Notes under the pieces: generated by a model
Seen by the model: only the letters and a program-made list of their open reading frames with translations
Told to the model about the DNA's origin: nothing
Databases searched by the model: none
Position numbers and translations under genes: made by a program
Assembly (NCBI RefSeq): GCF_001866075.3
Contig: NZ_CP063356.1
Span: 2,408,164 to 2,472,163 of the forward strand
Length of the DNA stretch: 64,000 bases
Direction: 5' to 3'
Source of the DNA: Anaerobacillus isosaccharinicus
GTDB taxonomy: Bacteria > Bacillota > Bacilli > Bacillales > Anaerobacillaceae
Shown here: in pieces, positions 1 through 64,000 of the stretch
How the letters are laid out: each line of letters begins with the position of its first letter
How positions within the stretch are numbered: the stretch's first letter is position 1

Positions 1-28
1 GACTATTCTATAAGATAGGGGTGGGAAA

Positions 29-481
29 ATGAGGCGTTTACATCAAGATGTTTTTATTGGAGTCGGAATTTTAATTTTTTCAATTATTTTTTATCTTAAA
101 ACCGGTACTATGCCGAGCGGGGCAGCTACATTTCCAAAAGTTATATTAACGACTTTCGGATTGTTTGGTATAGGTATCGCACTTTTTGGACTGAAGAAAA
201 GTAAATACAAAAACGAAGGTGTTATTGACGAAGATGAGCTTGATATTCCAACTATCAAATTACCAATGTTTTCATTATCTATAGTTATTGGCTATGTTAT
301 TTTAATGACATTATTAGGATTTTTTGTATCAACATCAATTTTTGTTATTGGTTTTATGATTTTTTATAAAATAAAAAGCATTATAGCCATTTCTCTAACT
401 GTAGTGTCTTTAAATCTGTTTATCTATTTATTATTTGTCTATCAACTAAATGTAAGACTACCACAAGGGATTTTATTCTAG
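29..481 (+). CDS. TctB family small membrane subunit of tripartite tricarboxylate transporter
   Basis: The 150-residue protein is very hydrophobic, with about four membrane segments (roughly residues 7-25, 38-53, 78-100, 105-145), the size and layout of TctB subunits. It sits 20 bp before a TctA-family gene, which is the diagnostic pairing. In this family TctA/TctB form the membrane part and a periplasmic or lipoprotein TctC binds the carboxylate; TctC is presumably upstream, outside the window. The ATG at 29 follows an AGGGGTGGG ribosome site. Substrate unknown; the following dehydrogenases suggest an organic or sugar acid. Confidence 0.88.
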   Translation: MRRLHQDVFIGVGILIFSIIFYLKTGTMPSGAATFPKVILTTFGLFGIGIALFGLKKSKYKNEGVIDEDELDIPTIKLPMFSLSIVIGYVILMTLLGFFVSTSIFVIGFMIFYKIKSIIAISLTVVSLNLFIYLLFVYQLNVRLPQGILF

Positions 482-501
482 ATTAGAGAGGAGGAGAAAC
501 T

Positions 502-2028
502 TTGGATGGCCAACTTTTTTTACAAGTTTTAGATCAGTTATTTACAGTAGAAACCTTAGTAGCGATTTTCCTTGGTACACTGGGAGGTACTATGATAGGT
601 GCTCTACCTGGACTTAGTGCTACGATGGCCGTTGCTCTATTAATACCAGTTACGTTTGGTATGCATCCTGTTACGGGTCTATCCATGTTAACAGCAATTT
701 ATACTTCAGCTATTTATGGAGGCTCTATTTCTGCAATCCTACTACATACCCCTGGTACTCCAGCTTCTGCTGCTACCGCCATGGACGGGTATGCAATGAC
801 GAAACAAGGAAAAGGATTAAAAGCGTTAGGGATTTCAACTATCGCTTCAATGATTGGAGGGTTTATTAGCGCTTGTTTATTACTTTTTCTAGCACCTCCA
901 TTATCACTGATATCACTTAAATTCAATGCTCCAGAATATTTTCTAATAGCTATTTTCGGTTTAACAATTATCGGTAGTTTATCTTCTGGAAAAATGTTAA
1001 AAGGCTTAGCTTCAGGTGTATTTGGCCTTGCAATTGCATTAATTGGTACAGATATTTTAACCGCATATCCGCGTTACACATTCGGAATTACCTCTTTAGA
1101 ATCCGGAATATCCTTAGTACCAGCATTAATAGGGATGTTCTCTTTATCACAAGTACTCATACAAGTAGAAGACATGCATAGTGCTAAAAAGAAAGTCAAA
1201 TTAACTGAGGAACTTAAGGGCAAGGTCTTGCCTTCCTGGAAAGAATTTAAAAGTATAACACCAACAATATTTAAGTCGAGTTTCATAGGAACATTTGTAG
1301 GAATTCTTCCAGGTGCTGGTGGGGATATTGGATCATGGGTAAGTTATAACGAAGCAAAAAGATCTTCAAAAAATCCTGAAAATTTTGGGAAAGGCTCAAT
1401 CCAAGGGATAGCCGCTTCAGAGAGTGCCAATAACGCAGTAACCGGAGGTGCTCTAATTCCCCTTTTAACTTTGGGAATTCCCGGAAGTGCAGCCACAGCG
1501 ATTTTATTAGGAGGGCTTTATATTCAGGGCTTAGTTCCTGGCCGGGAGCTTTTTACAACGTATGCGAATATAACGTATGCAGTTATCATTGGATTTATAT
1601 TGGCCAACATCCTAATGGGGTGTATTGGTTTATTCTCTGCAAAGTATATTGTAAAAGTTACTCAAGTTCCTATTGGGATAGTCGCTCCAATAATTGTTGT
1701 CCTGTCGGTAGTAGGTTCTTATGCCATCAATAACAATATATTTGATGTGTATGTAATGGTTGCATTTGGTATTATTGGATACTTCATGAGAAAAACTGGT
1801 TTCAATGCGGCTCCTGTGGTATTAGCAATAATTTTAGGACCGATGGCTGAAAACGGATTTAGACAATCCTTAATCATGTCAAAAGGAGATATGTTTGGCT
1901 ACTATTTTGGTCGACCAATAAGTTTAGTTATTATCCTACTAATAATTGTTTCTATTCTATCTCCTTTTATTATCCAAATGATAAAAAAGAGAAGAGCGAT
2001 GAATGCGAATAAGAACTTTCATGTTTAA
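502..2028 (+). CDS. TctA family large permease subunit of tripartite tricarboxylate transporter
   Basis: This 508-residue polytopic protein has the usual TctA length and the family's conserved glycine-rich loops: GALPGLSATMAVALL near residue 33 and GILPGAGGDIGSW near 263, plus LTLGIPGSAATAILLG near 325. The start is a TTG at 502 preceded by GAGGAGG; the ATG four bases later is out of frame. It is the transport channel of the tripartite system with TctB directly upstream. A hydroxyacid dehydrogenase follows 24 bp later with its own ribosome site, so one operon is likely. TctA is well supported; the substrate is not. Confidence 0.95.
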   Translation: MDGQLFLQVLDQLFTVETLVAIFLGTLGGTMIGALPGLSATMAVALLIPVTFGMHPVTGLSMLTAIYTSAIYGGSISAILLHTPGTPASAATAMDGYAMTKQGKGLKALGISTIASMIGGFISACLLLFLAPPLSLISLKFNAPEYFLIAIFGLTIIGSLSSGKMLKGLASGVFGLAIALIGTDILTAYPRYTFGITSLESGISLVPALIGMFSLSQVLIQVEDMHSAKKKVKLTEELKGKVLPSWKEFKSITPTIFKSSFIGTFVGILPGAGGDIGSWVSYNEAKRSSKNPENFGKGSIQGIAASESANNAVTGGALIPLLTLGIPGSAATAILLGGLYIQGLVPGRELFTTYANITYAVIIGFILANILMGCIGLFSAKYIVKVTQVPIGIVAPIIVVLSVVGSYAINNNIFDVYVMVAFGIIGYFMRKTGFNAAPVVLAIILGPMAENGFRQSLIMSKGDMFGYYFGRPISLVIILLIIVSILSPFIIQMIKKRRAMNANKNFHV

Positions 2029-2052
2029 ATAAATTAGGAGGTGAATTTGTAA

Positions 2053-3030
2053 ATGATTTCTAAAGTCTTATATTTTGATAAGGTTTTTCCTGAATTTAAA
2101 GAATTATTACAGTCCCATGCTAGAAATCTTGAAATGCTATATTGGTATGAAATGTCCGAAACTGAAAAAAAACAAGCATTACTACAAACAACATACTTCT
2201 TGGTTGGCCCTTATAAATTAACTAAAGAACTAATAAATCAAGCACCGGGACTTAGGATGATTCAAAAAGCAGGTATTGGAGTAGATAATATTGATATACA
2301 AGCAGCAATAGAGCGTGGTGTTCCAGTTTGTAATACTCCTGGGGGAAATTCTGTAGGAGTAGCTGAATTGACCATTGCGATGATTCTCAATTTGTATAGA
2401 AAACTTACTATTCTTGATCGTGCAACTAAATCAGGAGAATGGTTAATGTGGGAACATCGTCCTTCCTCATATGAAATGAGAGGGAAAGTTCATGGCTTTA
2501 TAGGGTTTGGGAATATAGGGAAGGAAACCGCAAGACTCTCCAAAGGATTCGGAACTGAAATTATATATTACGATAAGTTTAAAGCAGATCCAACAGAAGA
2601 AAATGCTATAAACGCAACTTATATGGAGTTTGATAGTGTATTAGAAAAAGCTGATATAATAAGCGTTCACGTACCACTAATACCAGAAACAAGAAACTTA
2701 ATTAGTAGAGACGAAATTGGTTTAATGAAAAAAAATGCTATCATAATCAATGTTTCAAGGGGCAACACAGTTAATGAGGATGCATTAATAGAAGCTCTTT
2801 CCAATAAACAAATTGCAGGTGCTGGATTAGATGTTTGGGCTACTGAGCCAGTAAATTTAGATAATCCCTTGTTGGCATTTGATAACGTAATTGCAACCCC
2901 CCACATTGGAGCAGGAACTAGGGATTCATTAGATAACGTACTAAGTATAGCCTTTGATAACTTTAGAAAATTAGATCGGAAACATCAACCAAAATACATC
3001 CTAAATGGAGTAAGTAAGAGGGTCCATTGA
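2053..3030 (+). CDS. D-isomer-specific 2-hydroxyacid dehydrogenase
   Basis: This is a 325-residue NAD-dependent dehydrogenase of the D-2-hydroxyacid / phosphoglycerate dehydrogenase family. The dinucleotide fold motif GFGNIG lies near residue 151. The catalytic Arg is in NVSRGN near 235 and the catalytic His in TPHIG near 283. The family reversibly reduces 2-oxoacids. It lacks the C-terminal ACT/regulatory domain of true SerA, so a catabolic hydroxyacid role with the TctAB transporter is more likely than serine synthesis. Ribosome site TTAGGAGGTGAA before ATG 2053. Confidence 0.9.
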   Translation: MISKVLYFDKVFPEFKELLQSHARNLEMLYWYEMSETEKKQALLQTTYFLVGPYKLTKELINQAPGLRMIQKAGIGVDNIDIQAAIERGVPVCNTPGGNSVGVAELTIAMILNLYRKLTILDRATKSGEWLMWEHRPSSYEMRGKVHGFIGFGNIGKETARLSKGFGTEIIYYDKFKADPTEENAINATYMEFDSVLEKADIISVHVPLIPETRNLISRDEIGLMKKNAIIINVSRGNTVNEDALIEALSNKQIAGAGLDVWATEPVNLDNPLLAFDNVIATPHIGAGTRDSLDNVLSIAFDNFRKLDRKHQPKYILNGVSKRVH

Positions 3031-3210
3031 AACTTTATTGGATAAATTGATTAAAAATTCAGGGGGAAAACAAGATATTTTTAGAGAGTATAGCAATAGA
3101 ATAGAAAGCTTAATTCTCTTATGATTAACGTAAACAAATAGATAATGTTTTTTCCTTCTCACAATATTAAGGTAAATCAAAAAAGTAAATGTAAAAAAGG
3201 AGAGGTATTT
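3031..3210. other. Intergenic gap between dehydrogenase and RraA-like gene
   Basis: A 180-base A/T-rich gap in the otherwise tight catabolic operon. No convincing gene or terminator is seen. An in-frame upstream start for the next gene (GTG/TTG region at 3145) exists but lacks a ribosome site. Confidence 0.5.
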
Positions 3211-3891
3211 ATGTCAAATGTAGGTTTAAGAATTTATACCAAAATTGAAAGACCATCCCGAGATCTAGTAGAACAATTTAGAGACTTACCAACACCGAAT
3301 ATTGCAGATAATATGGGACGCTTTAGCTGTGTTGACTCACAGATTAGACCTTTTAATAAAGCTAAGTTACTAGGAACTGCTTTTACTGTTAAATCAAGAA
3401 CTGCTGATAACCTTATGTTCCATAAAGCATTAGATTTGGCAAAACCAGGTGATATCATTGTCGTTGATGTACAAGGAGATATGATTAATGCGGTTACGGG
3501 CGAAATAATGATGCGGTATGCCAAAAAAAAGGGGATTTCTGGGTTTTTAATTGACGGTGCTATTCGAGATAGTGGTGCACTCAAAAACTTAGATTTTTCA
3601 GTATATGCAAAAGGAAGTAATCCAAAAGGACCTTATAAAGATGGTCCTGGAGAGATTAATGTCCCTGTTTCATGTGGTGGGGTTGTTGTTCATCCGGGAG
3701 ACATCGTCGTTGGAGATGAGGACGGGGTAGTAATTATTAGTTCAAAGGATGCTGAAGATGTACTAAAAAAGACAAAAGAAACTTTTGATAAAGAGGCTAG
3801 TATTTTTGAAGCTATCGAGAATGGAACTTGGGATCGTAGCTGGGTAGATGAAACACTAGCAGAAAAAGGGTGTGAATTCATTGACGAATAA
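3211..3891 (+). CDS. RraA-like / 4-hydroxy-4-methyl-2-oxoglutarate aldolase family protein
   Basis: The protein of about 226 residues is of the RraA/HMG-aldolase fold, with the signature DGAIRD near residue 115 and the closing stretch VVVHPGDIVVGDEDGVVII. Members cleave 4-hydroxy-2-oxo acids to pyruvate or decarboxylate oxaloacetate; RNase E inhibition is not expected in this organism. The frame is open from 3145, but ATG 3211 has the clear ribosome site AAAAAAGGAGAGG, so I chose it. Its end overlaps the next gene's start, indicating translational coupling. An aldolase step in the organic-acid pathway is inferred from context. Confidence 0.85.
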   Translation: MSNVGLRIYTKIERPSRDLVEQFRDLPTPNIADNMGRFSCVDSQIRPFNKAKLLGTAFTVKSRTADNLMFHKALDLAKPGDIIVVDVQGDMINAVTGEIMMRYAKKKGISGFLIDGAIRDSGALKNLDFSVYAKGSNPKGPYKDGPGEINVPVSCGGVVVHPGDIVVGDEDGVVIISSKDAEDVLKKTKETFDKEASIFEAIENGTWDRSWVDETLAEKGCEFIDE

Positions 3892-4936
3892 TGTTAAATA
3901 CATTCAAGCTGATGACCTAAGAAATTATTGCATTAAACTTTTTGAGAGTGTTGGTGTTCCAAAGGAAGAGGCTTTTATAAATGCGGACAATTTAGTTGAT
4001 GCAAATTTGTCAGGTATTGATTCCCATGGAGTAAGCCGAATGGGAATTTACTTAAAAAGAATTCGTGAAAATGTAGTCAAACCACAATCTCGTGTCACTA
4101 TTATGAATGAAGCACCAGCTACCGTTAGCCTAAATGGAGAAAATAGTATGGGAGCTGTTGTATCTAAAAAGGCAATGGAACTAGCAATTGCAAAAGCAAA
4201 AGAAACAGGGGTTTCCTATGTAACCGTAAATAATTCAAATCATTTTGGTACTGCAGCATATTTTACAAAAATGGCCTTAAATCATAATATGATTGGTTTT
4301 GCAGCTACAAATGGTGCTTCGCGGATGGCTCCTTGGGGTGGTAAAGAAGCATATTTCGGAACAAATCCCTTTTCAGTTTCAATTCCAGCAGGGAGTGAAC
4401 GACCAATAATTGTTGATATGGCTACTAGTGTTGTTGCTCGAGGGAAAATTATAATGGCACAAAAAAATTCTGAAACCATTCCTGAAGGCTGGGCTATGAA
4501 TAAGGATGGGGAGTTTACTACTTCAGCTCAAGAAGCTTTAGACGGAACAGTTCTTCCATTTGGTGGACCAAAGGGTTCTGCAATAGCATTGATCATAGAC
4601 GTATTATCAGGGGTATTAGCAGGTGCGGCTTTTGGAACTGGGATTAAAGATATGTATGGAAATTTTAAAGAACCTACAAACACTGGTCATGTTTTTGGAG
4701 TATTAAATATTGAAAAGTTTATTGCTGTTGATTTGTTTAAAAGCAATATGGATCAAATGATAAAAGATATAAAAGCAAATTCTCCAGCACAAGGAGTACA
4801 GGAAGTGTTCCTACCTGGAGAGATTGAACTTAGAAAAGCTGAACAAAGGCTTAAAGAAGGAATTCCAATAACGCTACCAGTTCTAAGAGAACTTGAAGAA
4901 GAAGGTAGACTATGCGGAGTAACTTTCCAGTTGTAA
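3881..4936 (+). CDS. Ldh2 family malate/L-lactate/ureidoglycolate-type dehydrogenase
   Basis: An Ldh2/MDH2-family oxidoreductase of about 351 residues, structurally unrelated to classical LDH. The N-terminal HGVSRM motif (near residue 45) and NNSNHFG (near 110) carry the family's conserved histidines, and FGTNPFSVSIPAG marks the NAD(P) site. The TTG at 3881 has AAAAAGGG ten bases upstream and is preferred over GTG 3872, which lies almost on top of that ribosome site. Either way it overlaps the RraA-like gene by 11-20 bases. It probably oxidises or reduces a 2-hydroxyacid in the same pathway. Confidence 0.85.
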   Translation: MTNNVKYIQADDLRNYCIKLFESVGVPKEEAFINADNLVDANLSGIDSHGVSRMGIYLKRIRENVVKPQSRVTIMNEAPATVSLNGENSMGAVVSKKAMELAIAKAKETGVSYVTVNNSNHFGTAAYFTKMALNHNMIGFAATNGASRMAPWGGKEAYFGTNPFSVSIPAGSERPIIVDMATSVVARGKIIMAQKNSETIPEGWAMNKDGEFTTSAQEALDGTVLPFGGPKGSAIALIIDVLSGVLAGAAFGTGIKDMYGNFKEPTNTGHVFGVLNIEKFIAVDLFKSNMDQMIKDIKANSPAQGVQEVFLPGEIELRKAEQRLKEGIPITLPVLRELEEEGRLCGVTFQL

Positions 4937-5110
4937 ATTTTTTAAGACTATTTTAAGTAATCATTCTTTCAAGAAGTAAAGGTTTTTATGTAACCACAGG
5001 AGTATAGGTTATGATAAGAGCCATTGATAATGGTAGTGTCAAAAGTTCTATGAAAACTAAAGGCTGATGACACTTTCTACCAATTAATCTGGTGGTAGCT
5101 CCCGCCATCG

Positions 5111-5237
5111 CTCTTGACAAACACGCCAATGGTTTAGCGAGAGGTTTAACAAGGGCGAAGAGGACAAAAGAAGGCATAGCTAAATAAGCCCTTGGTATTT
5201 CCATTTTAAACCATTGGCAAGTTCGGTTTGTCAAGAG
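5111..5237. repeat. Long interrupted inverted repeat inside the insertion sequence
   Basis: CTCTTGACAAAC (5111-5122) pairs with GTTTGTCAAGAG (5226-5237), and inside it GCCAATGGTTTA (5125-5136) pairs with TAAACCATTGGC (5207-5218). The resulting 127-base foldback lies just downstream of the transposase stop. It may be a transcription barrier or a remnant of an older terminal repeat. Confidence 0.6.
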
Positions 5238-5279
5238 TACGCTCCGCCGATGGCTAGAAAGGGCTCAGTTAAACAAAAG

Positions 5280-6713
5280 TTAGGCAGTTTGCTTACTTAT
5301 CCAGTCCTGGGCAAGACCAATAAGAGTTGTCCATCTAGCTGGCATGTTTGGAAGCTTTTCTAGCTCAGGAAGTGTTACTGGTACTTTTCCTTCCAATGCT
5401 GAATGTGGTCTTAGAAAGTTAAAGTAAGCAACGAACAAGGTCACAAAAGAAACAGAACCATGTTCTGACCCGAAACCATGAGTGGATCGATAGTTTCCTT
5501 TAAAGGTACGATTTAGCCGCTCGATAATTTGTTTGAGAGGTCGATATTCCTTTGATACCTCGTCTTCGTTGGTTAAGCCAATTACCTGAATCACCTCAAA
5601 CGGGATTTGATGCTGGGCAAAAAAGTGTTGTGCTAATAAGTAAATGGGATTGCCATCGACAACGAAAGTTAGGTTTTCTGGGATTTTCCTAAGCTTTAAC
5701 AACACTTCGTCTATCGCTTTAATAGCTGTAGCTGTGTCTCGGTTAGGTGACACAGGATAAGAGAGAATGACTTTCTTTACGGCATCAAAAAAGAAAAATA
5801 GGTAATGCCAACGGCCATTCACACGGATGTACGTTTCGTCACCGCAGAATTGATCTGAAAGCTCATAAGGATAGTGATCAATATACGGTTTCAACCACAA
5901 GGCCACACTATTTTCGTAATTTAAAATGCTTTGACGAGAGATTGAAACACCATGTACGTCTTTCATCAGCGCTGCTGTTTTACGGGCTGAAAGTCCATAA
6001 TTGACGTGATAAGTCAATATCAATCCAAGCGTATGTGGAGACACATAAATTCTTGATAGATCAACTCGTGGTCTCTTTGGTGAATGCTTCGCTAATGGTT
6101 GAAAATCAATGTGAAACTGGCGGTAAATATAGCGAAGTTTAAAGGCTTGAGGATCTTCTTTGAACCGATTTTTCTCTTTTTGAGTCATCGCATTACGTTT
6201 ATGTTGGTAATAAGAACAAGCGTCGTTTTTACACTTGTACACATGGAAGTCTTTTCTTTCCTTCACTTTTTCAAGTGTTTTTGAACAGTGAGGGCATTTC
6301 AGGATTGCTTCCTTGAGATATCGATTTCTCTCACTGAAAAGACATGAACACACCTTACATTGAAATTGTCCTTTCGCTCCATTGTTCGCATACAAATAAT
6401 CAGATGGAGCACCACACGTAGGACATTTCATTGATGAAGGAACGGGTGTTGAATTCGACCGTCTTTGTACTGGTTTGAGAGGTTTACCTTTAGACTTAAG
6501 ATGCTCGGTTAATAAAACTTGAAAATCTAGTTTTTTTGGAACTTCAATGATCGGTAGATCATCAACTTGAAGCTTGCGATATGGTTTATTAACTGGAGCC
6601 TCAGTCGGTTTATCAAACATGCTCTTCCCTATTAAAAGGGTAAGGAGCGTTCGAATTACTTGTTCTTGGTAGTTTATAAAAGTAAGTAAATAGGTTATAA
6701 TTTGAGGTAACAA
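5280..6713 (-). CDS. DDE transposase with N-terminal zinc ribbon (IS6/IS240-like domain)
   Basis: About 477 residues from the TTG at 6713. A zinc-ribbon-like block with several CxxC pairs (CPTCGAP, CKVCSC, CPHCSK) precedes the catalytic domain. The DDE residues appear in GDETYIRVNGRWHY (first D), VVDGNP (second D) and IIERLNR (E). The WHYLFFFFDAV and NYGLSARKTAALM blocks resemble IS6/IS240-type transposases. The frame stays open to 6761, but TTG 6713 is preceded by AAAGGAAAG, so that start is preferred. It runs opposite to the flanking catabolic genes and splits what may once have been one operon. Confidence 0.82.
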   Translation of the reverse strand: MLPQIITYLLTFINYQEQVIRTLLTLLIGKSMFDKPTEAPVNKPYRKLQVDDLPIIEVPKKLDFQVLLTEHLKSKGKPLKPVQRRSNSTPVPSSMKCPTCGAPSDYLYANNGAKGQFQCKVCSCLFSERNRYLKEAILKCPHCSKTLEKVKERKDFHVYKCKNDACSYYQHKRNAMTQKEKNRFKEDPQAFKLRYIYRQFHIDFQPLAKHSPKRPRVDLSRIYVSPHTLGLILTYHVNYGLSARKTAALMKDVHGVSISRQSILNYENSVALWLKPYIDHYPYELSDQFCGDETYIRVNGRWHYLFFFFDAVKKVILSYPVSPNRDTATAIKAIDEVLLKLRKIPENLTFVVDGNPIYLLAQHFFAQHQIPFEVIQVIGLTNEDEVSKEYRPLKQIIERLNRTFKGNYRSTHGFGSEHGSVSFVTLFVAYFNFLRPHSALEGKVPVTLPELEKLPNMPARWTTLIGLAQDWISKQTA

Positions 6714-6881
6714 CTTGTCACTTTCCTTTCTTTTGGGATGTTGGGTGTGTGGTAACCTCAATTATCTACAAAATTCAGGGGGTGGCAAGTTTTTTGCTTA
6801 TAAAGCCCTTTAAACTAGGATTTAATAGCCTATTTCTATATAAAGTTTTGACAATACGTTGATAATAAGAGGAGTGAAAAC

Positions 6882-7871
6882 ATGCCAAAGCCAAATGTTT
6901 ATGTAACAAGAATGTTACCTAAGCCCGCCATTGACCTTTTAAAAGAACACTTTCATGTAGAGATTAATCCTAAAAATAGAGTTCTTACAAGAGATGAACT
7001 TTTAAAAAATGTTCAAGGAAGAGATGCTGTTGTTAGCTTGTTAACAGACATAATTGATGAAGAAGTACTTACTGCTGCGGGGCAAAAATGTAAGATATTT
7101 GCAAATTATGCTGTGGGGTATAATAATATTGATGTTGCAGCAGCTACAGAAAGTGGAATTTTAGTCTCAAATACTCCGGGGGTTTTAACTGACACAACAG
7201 CTGATTTAGCTTGGGCTCTCCTTTTTGCCACTGCACGTCAGGTTGTTGCTGCTGATAAATTTATGCGATTAGGACAATACCTAGGATGGGATCCACTATT
7301 ATTTTTAGGGCAGGATATAACTGGTAAGACATTAGGGATCCTAGGTTCCGGTAGAATAGGCACTGCTACTGCCAAAAAATCAATAGGTTTTGATATGAAA
7401 GTTCTTTATCACGATATTAAGCCTAATCCTGACTTTGAAATGGCTGTTCCTGGAAGTCAATTTGTAAATAAAGAAACTCTGCTTAAGCAATCGGATTTTG
7501 TTTCTATACATGTGCCATTATTAGAAGCTACGAAACATTTAATTAGTGACAGAGAATTTAAACTTATGAAAAAAACAGCGATTTTAATCAATACAGCAAG
7601 AGGCCCTATAGTTGATGAAAAAGCACTTGTTCGTGCTTTAAAAGATGGAGAAATATGGGGAGCAGGTTTAGATGTAACAGAATATGAACCGGATTTTGAA
7701 TCTGAATTAGCAGAGTTTGATAACGTAGTAATTCTTCCTCATATTGCTAGTGCTTCTATTGAAACAAGAACAATGATGGGCTTAATGGCAGCTAGAAATG
7801 TAATTGCTGCATTGAATGATGAATTGCCACCCAACTGCCTTAATCCAGGGGTCTTAAATCATCAACGTTAA
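6882..7871 (+). CDS. D-isomer-specific 2-hydroxyacid dehydrogenase (glyoxylate/hydroxypyruvate reductase-like)
   Basis: This 329-residue enzyme carries GSGRIG in the NAD fold near residue 155, the catalytic Arg in NTARGP near 239, and the His in LPHIAS near 287. It is closer to the GyaR/glyoxylate reductase group than the copy at 2053, for example in the GYNNIDV block. It probably interconverts a 2-oxoacid such as glyoxylate or hydroxypyruvate with its D-hydroxyacid; the exact substrate is inferred. The ATG at 6882 follows AAGAGGAGTG. It was likely contiguous with the operon ending at 4936 before the insertion sequence arrived. Confidence 0.9.
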   Translation: MPKPNVYVTRMLPKPAIDLLKEHFHVEINPKNRVLTRDELLKNVQGRDAVVSLLTDIIDEEVLTAAGQKCKIFANYAVGYNNIDVAAATESGILVSNTPGVLTDTTADLAWALLFATARQVVAADKFMRLGQYLGWDPLLFLGQDITGKTLGILGSGRIGTATAKKSIGFDMKVLYHDIKPNPDFEMAVPGSQFVNKETLLKQSDFVSIHVPLLEATKHLISDREFKLMKKTAILINTARGPIVDEKALVRALKDGEIWGAGLDVTEYEPDFESELAEFDNVVILPHIASASIETRTMMGLMAARNVIAALNDELPPNCLNPGVLNHQR

Positions 7872-7920
7872 ATAGTCCGAAAAGGGAAGTTGACTTGGGT
7901 CAAGAGTTTCAAGTAAGTTG

Positions 7921-7956
7921 AAGGTATAATTCATAGAGAGAATTATACCTTTTTTG
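7921..7956 (+). terminator. Rho-independent terminator after hydroxyacid dehydrogenase
   Basis: Perfect 12-bp stem AAGGTATAATTC / GAATTATACCTT with a 7-base loop, followed by TTTTTTG. It ends the catabolic transcription unit. Confidence 0.85.
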
Positions 7957-8030
7957 TTCTATTTAGAATTAGTTGTTAGTAGTTGATACTCTATTGTTCA
8001 TCGACAAACAAACTCTATTGAAGAGGGGCG

Positions 8031-8037
8031 GTATAAA
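8031..8037. repeat. 7-bp target site duplication of IS21 element (left copy)
   Basis: GTATAAA directly abuts the left terminus; the identical GTATAAA lies at 10868-10874 beyond the right terminus. Length fits the 4-8 bp typical of IS21. Confidence 0.9.
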
Positions 8038-8197
8038 TGATTACAGCCACTCGAATTTACCACCCTCGCCATGTTTTTTACCATCAAATGACATGGATTT
8101 TACCATGTAACGCCAGTGTATTTACCATTGAATAAAAAAGTCCCACAGATTAATAGTTTTATAATCTTGTAGGACTTCTCTTTAGTGTTCAATTAGT

Positions 8198-8404
8198 TTA
8201 TTTGTTTTTGAAGTACTCCATGATCACCTTCCTGGAACCCTCCCAAATATCCTGTTCAGTCCAGGTATAAGGCAAAGGCTCCTTTCCATAAACACTCAAA
8301 AGTTTTCTTTTTAGCTCTTTAGGAAATGGATACCAGTCATTGTAACCACTCCAATAATAGTACTCTTCTAATTTACGTAGTTCCTTTCTCGTTAAAGTGG
8401 CCAT
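8198..8404 (-). CDS. Small hypothetical protein downstream of IstB
   Basis: A 68-residue protein rich in Lys, Trp and Tyr that begins 7 bases after the IstB stop and lies fully inside the IS21 element. The ribosome site overlaps the end of istB. I do not recognise the family. Its spacing and orientation suggest it is translated with IstAB as an accessory protein of the element. Confidence 0.55.
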   Translation of the reverse strand: MATLTRKELRKLEEYYYWSGYNDWYPFPKELKRKLLSVYGKEPLPYTWTEQDIWEGSRKVIMEYFKNK

Positions 8405-8411
8405 ATTAAAC

Positions 8412-9161
8412 TTAGCTACCTAATCCATGACGCTCACGTATAGATACTTCTCCGTCTATTAGAATTTGGTATGAATCATGGATAATACGGTCTAGAATAG
8501 CCTCCGCAATTGTTTCATTCCCCAATTTTATATGCCAACCACTAGGGTCAATTTGTGAACAGAAAATAGTCGAAGCTATCTTATGACGAGATTCTGTGAT
8601 TTCTAATAGAATTGCTGCTTCATTCGTTGATAAATCTGTTAGTAACCATTCATCAAGGATGAGTAGATCTACTTTCGTATACTTTTTAATCAATTTTCGA
8701 TAGCTTCCATCTGCAGCTAATTTTGCGAGAGACAGTTCATCTAATAATTCCGGTAAGCGAATGTATTTAACATTATAGAATTGTCGACAAGCAGATACTC
8801 CAAAGGCAGTTGCTAAAAATGTTTTTCCCGAACCAGTAGGTCCTTTCAATATGATATTGTGACTGTCATGGATATAGGTACCGCTGGCCAGTTTTAATAT
8901 CAAATTTTTATCTAATCTTCGGTCTTCGTGATATTCCATATCTTCGATACAAGCATTTGAGTTTAAAAAAGTGGCTGTATTGATCAAGCGTTGAAGCTTA
9001 TTACTCTTACGACGGGAATGTTCTAAATCGACAAGTAAACTAAAGCGTTCTTCGAAACTCAACTTTTGAAACTCTTTATTAGTTGATTGTTCCTTATAGG
9101 CTTCCGCCATTCCACTTAATTTCAATTCGTGTAGTTTGGTTAATGTCTGCTCATTCATCAT
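8412..9161 (-). CDS. istB: IS21 helper ATPase IstB
   Basis: A 249-residue AAA+ ATPase with Walker A GPTGSGKT near residue 107 and Walker B LLILDEW near 170. The N-terminal LKLSGMAEAY segment is typical of IstB. IstB binds DNA and regulates the IstA transposase in cut-and-paste transposition. Its ATG overlaps the IstA TGA stop (ATGA), the normal IS21 coupling. Length is normal and the frame is intact. Confidence 0.95.
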   Translation of the reverse strand: MMNEQTLTKLHELKLSGMAEAYKEQSTNKEFQKLSFEERFSLLVDLEHSRRKSNKLQRLINTATFLNSNACIEDMEYHEDRRLDKNLILKLASGTYIHDSHNIILKGPTGSGKTFLATAFGVSACRQFYNVKYIRLPELLDELSLAKLAADGSYRKLIKKYTKVDLLILDEWLLTDLSTNEAAILLEITESRHKIASTIFCSQIDPSGWHIKLGNETIAEAILDRIIHDSYQILIDGEVSIRERHGLGS

Positions 9162-10708
9162 TTATCCGTTCCTCCATAGTAAGAAGCTCCACGTGTGAAG
9201 CCATAATTATTTTTGCTAATATCTGTTTGACGTTTCAATTCTTGTTCGGCATCACTTTTTTTGTTGTTCTTTAAGATCGTTTGAATACTTTTGACCGTAG
9301 GTCTTTTAGTCATAGAAACTACCATTTTGCAAGCACGCTCAATCTCATATTTTGTGTAATTACGCTCAGACTTTTTCAAAGAAAATATAGACTGTAACGC
9401 TTGTTTTTCATTTTGCGAAGTATCTAAAAGATAGCGAATAACGCTTAAGGTTGATGCACCAATACTTTCAGCCCATTCTATTGCAGTTTCTGGCGTTTGA
9501 TCCACGTATAACTTATGATTATCAGGCATGTGGTCACGAAGGGTGGAAGATTGTCCAAACTTCCCGTATAGTCGTTTATGTGATGCCACACGCATATGAT
9601 TAAAAAAGATTTCAACGAGGTTATCGGAAAGTTTCACCTCGACTTCTCGATTAATATATTCGTACGGCACAGAATAAAACATGCTCTCGATAGAAAGATG
9701 ATAGTCAGGGCGTACTTTTGTTTTTTTCCATTCAGACATTTTAAAATGTGCGATTGGAAGAGGAGAAAGCGCAAATTTCTCCTCTTCTTCAAATGCTGAC
9801 AATCGAGAGCCTTTTTTTCGAGTAAAGGGACGGCGATTGAATTCATCTAATTTCTTCCAAACTTCCTCGTTCAATTCATCAATACTAAAGCAATGTGTAT
9901 TTCTTAATGCTGCTATAATCCATGTAGAGATAACACCAACGGAACCTTCAACACTTGCTTTATCTTTCGGAGTACGAACACGTGCAGGCATAACGACTGT
10001 ATTATAGTATTCTGCCATTTCTCTGTAGGTAGGATTCAAAATCAATTCACGTGTGGTATGTTTTGTTACACTCGTTTTTAGGTTATCCGGTACAACAATT
10101 TGTGTAGATCCTCCAAAATACTTATACGCACTATTGTGAGCATTAATCCATGACTGTGAATCCATTGATAAGCTTGCTTCCGCATAAGAGAATTGACTAC
10201 AAGGCAAAGTCGCAACGAAAATATAGGCTTTAACCTTCTCCCCAGTATCTCTATCAATGATAAAAGATGTGGAACCTGCCCAGTCAACTTCCATTATTTC
10301 ACCTGGTTTTCTGCGAATACGCAATGTAGCTTTGTACTTGTCAGCGTACCTGCTATAGTGCCGCAAAAAACTACGGTATGAGTACGGTATTTTTTGACTG
10401 GCTCGACATTCAGCTTCATACTCATGATGCAGAAGCGAAAGTGTCACATTAGGTTTGGCCAACTCTTCATGAATATAGTCAAAGTTCAATGGTTTTCGAC
10501 CAGAAGCCTCCAAGCTCTTCTCTGGAAAAAGAAATTCCTCAATCCACTTATCCGTCATTTCTTCCTCTAATGGACAATCTAATCCTTTCTTTTCGGCTAG
10601 GGAAATAACCTCTGTTATTTTTTGGCGAGAGTGACCTGTACTGGCGGCAATGCCCCTAAGACTGATCCCCTCATCGTGCAATTCCAATATCTTTCGATAA
10701 TGAATCAT
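9158..10708 (-). CDS. istA: IS21 family transposase IstA
   Basis: About 516 residues. An N-terminal helix-turn-helix (SLRGIAASTGHSRQKI) is followed by an rve-type catalytic core with the DDE residues in MEVDWAG, VVPDNLK and ASVEGSVG. The frame extends to 10741, but ATG 10708 has the ribosome site ATAGGAGGTA and gives the usual IstA start. Intact and probably functional with IstB. Confidence 0.95.
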   Translation of the reverse strand: MIHYRKILELHDEGISLRGIAASTGHSRQKITEVISLAEKKGLDCPLEEEMTDKWIEEFLFPEKSLEASGRKPLNFDYIHEELAKPNVTLSLLHHEYEAECRASQKIPYSYRSFLRHYSRYADKYKATLRIRRKPGEIMEVDWAGSTSFIIDRDTGEKVKAYIFVATLPCSQFSYAEASLSMDSQSWINAHNSAYKYFGGSTQIVVPDNLKTSVTKHTTRELILNPTYREMAEYYNTVVMPARVRTPKDKASVEGSVGVISTWIIAALRNTHCFSIDELNEEVWKKLDEFNRRPFTRKKGSRLSAFEEEEKFALSPLPIAHFKMSEWKKTKVRPDYHLSIESMFYSVPYEYINREVEVKLSDNLVEIFFNHMRVASHKRLYGKFGQSSTLRDHMPDNHKLYVDQTPETAIEWAESIGASTLSVIRYLLDTSQNEKQALQSIFSLKKSERNYTKYEIERACKMVVSMTKRPTVKSIQTILKNNKKSDAEQELKRQTDISKNNYGFTRGASYYGGTDK

Positions 10709-10885
10709 ACAAAAATACCTCCTATATAAAAAATGGCACACTCGAAGGTGTGCTCACTAATTATACAAAAGGCAAACTGGTAAACAGCGTGGCATTTACT
10801 GGTACATTCTTTGTCATTAGATGGTAAGAACTATGTCACTGATGGTACATTTCGTTGGCTGTAATCAGTATAAAGCCTCAATTAA

Positions 10886-10937
10886 ACAAAAAAACGACTT
10901 ATATCCATGTATTTAGTGGGAAATTAAGTCGTTTTTT
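10886..10937. terminator. Terminator between IS21 and CdaR-type gene, probably bidirectional
   Basis: AAACGACTTA (10892-10901) pairs with TAAGTCGTTT (10925-10934), flanked by A-rich sequence on one side and a T run on the other. On the minus strand it lies 40 bp after the regulator's stop. Confidence 0.75.
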
Positions 10938-10975
10938 GATAGGTACTGTATTTTTAAGAAGTTCCTCTAAACATT

Positions 10976-12193
10976 TTACTCCATAGTAACTTCTTTTAAT
11001 GGTTTTTCTCTTTCATTAACTTTTCCAAGTGAGAGTAAAACTTTCAGTTCAATTGCCTCTAAAAAAGAACGGGGATCTTTATTAGTTAATTTAAAGACTT
11101 TTTCCAATCTATACAGCAGCGTATTTCGATGGATAAATAAAGCCCTGGCAGTTTCACTAATATTTAAATTATGGTTAAAAAATTCTTCTAAAGTATTTAC
11201 TAATGTATCATCAAAAATTTTATAAATCGGATTATTACCTACCATATTGTGAAAAAAATTATTAATTGTTTTTTGCGGGATATTTTTTAAAAGTAAATCT
11301 AAGCCTAAGTCGTCAGCAAAAAAAACATTATTTATAGATTGGTCTAATCCGATTGTAATAGCTTCTAATGCTTCTTCAAAGCTATTTTTTAATGAACATT
11401 TACTTTGGCATAATGAACCTATTCCAATAGTGATTTTACAATCAAATGTTTGTGCAAGAATATCATTGATATGATTAGCAATTCTAGTGAAATACATTCG
11501 ATTTACGTCAAGTGATGTAACTTTATTGATAGGTACAAATACTATAAATTTTGAATCACCAATATATGCTTGAAGATAATCATTTTTTCCGGCAAAAACG
11601 AAGTCGATACATTGTAAAACTTGATCAATATACTTTTTACTTTCTTTATAAGTTTCAAACGTTTCGAGATCAACCAAAATTGCAACTTTTGGAGAACTTA
11701 AATCGATACCTAAAAGGGAAGCTTGTTGTTTAATTGGATAGTTATTTTCTTCTGAATGATAGATAATATTATGAATAAGATGCTCTTTCATTGTTATTTC
11801 TGTTCTGTTTTGTAATTTGGCAAAAGTGTTATTAATCATTGTTTCAGCAGTTACTTTAGTGATTAATGCATATCTTTTAATTTCTTCAGGCGGACCAGAG
11901 ATACCGATTACACCAATAAGCTTTTTATTCCATTCAAGTGGAAGATTGATGCCACTCTTTGAACCGACGTAAGAACTTTTATTATTGTCATTGATAATTA
12001 CTTCTTTACAAGTGCTAATTGCTTTATAGGCACCTTCATGATACTCATGAATTCTATTTTTTTCTGTACTCCCGACAATACGGCCATTCGTATCAAACAA
12101 ATTAACATTATAGCCAATAGCCTGAGAAATCTTATCTACGATTTGTTGAGCAAAAATTGGTCTTAGAGTTATTGTATTTATCTTCACCGTCAT
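10976..12193 (-). CDS. CdaR family sugar-diacid-responsive transcriptional regulator
   Basis: 405 residues with an N-terminal sugar diacid recognition domain (block AQQIVDKISQAIGYNVNLFD at about 14-33), a central GGDEF-like/GAF-like region, and a C-terminal PucR/CdaR helix-turn-helix (ISETARALFIHRNTLLYRLE near 350-370). In known members this architecture senses galactarate, glucarate or glycerate and activates catabolic genes. It lies beside hydroxyacid dehydrogenases and near a galactarate dehydratase remnant, so it probably controls this island. The ATG has GAGAGGGAG upstream. Confidence 0.88.
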   Translation of the reverse strand: MTVKINTITLRPIFAQQIVDKISQAIGYNVNLFDTNGRIVGSTEKNRIHEYHEGAYKAISTCKEVIINDNNKSSYVGSKSGINLPLEWNKKLIGVIGISGPPEEIKRYALITKVTAETMINNTFAKLQNRTEITMKEHLIHNIIYHSEENNYPIKQQASLLGIDLSSPKVAILVDLETFETYKESKKYIDQVLQCIDFVFAGKNDYLQAYIGDSKFIVFVPINKVTSLDVNRMYFTRIANHINDILAQTFDCKITIGIGSLCQSKCSLKNSFEEALEAITIGLDQSINNVFFADDLGLDLLLKNIPQKTINNFFHNMVGNNPIYKIFDDTLVNTLEEFFNHNLNISETARALFIHRNTLLYRLEKVFKLTNKDPRSFLEAIELKVLLSLGKVNEREKPLKEVTME

Positions 12194-12338
12194 CTCCCTC
12201 TCAACTTTTAGAATATTATAAATATATTCTAAAAGAAAGAAAGCGTTTTCTTAACTTTTTAAGACGAAACGCTCTTTATTTAGGATGAAAGGTAGTATGC
12301 GAAAACAAAATACGTTTATATAGTCTAATTTTTTTATG

Positions 12339-13067
12339 TCACAACCCAATAATACTTTTAAGCTCTTTTATAAAATTTCTACTTACTGGCGCTTCGGATT
12401 GGTCATCCATTTTTAATAGGTAAGTATTGTTAAACCAAGGAGTAATTTCTTTAATTTTATATAAATTTATAACATAACCACGATGGCATCTAAAGAACAT
12501 ATTTGGATTTAGGTTTTTTTCTAATTCAGATAGAAGGAAATGTGTTTTATAGTCTTTTCCGTTAGCCTTAAAATAAACATTTCTTTGTTGTGCATATGCC
12601 ATCGTAATGTCTTCTTGGTCTAACAGATAAAATTTACCATCCAATTCACCGCTGATGCGGGTAAACAGTTTTTTTCTTTCAATTATTGGAGTTTTTCGTT
12701 CACCTAATTCATTAATAGCATAGCGAATAATCTCATTAATATCTTCATCTGAAAAAGGTTTTAGAAGATAACCCTTTGCACCAATCTTAAATGCATCAAC
12801 TGCATATTCTTCATACGCAGTAATGTAAATAATATAAGGTGGGTCTTCAATTTTTTTTAGATAGCGTCCTAGTTTAATTCCGTCCATCCCTGGCATAGAA
12901 ATATCCAAAAGAATAATATCTGGTTTTGATTGACTAATAACTTCTAGAGCATCTTCAGTACTCGAACAAATACCTATAATCTCTAATTCCTTAAATTGTT
13001 TTAAAGTATATTCAAGCTCCATACATATGTGACTTTCATCATCTACGATCATAACTTGTAATAACAA
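12339..13067 (-). CDS. LytTR family response regulator (LytR/AlgR type)
   Basis: A receiver domain begins almost at the N-terminus (MIVDDES with the acidic pocket, phospho-acceptor Asp in LLDISMPGMDG near 55, Lys in LLKPFSD near 104). It is followed by a LytTR DNA-binding domain ending in FRCHRGYVINL and APVSRNF. The frame opens at 13088, but TTG 13067 has GGGAGGAC at the right distance and starts one base after the kinase stop. It would be phosphorylated by the adjacent LytS-type kinase. That kinase is broken, so this regulator may now be uncoupled from its signal. Confidence 0.88.
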   Translation of the reverse strand: MLLQVMIVDDESHICMELEYTLKQFKELEIIGICSSTEDALEVISQSKPDIILLDISMPGMDGIKLGRYLKKIEDPPYIIYITAYEEYAVDAFKIGAKGYLLKPFSDEDINEIIRYAINELGERKTPIIERKKLFTRISGELDGKFYLLDQEDITMAYAQQRNVYFKANGKDYKTHFLLSELEKNLNPNMFFRCHRGYVINLYKIKEITPWFNNTYLLKMDDQSEAPVSRNFIKELKSIIGL

Positions 13068-13611
13068 CTTAAGTCCTCCCTTGTTCACACGGAATTTTAA
13101 TTATAACCAAACTACCCTTGGCTGTATTTTTCAATTCGAAAACGTAATTTTCTCCATATAAACTTTTTAAGCGTCTCTTAATATTTGTAAGACCTATCCC
13201 CATAGTTTCATCTTTGGTGTCAGACTTTACAGCTTCAATAATTCTTTCTGGAAATCCAGAACCATTATCCCTTAGTTGAACACTAAATTGATTTTTTTCA
13301 ATATGCGCGGATATAAATAAATTCATAATGCTGGTATTACCGTTAAAACCATGGTTCATTGAATTTTCAACAAGTTGCTGTAATACAAATGTTGGAAATG
13401 GAATATCTAAACAATGATTATTGATTTGGATATCTAAGGCTAATTTATCACCAAAACGAGCCTTTTGAATTGATAAATATAAGTTAATTATTTGCATTTC
13501 CTCCGAAAAGGGAAGTAAATCATCATTATTTTTTAAAGTTTTTCTAAAAAAAGCTGCTAAGTTGACGATTAATTCTTGAGCTTTTTTAGGATTCATTCTA
13601 ATAAGTAATTT

Positions 13612-13620
13612 AATTACACT
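13612..13620. repeat. 9-bp target site duplication of the IS4 element (left copy)
   Basis: AATTACACT at 13612-13620 is repeated exactly at 15026-15034 on the other side of the element. Confidence 0.93.
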
Positions 13621-15025
13621 CACTAGTGTTGCATTAATTAAATTCCACTATTAAAAATACTCAAAATGTTCAATTATTTACTTCCGTGCATAAAAAAAGT
13701 CCTTTATAATGGATAAGTCAGGTGGTAATCCCGTCCAAATCCAATAATAAAGGAACAATCACATGGATAAGATTACACGAAAAACTTCATTTGGACAATG
13801 GTTTTCACCAATAAATCTCGAATTATTTGATGATCAGGTGAAAACATTGAAATTAGATTTCTACACGAAAAAACTTACGACGGAATCATTTTTAAAATTA
13901 TTACTCTACGCCCAGCTCGAAGAAGTAGAAAGTCTTCATGCGCTGAGTGACTGTCTTTTTGATGACCAGCTTCAAAAAGGTGTCAACCTTGATTCGATCA
14001 GTATCTCTCAGCTCTCACGGCGTTTGAATGGCATGAATCCAGATCTATTTCAAAGGCTTTTTCTGGATTTAGTCTCGAAAATCCATGCGAAAACACACTA
14101 CACCAAGCTAATCATGCCGCTAAAGATCATTGATTCAAGCACATTGCCACTTAATTTAACCAATCACAAATGGGCAAAGTTCCGCAAAACAAAAGCGGGG
14201 GTAAAGCTACATTTGCGCCTTGTTTTTATGGAAAAAGGGATTTCCTACCCTGAAAAGGCTGTGATAACAACGGCAAAGGAACATGATCGTGGTCAACTAG
14301 AAATCATGGTAGATGACAGAGAATGCATGTATGTATTTGACCGCGGTTATCTTGATTATGAGCGCTTTGATCGCATGACTGATGAAGGCTACTTTTTTCT
14401 TTCTAGACTACGTAAAAACGCAGTTATACGGGAAGTTTACGAATTTAAACTCCCAGAAAGTTCGGCTGTTTTATCGGATCAAATGATCTTAATTGGAACA
14501 CCACAAAAACGTGCTGAAAACTACTTTCGCCTTTTAAAAGTAATTGATTCAAAAGGAAATGAACTTCATTTAATCACAAATCGGTTTGATTTAAGTGCTG
14601 AAGAAATTTCTGAGATGTATAAGTCACGTTGGGCGATTGAGTTGTTTTTCAAATGGATCAAACAGCATCTCAGCATCAAAAAGTTCTACGGTCAAAGCGA
14701 ATGGGCAATCCACAATCAAGTGTTTATCGCATTAATTGTTTTTTGCCTACATGTTCTAGCTCAGCACGAAACGAAAAGCAAGCGAAAAACCTTACAAATT
14801 AGTCGCTACTTAAAAGCGGCCTTGTGGAAGCCAGCACATATCTGGCTTCGAAAAATTGAAGGAAAAGCCGTTCCATAATAAACAAACTGTCGTCGTCCCT
14901 AATGTTTAATTGTAAATAAATGCCAAATGGATGGAGCCACCTTTGCTTAGGTATTTACTTTTTTGGCTCTAAACAGGAAAAACCTTAAGACTGAAAATTC
15001 AGTCAAATTTTATGCAACACTAGTG
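13621..15025. mobile_element. IS4-family insertion sequence
   Basis: A 1,405-bp element with terminal inverted repeats CACTAGTGTTGCAT (left, and complement of the right end). It is flanked by a perfect 9-bp direct repeat and carries one complete transposase on the plus strand. Perfect ends and duplication suggest a recent insertion. Confidence 0.95.
13763..14878 (+). CDS. IS4 family transposase
   Basis: 371 residues with the DDE_Tnp_1 fold: first Asp in IIDSST, second in VFDRGYLDYE, Glu in the IS4-type YKSRWAIELFFKWIKQ block. Ribosome site AAAGGAACA before ATG 13763. It is transcribed against the kinase it interrupts. Length and motifs indicate an active enzyme. Confidence 0.93.
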   Translation: MDKITRKTSFGQWFSPINLELFDDQVKTLKLDFYTKKLTTESFLKLLLYAQLEEVESLHALSDCLFDDQLQKGVNLDSISISQLSRRLNGMNPDLFQRLFLDLVSKIHAKTHYTKLIMPLKIIDSSTLPLNLTNHKWAKFRKTKAGVKLHLRLVFMEKGISYPEKAVITTAKEHDRGQLEIMVDDRECMYVFDRGYLDYERFDRMTDEGYFFLSRLRKNAVIREVYEFKLPESSAVLSDQMILIGTPQKRAENYFRLLKVIDSKGNELHLITNRFDLSAEEISEMYKSRWAIELFFKWIKQHLSIKKFYGQSEWAIHNQVFIALIVFCLHVLAQHETKSKRKTLQISRYLKAALWKPAHIWLRKIEGKAVP

Positions 15026-16165
15026 AATTACACTTAATGAATTAAACAAAAAGTGGGGATTTACTTGAGACTTTAAGGCTGAATATTCTGCTCTTTCTAG
15101 TAATCTATTTTGTTCATCTAATCGAACGTTATTTAATTGTAGACTTAGTAATTCAGCTAGACCAGTGACGAGCTTTAATTCTGTTAGATTAATTGCTTGT
15201 TTTATTTTATATACTTTCAAGAAACCGATAATCTCTTTGTTACATATTAGTGGAGTAATAGCTACATAATTTAATTGACAGTTTCCTTTACAGTGCAATT
15301 CGTCTGTGATATTAGCTGTAAAAACATTATTACTTAAGAGCATTTGATTTACATTTTTAGCAAGTGTAGAACTAATTGGTTTTCCTATCTGATGTGCCTC
15401 ACAACCAGTTCCCATAAAGGCTAGATATTTACTTTGATTAGATATAGCTACACCATCAAATGTACTTACAGAATAAATTATTTTTACAATTGTTTCAGCT
15501 GTTTTTTCATTAAATCCTCTTTTTAAAATAGTTAACGTTTGTTTGGCAATATCCAATGCTTTTTCTGCATAGTTCGCTCCATATATATCCTTATTAGATT
15601 GAATATTTTTCACAAAACCTAGGAAGAGCGCAATCCCTAAAGAATTTACAAAAATTGAATTAAGACCATACATTCCTACAACGACCTCAGCAATAATTGT
15701 AGGTTTAGCTAACCATAAGACTAGTAATTTATGTAGCAATTCAGCGGCTACCCCTGTCAGGAAGGCAATTATAAAGGAGGTACCTTTTTTACCAATCTTT
15801 AAATAGACTAGTCCACCTATGAGACCTGCTAAAATATTCCCTATCAAATCAGGGACAATTGTAAATCCACCCATAGTATATCGGTGAATGCCACCAATCA
15901 GGCCAGACAATACTCCAACCGTTGGCCCTCCAATAATTCCACCAATAACGGGTCCCACTATTCTACTATTTAATATATCACCATTAACAGTCTCTTGGCC
16001 TAAAATATTTCCTAAAATAGAGAGGCCACCAAAAATTAAAATAAATACCCCTTTTTCTTTTGAAGATGGGTCTATAAGAGACGAGCGTCTTAGTGTTAAA
16101 GGATAGGCTAATAAACAAATAACTGCCACTATTTTAATGCTCTCTATGAAAAAATGTAATTTCAA

Positions 16166-16631
16166 AACTGTCCCACCTTTATAGGAATATTCAGTTTTTT
16201 GATAAGGTGTAATTACCTAACTTTAAAAAACATAAATCTGTTTTCCTTACTATTATTTTATATGATATAAAATAATATGTACATAGAAAGGGAAATTCTA
16301 ATTGAACAATATATACAAATATCGCTAAGGATGGTTAGCTATTTTTCTATTATTTAAACGGTAGAGATAAAGGTGGAAAAATATTAAGATAGATAGAAAG
16401 AGGGACTTCACTCCAAATTATATCAACGGTTATTATTTATTTAATACACTTTTCGTAAACTTTATTGCTTTTAGGGCATCTTTTGAGAAAAATAGGCTTT
16501 TTGAAACAAATTTATTTGTCCCATTGGCTTATTTATTCTCAAAAGCGTGAAGAACCAAGCATTCGCTTGGTTACGACCTAAACGCTGATAGCAACAATCT
16601 TTTAGAAAACAAAGTAAAAGGGGGAGTTATT
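16166..16631. other. Intergenic region between divergent kinase and VOC gene
   Basis: 466 bases, A/T rich, holding the promoter side of both genes. A small hairpin AACCAAGC / GCTTGGTT lies at 16552-16571. I see no gene or recognisable riboswitch. Confidence 0.5.
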
Positions 16632-17024
16632 GTGATAAAAAAAATGGAACACACTGCTGTTATTGTAAAGGATCTAGATGAGTCAATTAAATATTATATA
16701 GAAATGTTTGGGTTTGAATTACGAACTAGAGGAAAAAATGAACTGAGAGATATGGCATTTTTATTCCATACAGATTATCCACAATTCGAAATTGAATTAA
16801 TTGAAGATTTAAAAAAAGAAGTGAAATATGAAGAAGTCGGTATTGTTAATCATCTTGCCTTTACAGTAGAGGATATTTTTGCAGCGATTAACTATTTTAA
16901 GGAAAAAGGAGTTACTTTTAAATCAGAGACCCCTAATACTGCTATAGATGGAGCGAGAACAATTTTTTTCTATGGTATTAATGATGAGCTTTTGCAGCTT
17001 GTTCAACCTACACGTATCTGTTAA
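16632..17024 (+). CDS. VOC superfamily (glyoxalase-like) protein
   Basis: 130 residues with the single vicinal-oxygen-chelate domain. A metal-ligand His is in MEHTAVIV, the YYIEMFGFEL block lies near 23-32, a second His in NHLAFTVED near 75, and a Glu near the C-terminus (INDELLQLVQP). Members include lactoylglutathione lyases, methylmalonyl-CoA epimerases and dioxygenases; the exact reaction cannot be read from sequence. GTG start after GGGGGAGTT. Confidence 0.82.
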   Translation: MIKKMEHTAVIVKDLDESIKYYIEMFGFELRTRGKNELRDMAFLFHTDYPQFEIELIEDLKKEVKYEEVGIVNHLAFTVEDIFAAINYFKEKGVTFKSETPNTAIDGARTIFFYGINDELLQLVQPTRIC

Positions 17025-17614
17025 AGAACGGTTTTTCTATATAAAATATTTACAATGAAAATCAAATTAAAAATAGTCTATGTTATAAACAAAGGATATT
17101 TGCCAGTTACTACCAAAATTAAATGAGGAAGTGCTCCATCTAAGAATGGAATGCTTCTTCATTATAATACTATTTAAGAAGATAAATTATGGATATAAAA
17201 ATCAATAACCCCTGCAAAGGATGGTAAAACTTAGAATTGATAGAATTTTTCTAAAATTAAATGAAAGATGGTAACCAAGGAAGTAATAGATTATTAGAAA
17301 TTAAAAATGGTCTTTTGAATTTTTTAAGTGATTCAAATCTAATGTTTAATGAAGAAGTGGACCAAAACAGTTATTTATGATGTTTCATTTGGCTTTTATT
17401 TACCAGATTCAGTTGTCCAACCTGATATTATCATTGCAATATGGAGATAATGGACCAGGCGTCCAATATCACAGTAAAACCCATGTTGTTACCTCCAACT
17501 GAAAGTAGGAGTAGAAGGGATTAATAAATCTAATGAAGTCCAAGTTATCCATCTTGTTGAACTATAAGCTGAAGCATGTGATATTAAATGACATCAAGGA
17601 AGGGAAGTTTTATA
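17025..17614. other. Intergenic region with weak terminator and possible gene debris
   Basis: About 590 bases with no intact gene. An imperfect hairpin (GAAGTGCTCCAT / ATGGAATGCTTC, 17128-17157) may terminate the VOC gene. At 17370-17450 a short open stretch reads like the end of a Uma2-type (DUF820) domain (LPDSVVQPDIII) before a stop, suggesting a decayed gene. That match is weak. Confidence 0.4.
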
Positions 17615-18823
17615 GTGTATGATATTGTTATAGTAGGTGGGGGAATTGTTGGTCTATCAACTGGTATGGCATTACTAGAAATGTTTCCTAAATACAAAGT
17701 TACCGTCATAGAGAAAGAAAAAGAAGTGGCGATGCATCAATCTGGCCATAATAGTGGGGTAATCCACTCTGGAATTTATTATAAACCAGGAAGTTTAAAA
17801 GCTAGATTAGCAAAAAAAGGAAACTGTGAAATTATTAGTTTTTGTGAAAAACATGATATTCCTTATGAACGCTGTGGAAAGTTAATTATCGCTACAAAAA
17901 AACAAGAATTACCACTCTTATCTGCATTATATAAAAGAGGACTTGAAAATGGAATTGATTTACATCGGATGGGTTTAAATCAATTTAAAGAAATTGAACC
18001 ATTTGCTGAAGGGTTAGAAGCTATCCATGTACCGAGTACTGGGATTGTTAATTTCAAACAAGTTGCTAAAGCTTTTGCTCGTATTATTAAAGAGCATGGT
18101 GGAGAAATTATGCTTTCAACGGAAGTAATTGCAGTCAACAATATGCATGACGGAGTAGAATTAAAAACATCAGAAGGGATAATCAAAGCTAAGCTAGTTA
18201 TTAATTGTGGTGGTCTTCACTGTGATCAGATTGCCCAAAAAGCGAAAATTTCTACAAACGTGAAAATCGTCCCATTCAGGGGGGAGTACTATCAACTAAA
18301 AGTAGAAAAGAGATATTTATGCAAGCATTTAATTTACCCTGTTCCTAATCCAAACTTTCCTTTTTTAGGTGTACATTTTACGAGAATGATTGATGGTCGA
18401 ATTATGATAGGTCCAAATGCCGTATTGGGATTAAAGCGAGAAGGCTATAAAAAAACAGATATTCATTTGAGAGATATTACAGAAACACTAATGTTTCCGG
18501 GATTTTGGCGTGTTGCAGGCGCAAACTGGCAGGAGGGACTTAAAGAAGTTGTCCGCTCATTAAGTAAAAAAGTATTGGTGAAAGAATTGCAACGTTTCAT
18601 TCCAGATGTGAAAAAAGAAGATATCATGCCAGCAAAGGCCGGAGTACGTGCACAAGCTTTAAATAGAAATGGCAAACTAATTGATGATTTTCATATGATC
18701 CATAACCAACGTATGGTTAATGTTCTCAATGCACCATCACCTGCGGCAACCGCTAGCATTGAGATTGGCCGTTATATAGCAATTGAAGTAAGTAAAGTAT
18801 TTAAACCGATAGATATATTATAG
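17615..18823 (+). CDS. lhgO: L-2-hydroxyglutarate oxidase-like FAD enzyme (LhgO/YgaF)
   Basis: About 402 residues. An N-terminal FAD-binding Rossmann motif VGGGIVGLSTG is followed by HQSGHNSGVIHSGIYY, the distinctive LhgO/DAO-family signature near 45-60. The C-terminus has PSPAATASIEIGRYIA, also typical. The family oxidises L-2-hydroxyglutarate to 2-oxoglutarate with electrons to the quinone pool or oxygen. The GTG at 17615 with AAGGAAGGG nine bases upstream makes a better start than ATG 17588. It sits just upstream of the galactarate dehydratase remnant, consistent with a former sugar-acid/hydroxyacid locus. Confidence 0.88.
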   Translation: MYDIVIVGGGIVGLSTGMALLEMFPKYKVTVIEKEKEVAMHQSGHNSGVIHSGIYYKPGSLKARLAKKGNCEIISFCEKHDIPYERCGKLIIATKKQELPLLSALYKRGLENGIDLHRMGLNQFKEIEPFAEGLEAIHVPSTGIVNFKQVAKAFARIIKEHGGEIMLSTEVIAVNNMHDGVELKTSEGIIKAKLVINCGGLHCDQIAQKAKISTNVKIVPFRGEYYQLKVEKRYLCKHLIYPVPNPNFPFLGVHFTRMIDGRIMIGPNAVLGLKREGYKKTDIHLRDITETLMFPGFWRVAGANWQEGLKEVVRSLSKKVLVKELQRFIPDVKKEDIMPAKAGVRAQALNRNGKLIDDFHMIHNQRMVNVLNAPSPAATASIEIGRYIAIEVSKVFKPIDIL

Positions 18824-18863
18824 AATAAATAAAGGAAATAGATAATAAGGAAGTGATTTGAAA

Positions 18864-18998
18864 ATGTCAATTGAAGATGTAGGTTGGCAGTTGTTTCGCT
18901 TTATCCTAGATGTTGCTAGTGGAAAAAAGAAGACTTGGGCTGATCAATGGGGACTACACAACGATTTAACTTTATTTAATCCTGGACCAGTAACGTAA
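18864..18998 (+). pseudogene. C-terminal remnant of galactarate dehydratase (GarD/UxaA family)
   Basis: A 44-codon frame from ATG 18864 to TAA 18998 encodes the C-terminal tail of the GarD/altronate dehydratase family, with the recognisable blocks [20 protein letters not shown] and [14 protein letters not shown]. Full-length family members are about 500 residues, so more than 90 percent is missing. It keeps a plausible ribosome site (AAGGAAGTG), which suggests an internal deletion joining start and tail rather than simple truncation. It supports the idea that this island once degraded a sugar diacid sensed by the CdaR-type regulator. Confidence 0.8.
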
Positions 18999-19015
18999 AA
19001 TTTTAAAAAGGGTAG

Positions 19016-19046
19016 AGAGATTAATTGTTTACAGTTAATCTCTTTT
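19016..19046 (+). terminator. Rho-independent terminator after the dehydratase remnant
   Basis: Stem AGAGATTAA / TTAATCTCT with a 10-base loop and a following TTTTA. Confidence 0.7.
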
Positions 19047-19101
19047 AGTAATGGAAAAGTAATTTTACGTAAGCTTTTGTTTAGGAAGTGATTGAATAGT
19101 C

Positions 19102-20436
19102 ATGCGAAGTTATTTAATTTTACTAATGTGTGTTTTATTTTTAATTCAGTATTTTCTACAGCTTTATTGGTTAGAGTCTATAGTTGTGTTTTTGGTCTTA
19201 TTAGCCTTTATAGCTAGTGCAACAAGTTCGTCAGGGTTTCCAAGGATAATCAGTATCTTTATGATGGTAGTAGGGTTAATGCTAGAATTTCAAAAGGGTT
19301 CTGGTCTAGAAGGCATTAGCCAAGGAATACTGTTAATACTCCCACTCCTATGTTTAGTTACTCTATCACCACTTCTATCGGTACCATTAAAGTTAGAAGG
19401 ATATTTTGAAGCTGTGAATGCACTTTTAAGAAATTTGATCCATTATCCAAGAAAGTTGTTTGCTGGAATAACCACTTCGTTATTCATCTTAAGTCCGATC
19501 TTAAGTTTGGGTTCTGTTAGGGTGATTAATGAGTTTCTATCTGCACTTAAACTACCGTCAGCTATAACAGCTAAAAGTTATCTTGTAGGCTTTTCTACTG
19601 CAATCATGTGGTCACCATATTTTGGCTCAGTCTCTTTAGTTCTGTACTATTTGGGCATGCCGGTTGGTCAATATATTTTATATGGGATTGGGTTGTCCCT
19701 TCTTTCATTAATTGTAGGAAATTTTTTGTTTTTCATTTGGGAACGAAAGCACCCTTTATTAAAGAAAGAAATTCCTGAAGCGGTACTAGAAACTCAGCAT
19801 AGGAGCCAATTAATAAAGCTAACTATGTTCGTTAGTATTCTCATCTCATCATCTCTCATTATTGAACATCTAACAAAATGGTCGATGATTGTTATTGTTT
19901 GTGTAATCTCAATCATTCAACCTTTAGTGTGGGCGATAATAAAGAATAATGGTTGGAAAAGGCTTTATCCCCAGTGGATAACCTTTAAAGATGTATCTGT
20001 CCCAATTATGAATAATGAAATTATGTTATTTACAAGTGCTGGATTGTTAGGGCATGCAATTCAAGATACTAGTATTGCAAATAACTTAAGTTATTTATTA
20101 ATAAATATTGCTGAAAAATCTATCTTCTTATTTGCCTTCTCTGTAATGACCATCATTTTAGTAGTTACATTTATTGGAATACATCAAATTGCAGTGATCA
20201 CAGCTCTTGCAATGCAACTAAGTCCAACAGAATTAGGCATAAGCACCTTATCGCTTGCAATGTTACTGCTACTTTCATGGGCGGTATCTTCGGCATTAAG
20301 CCCTTTTTCTGGTTTAAATCTGATGGTAAGCAGACTATCGGGACTGTCAGGCGTTCAAGTGGGGCTACGAGCAAATGGGTTACATTTATTAATTTTATCG
20401 ATCATAGGTATTGGTATCTTTATGCTTGTTGCTTAA
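19102..20436 (+). CDS. Polytopic membrane protein, putative permease
   Basis: 444 residues, about 11-12 hydrophobic segments. Two similar loops, AIMWSPYFGSVSLVL (near 172) and SWAVSSALSPFSGLNLMVSRL (near 393), lie in each half. This pseudo-repeat layout is seen in anion transporters of the ion-transporter superfamily. I do not recognise the exact family; a carboxylate exporter or importer linked to the preceding island is a guess. ATG 19102 is preceded by AGGAAGTG. Confidence 0.7.
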   Translation: MRSYLILLMCVLFLIQYFLQLYWLESIVVFLVLLAFIASATSSSGFPRIISIFMMVVGLMLEFQKGSGLEGISQGILLILPLLCLVTLSPLLSVPLKLEGYFEAVNALLRNLIHYPRKLFAGITTSLFILSPILSLGSVRVINEFLSALKLPSAITAKSYLVGFSTAIMWSPYFGSVSLVLYYLGMPVGQYILYGIGLSLLSLIVGNFLFFIWERKHPLLKKEIPEAVLETQHRSQLIKLTMFVSILISSSLIIEHLTKWSMIVIVCVISIIQPLVWAIIKNNGWKRLYPQWITFKDVSVPIMNNEIMLFTSAGLLGHAIQDTSIANNLSYLLINIAEKSIFLFAFSVMTIILVVTFIGIHQIAVITALAMQLSPTELGISTLSLAMLLLLSWAVSSALSPFSGLNLMVSRLSGLSGVQVGLRANGLHLLILSIIGIGIFMLVA

Positions 20437-20619
20437 TTGTAGCTTTTAGCTTTTATGATTTAAGGAAAAATGATGAAAAAATAAGAATAACGATAAAAAC
20501 TAATCATGATTGACGCTTTCATGGTTAATGTTTTCGTTTACATGGTTTAAATTGCGATTTGAAAAATTGTCACAAAAGTTTCATAATTAAGTTACCAAAT
20601 GGAAAGAAGGTGGCTTATA

Positions 20620-20706
20620 ATGAAAAAATTCTTTTCAACTTTCGCAAACATAGTTATCGAATCTTTTGAAATTCTAGAAAAAACAGACAAATATATGGAA
20701 CGTTAA
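20620..20706 (+). CDS. 28-residue small protein
   Basis: ATG 20620 to TAA 20706 encodes a 28-residue peptide starting MKKFFSTFANIVIESFEILE with a charged tail KTDKYMER. It has a good ribosome site (GAAAGAAGGTGG, 8 bases upstream) and is directly followed by a strong terminator, so it looks like a real short transcription unit. The N-terminal part can form an amphipathic helix. No family recognised. Confidence 0.5.
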   Translation: MKKFFSTFANIVIESFEILEKTDKYMER

Positions 20707-20710
20707 TAAC

Positions 20711-20747
20711 AACTTCTCCGTCAATACTGATGGAGGAGTTTTTGTTT
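20711..20747 (+). terminator. Rho-independent terminator after small ORF
   Basis: AACTTCTCCGTCA pairs with TGATGGAGGAGTT (one G-U pair), followed by TTTTGTTTT. Confidence 0.8.
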
Positions 20748-21544
20748 TAGGTAAGTAAGATTTATTTCTTAGAATTAACAGATGTAAATAAACTTTCAAT
20801 TGGTTTTTACACCATGAATTTGATTTGATGTTAGCATGTAAAAATGAATACCTACTGAAAAAAACCTTACTTTCACAGGAACGGGTTCAGTTTTGGGAGA
20901 GAAAATACCAAATAACGTACTAAATCGCATATGATTTGGTACGCTTATTTTTATTGATATATCAGTGTTTTGTTGGTTTTATCACTAATTTTAGCAAGTG
21001 AATTAGTACTTCTTTTAAACGTTGGACATAAACTTATGTTCCCCTTCCATTTTATATGCTAAAAGTTGTTCTAATTACTTTGTTAATTGAACACTATAAT
21101 TTTGTAGGAATTATGGGATTAAATGTTAAAATAAGAATAAGTAAATTCTTATTCAACTAACGAAGCATTAAATTGAAGAACGATAACTGAAAATTCTACT
21201 TATGAAGTTTTAAGCAAATCAAAAATCTGTTCGGGGGGACTAAAATTGAGTAGAGGTTTATAACTTAATTGAAGAAGGCGAGGAATATATGGTTTCCTTT
21301 AAATCATTCAGGGAAGATGAAGAATTTGGTTATGTCTATAAATTGGAGCAAATTAGTAATCAAGAGGAATATCAGTTGCGAGGAAAGGGATGTATAAAGT
21401 AAGTTTCCTTAAAATTTGATTATTAAACAAACGAATGCATTAGAGAAATTTTGTCTTTTTTTTAGCTAAAGGTGTGGATAAAATATATAAAATGCAGAAA
21501 GTGGATGCTATAATAATATTAAAAATAGAAGGGTGGTGCTTGGA
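20748..21544. other. Long intergenic stretch with repeat and gene debris
   Basis: About 800 bases without a convincing gene. It contains one arm of an inverted repeat (20858-20905) and, near 21253-21403, a short open stretch ending in ISNQEEYQLRGKGCIK that lacks a proper start and looks like the tail of a decayed gene. Confidence 0.45.
20858..20905. repeat. Inverted repeat, left copy (partner at 22824-22870)
   Basis: The arms AAAAAACCTTA and AACGGGTTCAGTTT are the reverse complement of the arms at 22824-22870. The central word ACTTTCACAG reads in the same direction in both copies, so the core is flipped relative to the arms. Confidence 0.75.
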
Positions 21545-21799
21545 GTGAAATGGTCCGAAGTTAGAAAGTTATATCCTAATCAATTTGTAAAATTAAAATC
21601 ATTATCTTCTCATATCAAAGGTGGGCAAGAAATTATAGATGATATGGCTGTGATATCACCTGTACCAGATGATATGGCAACCAAGGAATTATTGAAATCA
21701 AAAGGTGATGAATTAGTCTATCATACAATACATGAAAATATTGTCCTTGAAATTCGTCAAGATGTAGGGTTAAGGAGATTTGACTACAATGAAAATTAA
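21545..21799 (+). CDS. Small hypothetical protein paired with retropepsin-like protease
   Basis: About 84 residues from GTG 21545 (MKWSEVRKLYPNQFVKLKSL); a further upstream GTG at 21533 is possible. Soluble and charged, no membrane segment. It overlaps the start region of the next gene by 11 bases, so the two are translationally coupled. The pair (short acidic/basic partner plus aspartic protease fold) recurs in Bacillaceae as far as I recall, but I know no function. Confidence 0.7.
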   Translation: MKWSEVRKLYPNQFVKLKSLSSHIKGGQEIIDDMAVISPVPDDMATKELLKSKGDELVYHTIHENIVLEIRQDVGLRRFDYNEN

Positions 21800-22169
21800 A
21801 TATAAATATGGATTACTTTTAGTTGATATTAGTTTGACGTTCAAAGGAAAAAGCATAGTAATTGAGAATATGGTGGTAGATACAGGGGCAGCTAGAACAC
21901 TTATTTCACAGAATGTTGTAGAAGAAATTGGTCTAGGAGTAGATTTACAGGATAGAATTGTCACTTATTATGGAATTGGTGGAAAAGAGCACGCTTTTAG
22001 GAAACGAGTCGACTTAATTCAAATTGGCGATTTTACAGCAAAAGAAGTGGAGTTAGATTTTAATGATTTTGGATATGACGATATCAATGGTTTACTAGGC
22101 TTAGATTTGTTAATGAAAGCCGGTTACATTATTGATTTGTCAAAACTACAAATGAATAAAAACAACTAA
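21789..22169 (+). CDS. Retropepsin-like aspartic protease domain protein
   Basis: About 126 residues with the retroviral-type aspartyl protease motif VVDTGAARTLIS (catalytic D-T-G near 28-30), the second hydrophobic-hydrophobic-glycine element NGLLGLDLLMKAGYIIDL near the C-terminus, and a central flap-like glycine pair (YGIGGKEH). These single-domain proteases act as dimers. ATG 21789 has TAAGGAGA ten bases upstream; TTG 21780 is too close to that site. Substrate unknown. Confidence 0.82.
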   Translation: MKIKYKYGLLLVDISLTFKGKSIVIENMVVDTGAARTLISQNVVEEIGLGVDLQDRIVTYYGIGGKEHAFRKRVDLIQIGDFTAKEVELDFNDFGYDDINGLLGLDLLMKAGYIIDLSKLQMNKNN

Positions 22170-22208
22170 GGGACCTTTGATAATTATTTATATATTGGGT
22201 CCTTTTTA
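22168..22208 (+). terminator. Rho-independent terminator after retropepsin gene
   Basis: GGGACC and GGTCC pair across an A/T-rich loop and are followed by TTTTTA. Confidence 0.65.
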
Positions 22209-22368
22209 TGTTAAATTATTTTCAACGGAAGCGATAGCGGAACAGAGCTGTTGCTTCTTCAATTATTGAGGTTAGTTTAGGATTAAAACAGATATTACCA
22301 CAATTCAACTATCTAATTTCTATATATAGACTTCCGTAAGTTGCTTTTGTAAAAAGGAGATTTTAGAT

Positions 22369-22611
22369 ATGAAAGGCAAACCGTGGGTTTGGATTTTGTA
22401 CATTACTTTGTTCTATTATTTAGTTAGTATATTCTATGTAGAGGTGTCAATGTATCACCTTTTGCCCCCTGACCAAGGTGGTATGAGTTTTTGGATGAAG
22501 TTTGGGTTTGTATGGAAAAACTCCATAAGCTTTTATGGGATAATGATATTATTAATTTCCTTTTTTCTTTATTTAGTATTCTTATACAAACGAAAACAAC
22601 AAACTTATTAA
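22369..22611 (+). CDS. Small membrane protein, two helices
   Basis: 80 residues with hydrophobic segments at about 5-24 and 52-74 separated by a polar loop (PPDQGGMSF). AAAAGGAGATTTTAG precedes ATG 22369. Unrecognised family, alone in its transcription unit. Confidence 0.65.
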   Translation: MKGKPWVWILYITLFYYLVSIFYVEVSMYHLLPPDQGGMSFWMKFGFVWKNSISFYGIMILLISFFLYLVFLYKRKQQTY

Positions 22612-22716
22612 AAATAAGGATGCTTTACTAAAAATCAAGGAGGAACTAAAGGTCTTTTAATTACATTAATTTTACCCTATTTAGTAAAATACAGCACGGA
22701 TAGGTAACTTTTAAAC

Positions 22717-22749
22717 TAAACGCACAGATTTTAAAATCTGTGCGTTTTT
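22717..22749. terminator. Strong palindromic terminator
   Basis: AACGCACAGATTTT directly abuts its complement AAAATCTGTGCGTT, followed by TTTT. It ends the small membrane protein transcript, or an unannotated RNA between 22612 and 22717. Confidence 0.75.
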
Positions 22750-22823
22750 GTATGCCAATTATAGTGTTAATTAGAATGGAATTAGGATGCTAAACACATT
22801 GTTAATTAACTTGTGAATTAACG

Positions 22824-22870
22824 TTTTCCCTCCCTAAACTGAACCCGTTACTTTCACAGTAAGGTTTTTT
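22824..22870. repeat. Inverted repeat, right copy, doubling as a weak terminator
   Basis: Partner of the copy at 20858-20905. Reads TTTTCCCTCCC, AACTGAACCCGTT, the core ACTTTCACAG, then TAAGGTTTTTT. The CTTACTGTG/CCGTTAC part lies at the 3' end of the minus-strand flavoprotein gene. Confidence 0.7.
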
Positions 22871-22871
22871 A

Positions 22872-23462
22872 TTAATAATCAATACCATTTATCTTCAAGT
22901 GAGCACGGAAAATCTCTATCATTGACGGGATGTCTTGATTTTTCGGCCATTTATCAGGACTCCATATCTCTGATTCCTTCAAAGCTCTAGGGCAATGGAT
23001 AAAGCATTCCTCGACGTCTACCCCGATGCCAAGTAGTGGAGGTTTACCCTTTATGTTCATTTTATCAAGAATGTCATTATTTTTTATGATCGTAGCTTTC
23101 CCGTTCACGCGCAGTACTTCGTCAAAACCTGGGATTAGAAAAATTAAGCCGACATGAGGGTTAGAAAGAATATTTAAAATTGAATCAAGCCGTTTATTTC
23201 CAGGACGGTCTGGAATGACGAGCTGGTGATCATTCAATACATAAATAGAACCTGGTTGGTCTCCTCTTGGGGAAACATCACAGTTGCCTTTAGGATCAGA
23301 GGTGGCAAGAAATAGAAGGGGTGATGCTGAGATAAATTTTTTACATTGCTCGTCTAGTATTGTAATGGTTTTATTTGCAACGAGCTCGTGTGGAGTACCG
23401 ATGAGTTCCCTAAGCTCTTCTTCTGAAGTAATCGAAGTCTCATGAAAATTTACTTTCTCCAT
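22872..23462 (-). CDS. Pyridoxamine 5'-phosphate oxidase-like FMN flavoprotein
   Basis: About 196 residues of the PPOX split-barrel fold. The blocks FISASPLLFLATSDPKGNCDVSPRG, DRPGNKRLDSILNIL, GLIFLIPG and CFIHCPRALKES match the MSMEG_1061-type subfamily of FMN/F420-binding proteins. The family reduces or protects against small electrophiles; the substrate is unknown. The frame opens at 23489, but ATG 23462 follows AAGAGG and gives the normal N-terminus MEKVNF. Confidence 0.85.
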   Translation of the reverse strand: MEKVNFHETSITSEEELRELIGTPHELVANKTITILDEQCKKFISASPLLFLATSDPKGNCDVSPRGDQPGSIYVLNDHQLVIPDRPGNKRLDSILNILSNPHVGLIFLIPGFDEVLRVNGKATIIKNNDILDKMNIKGKPPLLGIGVDVEECFIHCPRALKESEIWSPDKWPKNQDIPSMIEIFRAHLKINGIDY

Positions 23463-23574
23463 TAGGCAAACCTCTTTTCTCATAGTCATTGAAATTAACT
23501 TAACATAATAGCCGTTTGAAAACTAGTGATTTAAAACAAGTAGTGAACATTAGGTGAAGCTTTTTAAAAAAATA

Positions 23575-23633
23575 TTGACTAATGGGTAGTATGGATTTAT
23601 AGTACATATATACGACATTGATAATCATTATCA
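23575..23633 (+). promoter_or_regulatory. Promoter with perfect Fur box for siderophore uptake operon
   Basis: TTGACT (23575) and TATAGT (23598) are spaced 17 bp, a good sigma-A promoter. TGATAATCATTATCA at 23619-23633 is a perfect 7-1-7 inverted repeat identical to the Bacillus Fur consensus core. It lies between the promoter and the ABC ATPase start, so iron-replete Fur should block the operon. Confidence 0.9.
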
Positions 23634-23650
23634 AGAAAGGAGTGGGGAAT

Positions 23651-24496
23651 ATGGGACGACTTTTTACCCAAAATCTAAATATTGGTTATGGAGAAAGTTT
23701 AATTGTAAAAGAACTAAGTGTGGAAATCCCAGATAAGAAAATTACAACCATTATCGGTTCGAACGGGTGCGGTAAGTCTACGCTTCTAAAAGCAATTACT
23801 CGTATCATCACCCACCAATCTGGAGAAGTGGTTTTAGATGGCAAAAATATCTCGAAAGAAAGTACAAAGCTTCTAGCAAAAAAAATGGCGATTCTTCCGC
23901 AAACACCTGAAAGTGCCAGCGGCTTAACTGTTGGTGAATTGGTGTCCTACGGACGTTTTCCTCACCAAAAAGGATTTGGACGGTTATCGAAAAAAGATTA
24001 TGAAGTGATTGATTGGGCACTTGAAGTTACAGGAACAATTGACTTTAAGTATCGACCTGTTGATGCTTTGTCAGGTGGTCAACGTCAACGTGTATGGATT
24101 GCGATGGCTCTTGCGCAAGAAACTGAAATTATCTTTCTAGATGAACCCACAACGTATTTGGATATGGCGCATCAGCTTGAGGTACTAGAGCTTTTACAAA
24201 ATCTAAATAGAGAGCAAGGCCGAACAATTATTATGGTTCTTCATGATTTAAATCAAGCTGCTCGGTTTGCAGATTATATTATCGCTCTAAAAAATGGAGA
24301 GATAGTAAAGGCTGGTAACTGTGAAGAAGTTATCAACCATCATATCTTGAAAAAAGTGTTCAATATTGATGCTGAGATCGGTAGAGACCCGAGAACAAAT
24401 AAACCAATGTGTATTACCTATAACCTACTTAGAGGAGAAATGACAGATGAAAAAATTATTAATTCCATTTATGCTCGTACTGGTACTGCTTATTAG
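23651..24496 (+). CDS. Iron-siderophore ABC transporter ATP-binding protein
   Basis: About 281 residues. Walker A GSNGCGKST, Q-loop LPQTPE, signature LSGGQRQR, Walker B IIFLDEP and the H-loop VLHD are all present, in the FecE/FhuC/YusV subfamily. It powers import through the FecCD-type permeases encoded downstream. ATG 23651 with GAAAGGAGTGGGGA is chosen over upstream starts that overlap the Fur box. Its last 50 bases overlap the next gene in another frame. Confidence 0.93.
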   Translation: MGRLFTQNLNIGYGESLIVKELSVEIPDKKITTIIGSNGCGKSTLLKAITRIITHQSGEVVLDGKNISKESTKLLAKKMAILPQTPESASGLTVGELVSYGRFPHQKGFGRLSKKDYEVIDWALEVTGTIDFKYRPVDALSGGQRQRVWIAMALAQETEIIFLDEPTTYLDMAHQLEVLELLQNLNREQGRTIIMVLHDLNQAARFADYIIALKNGEIVKAGNCEEVINHHILKKVFNIDAEIGRDPRTNKPMCITYNLLRGEMTDEKIINSIYARTGTAY

Positions 24497-25394
24497 TGCG
24501 TGTGGCAACAATAAGGAAACAAACACAGAAGTAAAAGAACCTGAGGCAACGGAAGTCGCAGCAGAAGTAGAAGTAGAAACTAGCAGCGATACAATTATTT
24601 ATCAATCAGAAAACGGTCCTATTGAAGTCCCAGCTAATCCTGAGCGAGTAATTGTCCTTGCTACGTTTGCTGGAAATGTGTTAGCTTTAGACGTAAATCT
24701 TGTTGGTGTTGATCCATGGTCAAAAATGAACCCACGTTATGATTTAGTTGATGTAGAAGAAGTTACCGATGAGAGCTTAGAAAAAATTATTGAACTAGAT
24801 CCAGATTTAATTATTGGTCTTTCATATGCGAATAATGTAGACAAATTAAATGAGATCGCTCCTACTGTAACCTTTACTTACGGGGCATTAGGTTATTTAG
24901 AGCAACATTTAGAAATTGGGAAACTGTTAAATAAAGAAGCAGAAGCACAAGCTTGGATCGATGATTTCAAATCACGTGCAAATGCTGCAGGAGAAGAAAT
25001 TCGCTCGAAAATTGGTGAAGACGCAACGGTTACTGTTGTTGAAAACTTCGACAAAGAACTTTATGTTTTCGGTGACAACTGGGCTCGTGGAACAGAAATT
25101 CTCTATCAGGAAATGAATTTAAAGATGCCTGATAAAGTGGTTGAATTAGCTTTAGAGCAAGGTTATTACGCATTGTCATTTGAAGTATTGCCAGAAGTTG
25201 CAGGCGACTATATTATTTTCAGTAAAAATTCAGACTCTGATACTTCGTTCCAAGAAACTGAAACATACAAAAATATCCCAGCAGTTCAAAAGAATCAAGT
25301 GTTTGAAGTAAACGCAAAAGAATTTTATTTTAATGATCCGCTAACACTAGAATTTCAATTAGAATTCTTCATTAATCATTTTCTTAAAAACTAA
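24447..25394 (+). CDS. Iron-siderophore ABC transporter substrate-binding lipoprotein
   Basis: 315 residues. The signal peptide with lipobox LLISACGNN (Cys at about 19) is followed by an acidic linker and a class III solute-binding fold (PERVIVLATFAGNVLALDV near 67, helical backbone, LEFQLEFFINHF at the end) as in FecB/FhuD/YclQ. It is anchored outside the membrane and delivers the ferric siderophore to the FecCD permeases. ATG 24447 with AGAGGAGAAATGACAG upstream is firm, so the 50-base overlap with the ATPase gene is real. The siderophore cannot be named. Confidence 0.92.
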   Translation: MKKLLIPFMLVLVLLISACGNNKETNTEVKEPEATEVAAEVEVETSSDTIIYQSENGPIEVPANPERVIVLATFAGNVLALDVNLVGVDPWSKMNPRYDLVDVEEVTDESLEKIIELDPDLIIGLSYANNVDKLNEIAPTVTFTYGALGYLEQHLEIGKLLNKEAEAQAWIDDFKSRANAAGEEIRSKIGEDATVTVVENFDKELYVFGDNWARGTEILYQEMNLKMPDKVVELALEQGYYALSFEVLPEVAGDYIIFSKNSDSDTSFQETETYKNIPAVQKNQVFEVNAKEFYFNDPLTLEFQLEFFINHFLKN

Positions 25395-25547
25395 TTTCAC
25401 AATACCTTGAGGGTGATCCAGAAGGCATATCTCACTAGTAAATAATATACGGTCCTAAAAAAATGGACTTATGTTGTTTCTACAAGAGATTTGTTCTCTC
25501 CTAGACCACCCTCTTTCCTTATTCTATAAAAGAAAAGATGATAACAG

Positions 25548-26558
25548 ATGACAAAAGTAAATCAACGTTCGATGCCCTTTATATACAAACTACTATTAGG
25601 ATTACTTGTGCTCATAAGTATGTTTTTTTTGTCGCTTGTTTTTGGTGCCGCTAACATTACCGTCAAAGATGTCTGGCAAGCAGTAGCCACGAATATGACA
25701 AATGATCAGATTTTAATTATCAGAGAGATTCGTTTGCCACGTGAGGTTGGAGCTATTTTGGTTGGAGCCGCTCTTGCGGTTTCAGGGGCGATCATGCAAG
25801 GAATGACAAGAAACCCACTTGCTGACCCAGGGTTGTTTGGTTTAACTGCAGGAGCAAATGCAAGCTTAGCAATTGCAATTGCTTTTATACCTTCATTAAA
25901 TTACTTTGGGATCATGATTGCTTGTTTTATTGGAGCAGCCGTTGGAGCAGTGATGGTATTTGGTATCGCCGCCATGAAAAAGGGTGGTTTTTCTCCATTT
26001 CGAATTGTCTTAGCTGGCGCGGCAGTTTCTGCTTTCTTATATGCAATCGCACAAGGGGTCGGTATATTCTTTAAAATTTCAAAAGATGTGTCAATGTGGA
26101 CAGCTGGAGGGTTGATTGGGACAACATGGAGTCAGCTTCAAGTCATTATCCCGTTTGTTGTTATAGGAATACTTATTGCACTTTCGTTATCTAGACAGCT
26201 TACAATCCTTAGCTTAAACGAAGAAGTTGCTGTCGGACTTGGGCAAAACATTAACCTCATTAAAGCAATCCTTTTTATTGTGATTATTTTACTTACGGGG
26301 GCTGCAGTTTCTCTTGTCGGTAATATGGCTTTTATCGGGTTAATGGTTCCTCATATTGTTCGTGCCTTTGTTGGCACTGATTACCGCTATATTATTCCGA
26401 TGTCAGCAATCATTGGTTCAACCTTTATGCTGTTAGCAGATACATTAGGACGAGTCATTAATGCACCCTACGAAACGTCAGTCGTGGCAATTGTTGCAAT
26501 CATGGGACTACCATTTTTCCTATTGATTGTCCGTAAAGGAGGCAGGGAGTTCTCATGA
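25548..26558 (+). CDS. FecCD family iron-siderophore permease (first)
   Basis: 336 residues, 9-10 membrane helices, with family blocks REIRLPREVGAILVGAALAVSGAIMQGMTRNPLADPG near 62-97 and GNMAFIGLMVPHIVRA near 260. It forms the import channel with the next gene. A 153-base spacer separates it from the binding-protein gene and contains no clear terminator, only a weak hairpin (AAGAGA / TCTCTC region). Confidence 0.93.
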   Translation: MTKVNQRSMPFIYKLLLGLLVLISMFFLSLVFGAANITVKDVWQAVATNMTNDQILIIREIRLPREVGAILVGAALAVSGAIMQGMTRNPLADPGLFGLTAGANASLAIAIAFIPSLNYFGIMIACFIGAAVGAVMVFGIAAMKKGGFSPFRIVLAGAAVSAFLYAIAQGVGIFFKISKDVSMWTAGGLIGTTWSQLQVIIPFVVIGILIALSLSRQLTILSLNEEVAVGLGQNINLIKAILFIVIILLTGAAVSLVGNMAFIGLMVPHIVRAFVGTDYRYIIPMSAIIGSTFMLLADTLGRVINAPYETSVVAIVAIMGLPFFLLIVRKGGREFS

Positions 26559-27562
26559 TCCATCCAAGCATTGTAAAAAAACAGAGGATCGTTTTAGCTA
26601 TTTTAGTTGGACTAATTCTCCTAACCGTCGTGATTGGGATGGCTTCAGGATATTCCGCGTTATCCTATCAAAGATTATTACCGACTCTTTTAGGTCAAGG
26701 AACATTTAAAGAAGAGTTTGTTTTGTTTTCGGTTCGTCTGCCAAGGATTGTGATTACATTATTAGCAGGGATGGCTCTAGCCTTGTCGGGTGCCATCTTG
26801 CAAGGCGTTACGAGAAATGACTTAGCCGACCCAGGGATTATTGGGATAAATTCTGGTGCGGGTGTCGCGATTGCTGTTTTCTTTTTATTTGCTCCGTTAA
26901 AAGTAGGTTCCTTTGTTTTCTTACTTCCGGTAGTAGCATTTAGCGGTGCTTTTGTCACTGCGACACTTATTTATCTACTTGCCTATGATAAGAAAGTCGG
27001 TCTTCAGCCGATAAGGTTAGTGCTTATCGGGGTCGGTTTTTCAATGGCATTATCTGGTGTGATGATTGTCTTAATCTCATCAGCGGATCGCTTTAAAGTA
27101 GAGTTTATTGCAAAATGGCTCGCCGGTAACATTTGGGGAGCGGATTGGCCATTTATCTGGGCATTACTTCCATGGTTAGCTATCCTAATTCCTTTCACGT
27201 TATACAAAGCGAATCGCTTAAATCTTCTTGGACTTAGCGAACCAATAGCAGTTGGAGTCGGTGTTTCAATTGAAAAAGAACGGATTGTCTTATTGCTAAC
27301 GGCTGTTGCGCTTGCTGCTTCAGCGGTTTCTGTAACGGGAGGAATTGCCTTTATTGGACTTATGGCCCCTCATATGGCAAAAGCCTTAGTCGGTCCTAGA
27401 AACCAATTATTTCTGCCAGTTGCGATTTTGTTAGGAGGATGGCTCCTATTGTTTGCAGATACGGTCGGTCGGAATTTAATTGAACCAGAAGGAATAGCCG
27501 CCGGTATTATGGTTGCATTAATCGGTGGACCTTATTTTATGTATTTATTGTTAAAGAAATAG
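26555..27562 (+). CDS. FecCD family iron-siderophore permease (second)
   Basis: 335 residues, similar topology, with SVRLPRIVITLLAGMALALSGA and GGIAFIGLMAPHMAKALVG. Its ATG overlaps the previous stop by four bases (ATGA), so the two permeases are translated together, probably to form a heterodimer. Confidence 0.93.
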   Translation: MIHPSIVKKQRIVLAILVGLILLTVVIGMASGYSALSYQRLLPTLLGQGTFKEEFVLFSVRLPRIVITLLAGMALALSGAILQGVTRNDLADPGIIGINSGAGVAIAVFFLFAPLKVGSFVFLLPVVAFSGAFVTATLIYLLAYDKKVGLQPIRLVLIGVGFSMALSGVMIVLISSADRFKVEFIAKWLAGNIWGADWPFIWALLPWLAILIPFTLYKANRLNLLGLSEPIAVGVGVSIEKERIVLLLTAVALAASAVSVTGGIAFIGLMAPHMAKALVGPRNQLFLPVAILLGGWLLLFADTVGRNLIEPEGIAAGIMVALIGGPYFMYLLLKK

Positions 27563-27572
27563 GCTATCAGAA

Positions 27573-27608
27573 GAGGCTGAGGAAAAAGAGACTTTTTCCT
27601 CAGCCTCA
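27573..27608. terminator. Convergent hairpin between permease and metallophosphoesterase
   Basis: GAGGCTGAGGAAAAAG pairs perfectly with CTTTTTCCTCAGCCTC. The U-tract is poor on both strands, so this may be a bidirectional terminator of moderate strength. Confidence 0.65.
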
Positions 27609-27642
27609 TTCTAGCTAGATTACTTTGAAATAAATAGTATAC

Positions 27643-28719
27643 TTAGTTTGTAAATTTTACATGTATCTCAACCACTTCTGATCTACTACCAATGCGAAAT
27701 GGTGGACCCCATATGCCGTACCCTGAAGACACAATGGTGTGAAGAGTATCTTTTGTTAGAAGGCCATAATGATTTTCATAGATCGCATTTGTGATGAGGT
27801 TACCAGGAAATACCTGTCCTTTATGTGTGTGGCCGGACACCATTAGATCCACTCCAGCAGCACTGATTTCATCAAATTCTCTTGGTTGATGATCTATTAA
27901 AAAGATAGGCTTGGTCTTCTCTAAATTAGACGTTAATAAAGCAATATCTTGTCTTTCTTGATCTGAGTAATCTTTTCGACCGACAATGTAAAATAAATCG
28001 TTATAATTAAACACTTCATCTATTAAAACTTCAACATCTATTTGATTCATCTCCTCAATAAATATTGGAATATCATTTCCGTAATATTCATGGTTACCAA
28101 GGACAGCGTAAACACCCAGCGGAGCAGCTAGGCCCGCTAATGTTTCACCAATATTATGTTTTAAATAGGGGTCAATACTGTTGTCTAGTACATCTCCTGC
28201 CAGAAAGATAAGATCAGGTTCTACTTGGTTCGATAGGTTGATCAAGCGGTTAATAAACCTGTTACCAATCGTTTCACTAATATGGATGTCTGAGATTAGC
28301 AATATCTTTAAATCATCCATTTCCGATTCTTTCTGAATTTCCACATCGTAACTAACGACTACCGGGTTCCACATATTATAAGACCCATAGGTAAACACAA
28401 ATAGATAGAAAGCAATTATCCCAAAGCCAAACCATTTCAAGCCTCTTTTTTTATTTAAAAAATAGATCAAATTGAGAATTGGAAAGATCAATAATCCGTA
28501 CCCAAAAAAGATTAGCCATACATAACCAATCCAGTTAAATAATTGGAAATCAAGGAACTGACCGATAAAAAAGGAAATAGACACAAAAAACATGGTGAAA
28601 TAGTATGATTTTTTGTATGTGAAACTTAACGTAGATTTGAGCCAAATCCACCCATTGTAAGCAACATAATAAGCAAGTAAAAAATAAATCAATAGGAAAG
28701 CAATAAATATTATCGGCAC
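27643..28719 (-). CDS. Membrane-anchored metallophosphoesterase
   Basis: 358 residues. Four hydrophobic segments in the first 125 residues precede a calcineurin-like phosphoesterase domain: SDIHISE (near 145), GDVLDN (near 176), GNHEYYG (near 208) and GHTHKG (near 302), all metal ligands intact. This matches the YkuE/YpbG-like phosphodiesterase group; some hydrolyse lipid or nucleotide phosphodiesters. GTG start with AAGGAG upstream. Substrate unknown. Confidence 0.88.
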   Translation of the reverse strand: MPIIFIAFLLIYFLLAYYVAYNGWIWLKSTLSFTYKKSYYFTMFFVSISFFIGQFLDFQLFNWIGYVWLIFFGYGLLIFPILNLIYFLNKKRGLKWFGFGIIAFYLFVFTYGSYNMWNPVVVSYDVEIQKESEMDDLKILLISDIHISETIGNRFINRLINLSNQVEPDLIFLAGDVLDNSIDPYLKHNIGETLAGLAAPLGVYAVLGNHEYYGNDIPIFIEEMNQIDVEVLIDEVFNYNDLFYIVGRKDYSDQERQDIALLTSNLEKTKPIFLIDHQPREFDEISAAGVDLMVSGHTHKGQVFPGNLITNAIYENHYGLLTKDTLHTIVSSGYGIWGPPFRIGSRSEVVEIHVKFTN

Positions 28720-29164
28720 TTCTTTCGTACTCCTTTATAAAAATATTTCATTGTTAAATAGAGAAGGGTTAATAATTATACTTACTCCCAACTTATATGT
28801 CAGGAAGAGATTTGTATAAGGATATTTTTTCTAACTCCAACACCAGTGTAACCGACCACTTCATTATCGTTACTTAAGAAAGGTAACATAGTAGTGTGAA
28901 CTAAATATGAACAACTACCACAATGAGAAAATATTAGACTTTTCCAACAGTAATGCCAAATGTGTTAATTTAAGAACCTAACGGAGAGAGACTATTTTAC
29001 CATATGGATTTTTTTTGGATTATCGGTTATAATACTGTAATGCTGTTAGATTGCATAAAATTTATTTAGTTCTGTTAATATGTTACTGACTTTAATGAGG
29101 AGCCTACTTTAGGTTCCTTTCTTCCGTTGAAAGATAAAAAATGTATTTGGAAAGGGGAATGGAT
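28720..29164. promoter_or_regulatory. Divergent intergenic region with candidate ltaS-like promoter
   Basis: 445 bases without a gene. TATAAT at 29028-29033 is a good -10, but the -35 (TGGATT) is weak. A small hairpin AGGAGCCTA / TAGGTTCCT near 29097-29119 lies in the leader and could act in attenuation. Confidence 0.4.
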
Positions 29165-31033
29165 ATGGCTAGTGCCAAACTGAAACTGAAAGAGTTATTA
29201 GTTAGAAATAAGTTCATGTGGACAGCTGTCTTTTTGTTGTGGATAAAAACTTATGTCATTTATAAAGTTGGTTTTAGAATTTCGTCTGAAAAACTATTGC
29301 AGGAATTTTTATTATTCATAAACCCGCTTAGTTCAGCAGTTTTCTTATTAGGATTTTGTTTATTTTTTAGAGGGAAATTAAAGTACATCATGGTTATTTT
29401 AGTAAGTTTATTTGCAACGATTGTTCTTTATGGCAATCTAGTATACTATCGCTTTTTTTCCGACTTTCTAACGTGGCCAGTGTTGTTTCAAACAGGTAAT
29501 GCAAAAGATTTACAAGGTAGTGTGTTTGAGCTAATGAGTCCACTAGATCTGTTTTTACTAGTAGATGTCATGATTCTTCTAATTTTATTCTTGAAGAGTA
29601 AGAGACCTGTGGCAGAAACGATTAAATATGAAAAGATTGGTTTATTTGCTACAGCATTGTTACTTTTTATCGTTAACTTGACGATTGCACAAATAGAGCG
29701 TCCGCAATTATTAACACGGGCATTTGATCGAGAAATGCTGGTGAAAAATATCGGTACGTTTAATTATCATATTTATGATGCTTTTATTCAGTCTAAAGCT
29801 AAGACTCAACGTGTTTTTGCTAGTAGTTCTGATATTCTGGAAGTTAGAAACTACACGATGTCTAATTATAAAAAACCAGATGCGACTATGTTTGGGATTG
29901 CGCAAGATAAGAATATTATTTTGATTTCGATGGAATCAATCCAAAGCTTTGTTATAAATAAGGAAGTTGATGGAGAAGAAATTACACCTTTTCTAAATAA
30001 TCTTATCAAGGATAGTTATTATTTTGAAAACTTCTATCATCAAACATCGCAAGGAAAAACATCAGATTCTGAGTTTCTTGTCGATAATTCATTGTTCGGT
30101 AAAGATAGCGGCGCTGTATTTTTTACTCATTCCGGAAATGAATATAATGCACTTCCAGAAATTTTGAAAAGTAAAGATTACTATACTTCTGTTATGCATG
30201 CAAACAATAAAAGCTTTTGGAATCGTGATTTGATGTATGAGGCCTTAGGGTATGATCACTTCTTTGATATCGCATCATACGAGGTGACTGATGAAAATTC
30301 AATTGGTTGGGGTTTAAAAGATGCTGATTTCTTTGAGCAATCGATCGCACATCTAAAGTCGCAGCCAACACCTTTTTACACGAAGTTTATTACATTAACA
30401 AACCACTTTCCCTTTGAATTATCTGAAGAAGACCAATTTATTGATGAGTTAGATACGAATAGTCGCACATTAAACCAGTATGTAACGACAGTGAGATATA
30501 TGGACTATGCGCTTGAAGTCTTTTTCGATCGATTGAAAGCAGAAGGGCTTTATGAGAACGCGGTTTTTATCCTTTATGGCGATCATTATGGAATTTCAGA
30601 TTATCACAATAAAGCAATGAGTATGTTCTTAGAAAAGGAAGAGATTACCCCTTTTGATAGTGTGCAGTTGCAGCGTGTACCTATGTATATTCATATACCA
30701 GGTCATGTAAACAATAAGACATTACAGACTGTTAGTGGGCAAATCGACGTAAAGCCAACGATTTTGCATATGTTAGGAATTGAAGATCGAAATGAAATTC
30801 AATTTGGAACAGATCTTTTCTCACCTTATCGTAAATCGTTTGTCGTGTTACGAGACGGAAGCTTTGTAACAGACACACATGTTTATACGAAAGATACGTG
30901 TTACTTAAAAAACACAGGTGAAGAAGTCGAAATGACTTATTGTGAACCTTATCGACAAAAAGCAAAATTAGACTTACATTATTCGGATAAAATGATTTAT
31001 GGTGACTTGTTACGATTTGATTTAGATAATTAG
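29165..31033 (+). CDS. LTA synthase family protein (lipoteichoic acid synthase-like sulfatase)
   Basis: About 622 residues. Five N-terminal membrane segments (within the first 190 residues) are followed by an extracellular sulfatase-type domain. The catalytic Thr is in HQTSQGKTSDSEF, with metal-ligand motifs MESIQSF, TLTNHFPF and LYGDHYG. Members polymerise glycerol phosphate from phosphatidylglycerol into LTA; some paralogues act as primases. The track of in-frame starts begins at 29141, but ATG 29165 has GGAAAGGGG at a proper distance. Confidence 0.9.
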   Translation: MASAKLKLKELLVRNKFMWTAVFLLWIKTYVIYKVGFRISSEKLLQEFLLFINPLSSAVFLLGFCLFFRGKLKYIMVILVSLFATIVLYGNLVYYRFFSDFLTWPVLFQTGNAKDLQGSVFELMSPLDLFLLVDVMILLILFLKSKRPVAETIKYEKIGLFATALLLFIVNLTIAQIERPQLLTRAFDREMLVKNIGTFNYHIYDAFIQSKAKTQRVFASSSDILEVRNYTMSNYKKPDATMFGIAQDKNIILISMESIQSFVINKEVDGEEITPFLNNLIKDSYYFENFYHQTSQGKTSDSEFLVDNSLFGKDSGAVFFTHSGNEYNALPEILKSKDYYTSVMHANNKSFWNRDLMYEALGYDHFFDIASYEVTDENSIGWGLKDADFFEQSIAHLKSQPTPFYTKFITLTNHFPFELSEEDQFIDELDTNSRTLNQYVTTVRYMDYALEVFFDRLKAEGLYENAVFILYGDHYGISDYHNKAMSMFLEKEEITPFDSVQLQRVPMYIHIPGHVNNKTLQTVSGQIDVKPTILHMLGIEDRNEIQFGTDLFSPYRKSFVVLRDGSFVTDTHVYTKDTCYLKNTGEEVEMTYCEPYRQKAKLDLHYSDKMIYGDLLRFDLDN

Positions 31034-31046
31034 AGATATAAAAAAT

Positions 31047-31083
31047 AAGGAAACATGGCATTAAACCATGCTTCCTTTTTTTG
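31047..31083. terminator. Bidirectional terminator between LTA synthase and DUF368 genes
   Basis: AAGGAAACATGG and CCATGCTTCCTT form a stem with a 7-base loop and a T7 tract. The minus-strand gene stop lies inside it. Confidence 0.8.
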
Positions 31084-31921
31084 TAATTTTAGGTAATTTA
31101 TTTTTATGTTCAAAACGACCGAGCATGATTGCTAAGATGGAGCCCGTGAGAAACAATGCAATACATAAAATAGTGTAAGGAACGGTTGCTGGTAAACCAG
31201 GGAAGGTAACAATGAGTGATCCAAAAACTAAACCGATCATAACGGAGTAAGTTAATGTACTGAATTGAAGTAACAAGAATTGGACTAACTTGCTCGTAAT
31301 AATAATCCCAAAGACTATTCCTAAACCGGTAACGAGAATAACTGTCAAGTTTAAGGTTGAAATGGCATTAATGACAGTCGGATAAACACCCAGTAGTAGG
31401 AAAATTAAAGAACCGCTAATCCCTGGTAAAATCATGGCCGAACTAGCAAGCCAACCAGAGAAAAATAGAAATATATACTCACTCAAGCTTAAGTTTGTCC
31501 AAATTTCTTGCATGCCACCTTCATGAATTAAGCTAGTAGACGCAACCAGTATAGCAGCTATTATTAATAATGTGTAATGACTAACTTGAAATGTCTTTTT
31601 GTAATTTGCTGTTCGGAGCAGAAATGGGATTATCCCTAAAATTAGCCCATTAAAAAAGAAAAATAAAGGTTGGGAATGATTGATGATGAGCCACTCAATT
31701 AAACGACTAAAGCTCACTAACGCAATCCCAATACCAAGTAGTAGTGGAGCTAAAAATAATAAGTGTTTTCGCCAGTCTTTACTAAACACACCATTAATAG
31801 ATGCAAGTAGTTCATGATAAATACCTAAAACCATTGCAATTGTACCACCACTAATTCCGGGGATTAAGTCAGTAATCCCCATAATAATACCACGAATAAC
31901 ATTTCGCATAATGTTGTTCAT
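31061..31921 (-). CDS. DUF368 polytopic protein, polyprenyl-phosphate transporter (PopT-type)
   Basis: 286 residues, about 8 helices with an internal duplication: ITDLIPGISGGTIAMVLGIY (near 17) and SAMILPGISGSLIFLLLGVY (near 161). This PGISG pair is the DUF368 hallmark. DUF368 proteins were shown in other bacteria to flip undecaprenyl phosphate back to the cytoplasmic face for wall-polymer recycling. The neighbouring UppP makes that same lipid, supporting the role. AAAAGGAGAT precedes ATG 31921. Confidence 0.88.
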   Translation of the reverse strand: MNNIMRNVIRGIIMGITDLIPGISGGTIAMVLGIYHELLASINGVFSKDWRKHLLFLAPLLLGIGIALVSFSRLIEWLIINHSQPLFFFFNGLILGIIPFLLRTANYKKTFQVSHYTLLIIAAILVASTSLIHEGGMQEIWTNLSLSEYIFLFFSGWLASSAMILPGISGSLIFLLLGVYPTVINAISTLNLTVILVTGLGIVFGIIITSKLVQFLLLQFSTLTYSVMIGLVFGSLIVTFPGLPATVPYTILCIALFLTGSILAIMLGRFEHKNKLPKITKKGSMV

Positions 31922-32074
31922 ATCTCCTTTTAAGAAAATTTACATTTTTTCACAATTGTTAAAAAGTCTAAAGCAATCAATAATGTACGTAGATTTAAAT
32001 ATACAGTATCCAGTTATGTTCTAGCAATTATAAAATAATGTAAAGTTGAGCTTAAATCATTATAACGTATTAAT

Positions 32075-32153
32075 GAATTTCATAATTCCATAGTATCGCC
32101 ATATCAGACTATATGTAGTCTGTTATGGCTCGTTTTTGGTAATTATGAAATTC
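32075..32153. repeat. Nested 79-base hairpin in divergent promoter region
   Basis: Outer arms GAATTTCATAATT (32075) and AATTATGAAATTC (32141) are perfect complements. Inner arms GCCATA..AGACTA and TAGTCT..TATGGC (32098-32129) form a second stem. The 313-base gap between divergent DUF368 and CorC-type genes holds nothing else. It could be a small MITE-like insertion or a structured RNA. Confidence 0.7.
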
Positions 32154-32234
32154 ACTCGTATGAAAAGGTATTTAAGTAAAAGAATAGAAGGGACTTACTT
32201 AACATTAATAATTTAACTTGGAGTGTGAATCCAT

Positions 32235-33470
32235 TTGTTATTAGTATTACTAATAGTCCTTGTTTTTTTATCTGCCTTCTTTTCATCTGCAGAAACAGCA
32301 TTTTCAAGTGTTAATCAAATTCGTTTAAAAAACTATGTAGAGCAAAAACGGAGTGGGAGTATGAAGGCTCTCTATATTTCAGAGAATTTTGACCGTGCAC
32401 TATCAACAATCCTAGTTGGAAATAACATCGTAAATATATCGGCCGCGACGATCTCTGCAAAGTTAGCTACAGACATTTTTGGGGCAACTATTGGTTTACC
32501 CCTAAGTACGTTTGCAATGACTGTCATTATTCTAATTTTTGGTGAAATCCTACCTAAATCTTTTGCAAAAGAACATGCAGAACAATTCGCCTTAAAAATT
32601 GCGGGAATTTTGCTTTTTCTAATGAGAGTACTAAGTCCAATCATTTGGTTTTTCATTAAGTTAAAAGTATTGGTTTCCAAAGTGATGAAACAAAAGGATG
32701 ATTTACCTACATATACCGAAGAGGAAATAAAAGAATTATTAAACCTTAGTGAAGCTGAAGGTGTTATCGACAAAAAGGAAAACGAACTCGTGCATCGTTC
32801 TCTAAATTTTAACGATATAAGTGTCAATCAAATATTTGTTCCAAGAATAAATGTTATAGCCATTGACATAAATCATCCTATTGAAGAGATAAAACAAATC
32901 TTTTTAAAGGAACGTTACTCGAGAATACCAGTCTACGAAGAGCATGTTGATAATATCATTGGAATTCTATCTGAAAGGGAGTTTTTAGGTAAACTTGTTC
33001 AAAAAGATGAAATAACGATTAGAGACCTTTTGAGAAAACCTACGTTTGTTATTGAAACTTTAAAAATAGCCGACCTTTTACCGCAATTGCAAAAAAATAA
33101 AACACATATGGCGATCGTTATTGACGAATTTGGAGGTACAGCAGGTATAATAACGATGGAAGATATTTTAGAAGAATTAGTTGGGGAGATTTGGGATGAA
33201 CATGATGAAAAGATAAGTGTCATGAACCAAATTGATCAGGATAATTATGAGTTTTTTGCGGAGTTTCCGTTGAGACATTTTGCAAAAATCATGAAAATAC
33301 CTACTCTAAATAGCTCTTACCAAACTTTAGGAGGTTGGGTAATCGAAAAGTTTGAACAAGTTCCGAACCAAGGGGATGAATTTCAATACGAACATTTAAC
33401 AATCATGATTAATGAAATCGAAAATAGAAGAGTAAAAAAAGTCTTGGTGAAGCTAAATCAAAAGCAGTAA
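32235..33470 (+). CDS. HlyC/CorC (CNNM-CBS) family membrane protein
   Basis: 411 residues. A CNNM/DUF21 membrane domain (first ~170, blocks FFSSAETAFSSVNQIRL and ILVGNNIVNI) is followed by a CBS pair (about 195-315, VPRINVIAIDI and FGGTAGIITMEDILEELVGEIWDE) and a small CorC_HlyC C-terminal domain. Family members move or sense Mg2+. TTG start after CTTGGAGTG. A paralogue lies at 34412, on the other side of uppP. Confidence 0.9.
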   Translation: MLLVLLIVLVFLSAFFSSAETAFSSVNQIRLKNYVEQKRSGSMKALYISENFDRALSTILVGNNIVNISAATISAKLATDIFGATIGLPLSTFAMTVIILIFGEILPKSFAKEHAEQFALKIAGILLFLMRVLSPIIWFFIKLKVLVSKVMKQKDDLPTYTEEEIKELLNLSEAEGVIDKKENELVHRSLNFNDISVNQIFVPRINVIAIDINHPIEEIKQIFLKERYSRIPVYEEHVDNIIGILSEREFLGKLVQKDEITIRDLLRKPTFVIETLKIADLLPQLQKNKTHMAIVIDEFGGTAGIITMEDILEELVGEIWDEHDEKISVMNQIDQDNYEFFAEFPLRHFAKIMKIPTLNSSYQTLGGWVIEKFEQVPNQGDEFQYEHLTIMINEIENRRVKKVLVKLNQKQ

Positions 33471-33510
33471 TAGCTATAGATTTCGATATAACCAATTTTG
33501 GGAGAGAGAC

Positions 33511-34323
33511 ATGGAAGATTTAATTATCTTATTAAAGTATTTATTTTTAGGGATTTTTCAAGGTATAACAGAACCTATTCCTGTATCATCTAGTGGTCAT
33601 CTTATCTTGCTTCAAGAATTAATTGGTGTTGAGCTTGGAGGGTTAACCTTTGAAGTAATCGTCAATTTTGCTTCATTAATTGCGGTATTAATGATCTATC
33701 GCGACTCAGTTTCCAAACTTTTCTTAGGTGCTACGCATTATCTAATTCGAAGGCAGAAAAAAGATCAGGAAGATTTTCGCTTTGTCATGTATTTAATTAT
33801 TGGGACAGTACCAGCTGTGATCATAGGGCTATTATTAGGAGATAAAATTGCGGAACATTTAACAGGGGTAAAGGTAATTGGAGCAACTTTACTTGTAACA
33901 GGTATAGCACTGTGGCTCATTCGTAATCTCCGCGGCAGAAAAAATGATTCAGATCTATCAATTAAGGATGCGGTTATTGTCGGACTTGCTCAGGCTGTTG
34001 CGCTCATTCCTGGGATTAGTAGGTCGGGTGCTACAATTGTTGCAGCAATGGCACTTGGAATGAAACAAGAAACCGCTTTGAAATTTTCCTTCCTTCTCTA
34101 TATTCCAGTGAGCGTAGGAGGAATCGTTTTAGCCATATCAGATTTATTAAAAATGCCTAATATCACTGATTTACTAGTTCCATACCTAATTGCCTTTGTC
34201 GGCTCGCTGGTGGCATCTTATTTTTCGCTAAGGTGGTTTATGGGGATTATGGCTAGGGGCAATTTAGTTTATTTTTCAGTTTATTGTTTTGTTGTAGGAA
34301 CACTAGCAATCTTAGTATTTTAA
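33511..34323 (+). CDS. uppP: Undecaprenyl-diphosphatase (UppP/BacA)
   Basis: 270 residues, polytopic. The catalytic motifs EPIPVSSSGHLILLQEL (near 21) and PGISRSGATIVAAMALG (near 166) are intact. It dephosphorylates undecaprenyl pyrophosphate to the monophosphate carrier for peptidoglycan and teichoic acid and confers bacitracin resistance. It is 40 bp after the CorC-type gene with ribosome site GGGAGAGAG, so probably cotranscribed. Confidence 0.95.
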   Translation: MEDLIILLKYLFLGIFQGITEPIPVSSSGHLILLQELIGVELGGLTFEVIVNFASLIAVLMIYRDSVSKLFLGATHYLIRRQKKDQEDFRFVMYLIIGTVPAVIIGLLLGDKIAEHLTGVKVIGATLLVTGIALWLIRNLRGRKNDSDLSIKDAVIVGLAQAVALIPGISRSGATIVAAMALGMKQETALKFSFLLYIPVSVGGIVLAISDLLKMPNITDLLVPYLIAFVGSLVASYFSLRWFMGIMARGNLVYFSVYCFVVGTLAILVF

Positions 34324-34327
34324 AGTA

Positions 34328-34363
34328 GAAAAAAGGGGACATGGATATCATGTTCCCTTTTTT
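34328..34363 (+). terminator. Terminator after uppP
   Basis: AAAAGGGGACATG and CATGTTCCCTTTT form a stem followed by TT. Confidence 0.8.
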
Positions 34364-34411
34364 ACATATGAAATTGCGCTTTATGCAAGAAATTGACGGT
34401 TGGTTTTACGT

Positions 34412-35701
34412 TTAAATAACTCTCTGAAAATTATCTTGATCAACATTAGTTTCTTGAATTTCGACGATTACCTTTTGAATACGACGATTTCGAACGTCTT
34501 CTATATAAATTTGAAAGTTTCCAAAAAGCATCGTTTCTCCCTTTTTAGGAAGATACCCTAAATTTTCTGAAACCCAACCGCTTAAAGTATTGGAGGAGGT
34601 TTCAATTTCACTGATATTTAAGGTTTCACAGAATGTTTCAATTGGTGTTCTTCCATTTAAACGAATTTTAGTTTCACTTATATTCTCGACTAGAACTTCA
34701 TTTTCATCAGTCTCATCCCAAATTTCACCAACAATTTCTTCTAAGATGTCCTCAATTGAAATAATACCAGAAGTTCCACCATACTCATCTAGGACAATAG
34801 CAAGATGAACTTTGTTTTTCTGTAATTCTTTTAATAAATTTGATATTTTAACAGATGAAATGACAAAATAAGGTTTCCTAAGAATAGCTGTTATTTCAAA
34901 ACTGTCATGGTTTTGTACATACTGTTCAAAAAAGTCTCTGTGAGAGATAATTCCGATAATATTGTCAATTGTGCCCTCATAGACAGGCATACGAGAATAT
35001 TTTTCTAGAATAAATATATCTTTGATTTGGTCAATGGTTGAATCAATTGATACTGCTACGACATCTGGTCTTGGTGTTAATATGTCTTTTACGACAATAT
35101 CATCAAATTCGATTGCATTATGAAGTAACTCTTTTTCTTGAGAAAGAAATGTCCCTTCTTCTTCACCTATTTCAACTAAAGCTTTAACGTCTTCATCAGT
35201 AACAGTTGGTTCGTCATTGTTTGATCCAATAATTTTTGAAACACCAACTCTTAATTGTACAAAGAGCCATGTAATAGGGTAAAAGATTTTCATGACGATA
35301 CCTAAAGAAGCTGATATAGTCAGTAAATATTTTTCTGCGTACTGTTTTGCTAAAGATTTCGGTAAAATTTCACCAAAGATTAAAACTAAGATCGTTATTA
35401 CAATTGTTGTAATAAAAAGTGTACTACCGTTGTTCCCATACATGTCAGTAGCAACCTTAGTAGCAATTGTAGCCATTGCAATATTCACAATGTTATTACC
35501 AATTAAGATCGTAGATAAGCTTTGGTCAAAATTTTCTGTCATCTTTAACGAACGTTTAGCTTTTACATTGTTGCTTTCGGCTTGATTTCGCAATCTCACC
35601 TTGTTTGCACTTGTAATCGCCGTTTCTGATGCGGAAAAATAACCTGATAATATTAATAACGCCCCTAATAAAAGTATCGAGTCATAGGGTATACTGTCCA
35701 A
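34412..35701 (-). CDS. HlyC/CorC (CNNM-CBS) family membrane protein, second copy
   Basis: About 429 residues with the same order as the copy at 32235: DUF21/CNNM (GYFSASETAITSANKVRL, ILIGNNIVNIAMATIA), CBS pair (LTPRPDVVAVSID, YGGTSGIISIEDILEEIVGEIWDE), CorC_HlyC domain. The open frame begins with TTG 35719, but that lies on the ribosome site GGAGAG; TTG 35701 is at the proper distance. Role in Mg2+ homeostasis inferred from family. Confidence 0.88.
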   Translation of the reverse strand: MDSIPYDSILLLGALLILSGYFSASETAITSANKVRLRNQAESNNVKAKRSLKMTENFDQSLSTILIGNNIVNIAMATIATKVATDMYGNNGSTLFITTIVITILVLIFGEILPKSLAKQYAEKYLLTISASLGIVMKIFYPITWLFVQLRVGVSKIIGSNNDEPTVTDEDVKALVEIGEEEGTFLSQEKELLHNAIEFDDIVVKDILTPRPDVVAVSIDSTIDQIKDIFILEKYSRMPVYEGTIDNIIGIISHRDFFEQYVQNHDSFEITAILRKPYFVISSVKISNLLKELQKNKVHLAIVLDEYGGTSGIISIEDILEEIVGEIWDETDENEVLVENISETKIRLNGRTPIETFCETLNISEIETSSNTLSGWVSENLGYLPKKGETMLFGNFQIYIEDVRNRRIQKVIVEIQETNVDQDNFQRVI

Positions 35702-35905
35702 TGTTCCATCACTCTCCAAAAATGTAGTTACTTTAACTATACTCTATATACATATGTCATATCAATAATTAAATACTGTAAAAAGTGAGTTTAATCTATT
35801 AGTAGCTAAAACGATCACCAGGTTAAGTAAATCTTCTTAATTTAATCTTTTGGCAGGATTTATTCAATCCTTGTACGAATTTACTAGTTACTTATTGAAT
35901 GCGAG

Positions 35906-36712
35906 GTGGTTACTATTCCAAATGTAATGTTAACCTTTCCAGAAGGCAAGAACAAGGTCGTAACGATGAGCTATGACGATGGGAAGAATGCGGATAGAAG
36001 GTTAGTTAGTATCTTTAATCAATACGGGATCAAAGGAACTTTTCATCTTAATTCAGGATTAACTGAAACCAAGGAGCGTATATCAAAGCAAAAAATAGCA
36101 GAACTTTACCAAAACCATGAAGTATCAACTCATACAGTTACACACCCTACCATCGCAAGATCGCCAAAAGAGGTGCTAGTAGAAGAGTTGATTTCAGATC
36201 GAAAAGCTTTAGAAACAATTGTGGGTTATCCCGTAAGAGGCCTTTCTTATCCCAACGGGTCGTTTACTCAGAAAATCAAAGAGCTATTGCCACATCTCGG
36301 TATTGAATATGCCCGTACCGTCAAAAGTACAAACACGTTTTCAATTCCCGACGACTATTTTGAATGGAATCCAACCTGCCATCACAATCAAAATCTCATG
36401 AAACTGGCAAAAGATTTCATAGGTCTTCACAAGCAACAATACTTGTACCTAATGTATGTATGGGGCCACAGCTACGAATTTGATAACGACGAAAACTGGG
36501 ATGTCATAGAAGATTTTTGCAAATATATTGGGGGCCGTGAAAATATTTGGTATGCAACCAATATTAAAATCATTGATTATTTAAAAGCATTCCAAAATCT
36601 TAAGTTCTCAGCAGATTGCCAATTTGTCTATAATCCAAATGCAGCATCTGTATGGCTCAAAGTCGAGAATGATATAATTGAAGTAAAAGGTGGAGAGCAA
36701 GTAAATATCTAG
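35906..36712 (+). CDS. Polysaccharide deacetylase family protein
   Basis: 268 residues with the NodB-homology motifs: MSYDDGK (metal Asp), STHTVTHPTI (metal His pair), LSYPNGSF, and FEWNPTCHH. There is no signal peptide, unusual for wall-acting deacetylases, so a cytoplasmic or sugar-modifying role is possible. The start is uncertain: GTG 35906 is the first codon but lies on the GAGGTGG site; ATT 35915 or ATG 35927 may be used. Confidence 0.82.
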   Translation: MVTIPNVMLTFPEGKNKVVTMSYDDGKNADRRLVSIFNQYGIKGTFHLNSGLTETKERISKQKIAELYQNHEVSTHTVTHPTIARSPKEVLVEELISDRKALETIVGYPVRGLSYPNGSFTQKIKELLPHLGIEYARTVKSTNTFSIPDDYFEWNPTCHHNQNLMKLAKDFIGLHKQQYLYLMYVWGHSYEFDNDENWDVIEDFCKYIGGRENIWYATNIKIIDYLKAFQNLKFSADCQFVYNPNAASVWLKVENDIIEVKGGEQVNI

Positions 36713-37095
36713 TTGTTTAATAACGAGGTCACCGGAATGCGGGGGAACTCGTTTTTTTTAGATTCTACTATTTGGCAGGGATGTAGGAATGTAGGCCCCT
36801 CAGTCCGCTATTGCTTGTTTAAACGCCCTTTTTTCAGATTAGTAGGACCTAGGTTCCGCTAATAGAGCAAAATTAGTCTATTTTGTAGTGATCGGGCAAA
36901 TAAGCGCCTCTGTGTCCTCGAACGTGCTGAAACGGTGAATATTAGCCCAAATTACGGAACCAGTGTCCTAGTCAATTGAACCATTGTCAACTCTAATAGA
37001 AAACTCTGTCCTACTCTAATAAAAATCCGCTTCAAACCTGCTCTCAATACAAAAAGGCCTTTCTACAAAGGCCCCGCATTCATGCAACTACTAAA
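36713..37095. other. Intergenic region with terminators and CCGCTA-type repeat words
   Basis: 383 bases. A terminator AACGAG..CTCGTT plus T7 (36721-36758) ends the deacetylase gene. The rest is richer in G+C than its surroundings and repeats short words such as TCCGCTA(T/A) (36805, 36853), like dispersed noncoding repeats in Bacillaceae. No ORF. Confidence 0.5.
37050..37075 (-). terminator. Terminator of the DUF1538/PII operon
   Basis: On the minus strand GGGGCCTTT, loop GTAG, AAAGGCC, then TTTTTG, just downstream of the PII gene stop. Confidence 0.8.
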
Positions 37096-37461
37096 TTATT
37101 CATTTTGACTATCAAATTTCTCATTAACCATTTTGTTTAGAATATGATTAATACCGATGGTTTTCTCAACTTCAAGGACAAAGGAAATTCCTTTTCCAGG
37201 TTGGTTAAGACCAGCATCTTCGTCAATTTGTTTTAATACTTCCGATGTTTTCGCTCGATCTATCAATGTTAAAACGATGTCTTTTTCAGGCTCAATCAGA
37301 ATATTAAATAGTTTAGCCTGTTCATGAATCCCAGTTCCACGACCTGAAATAATCGTACCACCTTCAGCTCCAGCTAGCTTCGAGGCTTTTACGGCTTTCT
37401 TTGCTTGGCCCTTTTTGACAATTGTAATGATGAGCTTATGCTCCTTGTTTACGATGTTCAT
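37096..37461 (-). CDS. P-II-like nitrogen-regulatory family protein
   Basis: About 121 residues with the ferredoxin-like PII fold: ITIVKKGQAKKAVKASKLAG (beta1-alpha1), GGTIISGRGTG in the T-loop position, and ISFVLEVEKTIGI near the end. It lacks the uridylylated Tyr of classical GlnB. It overlaps the end of a DUF1538 membrane gene, and PII-like proteins often gate adjacent transporters, so regulation of the DUF1538 pair is inferred. ATG 37461 follows AAGGAAAGGGGCGAG. Confidence 0.85.
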   Translation of the reverse strand: MNIVNKEHKLIITIVKKGQAKKAVKASKLAGAEGGTIISGRGTGIHEQAKLFNILIEPEKDIVLTLIDRAKTSEVLKQIDEDAGLNQPGKGISFVLEVEKTIGINHILNKMVNEKFDSQNE

Positions 37462-38188
37462 TGCTACGTTCTCGCCCCTTTCCTTCAAATAATAAACCTA
37501 ATATGAGAACAGAGATGATGGGGGATAAGGCGACTAATGCAATCATACCAAATCCATCTAATAAAGGATCTCTTCCTTCAATAGCAGATGCAACACCAAC
37601 TGCTATTGCCAAAATAAATGTAACGGTCATTGGACCGGTAGCTACACCTCCAGAATCAAAGGCGATGGCAGTAAATCTTTTTGATGAGAAATACATTAAG
37701 ACCAACGCAATCAGATAACCAGGAATAATAAAATACCATAACGGTATCCCAACTAATATTCTAAGCATAGATATGGCTATTGAAAATGCTACACCTATAG
37801 ATAAGGTATATAGCATAACATTTTGAGAAATTGACCCACCTGAAACTTTTTCAACTTCATGATTTAAAATTCTAACCGCGGGTTCTGCGAATGTTGCAAC
37901 AAACCCTAGTAAAAATCCGATTGGAATTAAAACCCAATTATAAGATAAACTTCCTAACTTTTCACCGATCATTTCACCAACTGGGAAAAAGCCAACATGA
38001 ACTCCTTGTAAAAAGAAAGCTAACCCTAGAAATGATAACATAAGACCTTTACCGATGTTAATTAACTTTTTTTTCTCAAGCTTCAAAAAGAAAAACTGAA
38101 AGATTAAAAAGAAGATGACTAACGGAAGTAAGGCAAATGTGACTTCAAGCAGTACATGGCCAAATCCTTTGAAAATTTGTATGTTCAT
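37436..38188 (-). CDS. DUF1538 integral membrane protein (second of pair)
   Basis: About 250 residues, 7 hydrophobic segments. Conserved blocks shared with the upstream paralogue: FVATFAEPAVRIL, FDSGGVATGPMTVTFILAIAVGVAS, LSPIISVLILGLL. ATG 38188 overlaps the paralogue's TGA by four bases (ATGA). DUF1538 is uncharacterised; the TGPMTV glycine-rich loop in a membrane segment suggests a transporter. Confidence 0.85.
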   Translation of the reverse strand: MNIQIFKGFGHVLLEVTFALLPLVIFFLIFQFFFLKLEKKKLINIGKGLMLSFLGLAFFLQGVHVGFFPVGEMIGEKLGSLSYNWVLIPIGFLLGFVATFAEPAVRILNHEVEKVSGGSISQNVMLYTLSIGVAFSIAISMLRILVGIPLWYFIIPGYLIALVLMYFSSKRFTAIAFDSGGVATGPMTVTFILAIAVGVASAIEGRDPLLDGFGMIALVALSPIISVLILGLLFEGKGRERSNEHRKQGA

Positions 38189-38877
38189 CCGTAAATCACC
38201 CACAGAATTAAGACAGCTAAAATGGGACCTATTGAAGCTAAGGCAACGAGCCCGAAGCTATCACTAGCTGTTGCTTTTCCTTTTAGGACAGATGCTACCC
38301 CAACACCCAATGCTAAGATAAATGGAACTGTCATTGGCCCAGTCGTTACACCACCGGCATCAAATGAAATTGGAATAAAGTTAGCAGGCGTAAATGCAGC
38401 TAGTAAAAACGCTAACCCGTACCCACCCATAAGTAGGTGATTAATTTTAATGTTAAAGATAATACGTAACAAGGCAAACATAACGAAAATTCCGACCCCT
38501 AAAGCAACTGAATAAATGAGAATGTTACTAGAGATTTCTCCATTAGAAACAAGGTCAATTTGATTGGCTAAAACTCTCACGTCGGGCTCAGCTACTGTTA
38601 CAACAAAACCTAGGAGAAAACCAAAAAATAAAATCATCCACAACTTATTCGTTTTCGGGAGAGCTGATCCAATCATTTCACCAACCGGAAGAAGGCCAAT
38701 ATGTACACCTAAAAGAAAAAGAATAAGTCCAACACTTACCATGGCAACCCCGATTAAAAACTGAAAAAACATCTCTAGTGGTAACCAAATGATCGTAAAT
38801 TGCAGTATGATCACAACTAACGTAATTGGAATAACGGCATAAATAACTTCCTTAACAGTGTCTTTGATATTCTGCAT
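38185..38877 (-). CDS. DUF1538 integral membrane protein (first of pair)
   Basis: 230 residues, similar to the downstream gene: FVVTVAEPDVRVLANQI, FDAGGVTTGPMTVPFILALGVGVAS, IGPILAVLILWVI. The two probably form a heteromeric channel. GGGAGGAGACG precedes the ATG. It is preceded in the operon by a tiny CXXCXGXG protein gene. Confidence 0.85.
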   Translation of the reverse strand: MQNIKDTVKEVIYAVIPITLVVIILQFTIIWLPLEMFFQFLIGVAMVSVGLILFLLGVHIGLLPVGEMIGSALPKTNKLWMILFFGFLLGFVVTVAEPDVRVLANQIDLVSNGEISSNILIYSVALGVGIFVMFALLRIIFNIKINHLLMGGYGLAFLLAAFTPANFIPISFDAGGVTTGPMTVPFILALGVGVASVLKGKATASDSFGLVALASIGPILAVLILWVIYG

Positions 38878-38919
38878 AAACGTCTCCTCCCATGTTCCAT
38901 TGATGTATTTTTGGTGACA

Positions 38920-39075
38920 TTAGATATGATGGCTAGGATTAGTGGATGAAATATCCCTTTTTCCTTTACCCTTACAGTGAGAACATTTAGCTTTCACTCT
39001 AAAAATTTTCATAATGAATTTGTCAACTTTTCCAGTACCATGACATTTTTTACAAATTACAACGATTGCCATCAT
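38920..39075 (-). CDS. 51-residue CXXCXGXG zinc-finger-like protein
   Basis: ATG 39075 to TAA 38920 encodes 51 residues with two CXXCXGXG modules, CKKCHGTGK (8-16) and CSHCKGKGK (31-39), the DnaJ-type zinc-binding repeat, linked by a basic helix. It ends 42 bases before the first DUF1538 gene in the same direction, so it is probably the first gene of that operon. The role may be zinc-dependent assembly or redox sensing; this is inference. It was missed by length cutoffs. Confidence 0.72.
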   Translation of the reverse strand: MMAIVVICKKCHGTGKVDKFIMKIFRVKAKCSHCKGKGKRDISSTNPSHHI

Positions 39076-39192
39076 TTCACCGCTTTCAATTTTGTTGAAT
39101 TAAATTAAAAATTCAGGCTATTTTTTCGAAGTGTTAGTAATATGAGTGATTTTAAATGTGAGAAAGTGAAATTCATCTTTTAAAGTATTTCT

Positions 39193-39240
39193 ATTATACC
39201 ATATATTCAGAACTTAAGTTACTTATAACTATGGTATAAT
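39193..39240. promoter_or_regulatory. Symmetric divergent promoter region
   Basis: ATTATACCATA (39193) and TATGGTATAAT (39230-39240) are perfect inverted arms, each containing a TATAAT -10 box facing outward, with the 10-bp palindrome AACTTAAGTT (39211-39220) at the centre. It would drive the CXXCXGXG/DUF1538 operon leftward and the chimeric integrase-YitT gene rightward. Confidence 0.6.
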
Positions 39241-39277
39241 GAGCTTATGTAACATAAGAAGTAGGTGATTTCCAATT

Positions 39278-40402
39278 ATGGAATTTGTTGAAGCAATTAA
39301 AAGTCGGCAAAAAATAAGGGAAATAAAAGAAGTTTTATTTGAGCGGTCAAAAAGAGATTACCTCTTATTCACGCTAGGGATAAACACGGGGCTAAAGGTA
39401 AGTGAACTGTTAAAAATCAAGAAGCATGAAATCATCGATAAAAATGATAATGTTAAAGAGTATCTATCAGCAGACGGCAGAGAAACTAGTTTGTGCTATC
39501 TAAACGAACAGGTTAAACAAGCAATTAAAGCATACTTGGTTACAGTTCCCTCGCTATCTAGTGATGAATACATGTTTAAATCAAAAAAAGGGGACTTTCC
39601 GATTACTAGGCAACAAGCATATCGAATTATTAATAAGGTTGCAAAAGAAGTTGGTATCGACTCGAAAATAGGAACTCACACATTAAGGAAAACGTTTGGC
39701 TATCACGCTTATCGAGGTGGTATTGCCGTTTCATTACTACAACAGATTTTTCATCATTCATCAAAAGGAGAAACAATGAAGAAATTTATTGTAAGAACAT
39801 TATATGCAAATGTCATAACATCTGTTGCTCTCATTTATTTAGCTCCTTTTGCTGCTATCACATCTTCAGAAGTGTTAATTGTGCTTTATGGGGGTGTATT
39901 ACTTGGATTAGGAATTGGACTTGTAGTTAAAGCAGGAGGAGCAATTGATGGATCAGAAATGTTAGCTGTTTGGATGAATAAGAAATATAGTATTCCAATT
40001 AGCAAATTTCTTTTAGTAATTAATGCTTTCATTTTTATCATGGCAGCAATGGTTTTTACATTAGAGAAAGCAATGTTCTCAGTTGCAATATTTTTTATAG
40101 TAACAAAGGTTATCGATTTTGTTTTGGATGGAATTAATCAAGGAAAATCAATTATGATAATTTCTACTAAACCAGAAGAGATTGGCCAAAAGTTAGTTGA
40201 TGAATTAGGGATTTCAATAACTTACCTTAATGGCACTGGTGGTTACAAGGGGGATGATATTCGCTTAATTTATTGTATTACTGATCGTTTTATGTATCCA
40301 AAATTGAAAGATTTAGTATTATCAATAGATAAATTCGCCATTTTGGAAGCTTCTTTTGTAACCGAAACAACAGGAGTTCAAAAAAATTCATTATTAAAAT
40401 AA
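39278..40402 (+). CDS. Chimeric gene: tyrosine integrase catalytic domain fused to C-terminal half of YitT-family protein
   Basis: 374 residues. Residues 1-166 are the catalytic half of a phage-type tyrosine recombinase (GINTGLKVSELL with Lys in place of the first catalytic Arg, GTHTLRKTFGYHAY, FHHSSKGETMK) but stop before the nucleophile Tyr. Residues from about 167 are the last membrane helices and cytosolic DUF2179 domain of a YitT protein (GGVLLGLGIGLVVKAGGAIDGSEML, SIMIISTKPEEI, GTGGYKGDDIRLIYCI). The frame is continuous. An AAAAGGAG site before ATG 39776 could also give the YitT half alone. Both halves lack essential parts, so this is probably a deletion fusion. Confidence 0.85.
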   Translation: MEFVEAIKSRQKIREIKEVLFERSKRDYLLFTLGINTGLKVSELLKIKKHEIIDKNDNVKEYLSADGRETSLCYLNEQVKQAIKAYLVTVPSLSSDEYMFKSKKGDFPITRQQAYRIINKVAKEVGIDSKIGTHTLRKTFGYHAYRGGIAVSLLQQIFHHSSKGETMKKFIVRTLYANVITSVALIYLAPFAAITSSEVLIVLYGGVLLGLGIGLVVKAGGAIDGSEMLAVWMNKKYSIPISKFLLVINAFIFIMAAMVFTLEKAMFSVAIFFIVTKVIDFVLDGINQGKSIMIISTKPEEIGQKLVDELGISITYLNGTGGYKGDDIRLIYCITDRFMYPKLKDLVLSIDKFAILEASFVTETTGVQKNSLLK

Positions 40403-40494
40403 TTATTATACGTTAGAGGATTTATCGTCAGCAAAGAGAGAAATTTGAGCAATAAAACCTATGATAATAACTAAATTGAAATAGATTATTAGTG

Positions 40495-40529
40495 AGCGGT
40501 ATGAGTTTTATTGTCATACTGCTTTTTTA
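40495..40529 (+). terminator. Terminator after the chimeric gene
   Basis: AGCGGTATGA and TCATACTGCT form a stem followed by TTTTTT. The rest of the 320-base gap to SelO shows no gene. Confidence 0.8.
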
Positions 40530-40722
40530 TTTCTCTAAAAAAATTTGTTGAATTCCTCTAAGTCTTCAGACAGGCCATCGATGCCTAGAAAAGGGTATAA
40601 TCAATTGGAAAAAGAAGACACTAACAGGGGACTTTCTAGTGTTTGGATAGAAGCTTGCAAAATTTAGTAATGAATATCAATGATATAGGGTAAAAAAGAT
40701 ATATAGAAATGAAGGTGAAATG

Positions 40723-42195
40723 ATGTCAAATAAGATAGAAGCTGGATGGAATTTAGACAACAGTTATGCTCGTCTTCCGCAAACATTTTATTCTAAACTT
40801 AACCCAACTCCGGTACGCTTACCAAAGTTGATCGTTATTAATCGATCGTTAGCAAAAGACTTAGGCTTAAACGATAAGGCGTTAGAAGGAGAAGAAGGCG
40901 TTGCAATTTTTGCTGGTAACCAACTTCCAAAAGGTGCTGAACCTCTTGCTCAAGCGTATGCGGGTCATCAATTTGGTCATTTTAACATGTTAGGGGACGG
41001 CCGGGCGATACTTCTTGGGGAACAAATCACGCCTGATGGTGAACAAGTTGATATTCAGCTCAAAGGTTCAGGTAGAACTCCATTTTCACGTGGTGGGGAT
41101 GGACGAGCGGGTCTTGGACCAATGCTGCGCGAATACATCATTAGTGAAGCAATGCATGCCCTAGGGATTGCTACTACTCGAAGCTTAGCGGTGGTGACAA
41201 CAGGTGAATCTGTCTACAGAGAAACCGAACAACCTGGTGCAATTATGACCAGAGTGGCGGCAAGTCATATACGTGTCGGTACCTTTCAATACGCAGCACA
41301 CTGGGGTAAGGATGATGATCTCCAGGCGCTTGCCGATTATACATTGCAAAGACATTTTCCAGACGTAAAGGCTGGTGAAAATGACAATCCATATTTACTC
41401 TTACTTCAAGGTGTGATCAAGCGGCAGGCTGATTTAATTGCGAAATGGCAACTAGTTGGCTTCATTCACGGCGTCATGAACACGGACAACATGGCGATTA
41501 GTGGAGAAACGATTGATTACGGTCCGTGTGCCTTCATGGATGTCTACGACCCGGCAACGGTATTCAGTTCCATTGATCGTCAAGGACGCTATGCGTATGG
41601 GAATCAGCCGTATATTGGTAGTTGGAATTTATCAAGATTTGCTGAAACTTTATTACCTTTGTTGCATGAAAAACAGGAACAGGCTGTTGAATTAGCCCAA
41701 GACGCGCTATCTGAGTTTTCTAAGTTGTATCGTTCAAATTGGCTCAAAGGAATGAGAGCGAAGCTAGGTTTATTTAACGAAGAGGAAGAGGATGAAGCTC
41801 TTATTGAAGATCTCCTTAGTATGATGCAAAAGCACCGTGCTGACTATACGAATACATTTCGGGCATTAACCGTGAATGAGCAGGAGGATTTAGATCTATT
41901 TCATAGTCCAGAATTTGCTGAGTGGCAAGAGCGTTGGCAGAAGCGACGAGGTAGACAGGAAGAAACGAAAGCCTCTTCAGAACAACTAATGAAAAACAAT
42001 AATCCTGGTGTAATTCCTCGCAATCATAGGGTTGAAGATGCATTAGAAGCTGCAGTGGAAAGTGAAGATTTTAGTGTTATGGAGCGACTTCTTGAAGCAC
42101 TATCAAATCCTTTCTCCTACACTTCTGAGAAATCTGATTACTGTAAATTACCTGCTCCATCAAACCGTCCATACCGAACATTTTGTGGGACATAG
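40723..42195 (+). CDS. selO: SelO/YdiU family protein adenylyltransferase
   Basis: About 490 residues, the normal length for bacterial SelO. Motifs: [46 protein letters not shown] (near 110-135), [24 protein letters not shown] (near 256), and the terminal RPYRTFCGT. This pseudokinase fold transfers AMP to Ser/Thr/Tyr residues and links to redox stress. The second ATG at 40723 sits better relative to GAAGGTG. No selenocysteine is needed in this form. Confidence 0.93.
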
Positions 42196-42233
42196 ATACA
42201 CGAGACCAGTTAGTTAATCAAATTAATCGTTAT

Positions 42234-42265
42234 AGTTGCTACCTCTTCAGATAGAGGTAGCAACT
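42234..42265. terminator. Strong hairpin after selO
   Basis: AGTTGCTACCTCT pairs perfectly with AGAGGTAGCAACT, loop TCAGAT. No U-tract follows on the plus strand, so it may stabilise the 3' end rather than terminate. Confidence 0.6.
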
Positions 42266-42451
42266 AAATGATTTAATTGACAAAAGATTTAGAAAAGTAT
42301 TAAGATGAACTTAATGAATTTTATAATTGCTTATTCTCGCTATTAAACTATTGCGAAAATTTCCATTTCTCCTGCTCCTTTGACAATTCGCATAAGTGAG
42401 ACACCTACCTTCAATTTAATTATTAAAGTTAGTATATCACGGAATTGTATT

Positions 42452-42811
42452 TCACCTAAAATTGTCTATATCTGCCTTTTTTCTTGCTACTACCCCTTCA
42501 TAAACAGTTACTACAGCAAAAGTTGAAGGAGAATCGATAGCAACAACAAAAGAAAGAACTTTAGACTGACTTTTGCCAATTACGAGACGAACAGGGTGGC
42601 GGTTAGGTTTACCTTTATAAACATATTCTCCAATGTCATAACTCTCATATATTTCACCTGTCATCAAAACAACCCCTAGTTCAATAGGATCTATGTTTCG
42701 TTCTGACAAACGAGTAGCTGCATGAGATGTTAACTCAATCCCTTCACCAACCAATAAACATTGTCTCATTTGGTTTAGCTCATCGATCCAATATTTCTCC
42801 ATGTGCTTCAT
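42452..42811 (-). CDS. DUF4258 domain protein
   Basis: 119 residues. The HAATRLSERNIDPIEL block (near 31-46) followed by beta strands (YVYKGKPNRHPVRLVIG, FAVVTVYEG) is the DUF4258 pattern, a RelE-like small fold. Ribosome site TTGGAGGAG. The 36-codon membrane-peptide gene directly upstream is cotranscribed. A toxin-like role is possible but not shown. Confidence 0.75.
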   Translation of the reverse strand: MKHMEKYWIDELNQMRQCLLVGEGIELTSHAATRLSERNIDPIELGVVLMTGEIYESYDIGEYVYKGKPNRHPVRLVIGKSQSKVLSFVVAIDSPSTFAVVTVYEGVVARKKADIDNFR

Positions 42812-42836
42812 CGAATTTCTCCTCCAATTCTCTATA

Positions 42837-42947
42837 TTATTCTTCTAAAAACTTGGTTAGTGCCTTTTCAACCCCACATGTGATTAAAATTCCACTAACG
42901 AGAACACCCATCATTCCTAAAAAAAATACATTTACTGCTGCTTCCAC
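42837..42947 (-). CDS. 36-residue single-pass membrane peptide
   Basis: GTG 42947 to TAA 42837, preceded by AAGGAGAG eight bases upstream. The peptide has one hydrophobic helix (VNVFFLGMMGVLVSGILITC) flanked by acidic N-terminus and charged C-terminus (EKALTKFLEE). It ends 25 bases before the DUF4258 start. The layout resembles type I toxin-like or regulatory membrane peptides; function unknown. Confidence 0.6.
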   Translation of the reverse strand: MEAAVNVFFLGMMGVLVSGILITCGVEKALTKFLEE

Positions 42948-43001
42948 AACAATCACTCTCCTTGTTTTTTGTGTATCTAAACGCAAAAAAGGCCCAAGGA
43001 G

Positions 43002-43039
43002 CTATTGTTTACACAAAATTTTGTGTAAAAAAACAATAG
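43002..43039. terminator. Long A/T hairpin between divergent genes
   Basis: CTATTGTTTACACAAAA and TTTTGTGTAAAAAAACAATAG are near-perfect complements. It lies upstream of the DUF4258 unit, possibly a terminator or part of its promoter region. Confidence 0.5.
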
Positions 43040-43327
43040 TCCAAGGGACCTGCGATTAGTCATTTCATACTGCCTAAAAGTCTCCTATGGAGATGGCTAA
43101 AATATAATAGAGTTTAATATACTACTATTGAATCGTGAATGATTTTACTTCGGTATTTCTTTTTGTTTTTCCAGTAGAAAATTCGTGGTATAATAACCAT
43201 ATAATTAACTATTTATCATTAAACAAACAACCTGCTATGTCCATTGGACTGTTTTGAAGCAAGAGATTTCCTCTTGTTCAACACTCCTATGGGCATTTTT
43301 TTGTTGTCTAAAAAAAGGAGAGTGATT
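43040..43327 (+). promoter_or_regulatory. Promoter and structured leader upstream of PAPS-reductase-like gene
   Basis: TATAAT at 43189-43194 is a likely -10. The leader 43220-43315 contains GTCCATTGGAC and CAAGAG/CTCTTG stems and ends with CCTATGGGCATTTTTTTG, which looks like a terminator just before the ribosome site. Attenuation is possible; no known riboswitch class is recognised. Confidence 0.35.
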
Positions 43328-43693
43328 ATGTTGGCTGATCAGTTAACTATGTTTAGCGAAAATGAACTTAGGGGGATGCTTCCACCTAACAATAAGAAAG
43401 TAGAGTTATTGCCTTTAACCGAATATGACTTAATTTCAGTTCAACTCAGCGGAGGGAAAGACAGCATAATTATGGTTTTATGGCTATTAGAACAAGGGGT
43501 TGAGAAAGAAAAGATCGAGTTGTCTCATCAACATGTTGATGGGTACGATATGATACTATGTCAAGAAAATGGACAAAAGAAATTGAGATTTTTTCTTTAA
43601 CCCTACCGCGCTATCGCTTGCTGGCCTCTCAAATCATTTAAGGGACGAAACCCTTAAATGATCTGAGAGGTTAAAAGGGGTTCTCTATAGCCC

Positions 43694-44527
43694 CTAAGTA
43701 AGTTGTAGTAGTTCTAGGTATTGCTTTTCGTAAGCGATTGGCGTCATGTAATTGATAAATGAGTGTATACGTTTGTAATTATAGAAGCTAACGATGTACT
43801 CCACTATACTTCTCTTTGCTTGCTCTCTTGTTATATACTTTTCGTGAAAAATAAGCTCTCTTTTGATCACTCCATGGAATGACTCAATACAAGCATTATC
43901 GTAACAGTTCCCTTTTCTGCTCATACTTGTGATGATTCTGTTATCTTGTAATATTTGTTGGTACTCCTTCGATGCATACTGACTTCCACGATCTGAGTGA
44001 TGAATGAGTTCGGATGTTGGTGGTTGAGTACTTATTGCTCGCTTTAGTGCTATTATGACCAATTCTTTTGTCATTCGTTCCGCCATTGCCCAACCTATAA
44101 TACGTCTAGAGAACAATTCCATTATCGTTGCTAGGTACAGCCATCCTTCGCTCGTCCATATATACGTAATGTCAGCCACCCATGCCTGTCCAGGACGTTC
44201 TACTTTAAATTGTTGGTCTAATAGATTCGGATATACTGGAAGATTATGCTTTGAATTCGTAGTCGCTTTGTATTTTTTAACAGTTTTTGAACGAATGCCT
44301 TCTTCTTTCATAATTCGAGTCACTGTTTTTTGCGATACCGTTACTCCTTCTGAATTCAATTGTTTTGTGATTTTTGGACTACCATAGTTTTTCCTGGATT
44401 CTAAATGTACTCTTTTTACTTGCCCCGTTAACTTTTCTTTACGTTCCTTTTGCTTACTTTTTGGGCGGTTTAGCCAAGCATAGTAACCACTTTTAGAAAC
44501 ACCTAATACTTCGCACATCTTTGCCAC
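43694..44527 (-). CDS. IS3 family transposase OrfB
   Basis: 277 residues as an independent frame: HTH_21 region (VLGVSKSGYYAWLNRP) then the rve core with WVADITYIW, HHSDRGSQY and CIESFHGVIKRE giving the DDE residues. Its frame stays open upstream to the A6G slippery site in OrfA, so the active product is an OrfAB fusion made by -1 frameshifting. Confidence 0.93.
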   Translation of the reverse strand: MAKMCEVLGVSKSGYYAWLNRPKSKQKERKEKLTGQVKRVHLESRKNYGSPKITKQLNSEGVTVSQKTVTRIMKEEGIRSKTVKKYKATTNSKHNLPVYPNLLDQQFKVERPGQAWVADITYIWTSEGWLYLATIMELFSRRIIGWAMAERMTKELVIIALKRAISTQPPTSELIHHSDRGSQYASKEYQQILQDNRIITSMSRKGNCYDNACIESFHGVIKRELIFHEKYITREQAKRSIVEYIVSFYNYKRIHSFINYMTPIAYEKQYLELLQLT

Positions 44528-44565
44528 ACGGAATTCGTGTCGGTGCTGTTGAATGAAGTTATAAA

Positions 44566-44922
44566 TTACTTCTGGTCTTTGGCAAAGATGCTCATAGCCT
44601 TTTTTAAGATGGCATTTTCCTCTTCTAGGTCACGTATTCTTTTTTGTAATTCTTTATTTTCCTTATCTTCAGGTTTTAAATTTCCACTTCCTACAAATGC
44701 AGCTTCCTTATCTGTACTGAATTTCTTTACCCAATTGTGTAAGGTTTGCTCTGCAAGATCTAGTTCACGTGCAACCTCGGCCACTCTCTTTCCATTTTTC
44801 ACCAAACTTACAGCTTCTATTTTGAATTCTTTGTCATAATTCTTACGTTTTGTCATCTTAGACACTCCCAGTAAATTGTTAAGAACATTATACTTCATTA
44901 TCTCCCAATTTACTGTGTCCAT
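44566..44922 (-). CDS. IS3 family OrfA (helix-turn-helix) with frameshift site
   Basis: 118 residues: HTH_Tnp_1 motif (EAVSLVKNGKRVAEVARELD) and a C-terminal leucine zipper (LQKRIRDLEEENAILKKAM). On the minus strand AAAAAAG at 44605-44599 is the -1 frameshift heptamer that joins OrfA to OrfB, as in IS150. Confidence 0.92.
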   Translation of the reverse strand: MDTVNWEIMKYNVLNNLLGVSKMTKRKNYDKEFKIEAVSLVKNGKRVAEVARELDLAEQTLHNWVKKFSTDKEAAFVGSGNLKPEDKENKELQKRIRDLEEENAILKKAMSIFAKDQK

Positions 44923-45831
44923 TATTTAGACTAACATCAATACCGACTAAAACGACTTTTTTTGACTGGCCCATTGAAAGTTACCTAGAATCCTTTAGTG
45001 AACTAATGGGTATTCAACTAACCTACCAATGGAGAGAAAACGGCATTTACGGGCAAATATTCAAGGATAATCGCAAAGATGGAGATATCTATTATCTGAA
45101 TGAGCAAGGAGAATCAATTTGTATCCCAACACCACCAAAGAGAAAAACTCGTCTTATGTTTCCAGCAAAAGGTGCAAATTTAAAAACACGATATTGTTCT
45201 TATGAAGTGAAGATTGCTGTCTTTGAAAAAGTTCTTCGCTATCACCCTAAATATCAAGGTGAAAAGGGAAATCCAAAGAAGATCCTAATATGTACTGGTG
45301 AGAGAAGAGAGGAGAGTTTATGGCGTAGTAAGTACTGTGAAACAGAGTTTCATCGTGCTCATGCAGAACCAAGAGCCTACCGTCTTGTTCACCACTGGCG
45401 ACCAGTCATTGATTTTACGGAACGAGAAATATGGGATATGTTTGAGAAATATTCAATCAGACCTTACGGCAGCTATTATCTTGGATTTAGCCGAACGTCT
45501 TGTGTATCTTGTGTTTTTAACAGTCCAGACCACTGGCGTATTATGCAAGAGATCATGCCGGAACGATTTAACATGATTGTAGAAGCAGAAAAAGAGCTAA
45601 ATCATACGGTCAATGAAAAGGGGATCCCATTAACGGAAATTGTAAAGAAAGGTTCGTTAAAACGACTACCTACAGATGAACTTTACAATGAATGTGTGGA
45701 ATTTGCTCTGAAACATGAGTATCGTCCAGAGGATTTAATTATGGAGAAGTGGCTTTTACCTTATGGTGCATTCAAAGGTGCTGAAGGTGGACCAATTTAA
45801 GAATTTACATTAAAAAGGGAGAGTGAATGGC

Positions 45832-46035
45832 ATGTGTCAGTGCAAAGGTGAATGTAAAAAGAGGGAGGTTCTACTCTATGAGATCGTCAACTATGACTAT
45901 CTTGAAGAAATAGCAGACCTTCATGAAAAAATTGATAAGCAGCGTCTTACTTACAGCTCAAGTGAGTTTGTCGATTTCGTCAACCAAATCTTTGGCGAAA
46001 CGATCTTAAAAGTAGTAGGGGGCGTTCAAGTATGA
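45832..46035 (+). CDS. Small Cys-containing protein between PAPS-like and HolB-like genes
   Basis: About 67 residues. N-terminal CQCKGEC cluster (Cys 2, 4, 8), then an acidic helical body (YDYLEEIADLHEKIDK). ATG 45832 follows AAAGGGAGAG. It overlaps the next gene by four bases and lies 32 bp after the PAPS-like gene, so the three form an operon. Unrecognised; a metal-binding partner of the PAPS-like enzyme is a guess. Confidence 0.65.
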   Translation: MCQCKGECKKREVLLYEIVNYDYLEEIADLHEKIDKQRLTYSSSEFVDFVNQIFGETILKVVGGVQV

Positions 46036-46907
46036 TTGCGAGTCAACCAAAAGTAACAAAGCTTCTTGTTAACAGTATTCAGCGTCATCGGGTAGCTCAT
46101 GCTTACCTTTTTGAAGGAGGTAATGGAGTAGGGAAACGTGAAGTATCGATAAGGTTTGCAAAGTCTTTGCTGTGTGAAGCAACGACAGAACCTTGTGGAG
46201 AATGTCACCATTGTAAGCGTATAGACAGCAGAAATCACCCATCGCTATATCGGATTCGACCTGATGGTCAGTCCATTAAAGTCGATCAAATCCGCGAATT
46301 ACAAAAACATATTCAAGTGAAAAGCATGGAAGGTAGTAAACGAATTTACATCATTGAACATGCAGATAAAATGAATGTCCAAGCTGCAAATAGCCTTTTA
46401 AAGTTTTTAGAAGAACCCAAAGGAGAAGTTGTCGCTCTACTTTTAACTGAGAGACCAAATAAAATTCTTCCAACGATTTAAAGTCGTTGCCAAGTCATTC
46501 CTTTTTCACCATTACCACCTGAACAATTAATCAATCGGTTACTAGACAGTGAGGTGTCATTGGATCTCGCGAAAGCAATGGCCTCAATCACCAATGATTA
46601 TACGAGAGCAATGGAACTGTTAGATGAAGATTGGTTTAAAAGGGCTTATGAACTTGCAACCACATTTTTTCAGTTGCTAGGAAACTACGGAATATATGTT
46701 TTTATCCATTCCGAATGGATGAAGCACTTTGACGATAAAGATAAACAAGGAATTGGCATCGAGTTTTTACTCTATGTTGCTTATATCAATCAAGATGACC
46801 TTAGTATATCTTTATTACTAGATGTTAAAAATAAATTACAAGCCAATATGAACGCACAACTTTTGTTTGAACAACTGGCTTACCAACAACGTCACCTACT
46901 TTTGTAA
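46032..46907 (+). pseudogene. DNA polymerase III delta-prime (HolB) homologue with a nonsense codon
   Basis: The N-terminal 149 residues hold the AAA+ core: GGNGVGKRE (Walker A), the zinc module CGECHHC, YIIEHADKM and LLKFLEEP. Then an in-frame TAA at 46479 falls where the family has Lys/Arg just before the SRC sensor-1 motif (PTI-stop-SRCQVIPF). The rest continues in the same frame to 46907. A single A-to-T change (AAA to TAA) explains it. Delta-prime is an essential clamp-loader subunit, so this is probably an accessory second copy that has decayed. Confidence 0.82.
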
Positions 46908-46929
46908 AATTAAAGACAAATGATTAATA

Positions 46930-46969
46930 AAAAAGGGATCACCAGTTGATGGTAATCCCTTTTTTATAT
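46930..46969. terminator. Bidirectional terminator after HolB-like gene
   Basis: AAAAGGGAT and ATCCCTTTTTT form a stem; it also ends the convergent small membrane gene. Confidence 0.8.
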
Positions 46970-46971
46970 TT

Positions 46972-47178
46972 TTACTTTGGATCTACATTATAAAAGCTTA
47001 ACACTCCAATTATAACTAATGTTATAAATGAAAAAAGGGAAATAATAAGTGAATTTATGCCTACCTTCCTTTTACTAGTATCTTTATTGCCTATCCACAT
47101 TACAAATAATACTAAACCAACGATAGGTAACAACAGCGAAGATATGTATAAGATTATTTTGTCCTTTTTTGTAATCAT
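46972..47178 (-). CDS. Small two-helix membrane protein
   Basis: About 68 residues with hydrophobic segments at about 8-28 and 41-62, a positively charged loop between (GNKDTSKRKVG). ATG 47178 follows AAGAGGTG. Unrecognised. Its promoter side abuts the IS at 47209, so expression may be disturbed. Confidence 0.6.
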   Translation of the reverse strand: MITKKDKIILYISSLLLPIVGLVLFVMWIGNKDTSKRKVGINSLIISLFSFITLVIIGVLSFYNVDPK

Positions 47179-47208
47179 AAGATTCACCTCTTATTAAATA
47201 AATAGTCT

Positions 47209-49024
47209 CTCGGAAATTAAATTTCCGCTTCAGCTCTAGTCTTTCGACTTGGGCTTTTTATTGTTTCACCCCTAATTAAAGGGTACGAACAAATTTTCCT
47301 CTTGACAAATTCAGATCGCCCCAACAATCGAGTTGAAGACATTAAAAAACTCGTATTGGGGGAATTTTTATGCTAAAAAACGTCCGTTCTCATGAATCCT
47401 ATCTGTCTTTTGTTGTTGAGCAATTAGAAGAACTCTATAAGGATAAAACATTTTTAAAAACCTTTTACTCTAGACCAATAATTTGGTGTTCCTTGATTGA
47501 CCTAACCGATGCCGCCATGTTGCTTAGACACCGTTATTCCTCTAATCCAAGAGGAAGAAAACCGCGTAATCCTTGTGATATGTTGAGAAGTTTAATGCTA
47601 ATGCATTATCACAATGTAACGAGTGTTGATCAATGGGTTTACCATTTAAAAACAACACCGATTTATGCTGTCCTTAGTGGATTTTCTCCAAGCAACGTTC
47701 CTGGAGTCGGAACGTTTTACGACTTTTTCAATCGTCTATGGCTTGCTTCAACTCCACATTTATCAAAAAGAAATAAAAGAAAGTTAGCAAAACCTCGAAA
47801 GAAAGGAAAAAAGAATCAGAAACTAGATCCTAAAAACCCAAAGATTGTAGAAAAGCTAGTTAAACGCACTTTGAAAAATAAACATCAAAACTATATACCG
47901 AAGGCTCATGATCAGCTTCAAATAATCTTTCAGTCTTTGTTTGTCAATAAATCAGCAGAAGCAGGATTATTAGGAAACACAAAATCTCTAAGCATTCTAG
48001 GTGATGGTTCTCCAGTTCTGACCGGTGGTAAACCTTACGGTAAGTTTCTTTGTGAATGTCGTAAACAAGGGAACTGGAAGTGCCAATGTAAGCGTCAATT
48101 CTCAGACCCTGATGCTGATTATGGTTGGGATAGTTCTAGAGAAAAGTACTATTATGGTAGAAGTCTTTTCATGGTATCTGCTTCTGATAGTCCTTATGAC
48201 TTACCTATTTATCCAAGGCTCTACCGAGCCAGTAAACACGATTCTGTTTTGTTTATAAGCGCATTTAGCGAACTCCAACAATGGTATTCTGATTGGAAAA
48301 TTGGTGAAGTCATTTTAGATTCAGCCTTAGATGCAACCCCTATCTATGAAATGTTAGAACACTATGATGTTTCAGCCATCATTGACCTTAATCCAAGACG
48401 TTCTAAACAATTTCAGCACAAACAAATGGATATAAACCTTAAAGGGGTTCCAATTTGCCCAATCGGTCGAGAGATGATCCATTGGGGACTAAATCAGAAA
48501 ACCTACCGCCGCAAATGGCGTTGTCCAGCCGTTTGTGGGAAGTGGGAATGTCCAAATCCATGTTCCGATTCAAAATATGGTCGAACATTTTATACAGCGA
48601 CGAAGGATAATCCTCGTCTTTTTCCTCGCGTCAAGCGAGGTAGTAAGGAATGGCGAAAACGCTATTCTTTACGAACTGGAGTCGAGCGTTGTATCAAACG
48701 TCAAAAAGTGGATTATCGTTTAGAAGATTCAAGAGGACGAAGTTCTCGGCATTGGAATATTCGTACATATATCATCGGCATGTGCCAACATGCCGATGCG
48801 TGGATAAAGGAAGCAAAAAAGAATAACTTTGTGGCTGCGAACCCAATTATTCAATCTCTTTTGTCCTTATAAACCCATCATAAAGAACAATTTTCAAAAA
48901 ATCCACAACATGTGGTTTATTTGTCATGCATTCTTTTGAAAATGGCTTTGAAAATTCCATTTTTCCTTCTTAAATCCAGCTGATACACTCCAGGAGACCG
49001 CAAATTAATCATTTAATTTCCGAG
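47209..49024. mobile_element. DDE insertion sequence with 14-bp inverted repeats
   Basis: 1,816 bp. CTCGGAAATTAAAT at 47209 and its complement ending at 49024 are the terminal repeats. TCT occurs directly outside both ends and may be a 3-bp target duplication. One transposase on the plus strand. Confidence 0.82.
47370..48872 (+). CDS. DDE transposase (IS4/IS1182-like group)
   Basis: 500 residues. Catalytic residues appear in SILGDGSPV, EVILDSALDATPIYE and RTGVERCIKRQK. A basic insertion (about 130-170) and two Cys-rich blocks (CECRKQGNWKCQCK, CPAVCGKWECPNPC) look like zinc-binding modules. The family assignment beyond DDE_Tnp_1 is uncertain. TTGGGGGAATTT precedes the ATG; the frame is intact. 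Confidence 0.88.
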   Translation: MLKNVRSHESYLSFVVEQLEELYKDKTFLKTFYSRPIIWCSLIDLTDAAMLLRHRYSSNPRGRKPRNPCDMLRSLMLMHYHNVTSVDQWVYHLKTTPIYAVLSGFSPSNVPGVGTFYDFFNRLWLASTPHLSKRNKRKLAKPRKKGKKNQKLDPKNPKIVEKLVKRTLKNKHQNYIPKAHDQLQIIFQSLFVNKSAEAGLLGNTKSLSILGDGSPVLTGGKPYGKFLCECRKQGNWKCQCKRQFSDPDADYGWDSSREKYYYGRSLFMVSASDSPYDLPIYPRLYRASKHDSVLFISAFSELQQWYSDWKIGEVILDSALDATPIYEMLEHYDVSAIIDLNPRRSKQFQHKQMDINLKGVPICPIGREMIHWGLNQKTYRRKWRCPAVCGKWECPNPCSDSKYGRTFYTATKDNPRLFPRVKRGSKEWRKRYSLRTGVERCIKRQKVDYRLEDSRGRSSRHWNIRTYIIGMCQHADAWIKEAKKNNFVAANPIIQSLLSL

Positions 49025-49064
49025 TCTCTATAATAATAGTACTTTCAAAATAAAAATACAATAA

Positions 49065-49106
49065 ACAAACCGAATACATATAGTTCATTATATGTATTCG
49101 GTTTGT
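49065..49106. terminator. Strong terminator downstream of the secreted-protein gene
   Basis: ACAAACCGAATACATATA and TATATGTATTCGGTTTGT are 18-bp perfect complements with a short loop. Confidence 0.85.
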
Positions 49107-49111
49107 TAAAT

Positions 49112-49891
49112 TTATTCTCTCCAGAATTGGCCTGAAGTTTTTCCATTTTGATTTCCTTCGACTCTTAAATGGATAACACCGATTTGTACTCCGTATCCAG
49201 CTACTCCTATTTTATAATTAAATACTGATCTTCCGTAATAGTACCAATTAGAAACAAATCCAGAACTACTTTCTAACCCTGTCGTAACCGTAGGATTCCA
49301 TTGTCTTGATACCCATGCTAATGTAGAATTATGATGGGTAGCTCCCGTAGAAATATAACCATAGTTACCTTCTATAGTATATTCTGACCACTTAATACCC
49401 AGCGCAACCAATTCACCTTTATGTGTAACCGTTCTTGTTCCACTTGACATAATTCCAAATTCAAAATCAGATTCGTCTGTAGCATCAATAAATTCTGCCT
49501 CAACAATATCTTCCTGAGTTTCAACAAATTGGAGGTCAGGATTACCTCCTTTTAGTGTCTTACTAATTAGTTCTGGGTCTTGTAAATATTTTAAATATTT
49601 TTGCTGTTCTTTCTTAGAAAGATTTTTAAACTGTTCTAGTATATTTTTTGTGTCTTCTACTGCGTCTGCAATAGATGCTTCACCTATACCTAATTCTCTA
49701 GCAACTTCCTCATCGTAGTTCTCTAGGTAAGAAATATAATGTTTTGGCGACTTCAAGTAATCTTCCTTATTTTTATTACTAGCAAGACCAGTTGGAGATA
49801 ATAAGGACATCAATAAAAGAACCATCAAAATATTAATAAGTGTTTTTTTTAAAATAGACAACTCCTCAATAGTTTTCGTTACCTTGGCCAA
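49112..49891 (-). CDS. Secreted hypothetical protein
   Basis: Up to 259 residues. A hydrophobic signal segment (INILMVLLLMSLLSPTG) ends near LASNK. A charged helical region follows, then a C-terminal beta-rich domain with many Gly, Tyr and Trp (WNPTVTTGLESSSG, YYYGRSVFNYKIGVAGYGVQ). No catalytic motif or family recognised; an extracellular or phage-like/bacteriocin-like product is possible. The start is unclear: TTG 49891 is first, but a GAGGAG site lies about 30 bases inside the frame, so translation may begin at a later TTG or ATT. Confidence 0.6.
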   Translation of the reverse strand: MAKVTKTIEELSILKKTLINILMVLLLMSLLSPTGLASNKNKEDYLKSPKHYISYLENYDEEVARELGIGEASIADAVEDTKNILEQFKNLSKKEQQKYLKYLQDPELISKTLKGGNPDLQFVETQEDIVEAEFIDATDESDFEFGIMSSGTRTVTHKGELVALGIKWSEYTIEGNYGYISTGATHHNSTLAWVSRQWNPTVTTGLESSSGFVSNWYYYGRSVFNYKIGVAGYGVQIGVIHLRVEGNQNGKTSGQFWRE

Positions 49892-50159
49892 GGTTTAATT
49901 CAGTATACAATTATTTGGAAAATATAGGTTTTGTTGTATAAAGAAGTAGAGTACTAGATTAACACTTTAATCTCTAATTAATCCTTTGCAACTCTACCTC
50001 ATATGTATTTACGCATATAGAAGTTAATAATTTCACAAGAATTGAACAGTCTAGTTATGGTGCAATAGAACTTGATTTTACCCTTTTCAAATTCGTATGT
50101 TATAGTATAAGCATAAATATAATATATCAGTGAAACCAATAAGAAAGGGTGATCCCCCA

Positions 50160-50528
50160 ATGAAACGAATTATCGAAGCATTAACACACCAAAACATCGT
50201 CGTATCAAGTGAATGGACAAAAAAACTACTACCTACACTAGCTGAAAAATTAGAAGAAGCTATGGAAAAAAATGCGGTTAGTGGGCTGGATCATCACAAT
50301 GAAATTCGTCAACAACAATGGAAACAAAATGGATACTACATTGAAATTGGAATACATGAACAAAGCTTTGAAAATTATGAACTAGAGTTTTATGTAACAC
50401 CATTTGGATTAGAGGAAACGTTTAGTGGACCACCTTGGATCACAATCTCTACAAGCCGATATCTTCAAGAAGAGAATGACGAAACGGAAAAAATCTTAGC
50501 CTTTATGGTGAAACGTTTAGTTGGATAA
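50160..50528 (+). CDS. Hypothetical cytosolic protein
   Basis: About 122 residues from ATG 50160 (AAGAAAGGGTGATCC upstream), soluble, with a helical start (IIEALTHQNIVVSSEWTKKL) and a beta-rich end (YELEFYVTPFGLEETF, WITISTSRYL). Family not recognised. Its terminator is the landing site of the group II intron. Confidence 0.65.
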   Translation: MKRIIEALTHQNIVVSSEWTKKLLPTLAEKLEEAMEKNAVSGLDHHNEIRQQQWKQNGYYIEIGIHEQSFENYELEFYVTPFGLEETFSGPPWITISTSRYLQEENDETEKILAFMVKRLVG

Positions 50529-50534
50529 CTCAAA

Positions 50535-50570
50535 AGTAGCTTACTAGTTAAATTAGTGAGCTACTTTTTT
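50535..50570 (+). terminator. Terminator used as group IIC intron target
   Basis: AGTAGCTTACTA and TAGTGAGCTACT pair, followed by TTTTT. The intron begins two bases later at GTGCGCCC, the classic IIC placement. Confidence 0.85.
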
Positions 50571-50571
50571 C

Positions 50572-51127
50572 GTGCGCCCAGCATGGGTGCAATCTATAGG
50601 GTGAGAGTCCCGAACTGTGAAGGCAGAAGTAACAGTTAGCCTAACGCAAGGGTGTCCATGGTGACATGGAATCTGAAGGAAGCGAGCGGCAAACTTCCGG
50701 TCTGAGGAACACGAACTTCATATAAGGCTAGGTATCGTTGGGTGAGTTTGCGAAACAAAACAAAACCCTTTCTGCCGAAGGTGATACAGAGTAAATGAAG
50801 CAGATAGATGGAAGGAAAGATTGTACTCTTACCTGGGGAGATCTGACTGATACGCCAAGTACTCTTGGTAACCTAATTAGTGATAATTAGCTGAGCAGTC
50901 AGAAGTCAGCAGAGGTCATAGTACCTTATCAACTCGAGGTGATGGGGGAAGGACTGAACAATTAAGAAGAATGAGAACTAGGCATGCAATTCCTGTGCTG
51001 AAACAGACAATCCTTACGGGGACTTACTTGAAAGAGGAAATGGTGAATACATGGGGGATTTCAAGAGGGGTGAGCAGGAATTGAAATTAATAGATAAACT
51101 CATTCACGCAGAAAGGAAAGATCGAGC
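50572..51127 (+). ncRNA. Group IIC intron ribozyme, 5' part (domains I-III/IV)
   Basis: About 556 bases of noncoding, structured sequence, from GTGCGCCC through GGGTGAGAGTCCCGAAC, AAGTAACAGTTAGCC and GAGGTCATAGTACC motifs to the reverse transcriptase start. These words are conserved in IIC introns. Confidence 0.88.
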
Positions 51128-51703
51128 TTGTTAATGGAACGCATTCTATCACGAGAAAATCTTCTAATCGCTTTGAAGCGAGTGGAAAGCAATAAAGGAA
51201 GCCATGGCATAGATGGAATGTCTGTAAAATTCCTACGAAGACATATCTGTGACACTTGGGATACTCTCTGTTCTTCATTAAGGGATGGAACCTATCAACC
51301 ACTTCCGGTACGTCGTGTCGAAATCCCGAAACCAAACGGCGGGGTAAGGTTATTAGGTATACCTACTGTGACGGATCGTTTCATCCAACAAGCGATTACC
51401 CAAATCTTAGTTCCAATATTTGATCCGACTTTCTCAAAACATAGTTACGGTTTTCGTCCAAACAAACGAGGACATGACGCGGTGAGGCAAGCAAAGGAAT
51501 ACATCAAAGAAGGGAATAGATGGGTAATTGATATAGACCTAGAGAAGTTCTTTGACAAAGTCAATCACGACAAGTTAATGGGGATTTTAGTAAAAGAACT
51601 AGATGATAAAATCCTACTAAAGCTGATACGTAAATATCTACAGGCTGGAGTTATGATCAATGGAGTCGTTCATGAAACTGATGAAGGTGCACCTCAGGGA
51701 GGA

Positions 51704-51723
51704 TTATGCTAAGCTTTGCATAA
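51704..51723. repeat. 20-bp near-palindrome at the RitC-side tip of RIT element 1
   Basis: TTATGCTAAGCTTTGCATAA, two 10-bp arms head to head with one mismatch pair, followed by the 6-bp spacer ACCGCC (51724-51729) and then the regular terminal site at 51730. There is no counterpart at the other end. Confidence 0.85.
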
Positions 51724-51729
51724 ACCGCC

Positions 51730-51811
51730 TTATGCAAAGTAAAAGATTATGCAAAGTAAACTTGCTAAAACCACACTTATTAAGTGGTTATCTTCCATTT
51801 ACTTTGCATAA
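51730..51811. repeat. Left terminal recombinase-site array of RIT element 1
   Basis: Direct TTATGCAAAG copies at 51730 and 51747, inverted copy CTTTGCATAA ending at 51811; 82 bp in total, mirrored by the right end. Confidence 0.85.
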
Positions 51812-52953
51812 TTTCTGGCCTACTTTAATTCGGACAGCCAAGAAAGCAATGCCTGATCCCTATTCCAGTCAGGAAGATTACTATCAATCAAATCAGGGTA
51901 AATATTTTCAATAGCTTTTCTTTTCGTCTCAGTATCTGTTCTGGCGTATATTTCTGTTGTTTTTATATCTACATGGCCAAGAAAATCCCGTATGTATATT
52001 AGATTTACTCCTGCTTGTAGTAAGTGCATAGCTTTCGAGTGTCTGAACATATGAGGTTTCACCTTCGAAGGCACAAGAGTCGAAGATCTCCTAGCTGATT
52101 CAACATATTTTACTATTATATAGGCAATTCCTTCCTTAGTAAGCTTGTTTTTCATATTGTTTGTAAAGAGAGGATAATCATTTTTCCATTGTTTATCCAA
52201 GCGATTTTCAGTAATATAACGTTCCAATAAAGATACGGTATTCTTCAATAGAGGAACTCGCCTTGTCTTATTTCCTTTTCCAGTTAAAACAATTACTGCC
52301 GGATTTTCTAAGATTACATCACTTACTTTTATATCAATTAGTTCTTGTACCCTAGCTCCTGTATCATACATAACACTCATTAACGTTAGGTCACGGCGGC
52401 CTTTCTGACAGCTCCTTTCGGGCTGTTCCAAAAGTATTTTCATAGCTCCTGGTGTCAAATGCTCCACTAATGGTTTTACTGCCTTTTTAGTAGGAATTGC
52501 TATTACCTTTTGAAAATGAAATAAACCGGAAGGTTCTTCAGTTTGTACGAATCGAAAAAAGGAATGTATCGCCGCAAGTCGCTGGTTTCTAGTTGAGATA
52601 CCGCACTTTCTTACAGTTTCTAACCATTCAAGAAAACCAGTAAGTAGATCACTTGAAAGAACATCCAAACTAATCCGTTCTGGTGGAATACATTTCGTGT
52701 CCTGGCAATACTTTATTAGAAGTTTAAATGTATCGCGGTATGAAAGGATTGTGTTCTGACTTACATTTTTCTTTGAAGGTAGGTATTCTGAAAGAAATTC
52801 TGTAAGGTACTGTTACCGAGCACATTATTTCAGGTTTTGATTTTCACATTACTCCGGTTGAAAATCTGAAATAATCTGCTTATTTTTCCACTTTATTTCA
52901 GATGCTTAAGAATACGTTCAAATTAATTCAGCTTTATTATAAAAGAAAAACCC

Positions 52954-53211
52954 CTAAAAAGGGGTGGAAACGGATATGGTATCTTGAATATTAATACGTA
53001 TTTTGTAAATTTCATATATTCGTAGAGTAAAGCTAACTTCGTTATCTAGCGTCACGAACCAATCAAAATCTTTCTCTAAATAAGCTTTGAAATATCGATG
53101 GTGGATCCTTATCTCAACCGTCTGGCCTTGCATCGTGAGATATGCTTGTTGTCCAATCCAAATTCGCCACTCTTGATCCATGTGATCATAGACTAATATT
53201 CCTCTTTTCAT
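52954..53211 (-). CDS. DUF5348 domain protein of the transposon
   Basis: About 85 residues, a small beta-rich protein (GILVYDHMDQEWRIWIGQ, VEIRIHHRYFKAYLE, DFDWFVTLDNEVSFTL) matching DUF5348 as I recall it. Its ATG overlaps the ATPase stop by one base (TGATG). It is consistently found at the end of this transposon type; role unknown. Confidence 0.7.
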   Translation of the reverse strand: MKRGILVYDHMDQEWRIWIGQQAYLTMQGQTVEIRIHHRYFKAYLEKDFDWFVTLDNEVSFTLRIYEIYKIRINIQDTISVSTPF

Positions 53212-54011
53212 CAAAATTCACCATCTTCAATCGCAAGTTGAACAATTTCTTCATCGATTTGATTTTTTTTCAGTTGTGAACCGAAAAGCAAGCAGTTGAC
53301 GGTTAACTTATTTATGACACGTGGCCAGCCTTGTGATCGTAATGCGATAGCTTCTAAAGCCGCATCTGTAAAAATAGGCATATTTGCTCCTGCTACTTTT
53401 AGATGGTGGGTGATATAACTTGAAACATCCTCATTTGATAGTGGCTGAAATTGATATTTCATAATAATTCGTTGTGTTAATGGCTTATTATTATTAAGAG
53501 CTAGCCTGGTTTTCAAATGCGGTAATCCTGCCAGTATCAGAATAAAAGGATTGCTAGAGTCCATTTGAAAATTAAAAAGAATCGCTAAATCCTGTAAGAA
53601 CGCATCTTTAGCCATATGCATCTCATCTAAAATAAAGACAGGCGTTACTTTACGTTCTCGAAACATTCGCTCCGTGCCATTTTGTATTTGGCGAAACAGA
53701 TCTACCTTTCGAAACTTAGGATCTTCTCCTAGGCCATATGCTAGTCCTCGATAGAAATCCATGACTCCTCCAGTGGAAAGAGGAAAGTAAATAACGTGAT
53801 ATAAGGACGGGTTTAGTGCCTCTTTAAACGATCGTAGAGTAAATGTCTTCCCAGCACCAGGATCTCCGATTAATAAACCAATTCCTCTGGATTTTTTTAA
53901 ATAATCCAAGCTATTTAATGCCCCTTGATATGTAGGGGACGTAAATGCTTCTGAAGGTTTTAATTCCTTTGAAAATGGTGTTGAAGCAAGAGAATAAAAG
54001 GTTTTATACAT
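53211..54011 (-). CDS. AAA ATPase transposition helper (ExeA/TniB-like)
   Basis: About 266 residues with Walker A GDPGAGKT (near 47), Walker B FILDEMHM (near 126), sensor-like LAGLPHLK and arginine-rich RIIMKYQFQPLS. It resembles ExeA/TniB-type ATPases that partner DDE transposases in Tn7/Tn552-like systems. The ATG at 54011 lies at the transposase end, so both are translated together. Confidence 0.85.
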   Translation of the reverse strand: MYKTFYSLASTPFSKELKPSEAFTSPTYQGALNSLDYLKKSRGIGLLIGDPGAGKTFTLRSFKEALNPSLYHVIYFPLSTGGVMDFYRGLAYGLGEDPKFRKVDLFRQIQNGTERMFRERKVTPVFILDEMHMAKDAFLQDLAILFNFQMDSSNPFILILAGLPHLKTRLALNNNKPLTQRIIMKYQFQPLSNEDVSSYITHHLKVAGANMPIFTDAALEAIALRSQGWPRVINKLTVNCLLFGSQLKKNQIDEEIVQLAIEDGEF

Positions 54012-54601
54012 GTTTCTCACCGTCCTTTAGAATATCCATTTCAGACAGCGAAAAAGGAGAACGAACACGTTTAACATGAGCGTTGTCTTCTAGTGATACA
54101 CGCTTTGCTTCCGCTACCTTTTTACCCTCTTCGAAGATATAAACACCATGCTCATCTTCTCGGACATCAATGGAATAACCAATAAAGCCGGGAGGAACTT
54201 CGTAAAGTTGTTTGTCTATCGTAATCGTTCCATCATGTTTTACTTTTCGGTTGTGACGCTTTAAAAAGATGGTTTCAAGTAAAGAAAGGTCTCCAAGAAA
54301 TTTGACTTCTTCTAGTTGTAATTGGTAAACTTCAATTGGTGTTTTGCCATCAAGAGAAGCATGAACACGGCGATGATAATCCTCTTCAAGCCAACGCCAA
54401 AATCGTTGATTTAATTCTTCAAGCGAATGAGCACGATCTGATTCTAACAACGGGTAAAACCTTGTTTGAACCGTTTTAAAGAACCTTTCAATTTTGCCTT
54501 TTGCTGCTGCGTCATACGGCTGTGTGTGAGCTAACGTAATCCCCAGCTGCGCACAAGCATATTGAAGTGTTTCAGATCGATAGATTTTACCGTTGTCGAC
54601 A

Positions 54602-54621
54602 TTATGACGAATTCGTCATAA
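54602..54621. repeat. 20-bp perfect palindrome at the RitC-side tip of RIT element 2
   Basis: TTATGACGAATTCGTCATAA, then 6-bp spacer CTGTGA (54622-54627), then the terminal repeat. Same position, length and spacing as in RIT element 1. Confidence 0.9.
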
Positions 54622-54627
54622 CTGTGA

Positions 54628-54712
54628 CTATACCGAAAAAAATACTATGCCGAATAAACTTATAAATCCTTCATAAATAAACAGTTTACGAAGGATTTTC
54701 GGCATAGTGTTT
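54628..54712. repeat. Left terminal inverted repeat of RIT element 2
   Basis: 85 bp, perfect complement of 58009-58093. It contains CTATACCGAA and CTATGCCGAA 17 bp apart, a central AAATCCTTC/GAAGGATTT hairpin, and inverted TTCGGCATAG ending at 54707. Confidence 0.93.
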
Positions 54713-54717
54713 AGCTT

Positions 54718-55761
54718 TTAGTCCAGACTATAAATCAGTTTTCTTATATCCTTGGTTTTCCAAAGCGGGGATTCTTCCACTGCCTCAGGGCTTGTTTTCT
54801 TTATGGCTTCATGAATCATATCCAACGTTGCAAAAGCATAGAAGTTTGATGTTGTTGAAAGACTTTCATGACCAAGCATTTCCATGATGACTGTGAGGGG
54901 CATACCTTTTCGGTATAACGTCATAGCTCTTGTTTTCCTGATTAAGTGGCAGTGAACATGCCGTGGGATTTCAGGACAAATCATTCTTGCCTGGTTTGCA
55001 TATTGACCTAAAAGGAGATTTATCGTATCCGTAGACAAGGCATGAGGCTTCCCATCCCTCATCGAATAGAACAATGGAGCCCCGCCATCTGTGTTTGGAT
55101 GCGGATGGAATTCCTGAAGATAACGCTTGATGTGAGCAACAGTTTTCTCCATCAGGGGCACATTACGACTTTTGTTGCCTTTACCGGTTAGCGTAACGAA
55201 AGGTGTTTTGACGTTGATAATGTGCAGATCCCGAAGGGTAATATCTACAAGTTCCTGCGCTCTGGCAGCCGTATCATACAACATAATGAACATCATGCGA
55301 TTGCGTCTTCCCTTTTGTGTATCTGTTTTAGGCGTTTTTAATAATGCTTCAATAGCTTCATTTGTCATATATAATATGGACTTTTTGTGTTCCTTCATTC
55401 CGCGAACGCTACGAACATCGTTGTATATTGCAACAAGCGTAATATCCTCGTCTGCGCAATACTCCATGAACGATTTTAGTGCAGTCAATCGAAGGTTGCA
55501 TGTTTTGGCTGCTAGATTTTGCACTTCATTCATCCAGACAAAATAATCTTTAATGTGTTTCCTATTTAGAAAGTCAAACGTAATGTCCTGTCGTTCAATC
55601 CCTTTTTGGATTTCCAAGTAATCAATAAAGTAACTCATGGACTTCTTATACGAATTTATTGTGTTTTGGCTAAGGTTTCTTACCTTGGGCAGGTATACAT
55701 GAAGGAAGCTACGAGCATAATGCCAAAATTCGGGCTCAATCTGCTTTCTACTCTTCATCAT
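54718..55761 (-). CDS. RIT element 2 tyrosine recombinase RitC
   Basis: About 347 residues. N-terminal SAM-like core-binding domain (LPKVRNLSQNTINSYKKSMSY), C-terminal catalytic domain with Arg in TAARAQELVDI, Lys region GKGNKSRNVPL, HCHLIRKTRAMTLYRKG, LGHESLSTTSNFYAF (His, Tyr). ATG 55761 follows GGAGGTGG and overlaps RitB by 14 bases, so the trio is translationally coupled. Confidence 0.92.
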   Translation of the reverse strand: MMKSRKQIEPEFWHYARSFLHVYLPKVRNLSQNTINSYKKSMSYFIDYLEIQKGIERQDITFDFLNRKHIKDYFVWMNEVQNLAAKTCNLRLTALKSFMEYCADEDITLVAIYNDVRSVRGMKEHKKSILYMTNEAIEALLKTPKTDTQKGRRNRMMFIMLYDTAARAQELVDITLRDLHIINVKTPFVTLTGKGNKSRNVPLMEKTVAHIKRYLQEFHPHPNTDGGAPLFYSMRDGKPHALSTDTINLLLGQYANQARMICPEIPRHVHCHLIRKTRAMTLYRKGMPLTVIMEMLGHESLSTTSNFYAFATLDMIHEAIKKTSPEAVEESPLWKTKDIRKLIYSLD

Positions 55762-56719
55762 AATCCACCTCCGGAAGCAACCCTTCAAGTATTTTAGTTT
55801 TTTCGGAGAAAGTAGAAAAAAACTCAGGCACAAGATGAAGATAGTAGTAGGTGCTTTCCAAACAGGCATGTCCCATGTAACGCACCAAATATGGAAGCAT
55901 GGAATTCACATCGGATTCTTCCTTAAGCCATTGATTGAGTTTGTCGAAGGCAAAATGATGGCGAAAATCATATGCTCTTGCCTTCGAGCCTGACTCATGC
56001 CCCAAACCAGCCGCCTTCCATATCTTATTGAAATTCGATCCAATAGACGTACTCTGGTAACAACTATGGGATTTTACCGGAAAGAAATACGTTCGATCTG
56101 GAAATATATTATCTATGACAGCATCGTATTTCAAATATAGTTGTTTAAGGTCTTCCGGAAGAAACAACCTTCGGTCTTTAGGGCCTTTTGAATGGATTAC
56201 ATCGATATAGCCAGTATGAAGGTTAACGTTTTTTCGCAGAAGCAACCGCGCTTCACTTGTTCTCAATCCACAACAATAAAGCAATCTAAAGTACATGGGT
56301 AGGACAAGATGGCGGACAGGATTTTCCTTGCGAGGGCCTAGTGTGTCGCAAGCATCGAAAAATCGGATAATTTCTTCATCTGTGAAAAAATGTGGTATCG
56401 TTCGGATTTGCTTTCGACAGATTTTGTTGGTGACAACATATGCATCTGAGTATCCAGAATGTTGCAGGTATTTGCCAAACTCACGAATAGGTGCCACACG
56501 TACTCGTTGGGTGTTTGGGCATTCGTTATCCCGTAAGATAACCCAACCTTTAACAATCTCGTTCAATAAAACCTCTTCGGATTCGCGTTTTGCACAATAG
56601 CGATCAAACTCGTGGAGATAGTATTCGCTTGTTTTATACTTCCAGCCTAGTGAGTGTTTAAACGCTACAAAAGACTCCATGAAAGAAGCTAGTTTACTAA
56701 CATATGCCTTCTCCATCAT
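55748..56719 (-). CDS. RIT element 2 tyrosine recombinase RitB
   Basis: About 323 residues. Catalytic residues in CGLRTSEARLLLR (Arg), SKGPKDRRLFLP (Lys), YDFRHHFAFDKL (His-x-x-Arg) and MGHACLESTYYYLH (His, Tyr). Its ATG overlaps RitA's TGA by four bases. RIT recombinases are thought to act as a set; the role of each is not established. Confidence 0.92.
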   Translation of the reverse strand: MMEKAYVSKLASFMESFVAFKHSLGWKYKTSEYYLHEFDRYCAKRESEEVLLNEIVKGWVILRDNECPNTQRVRVAPIREFGKYLQHSGYSDAYVVTNKICRKQIRTIPHFFTDEEIIRFFDACDTLGPRKENPVRHLVLPMYFRLLYCCGLRTSEARLLLRKNVNLHTGYIDVIHSKGPKDRRLFLPEDLKQLYLKYDAVIDNIFPDRTYFFPVKSHSCYQSTSIGSNFNKIWKAAGLGHESGSKARAYDFRHHFAFDKLNQWLKEESDVNSMLPYLVRYMGHACLESTYYYLHLVPEFFSTFSEKTKILEGLLPEVDYDEE

Positions 56720-57948
56720 TTGAGCCCCTTCACTTTCATAGGAATGACGGCTAAGGTTAATGCACAATCACGCATCTTTTCTTCGTCAGTAGACAGATAA
56801 ACGTCGGCTGAGTTTGGGTTGACATGCCCAAGTGTTGATGAAATTGTTTGTATGGCAACCCCATTTTTTAACATTTTTGAGGCGACATGATGTCTAAGGA
56901 GGCGGGTGCCTTTAAGTTCGTTGTTAACTCTTACTCCTGCACATGTAAATATTTTTCTTACTATGGTGTAACAACTCGAATGTTCTTTCAACGGTACATG
57001 TGGGGCATTTCGAGATAAAAATACGCACGATGAATCTGATTTAGGACGGTCATTCGTGAGATACCTTACTAATGCATTGCCGATTGCAGGAAGAAGGGGT
57101 AAAACTAAAGGCTCATTCGTCTTCTGTTGGACTATGTTAATAACATCCCCTTGCCAATCTATATCTTTTAACCTTAAGTTCAAAATATCCACGGCCCTGA
57201 TTCCAGTAAGAAGCGATAATAATATAATAGCTTTGTCCCTTGAAGATACAGCATCGGTTTGTAATACATCCCATACAGCCCGTTCTTCCTCCTCCGTTAA
57301 TACGGGAATAATTGTCCTTTTTCTCAGGAGTTTATCAGGAACGGCTGCAATAAGTCTGTTTCCACCTTCTGCAAAACGCAAAAATGATCTTAATCCGGAG
57401 GCCGCCGTTCGAAGACTTCCAGAGTCCCAGGTTTCTCTTAGTTCATCAAAAAACTTATAGATTGATTTAAGAGGGACAGCTTTCAACTCGGTATAGCCCA
57501 ATTTTTCAATAAAAATAAGGAACTTGCAGGAAGTATTTCGATACGATTCTATAGTATTTTTACTTTTTTTCTCCTCTTGTAGAAACGCTAGAAAATGGAT
57601 ATGAAGGTCCTGGAATTTAATAGTTGAGGGCTTATCGACCTTACTATCCCTGCTTGGTTGCCAGCCAAAATAGCCTCTTTCTTCATATTCCCTTAATTTT
57701 CTTATGCATGAAGTGTGTAGCTTTTTACGTGAATGGCAGTATTGTCCTGTCCTTCTGTCTGCAGAATCATTCACGAAATGCTCAACCAATTCTTGAGTTA
57801 AAGTTTCTGTCCCCATGATAGCGGCAGACTTCAACAGTCTTTCATATACCCTTTTGAAACTATGAATCGTTGATTGACAATAACCTGCTTTTTCAAGCGC
57901 TTCAAGTACCATTTTTACACTACTTTCCACAGTTGGTTTCTTTACCAT
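56716..57948 (-). CDS. RIT element 2 tyrosine recombinase RitA
   Basis: About 410 residues, with a long N-terminal arm/core-binding region (about 1-230). Catalytic residues in LTGIRAVDILNL, QQKTNEPLVLPL, TRLLRHHVASKML and LGHVNPNSADVYLS. ATG 57948 with TTAGGAGGAATT; the longer frame to 58014 would run into the terminal repeat. Confidence 0.92.
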   Translation of the reverse strand: MVKKPTVESSVKMVLEALEKAGYCQSTIHSFKRVYERLLKSAAIMGTETLTQELVEHFVNDSADRRTGQYCHSRKKLHTSCIRKLREYEERGYFGWQPSRDSKVDKPSTIKFQDLHIHFLAFLQEEKKSKNTIESYRNTSCKFLIFIEKLGYTELKAVPLKSIYKFFDELRETWDSGSLRTAASGLRSFLRFAEGGNRLIAAVPDKLLRKRTIIPVLTEEEERAVWDVLQTDAVSSRDKAIILLSLLTGIRAVDILNLRLKDIDWQGDVINIVQQKTNEPLVLPLLPAIGNALVRYLTNDRPKSDSSCVFLSRNAPHVPLKEHSSCYTIVRKIFTCAGVRVNNELKGTRLLRHHVASKMLKNGVAIQTISSTLGHVNPNSADVYLSTDEEKMRDCALTLAVIPMKVKGLK

Positions 57949-58008
57949 AGTAATTCCTCCTAAAAATAGTTTGGACGTTAGTCCACTTCTATTATGGAAA
58001 AAATAGCA

Positions 58009-58093
58009 AAACACTATGCCGAAAATCCTTCGTAAACTGTTTATTTATGAAGGATTTATAAGTTTATTCGGCATAGTATTTTTTTCGGTATAG
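58009..58093. repeat. Right terminal inverted repeat of RIT element 2
   Basis: Perfect complement of 54628-54712; abuts target hexamer TCGGCA (58094-58099). Confidence 0.93.
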
Positions 58094-58885
58094 TCGGCAT
58101 AAATCATGGATGGCTTTCCTCTTCTTATCAAAGCTTCTTTCGTCACCACTCTTACTCCATCGAATTTCTCGGAAGAGAAAAATTGAGCATAGGGCACTAG
58201 CCTCGAACAGTCGTCAATATAAGCAATGAGGAATGTCTTTTTCTTCTGAACGTACGGTCCGTGAGAGAGATCCCCTTGCCACAGTGTATTTACTTTCGCA
58301 TGGGCAAATCGTCTTCTTTCAGGAGATGTTGATACATTTTTTCCATTTAGCTTGTTTTTTCGTATTAAACGATTTATAGTACTATATGAAACTTGATTTT
58401 TGTAGATCTCTCCCTGTTCAATCAGTTGTTCGTAGAAGACACTAATGGGCATGTGGAGAGATTTTTTTCGTAGTTCGAGAATATGATCTTGATCTTCTGG
58501 AGTTAATCTTCTTGAATTACCTTGGTCCGAACGTTTCTTTGGTTTTAGTGCATCAAAGCCGTATCTCCGATAATGAAGGAGCCATTCTTGAACCGTTTTA
58601 GCTGCGATTTTCCGCTCACCATAGTATGGGATAGAATGACTTTTTGCCTCTATTTCAACCCAATATCCCTTCGGTTCTACTTGCCCATTTAGCAGTGGGG
58701 CGATAATTCCATAACGAAATAAAGCGATTTGTTCACGTATTTTATCTTCCATGGATTTCTTCCTCCTTTTAGTAGAAGGACGACCGGTCATCCATGCTTT
58801 TATTCTACTTTTTTCGCCATAAATAGAAAATGAAAACGTTATGTGGAATCTTCAATATATTTTTTAAACGCCAAATATGCTAAAA

Positions 58886-59410
58886 TTAAAGTGCCATAAA
58901 GTGTTTCTTTAAATGACCCTGGCTCCTTCGCAAGAAGGAGGATTCGCCAAAATCTTGGATCATTTTTAAATATTTTATGGCTTCTTTTTTTTGATCATCT
59001 GAGAAACTAAGGGCATAATCCAAATCAGAAAAATAAGTATGAACCCATTTAAGAATACTTACATAACGTTTGAAATGAAAATTTACTAATTGACGACGAT
59101 CGAACGCTTTCTTTTTTAGTAGACGTTGTTCAACTCCTTGAACAATAGTATGTAAAGTATGCTGGAAATGCGGGATGAGAAAGTCAGGAATGATTGAAAA
59201 TGTAGTTTTACAGTGTTTGCACTTCAAACGACAAATAGGAATACTTATTGCCCCCTTTTCAGTAATTCCAAACCTCATATAAAACCCATGACGATATAGT
59301 TTCCCCCGCCCCTTACACTCAGAACAAAACTCAATAATCGGGAATTCATTTTCTTTCCCTCTTAATTCATACTCTTGTAATCCGATTCCAAAATCATGAA
59401 TAATGACCAT
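58886..59410 (-). CDS. DUF6431 zinc-ribbon protein of the transposon
   Basis: 174 residues. Two CxxC-type pairs (CSECKGRG, CKHCKTTF) form a zinc ribbon, followed by SIIPDFLIPHFQHTLHTIVQG and a helical tail. It matches the DUF6431 family, which in my memory accompanies such DDE/AAA transposons as first gene. Probably an end-binding or regulatory protein. AAAAGGGGGAG precedes the ATG. Confidence 0.72.
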   Translation of the reverse strand: MVIIHDFGIGLQEYELRGKENEFPIIEFCSECKGRGKLYRHGFYMRFGITEKGAISIPICRLKCKHCKTTFSIIPDFLIPHFQHTLHTIVQGVEQRLLKKKAFDRRQLVNFHFKRYVSILKWVHTYFSDLDYALSFSDDQKKEAIKYLKMIQDFGESSFLRRSQGHLKKHFMAL

Positions 59411-59548
59411 AAAAAACTCCCCCTTTTAATATGCAAAAAATTTAGCACATTATCTCGGGAGAGTATATAGTTTATTCTGGTGTAATTTGAAAAAAATGCG
59501 ATCAAACGAGAAGAAATAAAGTGACTATCTACAAGGTACTTCGCAAAA

Positions 59549-60535
59549 TCAGTAGGTTTCATTGGTATCACCTTCTAATTCTGGGATTATACTTGGAAAC
59601 TCAGTCTCTAGTTTCAATGTAATATAAGGGAATACATCTGCAGTCAAACGTAAGTAATAAGCAGTTTCATGAAAAGAATCGTGGCCCAAAAATGCTTTAA
59701 GTACTGGAAGATACGCCGTTAAATCCCTTTCATCTTCAGCCCATTTTTTTAGACGATGTACCGCAAAAGTGTGGCGAAAATCGTGTATACGTGGGCCTTG
59801 TCCTCTTCCACCATGTGAAATTCCAGCACCCCATAAAAACCTACGGAAATTTTTATATATGTTTCCTACCGTCATCGGTCTGCCATCAAGAGCAGGAAAA
59901 TAATAATCTTCTGCTTTCGGATAAGGGTGTACCAACTTTGAAAATATCCTACACCGTTCCGTAAGGGACGCGGACATAGGAACCAATCGGCTGTTATCCT
60001 TTTTGGATTGATTTATGGTGAGGATACCATTATCAAGATCTACTTCATTTACTTTGAGAAGTCTCGCCTCAGATACCCTCAACCCGCACATATAAATCAT
60101 TCGAAAGAACACAGGCATAATTAAATGCCTATTGGGACATTCGTAACTAAACTTACATTTTTCCGTTTTGGAAAAAAAGTTTGTTAGTTCGACGTCTGTA
60201 TATATGTAAGGGTTATATTGTTCCCCTTTAGGAAAATACCCTTTTGGAATTATATATGCTTTAACACCAATAGAATCAAGATATTTTCCAAACTGTCGAA
60301 TGACAGATGCGCGAGAACATTGATTTGCTTGTGCCTCGTAAGATTTTTTGCTACACCAGTTTAATACGATTTCTTTAGTAAGTTCTGTGGCAAGGGGGTA
60401 TTTTTCCAATGTAAATTTATCAAAACGTTTTAAGTGGTGTGAGTCAGTATCGTATTTATATCCAACCGATCGTTTCAGTTCCACATGATTGTAAATATGA
60501 TCTTTAAAAGGTCCCTCATAAATGATTTCACTCAT
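59549..60535 (-). CDS. RIT element 1 tyrosine recombinase RitB
   Basis: About 328 residues, same class as the RIT 2 RitB: CGLRVSEARLLKV (Arg), SKKDNSRLVPM, IHDFRHTFAVHRLKKW, LGHDSFHETAYYLRL (His, Tyr). ATG 60535 after AAGGAGGTAC, overlapping RitA by 8 bases. Frame intact. Confidence 0.92.
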   Translation of the reverse strand: MSEIIYEGPFKDHIYNHVELKRSVGYKYDTDSHHLKRFDKFTLEKYPLATELTKEIVLNWCSKKSYEAQANQCSRASVIRQFGKYLDSIGVKAYIIPKGYFPKGEQYNPYIYTDVELTNFFSKTEKCKFSYECPNRHLIMPVFFRMIYMCGLRVSEARLLKVNEVDLDNGILTINQSKKDNSRLVPMSASLTERCRIFSKLVHPYPKAEDYYFPALDGRPMTVGNIYKNFRRFLWGAGISHGGRGQGPRIHDFRHTFAVHRLKKWAEDERDLTAYLPVLKAFLGHDSFHETAYYLRLTADVFPYITLKLETEFPSIIPELEGDTNETY

Positions 60536-61763
60536 GATTAAGTACCTCCTTAAAATCAATAGAACATTCCTTAAGCTTTATGATATCAACCTTTAGATAG
60601 ACGGCTGTTGAGTCTGTATCCAAATGGCCAAGGATATCTGAAATAGTGGAAAGAGGGGTATCCTTTTCAAGAAGTACGCTGGCCAGGGTGTGTCTAAGGG
60701 AATGCATTCCTCTCCTTTTTTTTAAAGAGGGAATGTGTGCTAATTCCATGTATCTTTTAATTATCTGATTTAAATGGTCTCCTTCTGAAAAGGGACCAAA
60801 TGGAGCTATGTGTTTTACGAATAAATAGGGAGTGTTTATTTTAGGACGACCGTACTTAAGATAATCAATAACTGCCCACCCCACCTCCGGTGTTAATGGT
60901 AGAGTTAAAGGTTGTCTCGTTTTTGATTGTGTAAATACAAGAACCTTATCTTCCCAATGAAAGTTCTCCATTTTAAGATTTTTAATATCCGTACACCGTA
61001 AACCAAGGCAACATGCCATTAAAATAATGGCATAATCTCTTTTCCCCTTTGGACTTCCTCTGTCAATGGCAGCGATTAGTTTTTTTAATTCTTCCTCAGT
61101 CCAAACAGATGGAATACGGGTCTGTTTCCTTGCCTGAACCATAGGTGTTTTCGATGCAAGATCAGTGTTTATTTCTCCGTTTTCTAGAAGAAACCTGAAA
61201 AAGGCACGCAGTGAACAAATATTTTGTTCAACAGTTTTATAAGTATAACTAGCTAATGTTTTAATGTAGTTATTTATCAATGTAACATTTATATCTTTAC
61301 ATTCTTTAACCTTCTGCGAAGAAAGGTAATCCATAAATCGTGCAGATTGTTTTACATAATGATCTATCGTCACATTGGAATAATCTTTATCTTTACAATA
61401 TTGTTTAAAACGACCACTGACCTCAATGAAAAAAGGATCCGTAAGGATCTCCTTATGTTTGTAATACCGACGTAACACGGTATTGTGTAACTGGAAATCC
61501 CCGATCATTCTGATGATACGTAGCTCTTGAGTCTCTGACTGAGATAGTTTTTGATTAAAGTCTTTTTCAAAAATACTAAAGTATTTCTCAACAAAATCTA
61601 TTCCAAGTTTTTCAGAGAAATAGTTTTCACCTTTTTCTTGAGCGAATTGAATTAACATTTTCCATCTTCTACGGTAAAAATTCATACTTCCTTCTGTATA
61701 ACCAAGGTGTACCATTTCTTGCTCAAGAGCGTTGATTAGTTCTTCTAATGTTTTCTTTTGCAT
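60528..61763 (-). CDS. RIT element 1 tyrosine recombinase RitA
   Basis: About 411 residues. N-terminal binding domains, then CLGLRCTDIKNLK (Arg), QSKTRQPLTLPLT, MHSLRHTLASVLLEK, LGHLDTDSTAVYLK (His, Tyr). ATG 61763 after TTGGAGGGATATTT. Intact; with RitC broken the element is probably unable to move unless helped in trans by a relative. Confidence 0.92.
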   Translation of the reverse strand: MQKKTLEELINALEQEMVHLGYTEGSMNFYRRRWKMLIQFAQEKGENYFSEKLGIDFVEKYFSIFEKDFNQKLSQSETQELRIIRMIGDFQLHNTVLRRYYKHKEILTDPFFIEVSGRFKQYCKDKDYSNVTIDHYVKQSARFMDYLSSQKVKECKDINVTLINNYIKTLASYTYKTVEQNICSLRAFFRFLLENGEINTDLASKTPMVQARKQTRIPSVWTEEELKKLIAAIDRGSPKGKRDYAIILMACCLGLRCTDIKNLKMENFHWEDKVLVFTQSKTRQPLTLPLTPEVGWAVIDYLKYGRPKINTPYLFVKHIAPFGPFSEGDHLNQIIKRYMELAHIPSLKKRRGMHSLRHTLASVLLEKDTPLSTISDILGHLDTDSTAVYLKVDIIKLKECSIDFKEVLNHE

Positions 61764-61819
61764 AAATATCCCTCCAAAATGAAGTATTTGAGCTTCGGCT
61801 CTAATTACCATCTTGGACA

Positions 61820-61901
61820 TTATGCAAAGTAAATTTCACAAAAACATTGATTTTAAGGTGATTTTTTAAGGTAACTTCGCATAATTACTTTCTTTGCATA
61901 A
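61820..61901. repeat. Right terminal recombinase-site array of RIT element 1
   Basis: TTATGCAAAG at 61820, then on the opposite strand TTATGCGAAG and terminal TTATGCAAAG 17 bp apart, ending at 61901; 82 bp, mirroring 51730-51811. Confidence 0.85.
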
Positions 61902-62591
61902 GGTGGTCCACTAAGTCCGCTCCTATCAAATGTCATTCTTAATGAACTAGATAAAGAACTAGAGAAAAGAGGACATAATTTTGTTCGTTATGCCGACGAT
62001 GCCAATATCTACGTGAAAACGAAGAAAGCCGGAGAGCGCGTTATGAACTCAGTTACTGATTTCATTGAAACCAAACTTAAGCTTAAAGTAAATAAGAACA
62101 AGTCAGCAGTAGATCGCCCTTGGAAACGTAAGTTTCTAGGTTTTAGTTTTACTGTCCAAAAAGACCCGAAAATTCGTATCTCAAACGAAAGTATTAAGAG
62201 GCTGAAAGCCAAAATAAGGGAGATCACTTCAAGATCTAAACCGCTTTCTATGGATCAACGGATCAAACAGCTCAACCAGTATTTAACTGGATGGTGTGGA
62301 TATTACGCACTAGCTGATACTCCTAGCAAATTCAAGGGTTTTGATGAATGGATTAGAACAAGACTTAGAATGTGTGAATGGAAACAATGGAAACTGCCTA
62401 AAATGAGAGTAAGAAAACTCACGGGTTTAGGAGTCCCAAAACAAAAGGCATACGAATGGGGAAACACAAGGAAGAAATATTGTAGGATTTCTATTAGTCC
62501 AATTCTAAAGAAAACCCTTAATAACGCCTATTGGAGTCATCAAGGGTTGAAAAGTTTATATCAACGATATGAATTTCTACGTCATACTTAA

Positions 62592-62665
62592 TTGAACCGC
62601 CGTATACCGAACGGTACGTACGGTGGTGTGAGAGGTCGGGGGTTAATCACCCCCTCCTACTCGAT
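62592..62665 (+). ncRNA. Group IIC intron domains V and VI
   Basis: Domain V hairpin ACCGCCGTATACCG / CGGTACGTACGGTGGT with AAC bulge region, then the domain VI stem (GAGGTCGGGGG / CCCCCTCCTACTC) and 3' terminus near 62665. Confidence 0.88.
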
Positions 62666-62672
62666 TTACTGA

Positions 62673-62706
62673 TTGACCTATCCTCATTACTATAAGTATA
62701 CTTATA
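62673..62706 (+). promoter_or_regulatory. Promoter with palindromic operator
   Basis: TTGACC (62673) and TATACT (62697), spacer 18. The 16-bp palindrome TATAAGTATACTTATA (62691-62706) overlaps the -10, a likely operator for the following DNA-binding-like protein (autorepression inferred). Confidence 0.65.
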
Positions 62707-62740
62707 AAAGATACTAACGGTCACAAAGGAGGAAAGTAGA

Positions 62741-63160
62741 ATGCCTGCGAAAACGATCTATGTTCGGGATGAACATTTAGATATATTTAATCAGATCAAA
62801 GAAGATGCTAAGAAAGAACCAGGTGACACTACACCTTTTGCATTTATTGTAAAAATGTATGAATTCTATCAACAGCATAAAGACTTCCGTAATGAGCCAT
62901 TTGAAGAAAAAATCTTCACTATACTTCCTCATAAAAAAATTCGTTTTTTTGGTTGTTTACTTGCTCAAAAAAACCAATACTCCGTATTCTTAGGGGAAAA
63001 AGGAAAGTTTATCGTTATCATGAACCTTGATGATGACCTGCATTCCTATCAGGTGCAAACAACTTTGTCAGGCCTTAAAGAAACAATACCCGATGACATT
63101 TATCGTGGATGTGTTAAAGCCCTTGAGGGTATAGAGTATATCGAGTTCATTGAGTTATAA
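62741..63160 (+). CDS. Ribbon-helix-helix-like / EXLDI-like protein
   Basis: 139 residues. The N-terminus MPAKTIYVRDEHLDIFNQI has the beta strand plus helix pattern of RHH regulators and resembles EXLDI-type proteins; the rest is a beta-rich domain (IRFFGCLLAQ, YSVFLGEKGKFIVIM). Ribosome site AAAGGAGG. DNA binding at its own promoter palindrome is an inference. The exact family is uncertain. Confidence 0.65.
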   Translation: MPAKTIYVRDEHLDIFNQIKEDAKKEPGDTTPFAFIVKMYEFYQQHKDFRNEPFEEKIFTILPHKKIRFFGCLLAQKNQYSVFLGEKGKFIVIMNLDDDLHSYQVQTTLSGLKETIPDDIYRGCVKALEGIEYIEFIEL

Positions 63161-63258
63161 GAGTTGAAAACGAAAGGTTTTATGTAGTCATTAATCTGGG
63201 GAAAGAAATCTCTAAAAGTTTTTCGGAAGTAGGAATTACCTATTTCACTATGAAAAAT

Positions 63259-63301
63259 TAAACAACCATCTACCTCTAATTTAGTGTAGATGGTTGTTTA
63301 C
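63259..63301. terminator. Strong bidirectional terminator
   Basis: TAAACAACCATCTAC and GTAGATGGTTGTTTA are perfect complements with a 12-base loop. Confidence 0.85.
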
Positions 63302-63503
63302 TATTTGGGAGTTGTGCAGCAATAAATGGATCACAACTTTCTTCATATGGAAAAACACGTTTCTTATCAGCAATAAGCACTCTAAGGTAATTAGGCATTT
63401 GGTAAAATGAAACGGGAATTTCCTCTTCCATAACTCCAATTATTGGTTTTTTATGAGCCAACACTTGTCCCTCTTTGATTTTTCCTACTAATAAATAAAG
63501 CAA
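63276..63503 (-). CDS. Uncertain small ORF or gene fragment
   Basis: 75 residues from a TTG without a ribosome site; the open frame continues upstream without a good start. Residues are protein-like (YLRVLIADKKRVFPYEE) but unrecognised. Either a truncated gene or chance. Confidence 0.3.
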   Translation of the reverse strand: MLYLLVGKIKEGQVLAHKKPIIGVMEEEIPVSFYQMPNYLRVLIADKKRVFPYEESCDPFIAAQLPNSKQPSTLN

Positions 63504-63733
63504 TAGTTGAGCTTCTTCTACAGAAATAGGGTAATAGTGTAATAGAGTTCCAATTCTTGATGTCCGAAAGTTTGTTGTAGTAATTAACGTGCCTAGCCCG
63601 ATTTATGACGATTTTTGTCAATCGTCGAGTGGTGTCCGGCATTTTGCATTTAGTTTCATTCGCTTAGTATATAATACAGATTCTTGAAGCGTTGTATTCG
63701 ATCTAATCTAGTAAGGAATACTACTTATAATAA

Positions 63734-64000
<267 letters not shown>

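Follow-up and report, generated by a model that had tools for sequence, protein, structure and literature searches.

The 64,000-nucleotide stretch of Anaerobacillus isosaccharinicus DNA analysed here (the window) contains four nested mobile elements. A group II intron carries the element RIT 1 in its reverse transcriptase (RT) gene, RIT 1 carries a DDE/AAA transposon in ritC, and the transposon in turn carries RIT 2 in its DDE transposase gene. A preliminary description had proposed this architecture, and it is borne out, including the gene interrupted at each level and the three element types. Also its junctions were correct to within a few bases (transposon 52811-59533; RIT 2 arms 54628-54637 and 58084-58093). 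The outermost layer comprises:

50532..50568, + strand: terminator-like inverted repeat just 5' of the intron (18-nt arms, 89%)
50573..62665, + strand: group II intron, layer 1, broken within its RT gene (5' end placed by eye)
51128..51697, + strand: RT gene N-terminal piece, ending in the PQGG codons (TIGR04416 positions 2-185 of 353; homologue L007)
61908..62594, + strand: RT gene C-terminal piece with the maturase domain, beginning PLSP (TIGR04416 221-353, GIIM)

The intron has the D1-D4 and D5-D6 RNA domains (Rfam RF02001 at 50655-50827, RF01998 at 50869-50954 and RF00029 at 62595-62665) and the RT/maturase domains expected of class IIC, and the terminator-like hairpin at 50532-50568 precedes it. 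We regard the intron as probably of class IIC and the transposon as IS481-like. The second layer, RIT 1, consists of:

51698..51703, + strand: spacer R, GGAGGA, which under our model does not stem from this RT site
51704..51723, no strand: palindrome P, TTATGCTAAGCTTTGCATAA
51724..51729, + strand: spacer M, ACCGCC, from P to the ritC end
51730..61901, - strand: RIT 1, layer 2, end arms TTATGCAAAG / CTTTGCATAA, enclosing layers 3 and 4
51820..52810, - strand: remainder of RitC (PF00589)
59534..59562, - strand: first codons of RitC (intact homologue L076)
59549..60559, - strand: RitB, tyrosine recombinase
60528..61820, - strand: RitA, tyrosine recombinase
61902..61907, + strand: spacer L, GGTGGT, host RT codons according to our model

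The third layer is the transposon:

52811..59533, - strand: layer 3, the DDE/AAA transposon, bounded by TGT...ACA and flanked by the AGGTAC duplication (52805-52810, 59534-59539)
52954..53214, - strand: small ORF without family match, also in L064 and L065-L068
53211..54020, - strand: AAA ATPase (PF13401)
54004..54601, - strand: C-terminal piece of the DDE transposase, with RIT 2 spacer R making up the first 6 bases (Mu-transpos_C; L064)
58094..58791, - strand: DDE transposase N-terminal piece (NF033577; intact copy L064)
58886..59410, - strand: DUF6431 protein (PF20020)

The innermost layer is RIT 2:

54596..54601, - strand: spacer R, TGTCGA on the - strand, differing from the host TGCCGA
54602..54621, no strand: palindrome P, TTATGACGAATTCGTCATAA
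54622..54627, + strand: spacer M, CTGTGA in the direction from P to RIT 2
54628..58093, - strand: RIT 2, layer 4, inverted-repeat ends (94-nt arms including a few flanking bases, 98%)
54718..55869, - strand: RitC
55748..56767, - strand: RitB
56716..58014, - strand: RitA
58094..58099, - strand: spacer L, TGCCGA on the - strand, host codons

The interrupted proteins can be rebuilt. In line with the preliminary description, RT, RitC and DDE transposase each align as two consecutive pieces of an intact homologue. The end of the RT N-terminal piece (..APQGG) and the start of the C-terminal piece (GGPLSP..) are consecutive in L007, the intact 433-residue RT of a congener, which is 88% identical to the N-terminal piece. 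Likewise, L076, whose RitC is intact, has the pieces KPTDFAKY and YLTEFLSEYL.. in direct succession (84% identity over 51820-52668), and the intact copy L064 contains both DDE pieces one directly after the other, with 100% identity for the N-terminal and 99.5% for the C-terminal piece. The DDE/AAA transposon with its DUF6431 gene has the TGT..ACA ends and short target duplication (AGGTAC) of its kind; the duplications are 7 bp long in the related L065-L068. Its right end recurs in L060 (twice) and L064, its left end in L208. Apart from being interrupted, neither the intron nor the transposon differs visibly from known kinds. Flanking repeats had been claimed for every insert; this holds for the transposon but not for the two RITs, which have no duplication, and comparison with empty sites rules out target-site duplication by RITs. 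Nested repeats are prone to misassembly, and the nest as a whole might be an artefact of that sort. We regard this as extremely improbable, with the genome assembled as one 5.2-Mb contig and the transposon duplication, the host-matching spacers and the same arrangement in unrelated genomes all speaking against it. The notion that the order of arrival is fixed goes too far: nesting proves containment, showing which element was entered, but the composite might have moved in as a unit, the transposon receiving help in trans from an intact copy (L064, for instance).

Knowledge of recombinase in trio (RIT) elements goes back to 2009, as the reference list of PMC10214605 indicates, and they occur in Cupriavidus, Acidithiobacillus and others (PMC3414803; PMC2864759). 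In the cited parts of these two papers they share three overlapping tyrosine-recombinase genes, a length of ~3.5 kb and ends with an inverted repeat plus an "overlapping palindromic sequence"; copies lie in radC, an IS66 tnpA and a Tn6049-like transposase gene, mobility is still to be shown, and neither a target rule nor a movement mechanism is given there (PMC3414803; PMC2864759). Table 1 of PMC10214605 lists target specificity, empty site and movement of RITs as not tested, and our literature search for RIT targets or mechanism found none among the results listed (Ricker 2013 and Nielsen 2017 lay outside its scope). Both RITs of the window have three adjacent overlapping tyrosine-recombinase genes (Pfam/NCBIfam, gene overlaps), ritC of RIT 1 being split by the transposon, and RIT 2 measures ~3.4-3.5 kb with inverted terminal repeats. 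Of the catalytic R..H/K..R..Y motifs expected in RIT proteins, the LGH/MGH..Y boxes are present in all six Rit proteins; RIT 2 RitC has HLIRK where the other aligned RitCs have RH. On the coding strand of RIT 2, the three recombinase genes are the sole ORFs of 80 residues or more, and hence there is no Srap/TnpC-like accessory gene. Our reading departs from these published descriptions in taking P for a module of its own, the spacers for a record of past targets, and conserved-motif codons for the sites that are hit.

A resolved RIT consists of a ~3.4-kb gene trio with inverted ends and a separate 20-bp palindrome, P, joined by 6-bp spacers: L between host and RIT, M between RIT and P, and R between P and host. 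L resembles the current host site, and M and R look like two earlier ones, as judged by sequence. In the window, the RT site flanks of RIT 1 differ (GGTGGT versus GGAGGA, the latter beside the palindrome), as do the DDE site flanks of RIT 2 (TGCCGA versus TGTCGA, intact L064 having TGCCGA). P together with its arms was found in 25 of the 40 database loci that have both ends; at the threshold used, the detector recovered it in 10 of 18 real loci and in 0 of 90 shuffled versions of them. Of the 15 negative loci, one (L105) shows P on inspection by eye, two (L100, L101) contain N-half/N-half junctions, one (L140) scored too low for the threshold and 11 are unexplained. P was also not found in the plasmid RITs L093, L096 and L236. 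P faces a constant side of the motif throughout the three target classes compared in this respect (DDE, RT, Walker A), and RIT orientation is mixed (RT, 8 A and 5 C; Walker A, 4 A and 7 C).

The main point missing from the preliminary description is that the RIT break-points, on the loci compared, are recurrent, site-specific and placed at conserved-motif codons, not accidental. Relatives of RIT 1 sit at RT PQGG codons (L077 and L078 are incomplete, and the RT fragment adjoining L078 ends short of PQGG). Other RITs lie at IstB Walker A, IstA, IS66 or RadC motifs, partly checked by Pfam. The motif names used are PQGG, Walker A/B, DNG, KGxVE, HxHPSG and the IS66 motifs. On flank pieces, six Walker A loci interrupt the IstB profile at 104-107, and RVT_1 is interrupted at 121-123 in L130, L139, L153, L171 and the window; the Pfam matches of L107 and of the RT loci L109 and L124 end only away from the break. 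Flank pieces of L155, L106 and L092 gave no Pfam match, and we set aside as weak a tyrosine recombinase as the pHG1 target (L092) and a TetR gene as that of L106. Four RITs (L088, L089, L238, L239) target intron domain V, as read by eye from the flanks, and Rfam detects intron D1-D4 in all of these except L088. The spacers fit the same picture: at RT sites 38 of 39 follow NCCNCC and at Walker A sites all 33 follow NGGNAA, N being codon third positions, and with M and R alone, for which no host match is required, the counts are 25/26 and 22/22.

RIT 2 was found at six loci of this genome, with all host junctions at DNG codons of DDE transposase genes that are 29-100% identical to that of the window. 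Empty sites are L064, L065-L068 and L073-L075; for L062 none is known. Identical copies in different sites support transposition of RITs. Spacers and orientation indicate that RIT 2 of the window and L208 (1.17 Mb, beside the same type of transposase C-half) are separate insertions. Spacer M of the window copy (CTGTGA) is the same 6-mer as the host spacer at the 2.25-Mb copy, and the window copy fits a line of descent from 1.38 Mb via 2.25 Mb.

We propose that the nest exists because RITs insert site-specifically at DNA encoding conserved, mostly catalytic motifs of enzymes of other mobile elements. Recombination at the outer sites would yield a circle of RIT and P whose new junction retains the donor L spacer; hence, the circle would have two equivalent RIT-P junctions and could integrate at either one. 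With the old junction, R would be the donor M, M the donor L, and the RIT reversed; with the new junction, R would be the donor L, M the donor M, and the RIT unreversed. The target's own spacer would be kept as L. By this rule each RIT would hold a two-slot record of earlier sites. The donor copy would remain, and movement is therefore probably copy-out, as proposed for SE elements. Site-specific insertion at motif codons, combined with a RIT-P circle obeying this donor-spacer rule, is in our judgement a likely explanation of the nest.

Among 44 copies we found 20 unambiguous within-genome spacer-matched pairs, and all 20 have the predicted orientation. They comprise 18 recipients, against permutation means of 4.4-12.0 (p 0.0001-0.0002, permuting L, M/R or orientation). 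Families outside those from which the rule was formed (35 copies) gave 14/14 correct pairs and 13 recipients (p 0.0001-0.004). The pairs are not independent: a single rhizobial family supplies 29 of the 44 copies, and each of two recipients could have come from either of two donors. For the pair L208X to L063, rearrangement of L208 meant that L had to be deduced from the type of host. An own-genome donor was found for only 18/44 copies; for the others, donors may be lost or the rule broken. The excess weakens when cross-genome pairs are included (p 0.003-0.067), and a stricter earlier test gave 0.027-0.075. Spacers are limited to few codon choices and could match by chance, as cross-genome pairs often do (20 control pairs, 12 in the right orientation). 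The within-genome agreement of 20/20 and the permutation values nevertheless make chance a very remote explanation.

The final count leaves out L240 and L241 (odd end lengths), L242 and L271 (no P found), L245/L246 and L247 (same places as L269/L270 and L277), L275 and L276 (lacking the outer end), L213/L249 (in agreement apart from a base lacking where the record starts), L267 and L072 (host flanks shared with L231 and L070), L060 and the single-copy RIT 1. Five RIT 4 copies were also dropped; G002 has at least five (five candidates per genome were scored), and they are uninformative because all their spacers are identical. L094, L095 and L177-L182 were counted under the later names L215-L222 (L180 being L219 and so on).

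Alternatively, P could be a mere part of one RIT end and orientation could flip in place by homologous recombination of the inverted ends. The 94-nt inverted repeat of RIT 2 would permit this, and rearranged copies exist, with N-half/N-half junctions (L060, L100, L101) or P on both sides (L208, L146, L164). Flipping in place would, however, leave the spacers where they are, whereas in 17 of 17 flip pairs M and R have changed places, which is what junction choice would produce, and P is tied to neither the ritA nor the ritC end. We consider this reading improbable. Less easily dismissed, though still unlikely, is conservative excision and integration of the RIT-P circle with coupling sequences, after the manner of Tn916, donors persisting via sister chromosomes only. 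Spacer inheritance would be the same, and Tn916 circles with heteroduplex spacers are mentioned in PMC10214605. Donors are still occupied in all matched pairs, which is true by construction of the test; in 15/20 pairs the donor L and R differ and L is inherited, suggesting one-strand exchange.

Because an uncorrected comparison made inheritance of donor R seem as good a rule as that of L (16 versus 14 recipients of 26), we tested the two apart. Inheritance of R as a general rule was rejected: no-flip matches (in a smaller set 7 within genomes, 5 of them in the right orientation) are expected of siblings sharing M and R, and the four within-genome flips that have the right orientation and fit R, not L, are each the reverse reading of an L-rule pair. 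The search by the L rule also entails inheritance of L in the 15/20 pairs, and the four reverse-direction pairs fit R.

SE elements and Tn554 likewise use several tyrosine recombinases, do not empty the donor (SE) and carry a 6-bp flank from the donor's left to the right of the new site (PMC10214605). The RITs show this carry-over statistically, with the P-junction rule added; a P module and orientation switching are not described for SE/Tn554 in the cited parts of that paper. GInts resemble RITs in their three integrases, spacer-variant circles and, in some cases, excision without an empty site, and differ in having four genes, cargo islands and direct imperfect repeats, "palindrom" being absent from the main text as cited (PMC5385486).

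In a wider sense, the comparisons tilt us slightly towards the idea that RITs are widespread hyperparasites dedicated to other mobile elements, of which each family would home to essential-motif codons or to ribozyme domain V and so silence a competitor. Here the circle would have two parts, with the 20-bp palindrome of two end-arms as a minimal partner element, and its junctions would form a heritable two-slot memory, so that the tree of RIT transposition could be read from spacers. If true, target rule and movement mechanism together would allow the outcome of each transposition event to be predicted precisely, and RITs would be site-specific tools provided by nature as well as natural suppressors of other mobile elements. 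It would also mean that the place where a nested mobile element is broken can reflect targeting, not chance.

Four mobile elements sit one inside another in the window, which covers positions 2,408,164-2,472,163 of one 5,227,144-base contig. All four layers named in the preliminary description are supported by gene calls, Pfam, NCBIfam and Rfam:

50655-50954 and 62595-62665: domains D1-D4 and D5-D6 of a group II intron (Rfam), layer 1
51730-51739 and 61892-61901: end arms of RIT 1, a recombinase-in-trio element, layer 2
52811-59533: DUF6431-DDE-AAA transposon within RitC of RIT 1, duplication AGGTAC, layer 3
54628-58093: RIT 2, within the DDE gene of that transposon, layer 4

The nest is sound, since each gene said to be split matches an intact homologue or copy. 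The RT pieces (..EGAPQGG and GGPLSPLLSNV) are consecutive in an intact 433-aa RT of a congener (L007), to which the N-piece is 88% identical; the two parts of RitC follow directly on each other in the intact RitC of L076, and an intact DDE gene at 3.16 Mb (L064) matches the N-piece at 100% and the C-piece at 99.5%. Of the claim that the order of arrival is fixed, the order of containment stands; the order of arrival at this locus is not fully determined, because a composite could have been mobilised in trans. The right end of the layer-3 transposon recurs in different surroundings at L060 (twice) and L064 and its left end at L208, and a terminator-like hairpin lies immediately ahead of the intron. 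On sequence comparison the nest is real and, taken alone, a modest curiosity. Its value is that it exposes an apparent RIT target rule and a spacer record of moves, both directly testable.

A genome-wide search with the RIT 2 RitB gave six 100% matches: four simple insertions (window, L061, L062, L063) and two rearranged loci (L060, L208), with an identical 3.3-kb core in all six copies. All host junctions coincide with the DNG codons of DDE genes whose transposases range from 100% to about 29% identity to the window's DDE protein, and intact relatives supply empty sites for three of the four simple insertions (L064; L065-L068; L073-L075). Relatives of RIT 1 interrupt RT genes at the same point as in the window, seen at both junctions in L076 and at one in L079; in L077 RT sequence flanks just the ritC side, and in L078 the RIT is truncated and the adjoining RT fragment stops short of PQGG. 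RIT 3 (four loci in the window's genome, two sharing flanks) lies in Walker A codons of IstB-like genes, RIT 4 (five loci fetched from a congener) in NEKG/HVE codons of an IstA-like gene, and rhizobial plasmid RITs in the 'TAKLN.VDP' codons of IS66. Judged from these junctions, RIT break-points appear to be targets and not accidents. Four RITs (L088, L089, L238, L239) apparently interrupt the sequence encoding domain V of a group II intron (flanks read by eye), with D1-D4 recognised by Rfam at three of the four; such a site would be a ribozyme motif, not a protein motif. At L270 (Sinorhizobium fredii CCBAU 83666) the RIT adjoins annotated TRAP-transporter genes, not IS66, and has an L spacer unlike the rest of its family, possibly an off-target insertion. 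The window also holds, at 8412-10741, an IS21-like istB/istA pair (by eye) with intact Walker A codons, a potential RIT 3 target.

A RIT insertion reads host, L (6 bp), RIT, M (6 bp), P (20 bp), R (6 bp), host, where L, M and R are spacers. P, for example TTATGGAAAGCTTTCCATAA, is an almost perfect palindrome that looks like a pair of RIT end-arms set back to back. A single scan of 84,980 species genomes gave at least 508 RitC relatives, of which the best 80 were kept and five (Legionella, Serratia, Francisellaceae, Coxiellaceae) set aside. Among the remaining 75 loci, P plus arms reached threshold in 25 of the 40 whose two ends both lie on the contig and in 8 of the 35 others; when 18 of these loci were used as a control, 10 passed the detector with their real ends, and none of 90 shuffled ends did. 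The 15 of 40 eligible loci in which P was undetected comprise L105 (P seen by eye), L100 and L101 (N-half/N-half), L140 (sub-threshold) and 11 unexplained; three plasmid RITs (L093, L096, L236) likewise yielded no P. Of the 33 P-bearing loci, 26 have a target that could be identified:

RT, PQGG: 11
IstB, Walker A: 8
IstB, Walker B: 1 (read by eye)
IstA: 1
IS66: 2
RadC: 2
TetR-like: 1 (read by eye; flank without Pfam match)

Mobile-element genes make up 23 of these 26, a share that may reflect opportunity and not dedication, such genes being numerous in genomes. Pfam was run on flank pieces, one per locus, of 20 loci. IstB matched in all eight IstB loci, with the profile breaking at 104-107 in six Walker A loci (L099, L103, L112, L114, L147, L168) and at 159 in the Walker B locus L175, and the match beginning at 119 in L107. 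Among seven RT loci, RVT_1 breaks at 121-122 in L130, L139, L153 and L171 (window, 123), matches stop at 115 and 107 in L109 and L124, and the piece from L155 gave none. IS66 was matched at L165, RadC at L166 and a weak rve core at L086; flank pieces from L106 and L092 had no match.

Which RIT end touches P varies (ritA in 8 and ritC in 5 for RT targets; 4 and 7 for Walker A targets), while the side of P relative to the motif is constant (13/13 and 11/11, judged by a uniform reading of L). Spacers at RT targets fit NCCNCC in 38 of 39 cases, the exception being R of L153, and all 33 at Walker A targets fit NGGNAA, with N at codon third positions. Because M and R alone also fit (25/26 and 22/22), they look as if they came from previously occupied genes of the same target type.

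We propose that a circle of RIT plus P would carry two junctions, M (old) and S (equal to the donor's L). Entry through M would give R = donor M and M = donor L with the RIT reversed; entry through S would give R = donor L and M = donor M, unreversed. The rule was written down from four RIT 2 copies ahead of testing on others, and its unreversed mode came from RIT 3. Five families contributed the 44 copies of the final set (RIT 2, 6; RIT 3, 3; Neobacillus, 4; rhizobial, 29; Mesorhizobium, 2), with both L spacers of the rearranged L208 inferred from host type; RIT 4 was uninformative. All 20 unambiguous spacer-matched pairs within genomes had the predicted orientation (17 reversed, 3 not); two further pairs were ambiguous. 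The pairs lack independence, and a single rhizobial family dominates them. An in-genome donor explains 18 of the 44 copies and is lacking for 26. Permuting L, M/R pairs or orientation, within families or genomes, gave means of 4.4-12.0 (p 0.0001-0.0002), and the three families outside rule-building (35 copies) gave 14/14 pairs with 13 recipients (p 0.0001-0.004). For pairs from different genomes, in which one would not expect direct descent, orientation agreed in 12 of 20. Four within-genome flips match R rather than L; every one of them is an L-rule pair read backwards. An earlier, smaller set was right in 15/15 pairs within and 6/11 across genomes; pooling both gave p 0.003-0.067, and a stricter earlier test 0.027-0.075. 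Site-specific targeting together with spacer-recorded moves is, to our mind, a probable joint explanation, held slightly less firmly because the pooled tests are weaker. As most pairs are reversed, entry would be mostly through the older junction, perhaps, we speculate, because the new one is still being resolved, or because P separates the two inverted ends in the circle.

RITs have been described as elements of about 3.5 kb that bear an inverted repeat together with an 'overlapping palindromic sequence' and are inserted in a Tn6049-like transposase gene and radC, with no demonstrated mobility (Van Houdt 2012, PMC3414803). The CH34 genome paper reports insertions in radC and IS66 tnpA (PMC2864759), and a survey of tyrosine recombinases notes two core-binding domains in RitA (PMC8138268). 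A table in the SE paper gives target, empty site and movement of RITs as not tested; the same source describes 6-bp left-flank transfer by SEs and Tn554 (PMC10214605), and GInts form circles carrying variant spacers (PMC5385486). No paper on a RIT target rule or P-junction mechanism was found in the literature searched, within which both the rule and a readable record of moves appear new.

For RIT 2 the proposed record reads as follows:

Window copy: L TGCCGA, M CTGTGA, R TGTCGA
L063 (2.25 Mb): L CTGTGA, M TGTCGA
L062 (1.38 Mb): L TGTCGA, M TGCCGA

These spacers fit a line from L062 to L063 to the window copy. The rearranged L060 (757-762 kb) has two transposase N-halves and no P, and L208 (1.161-1.179 Mb) two C-halves with P on both sides; both probably arose through rearrangement involving RIT copies that lie some 0.4 Mb from each other. 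Other RITs show the same arrangements, N-half/N-half without P (L100, L101) or P on both sides (L146, L164), which suggests that such rearrangements recur. Elsewhere in the window, a YitT-like membrane protein and a truncated tyrosine-recombinase domain are apparently fused in a single ORF at 39278-40402 (by eye).
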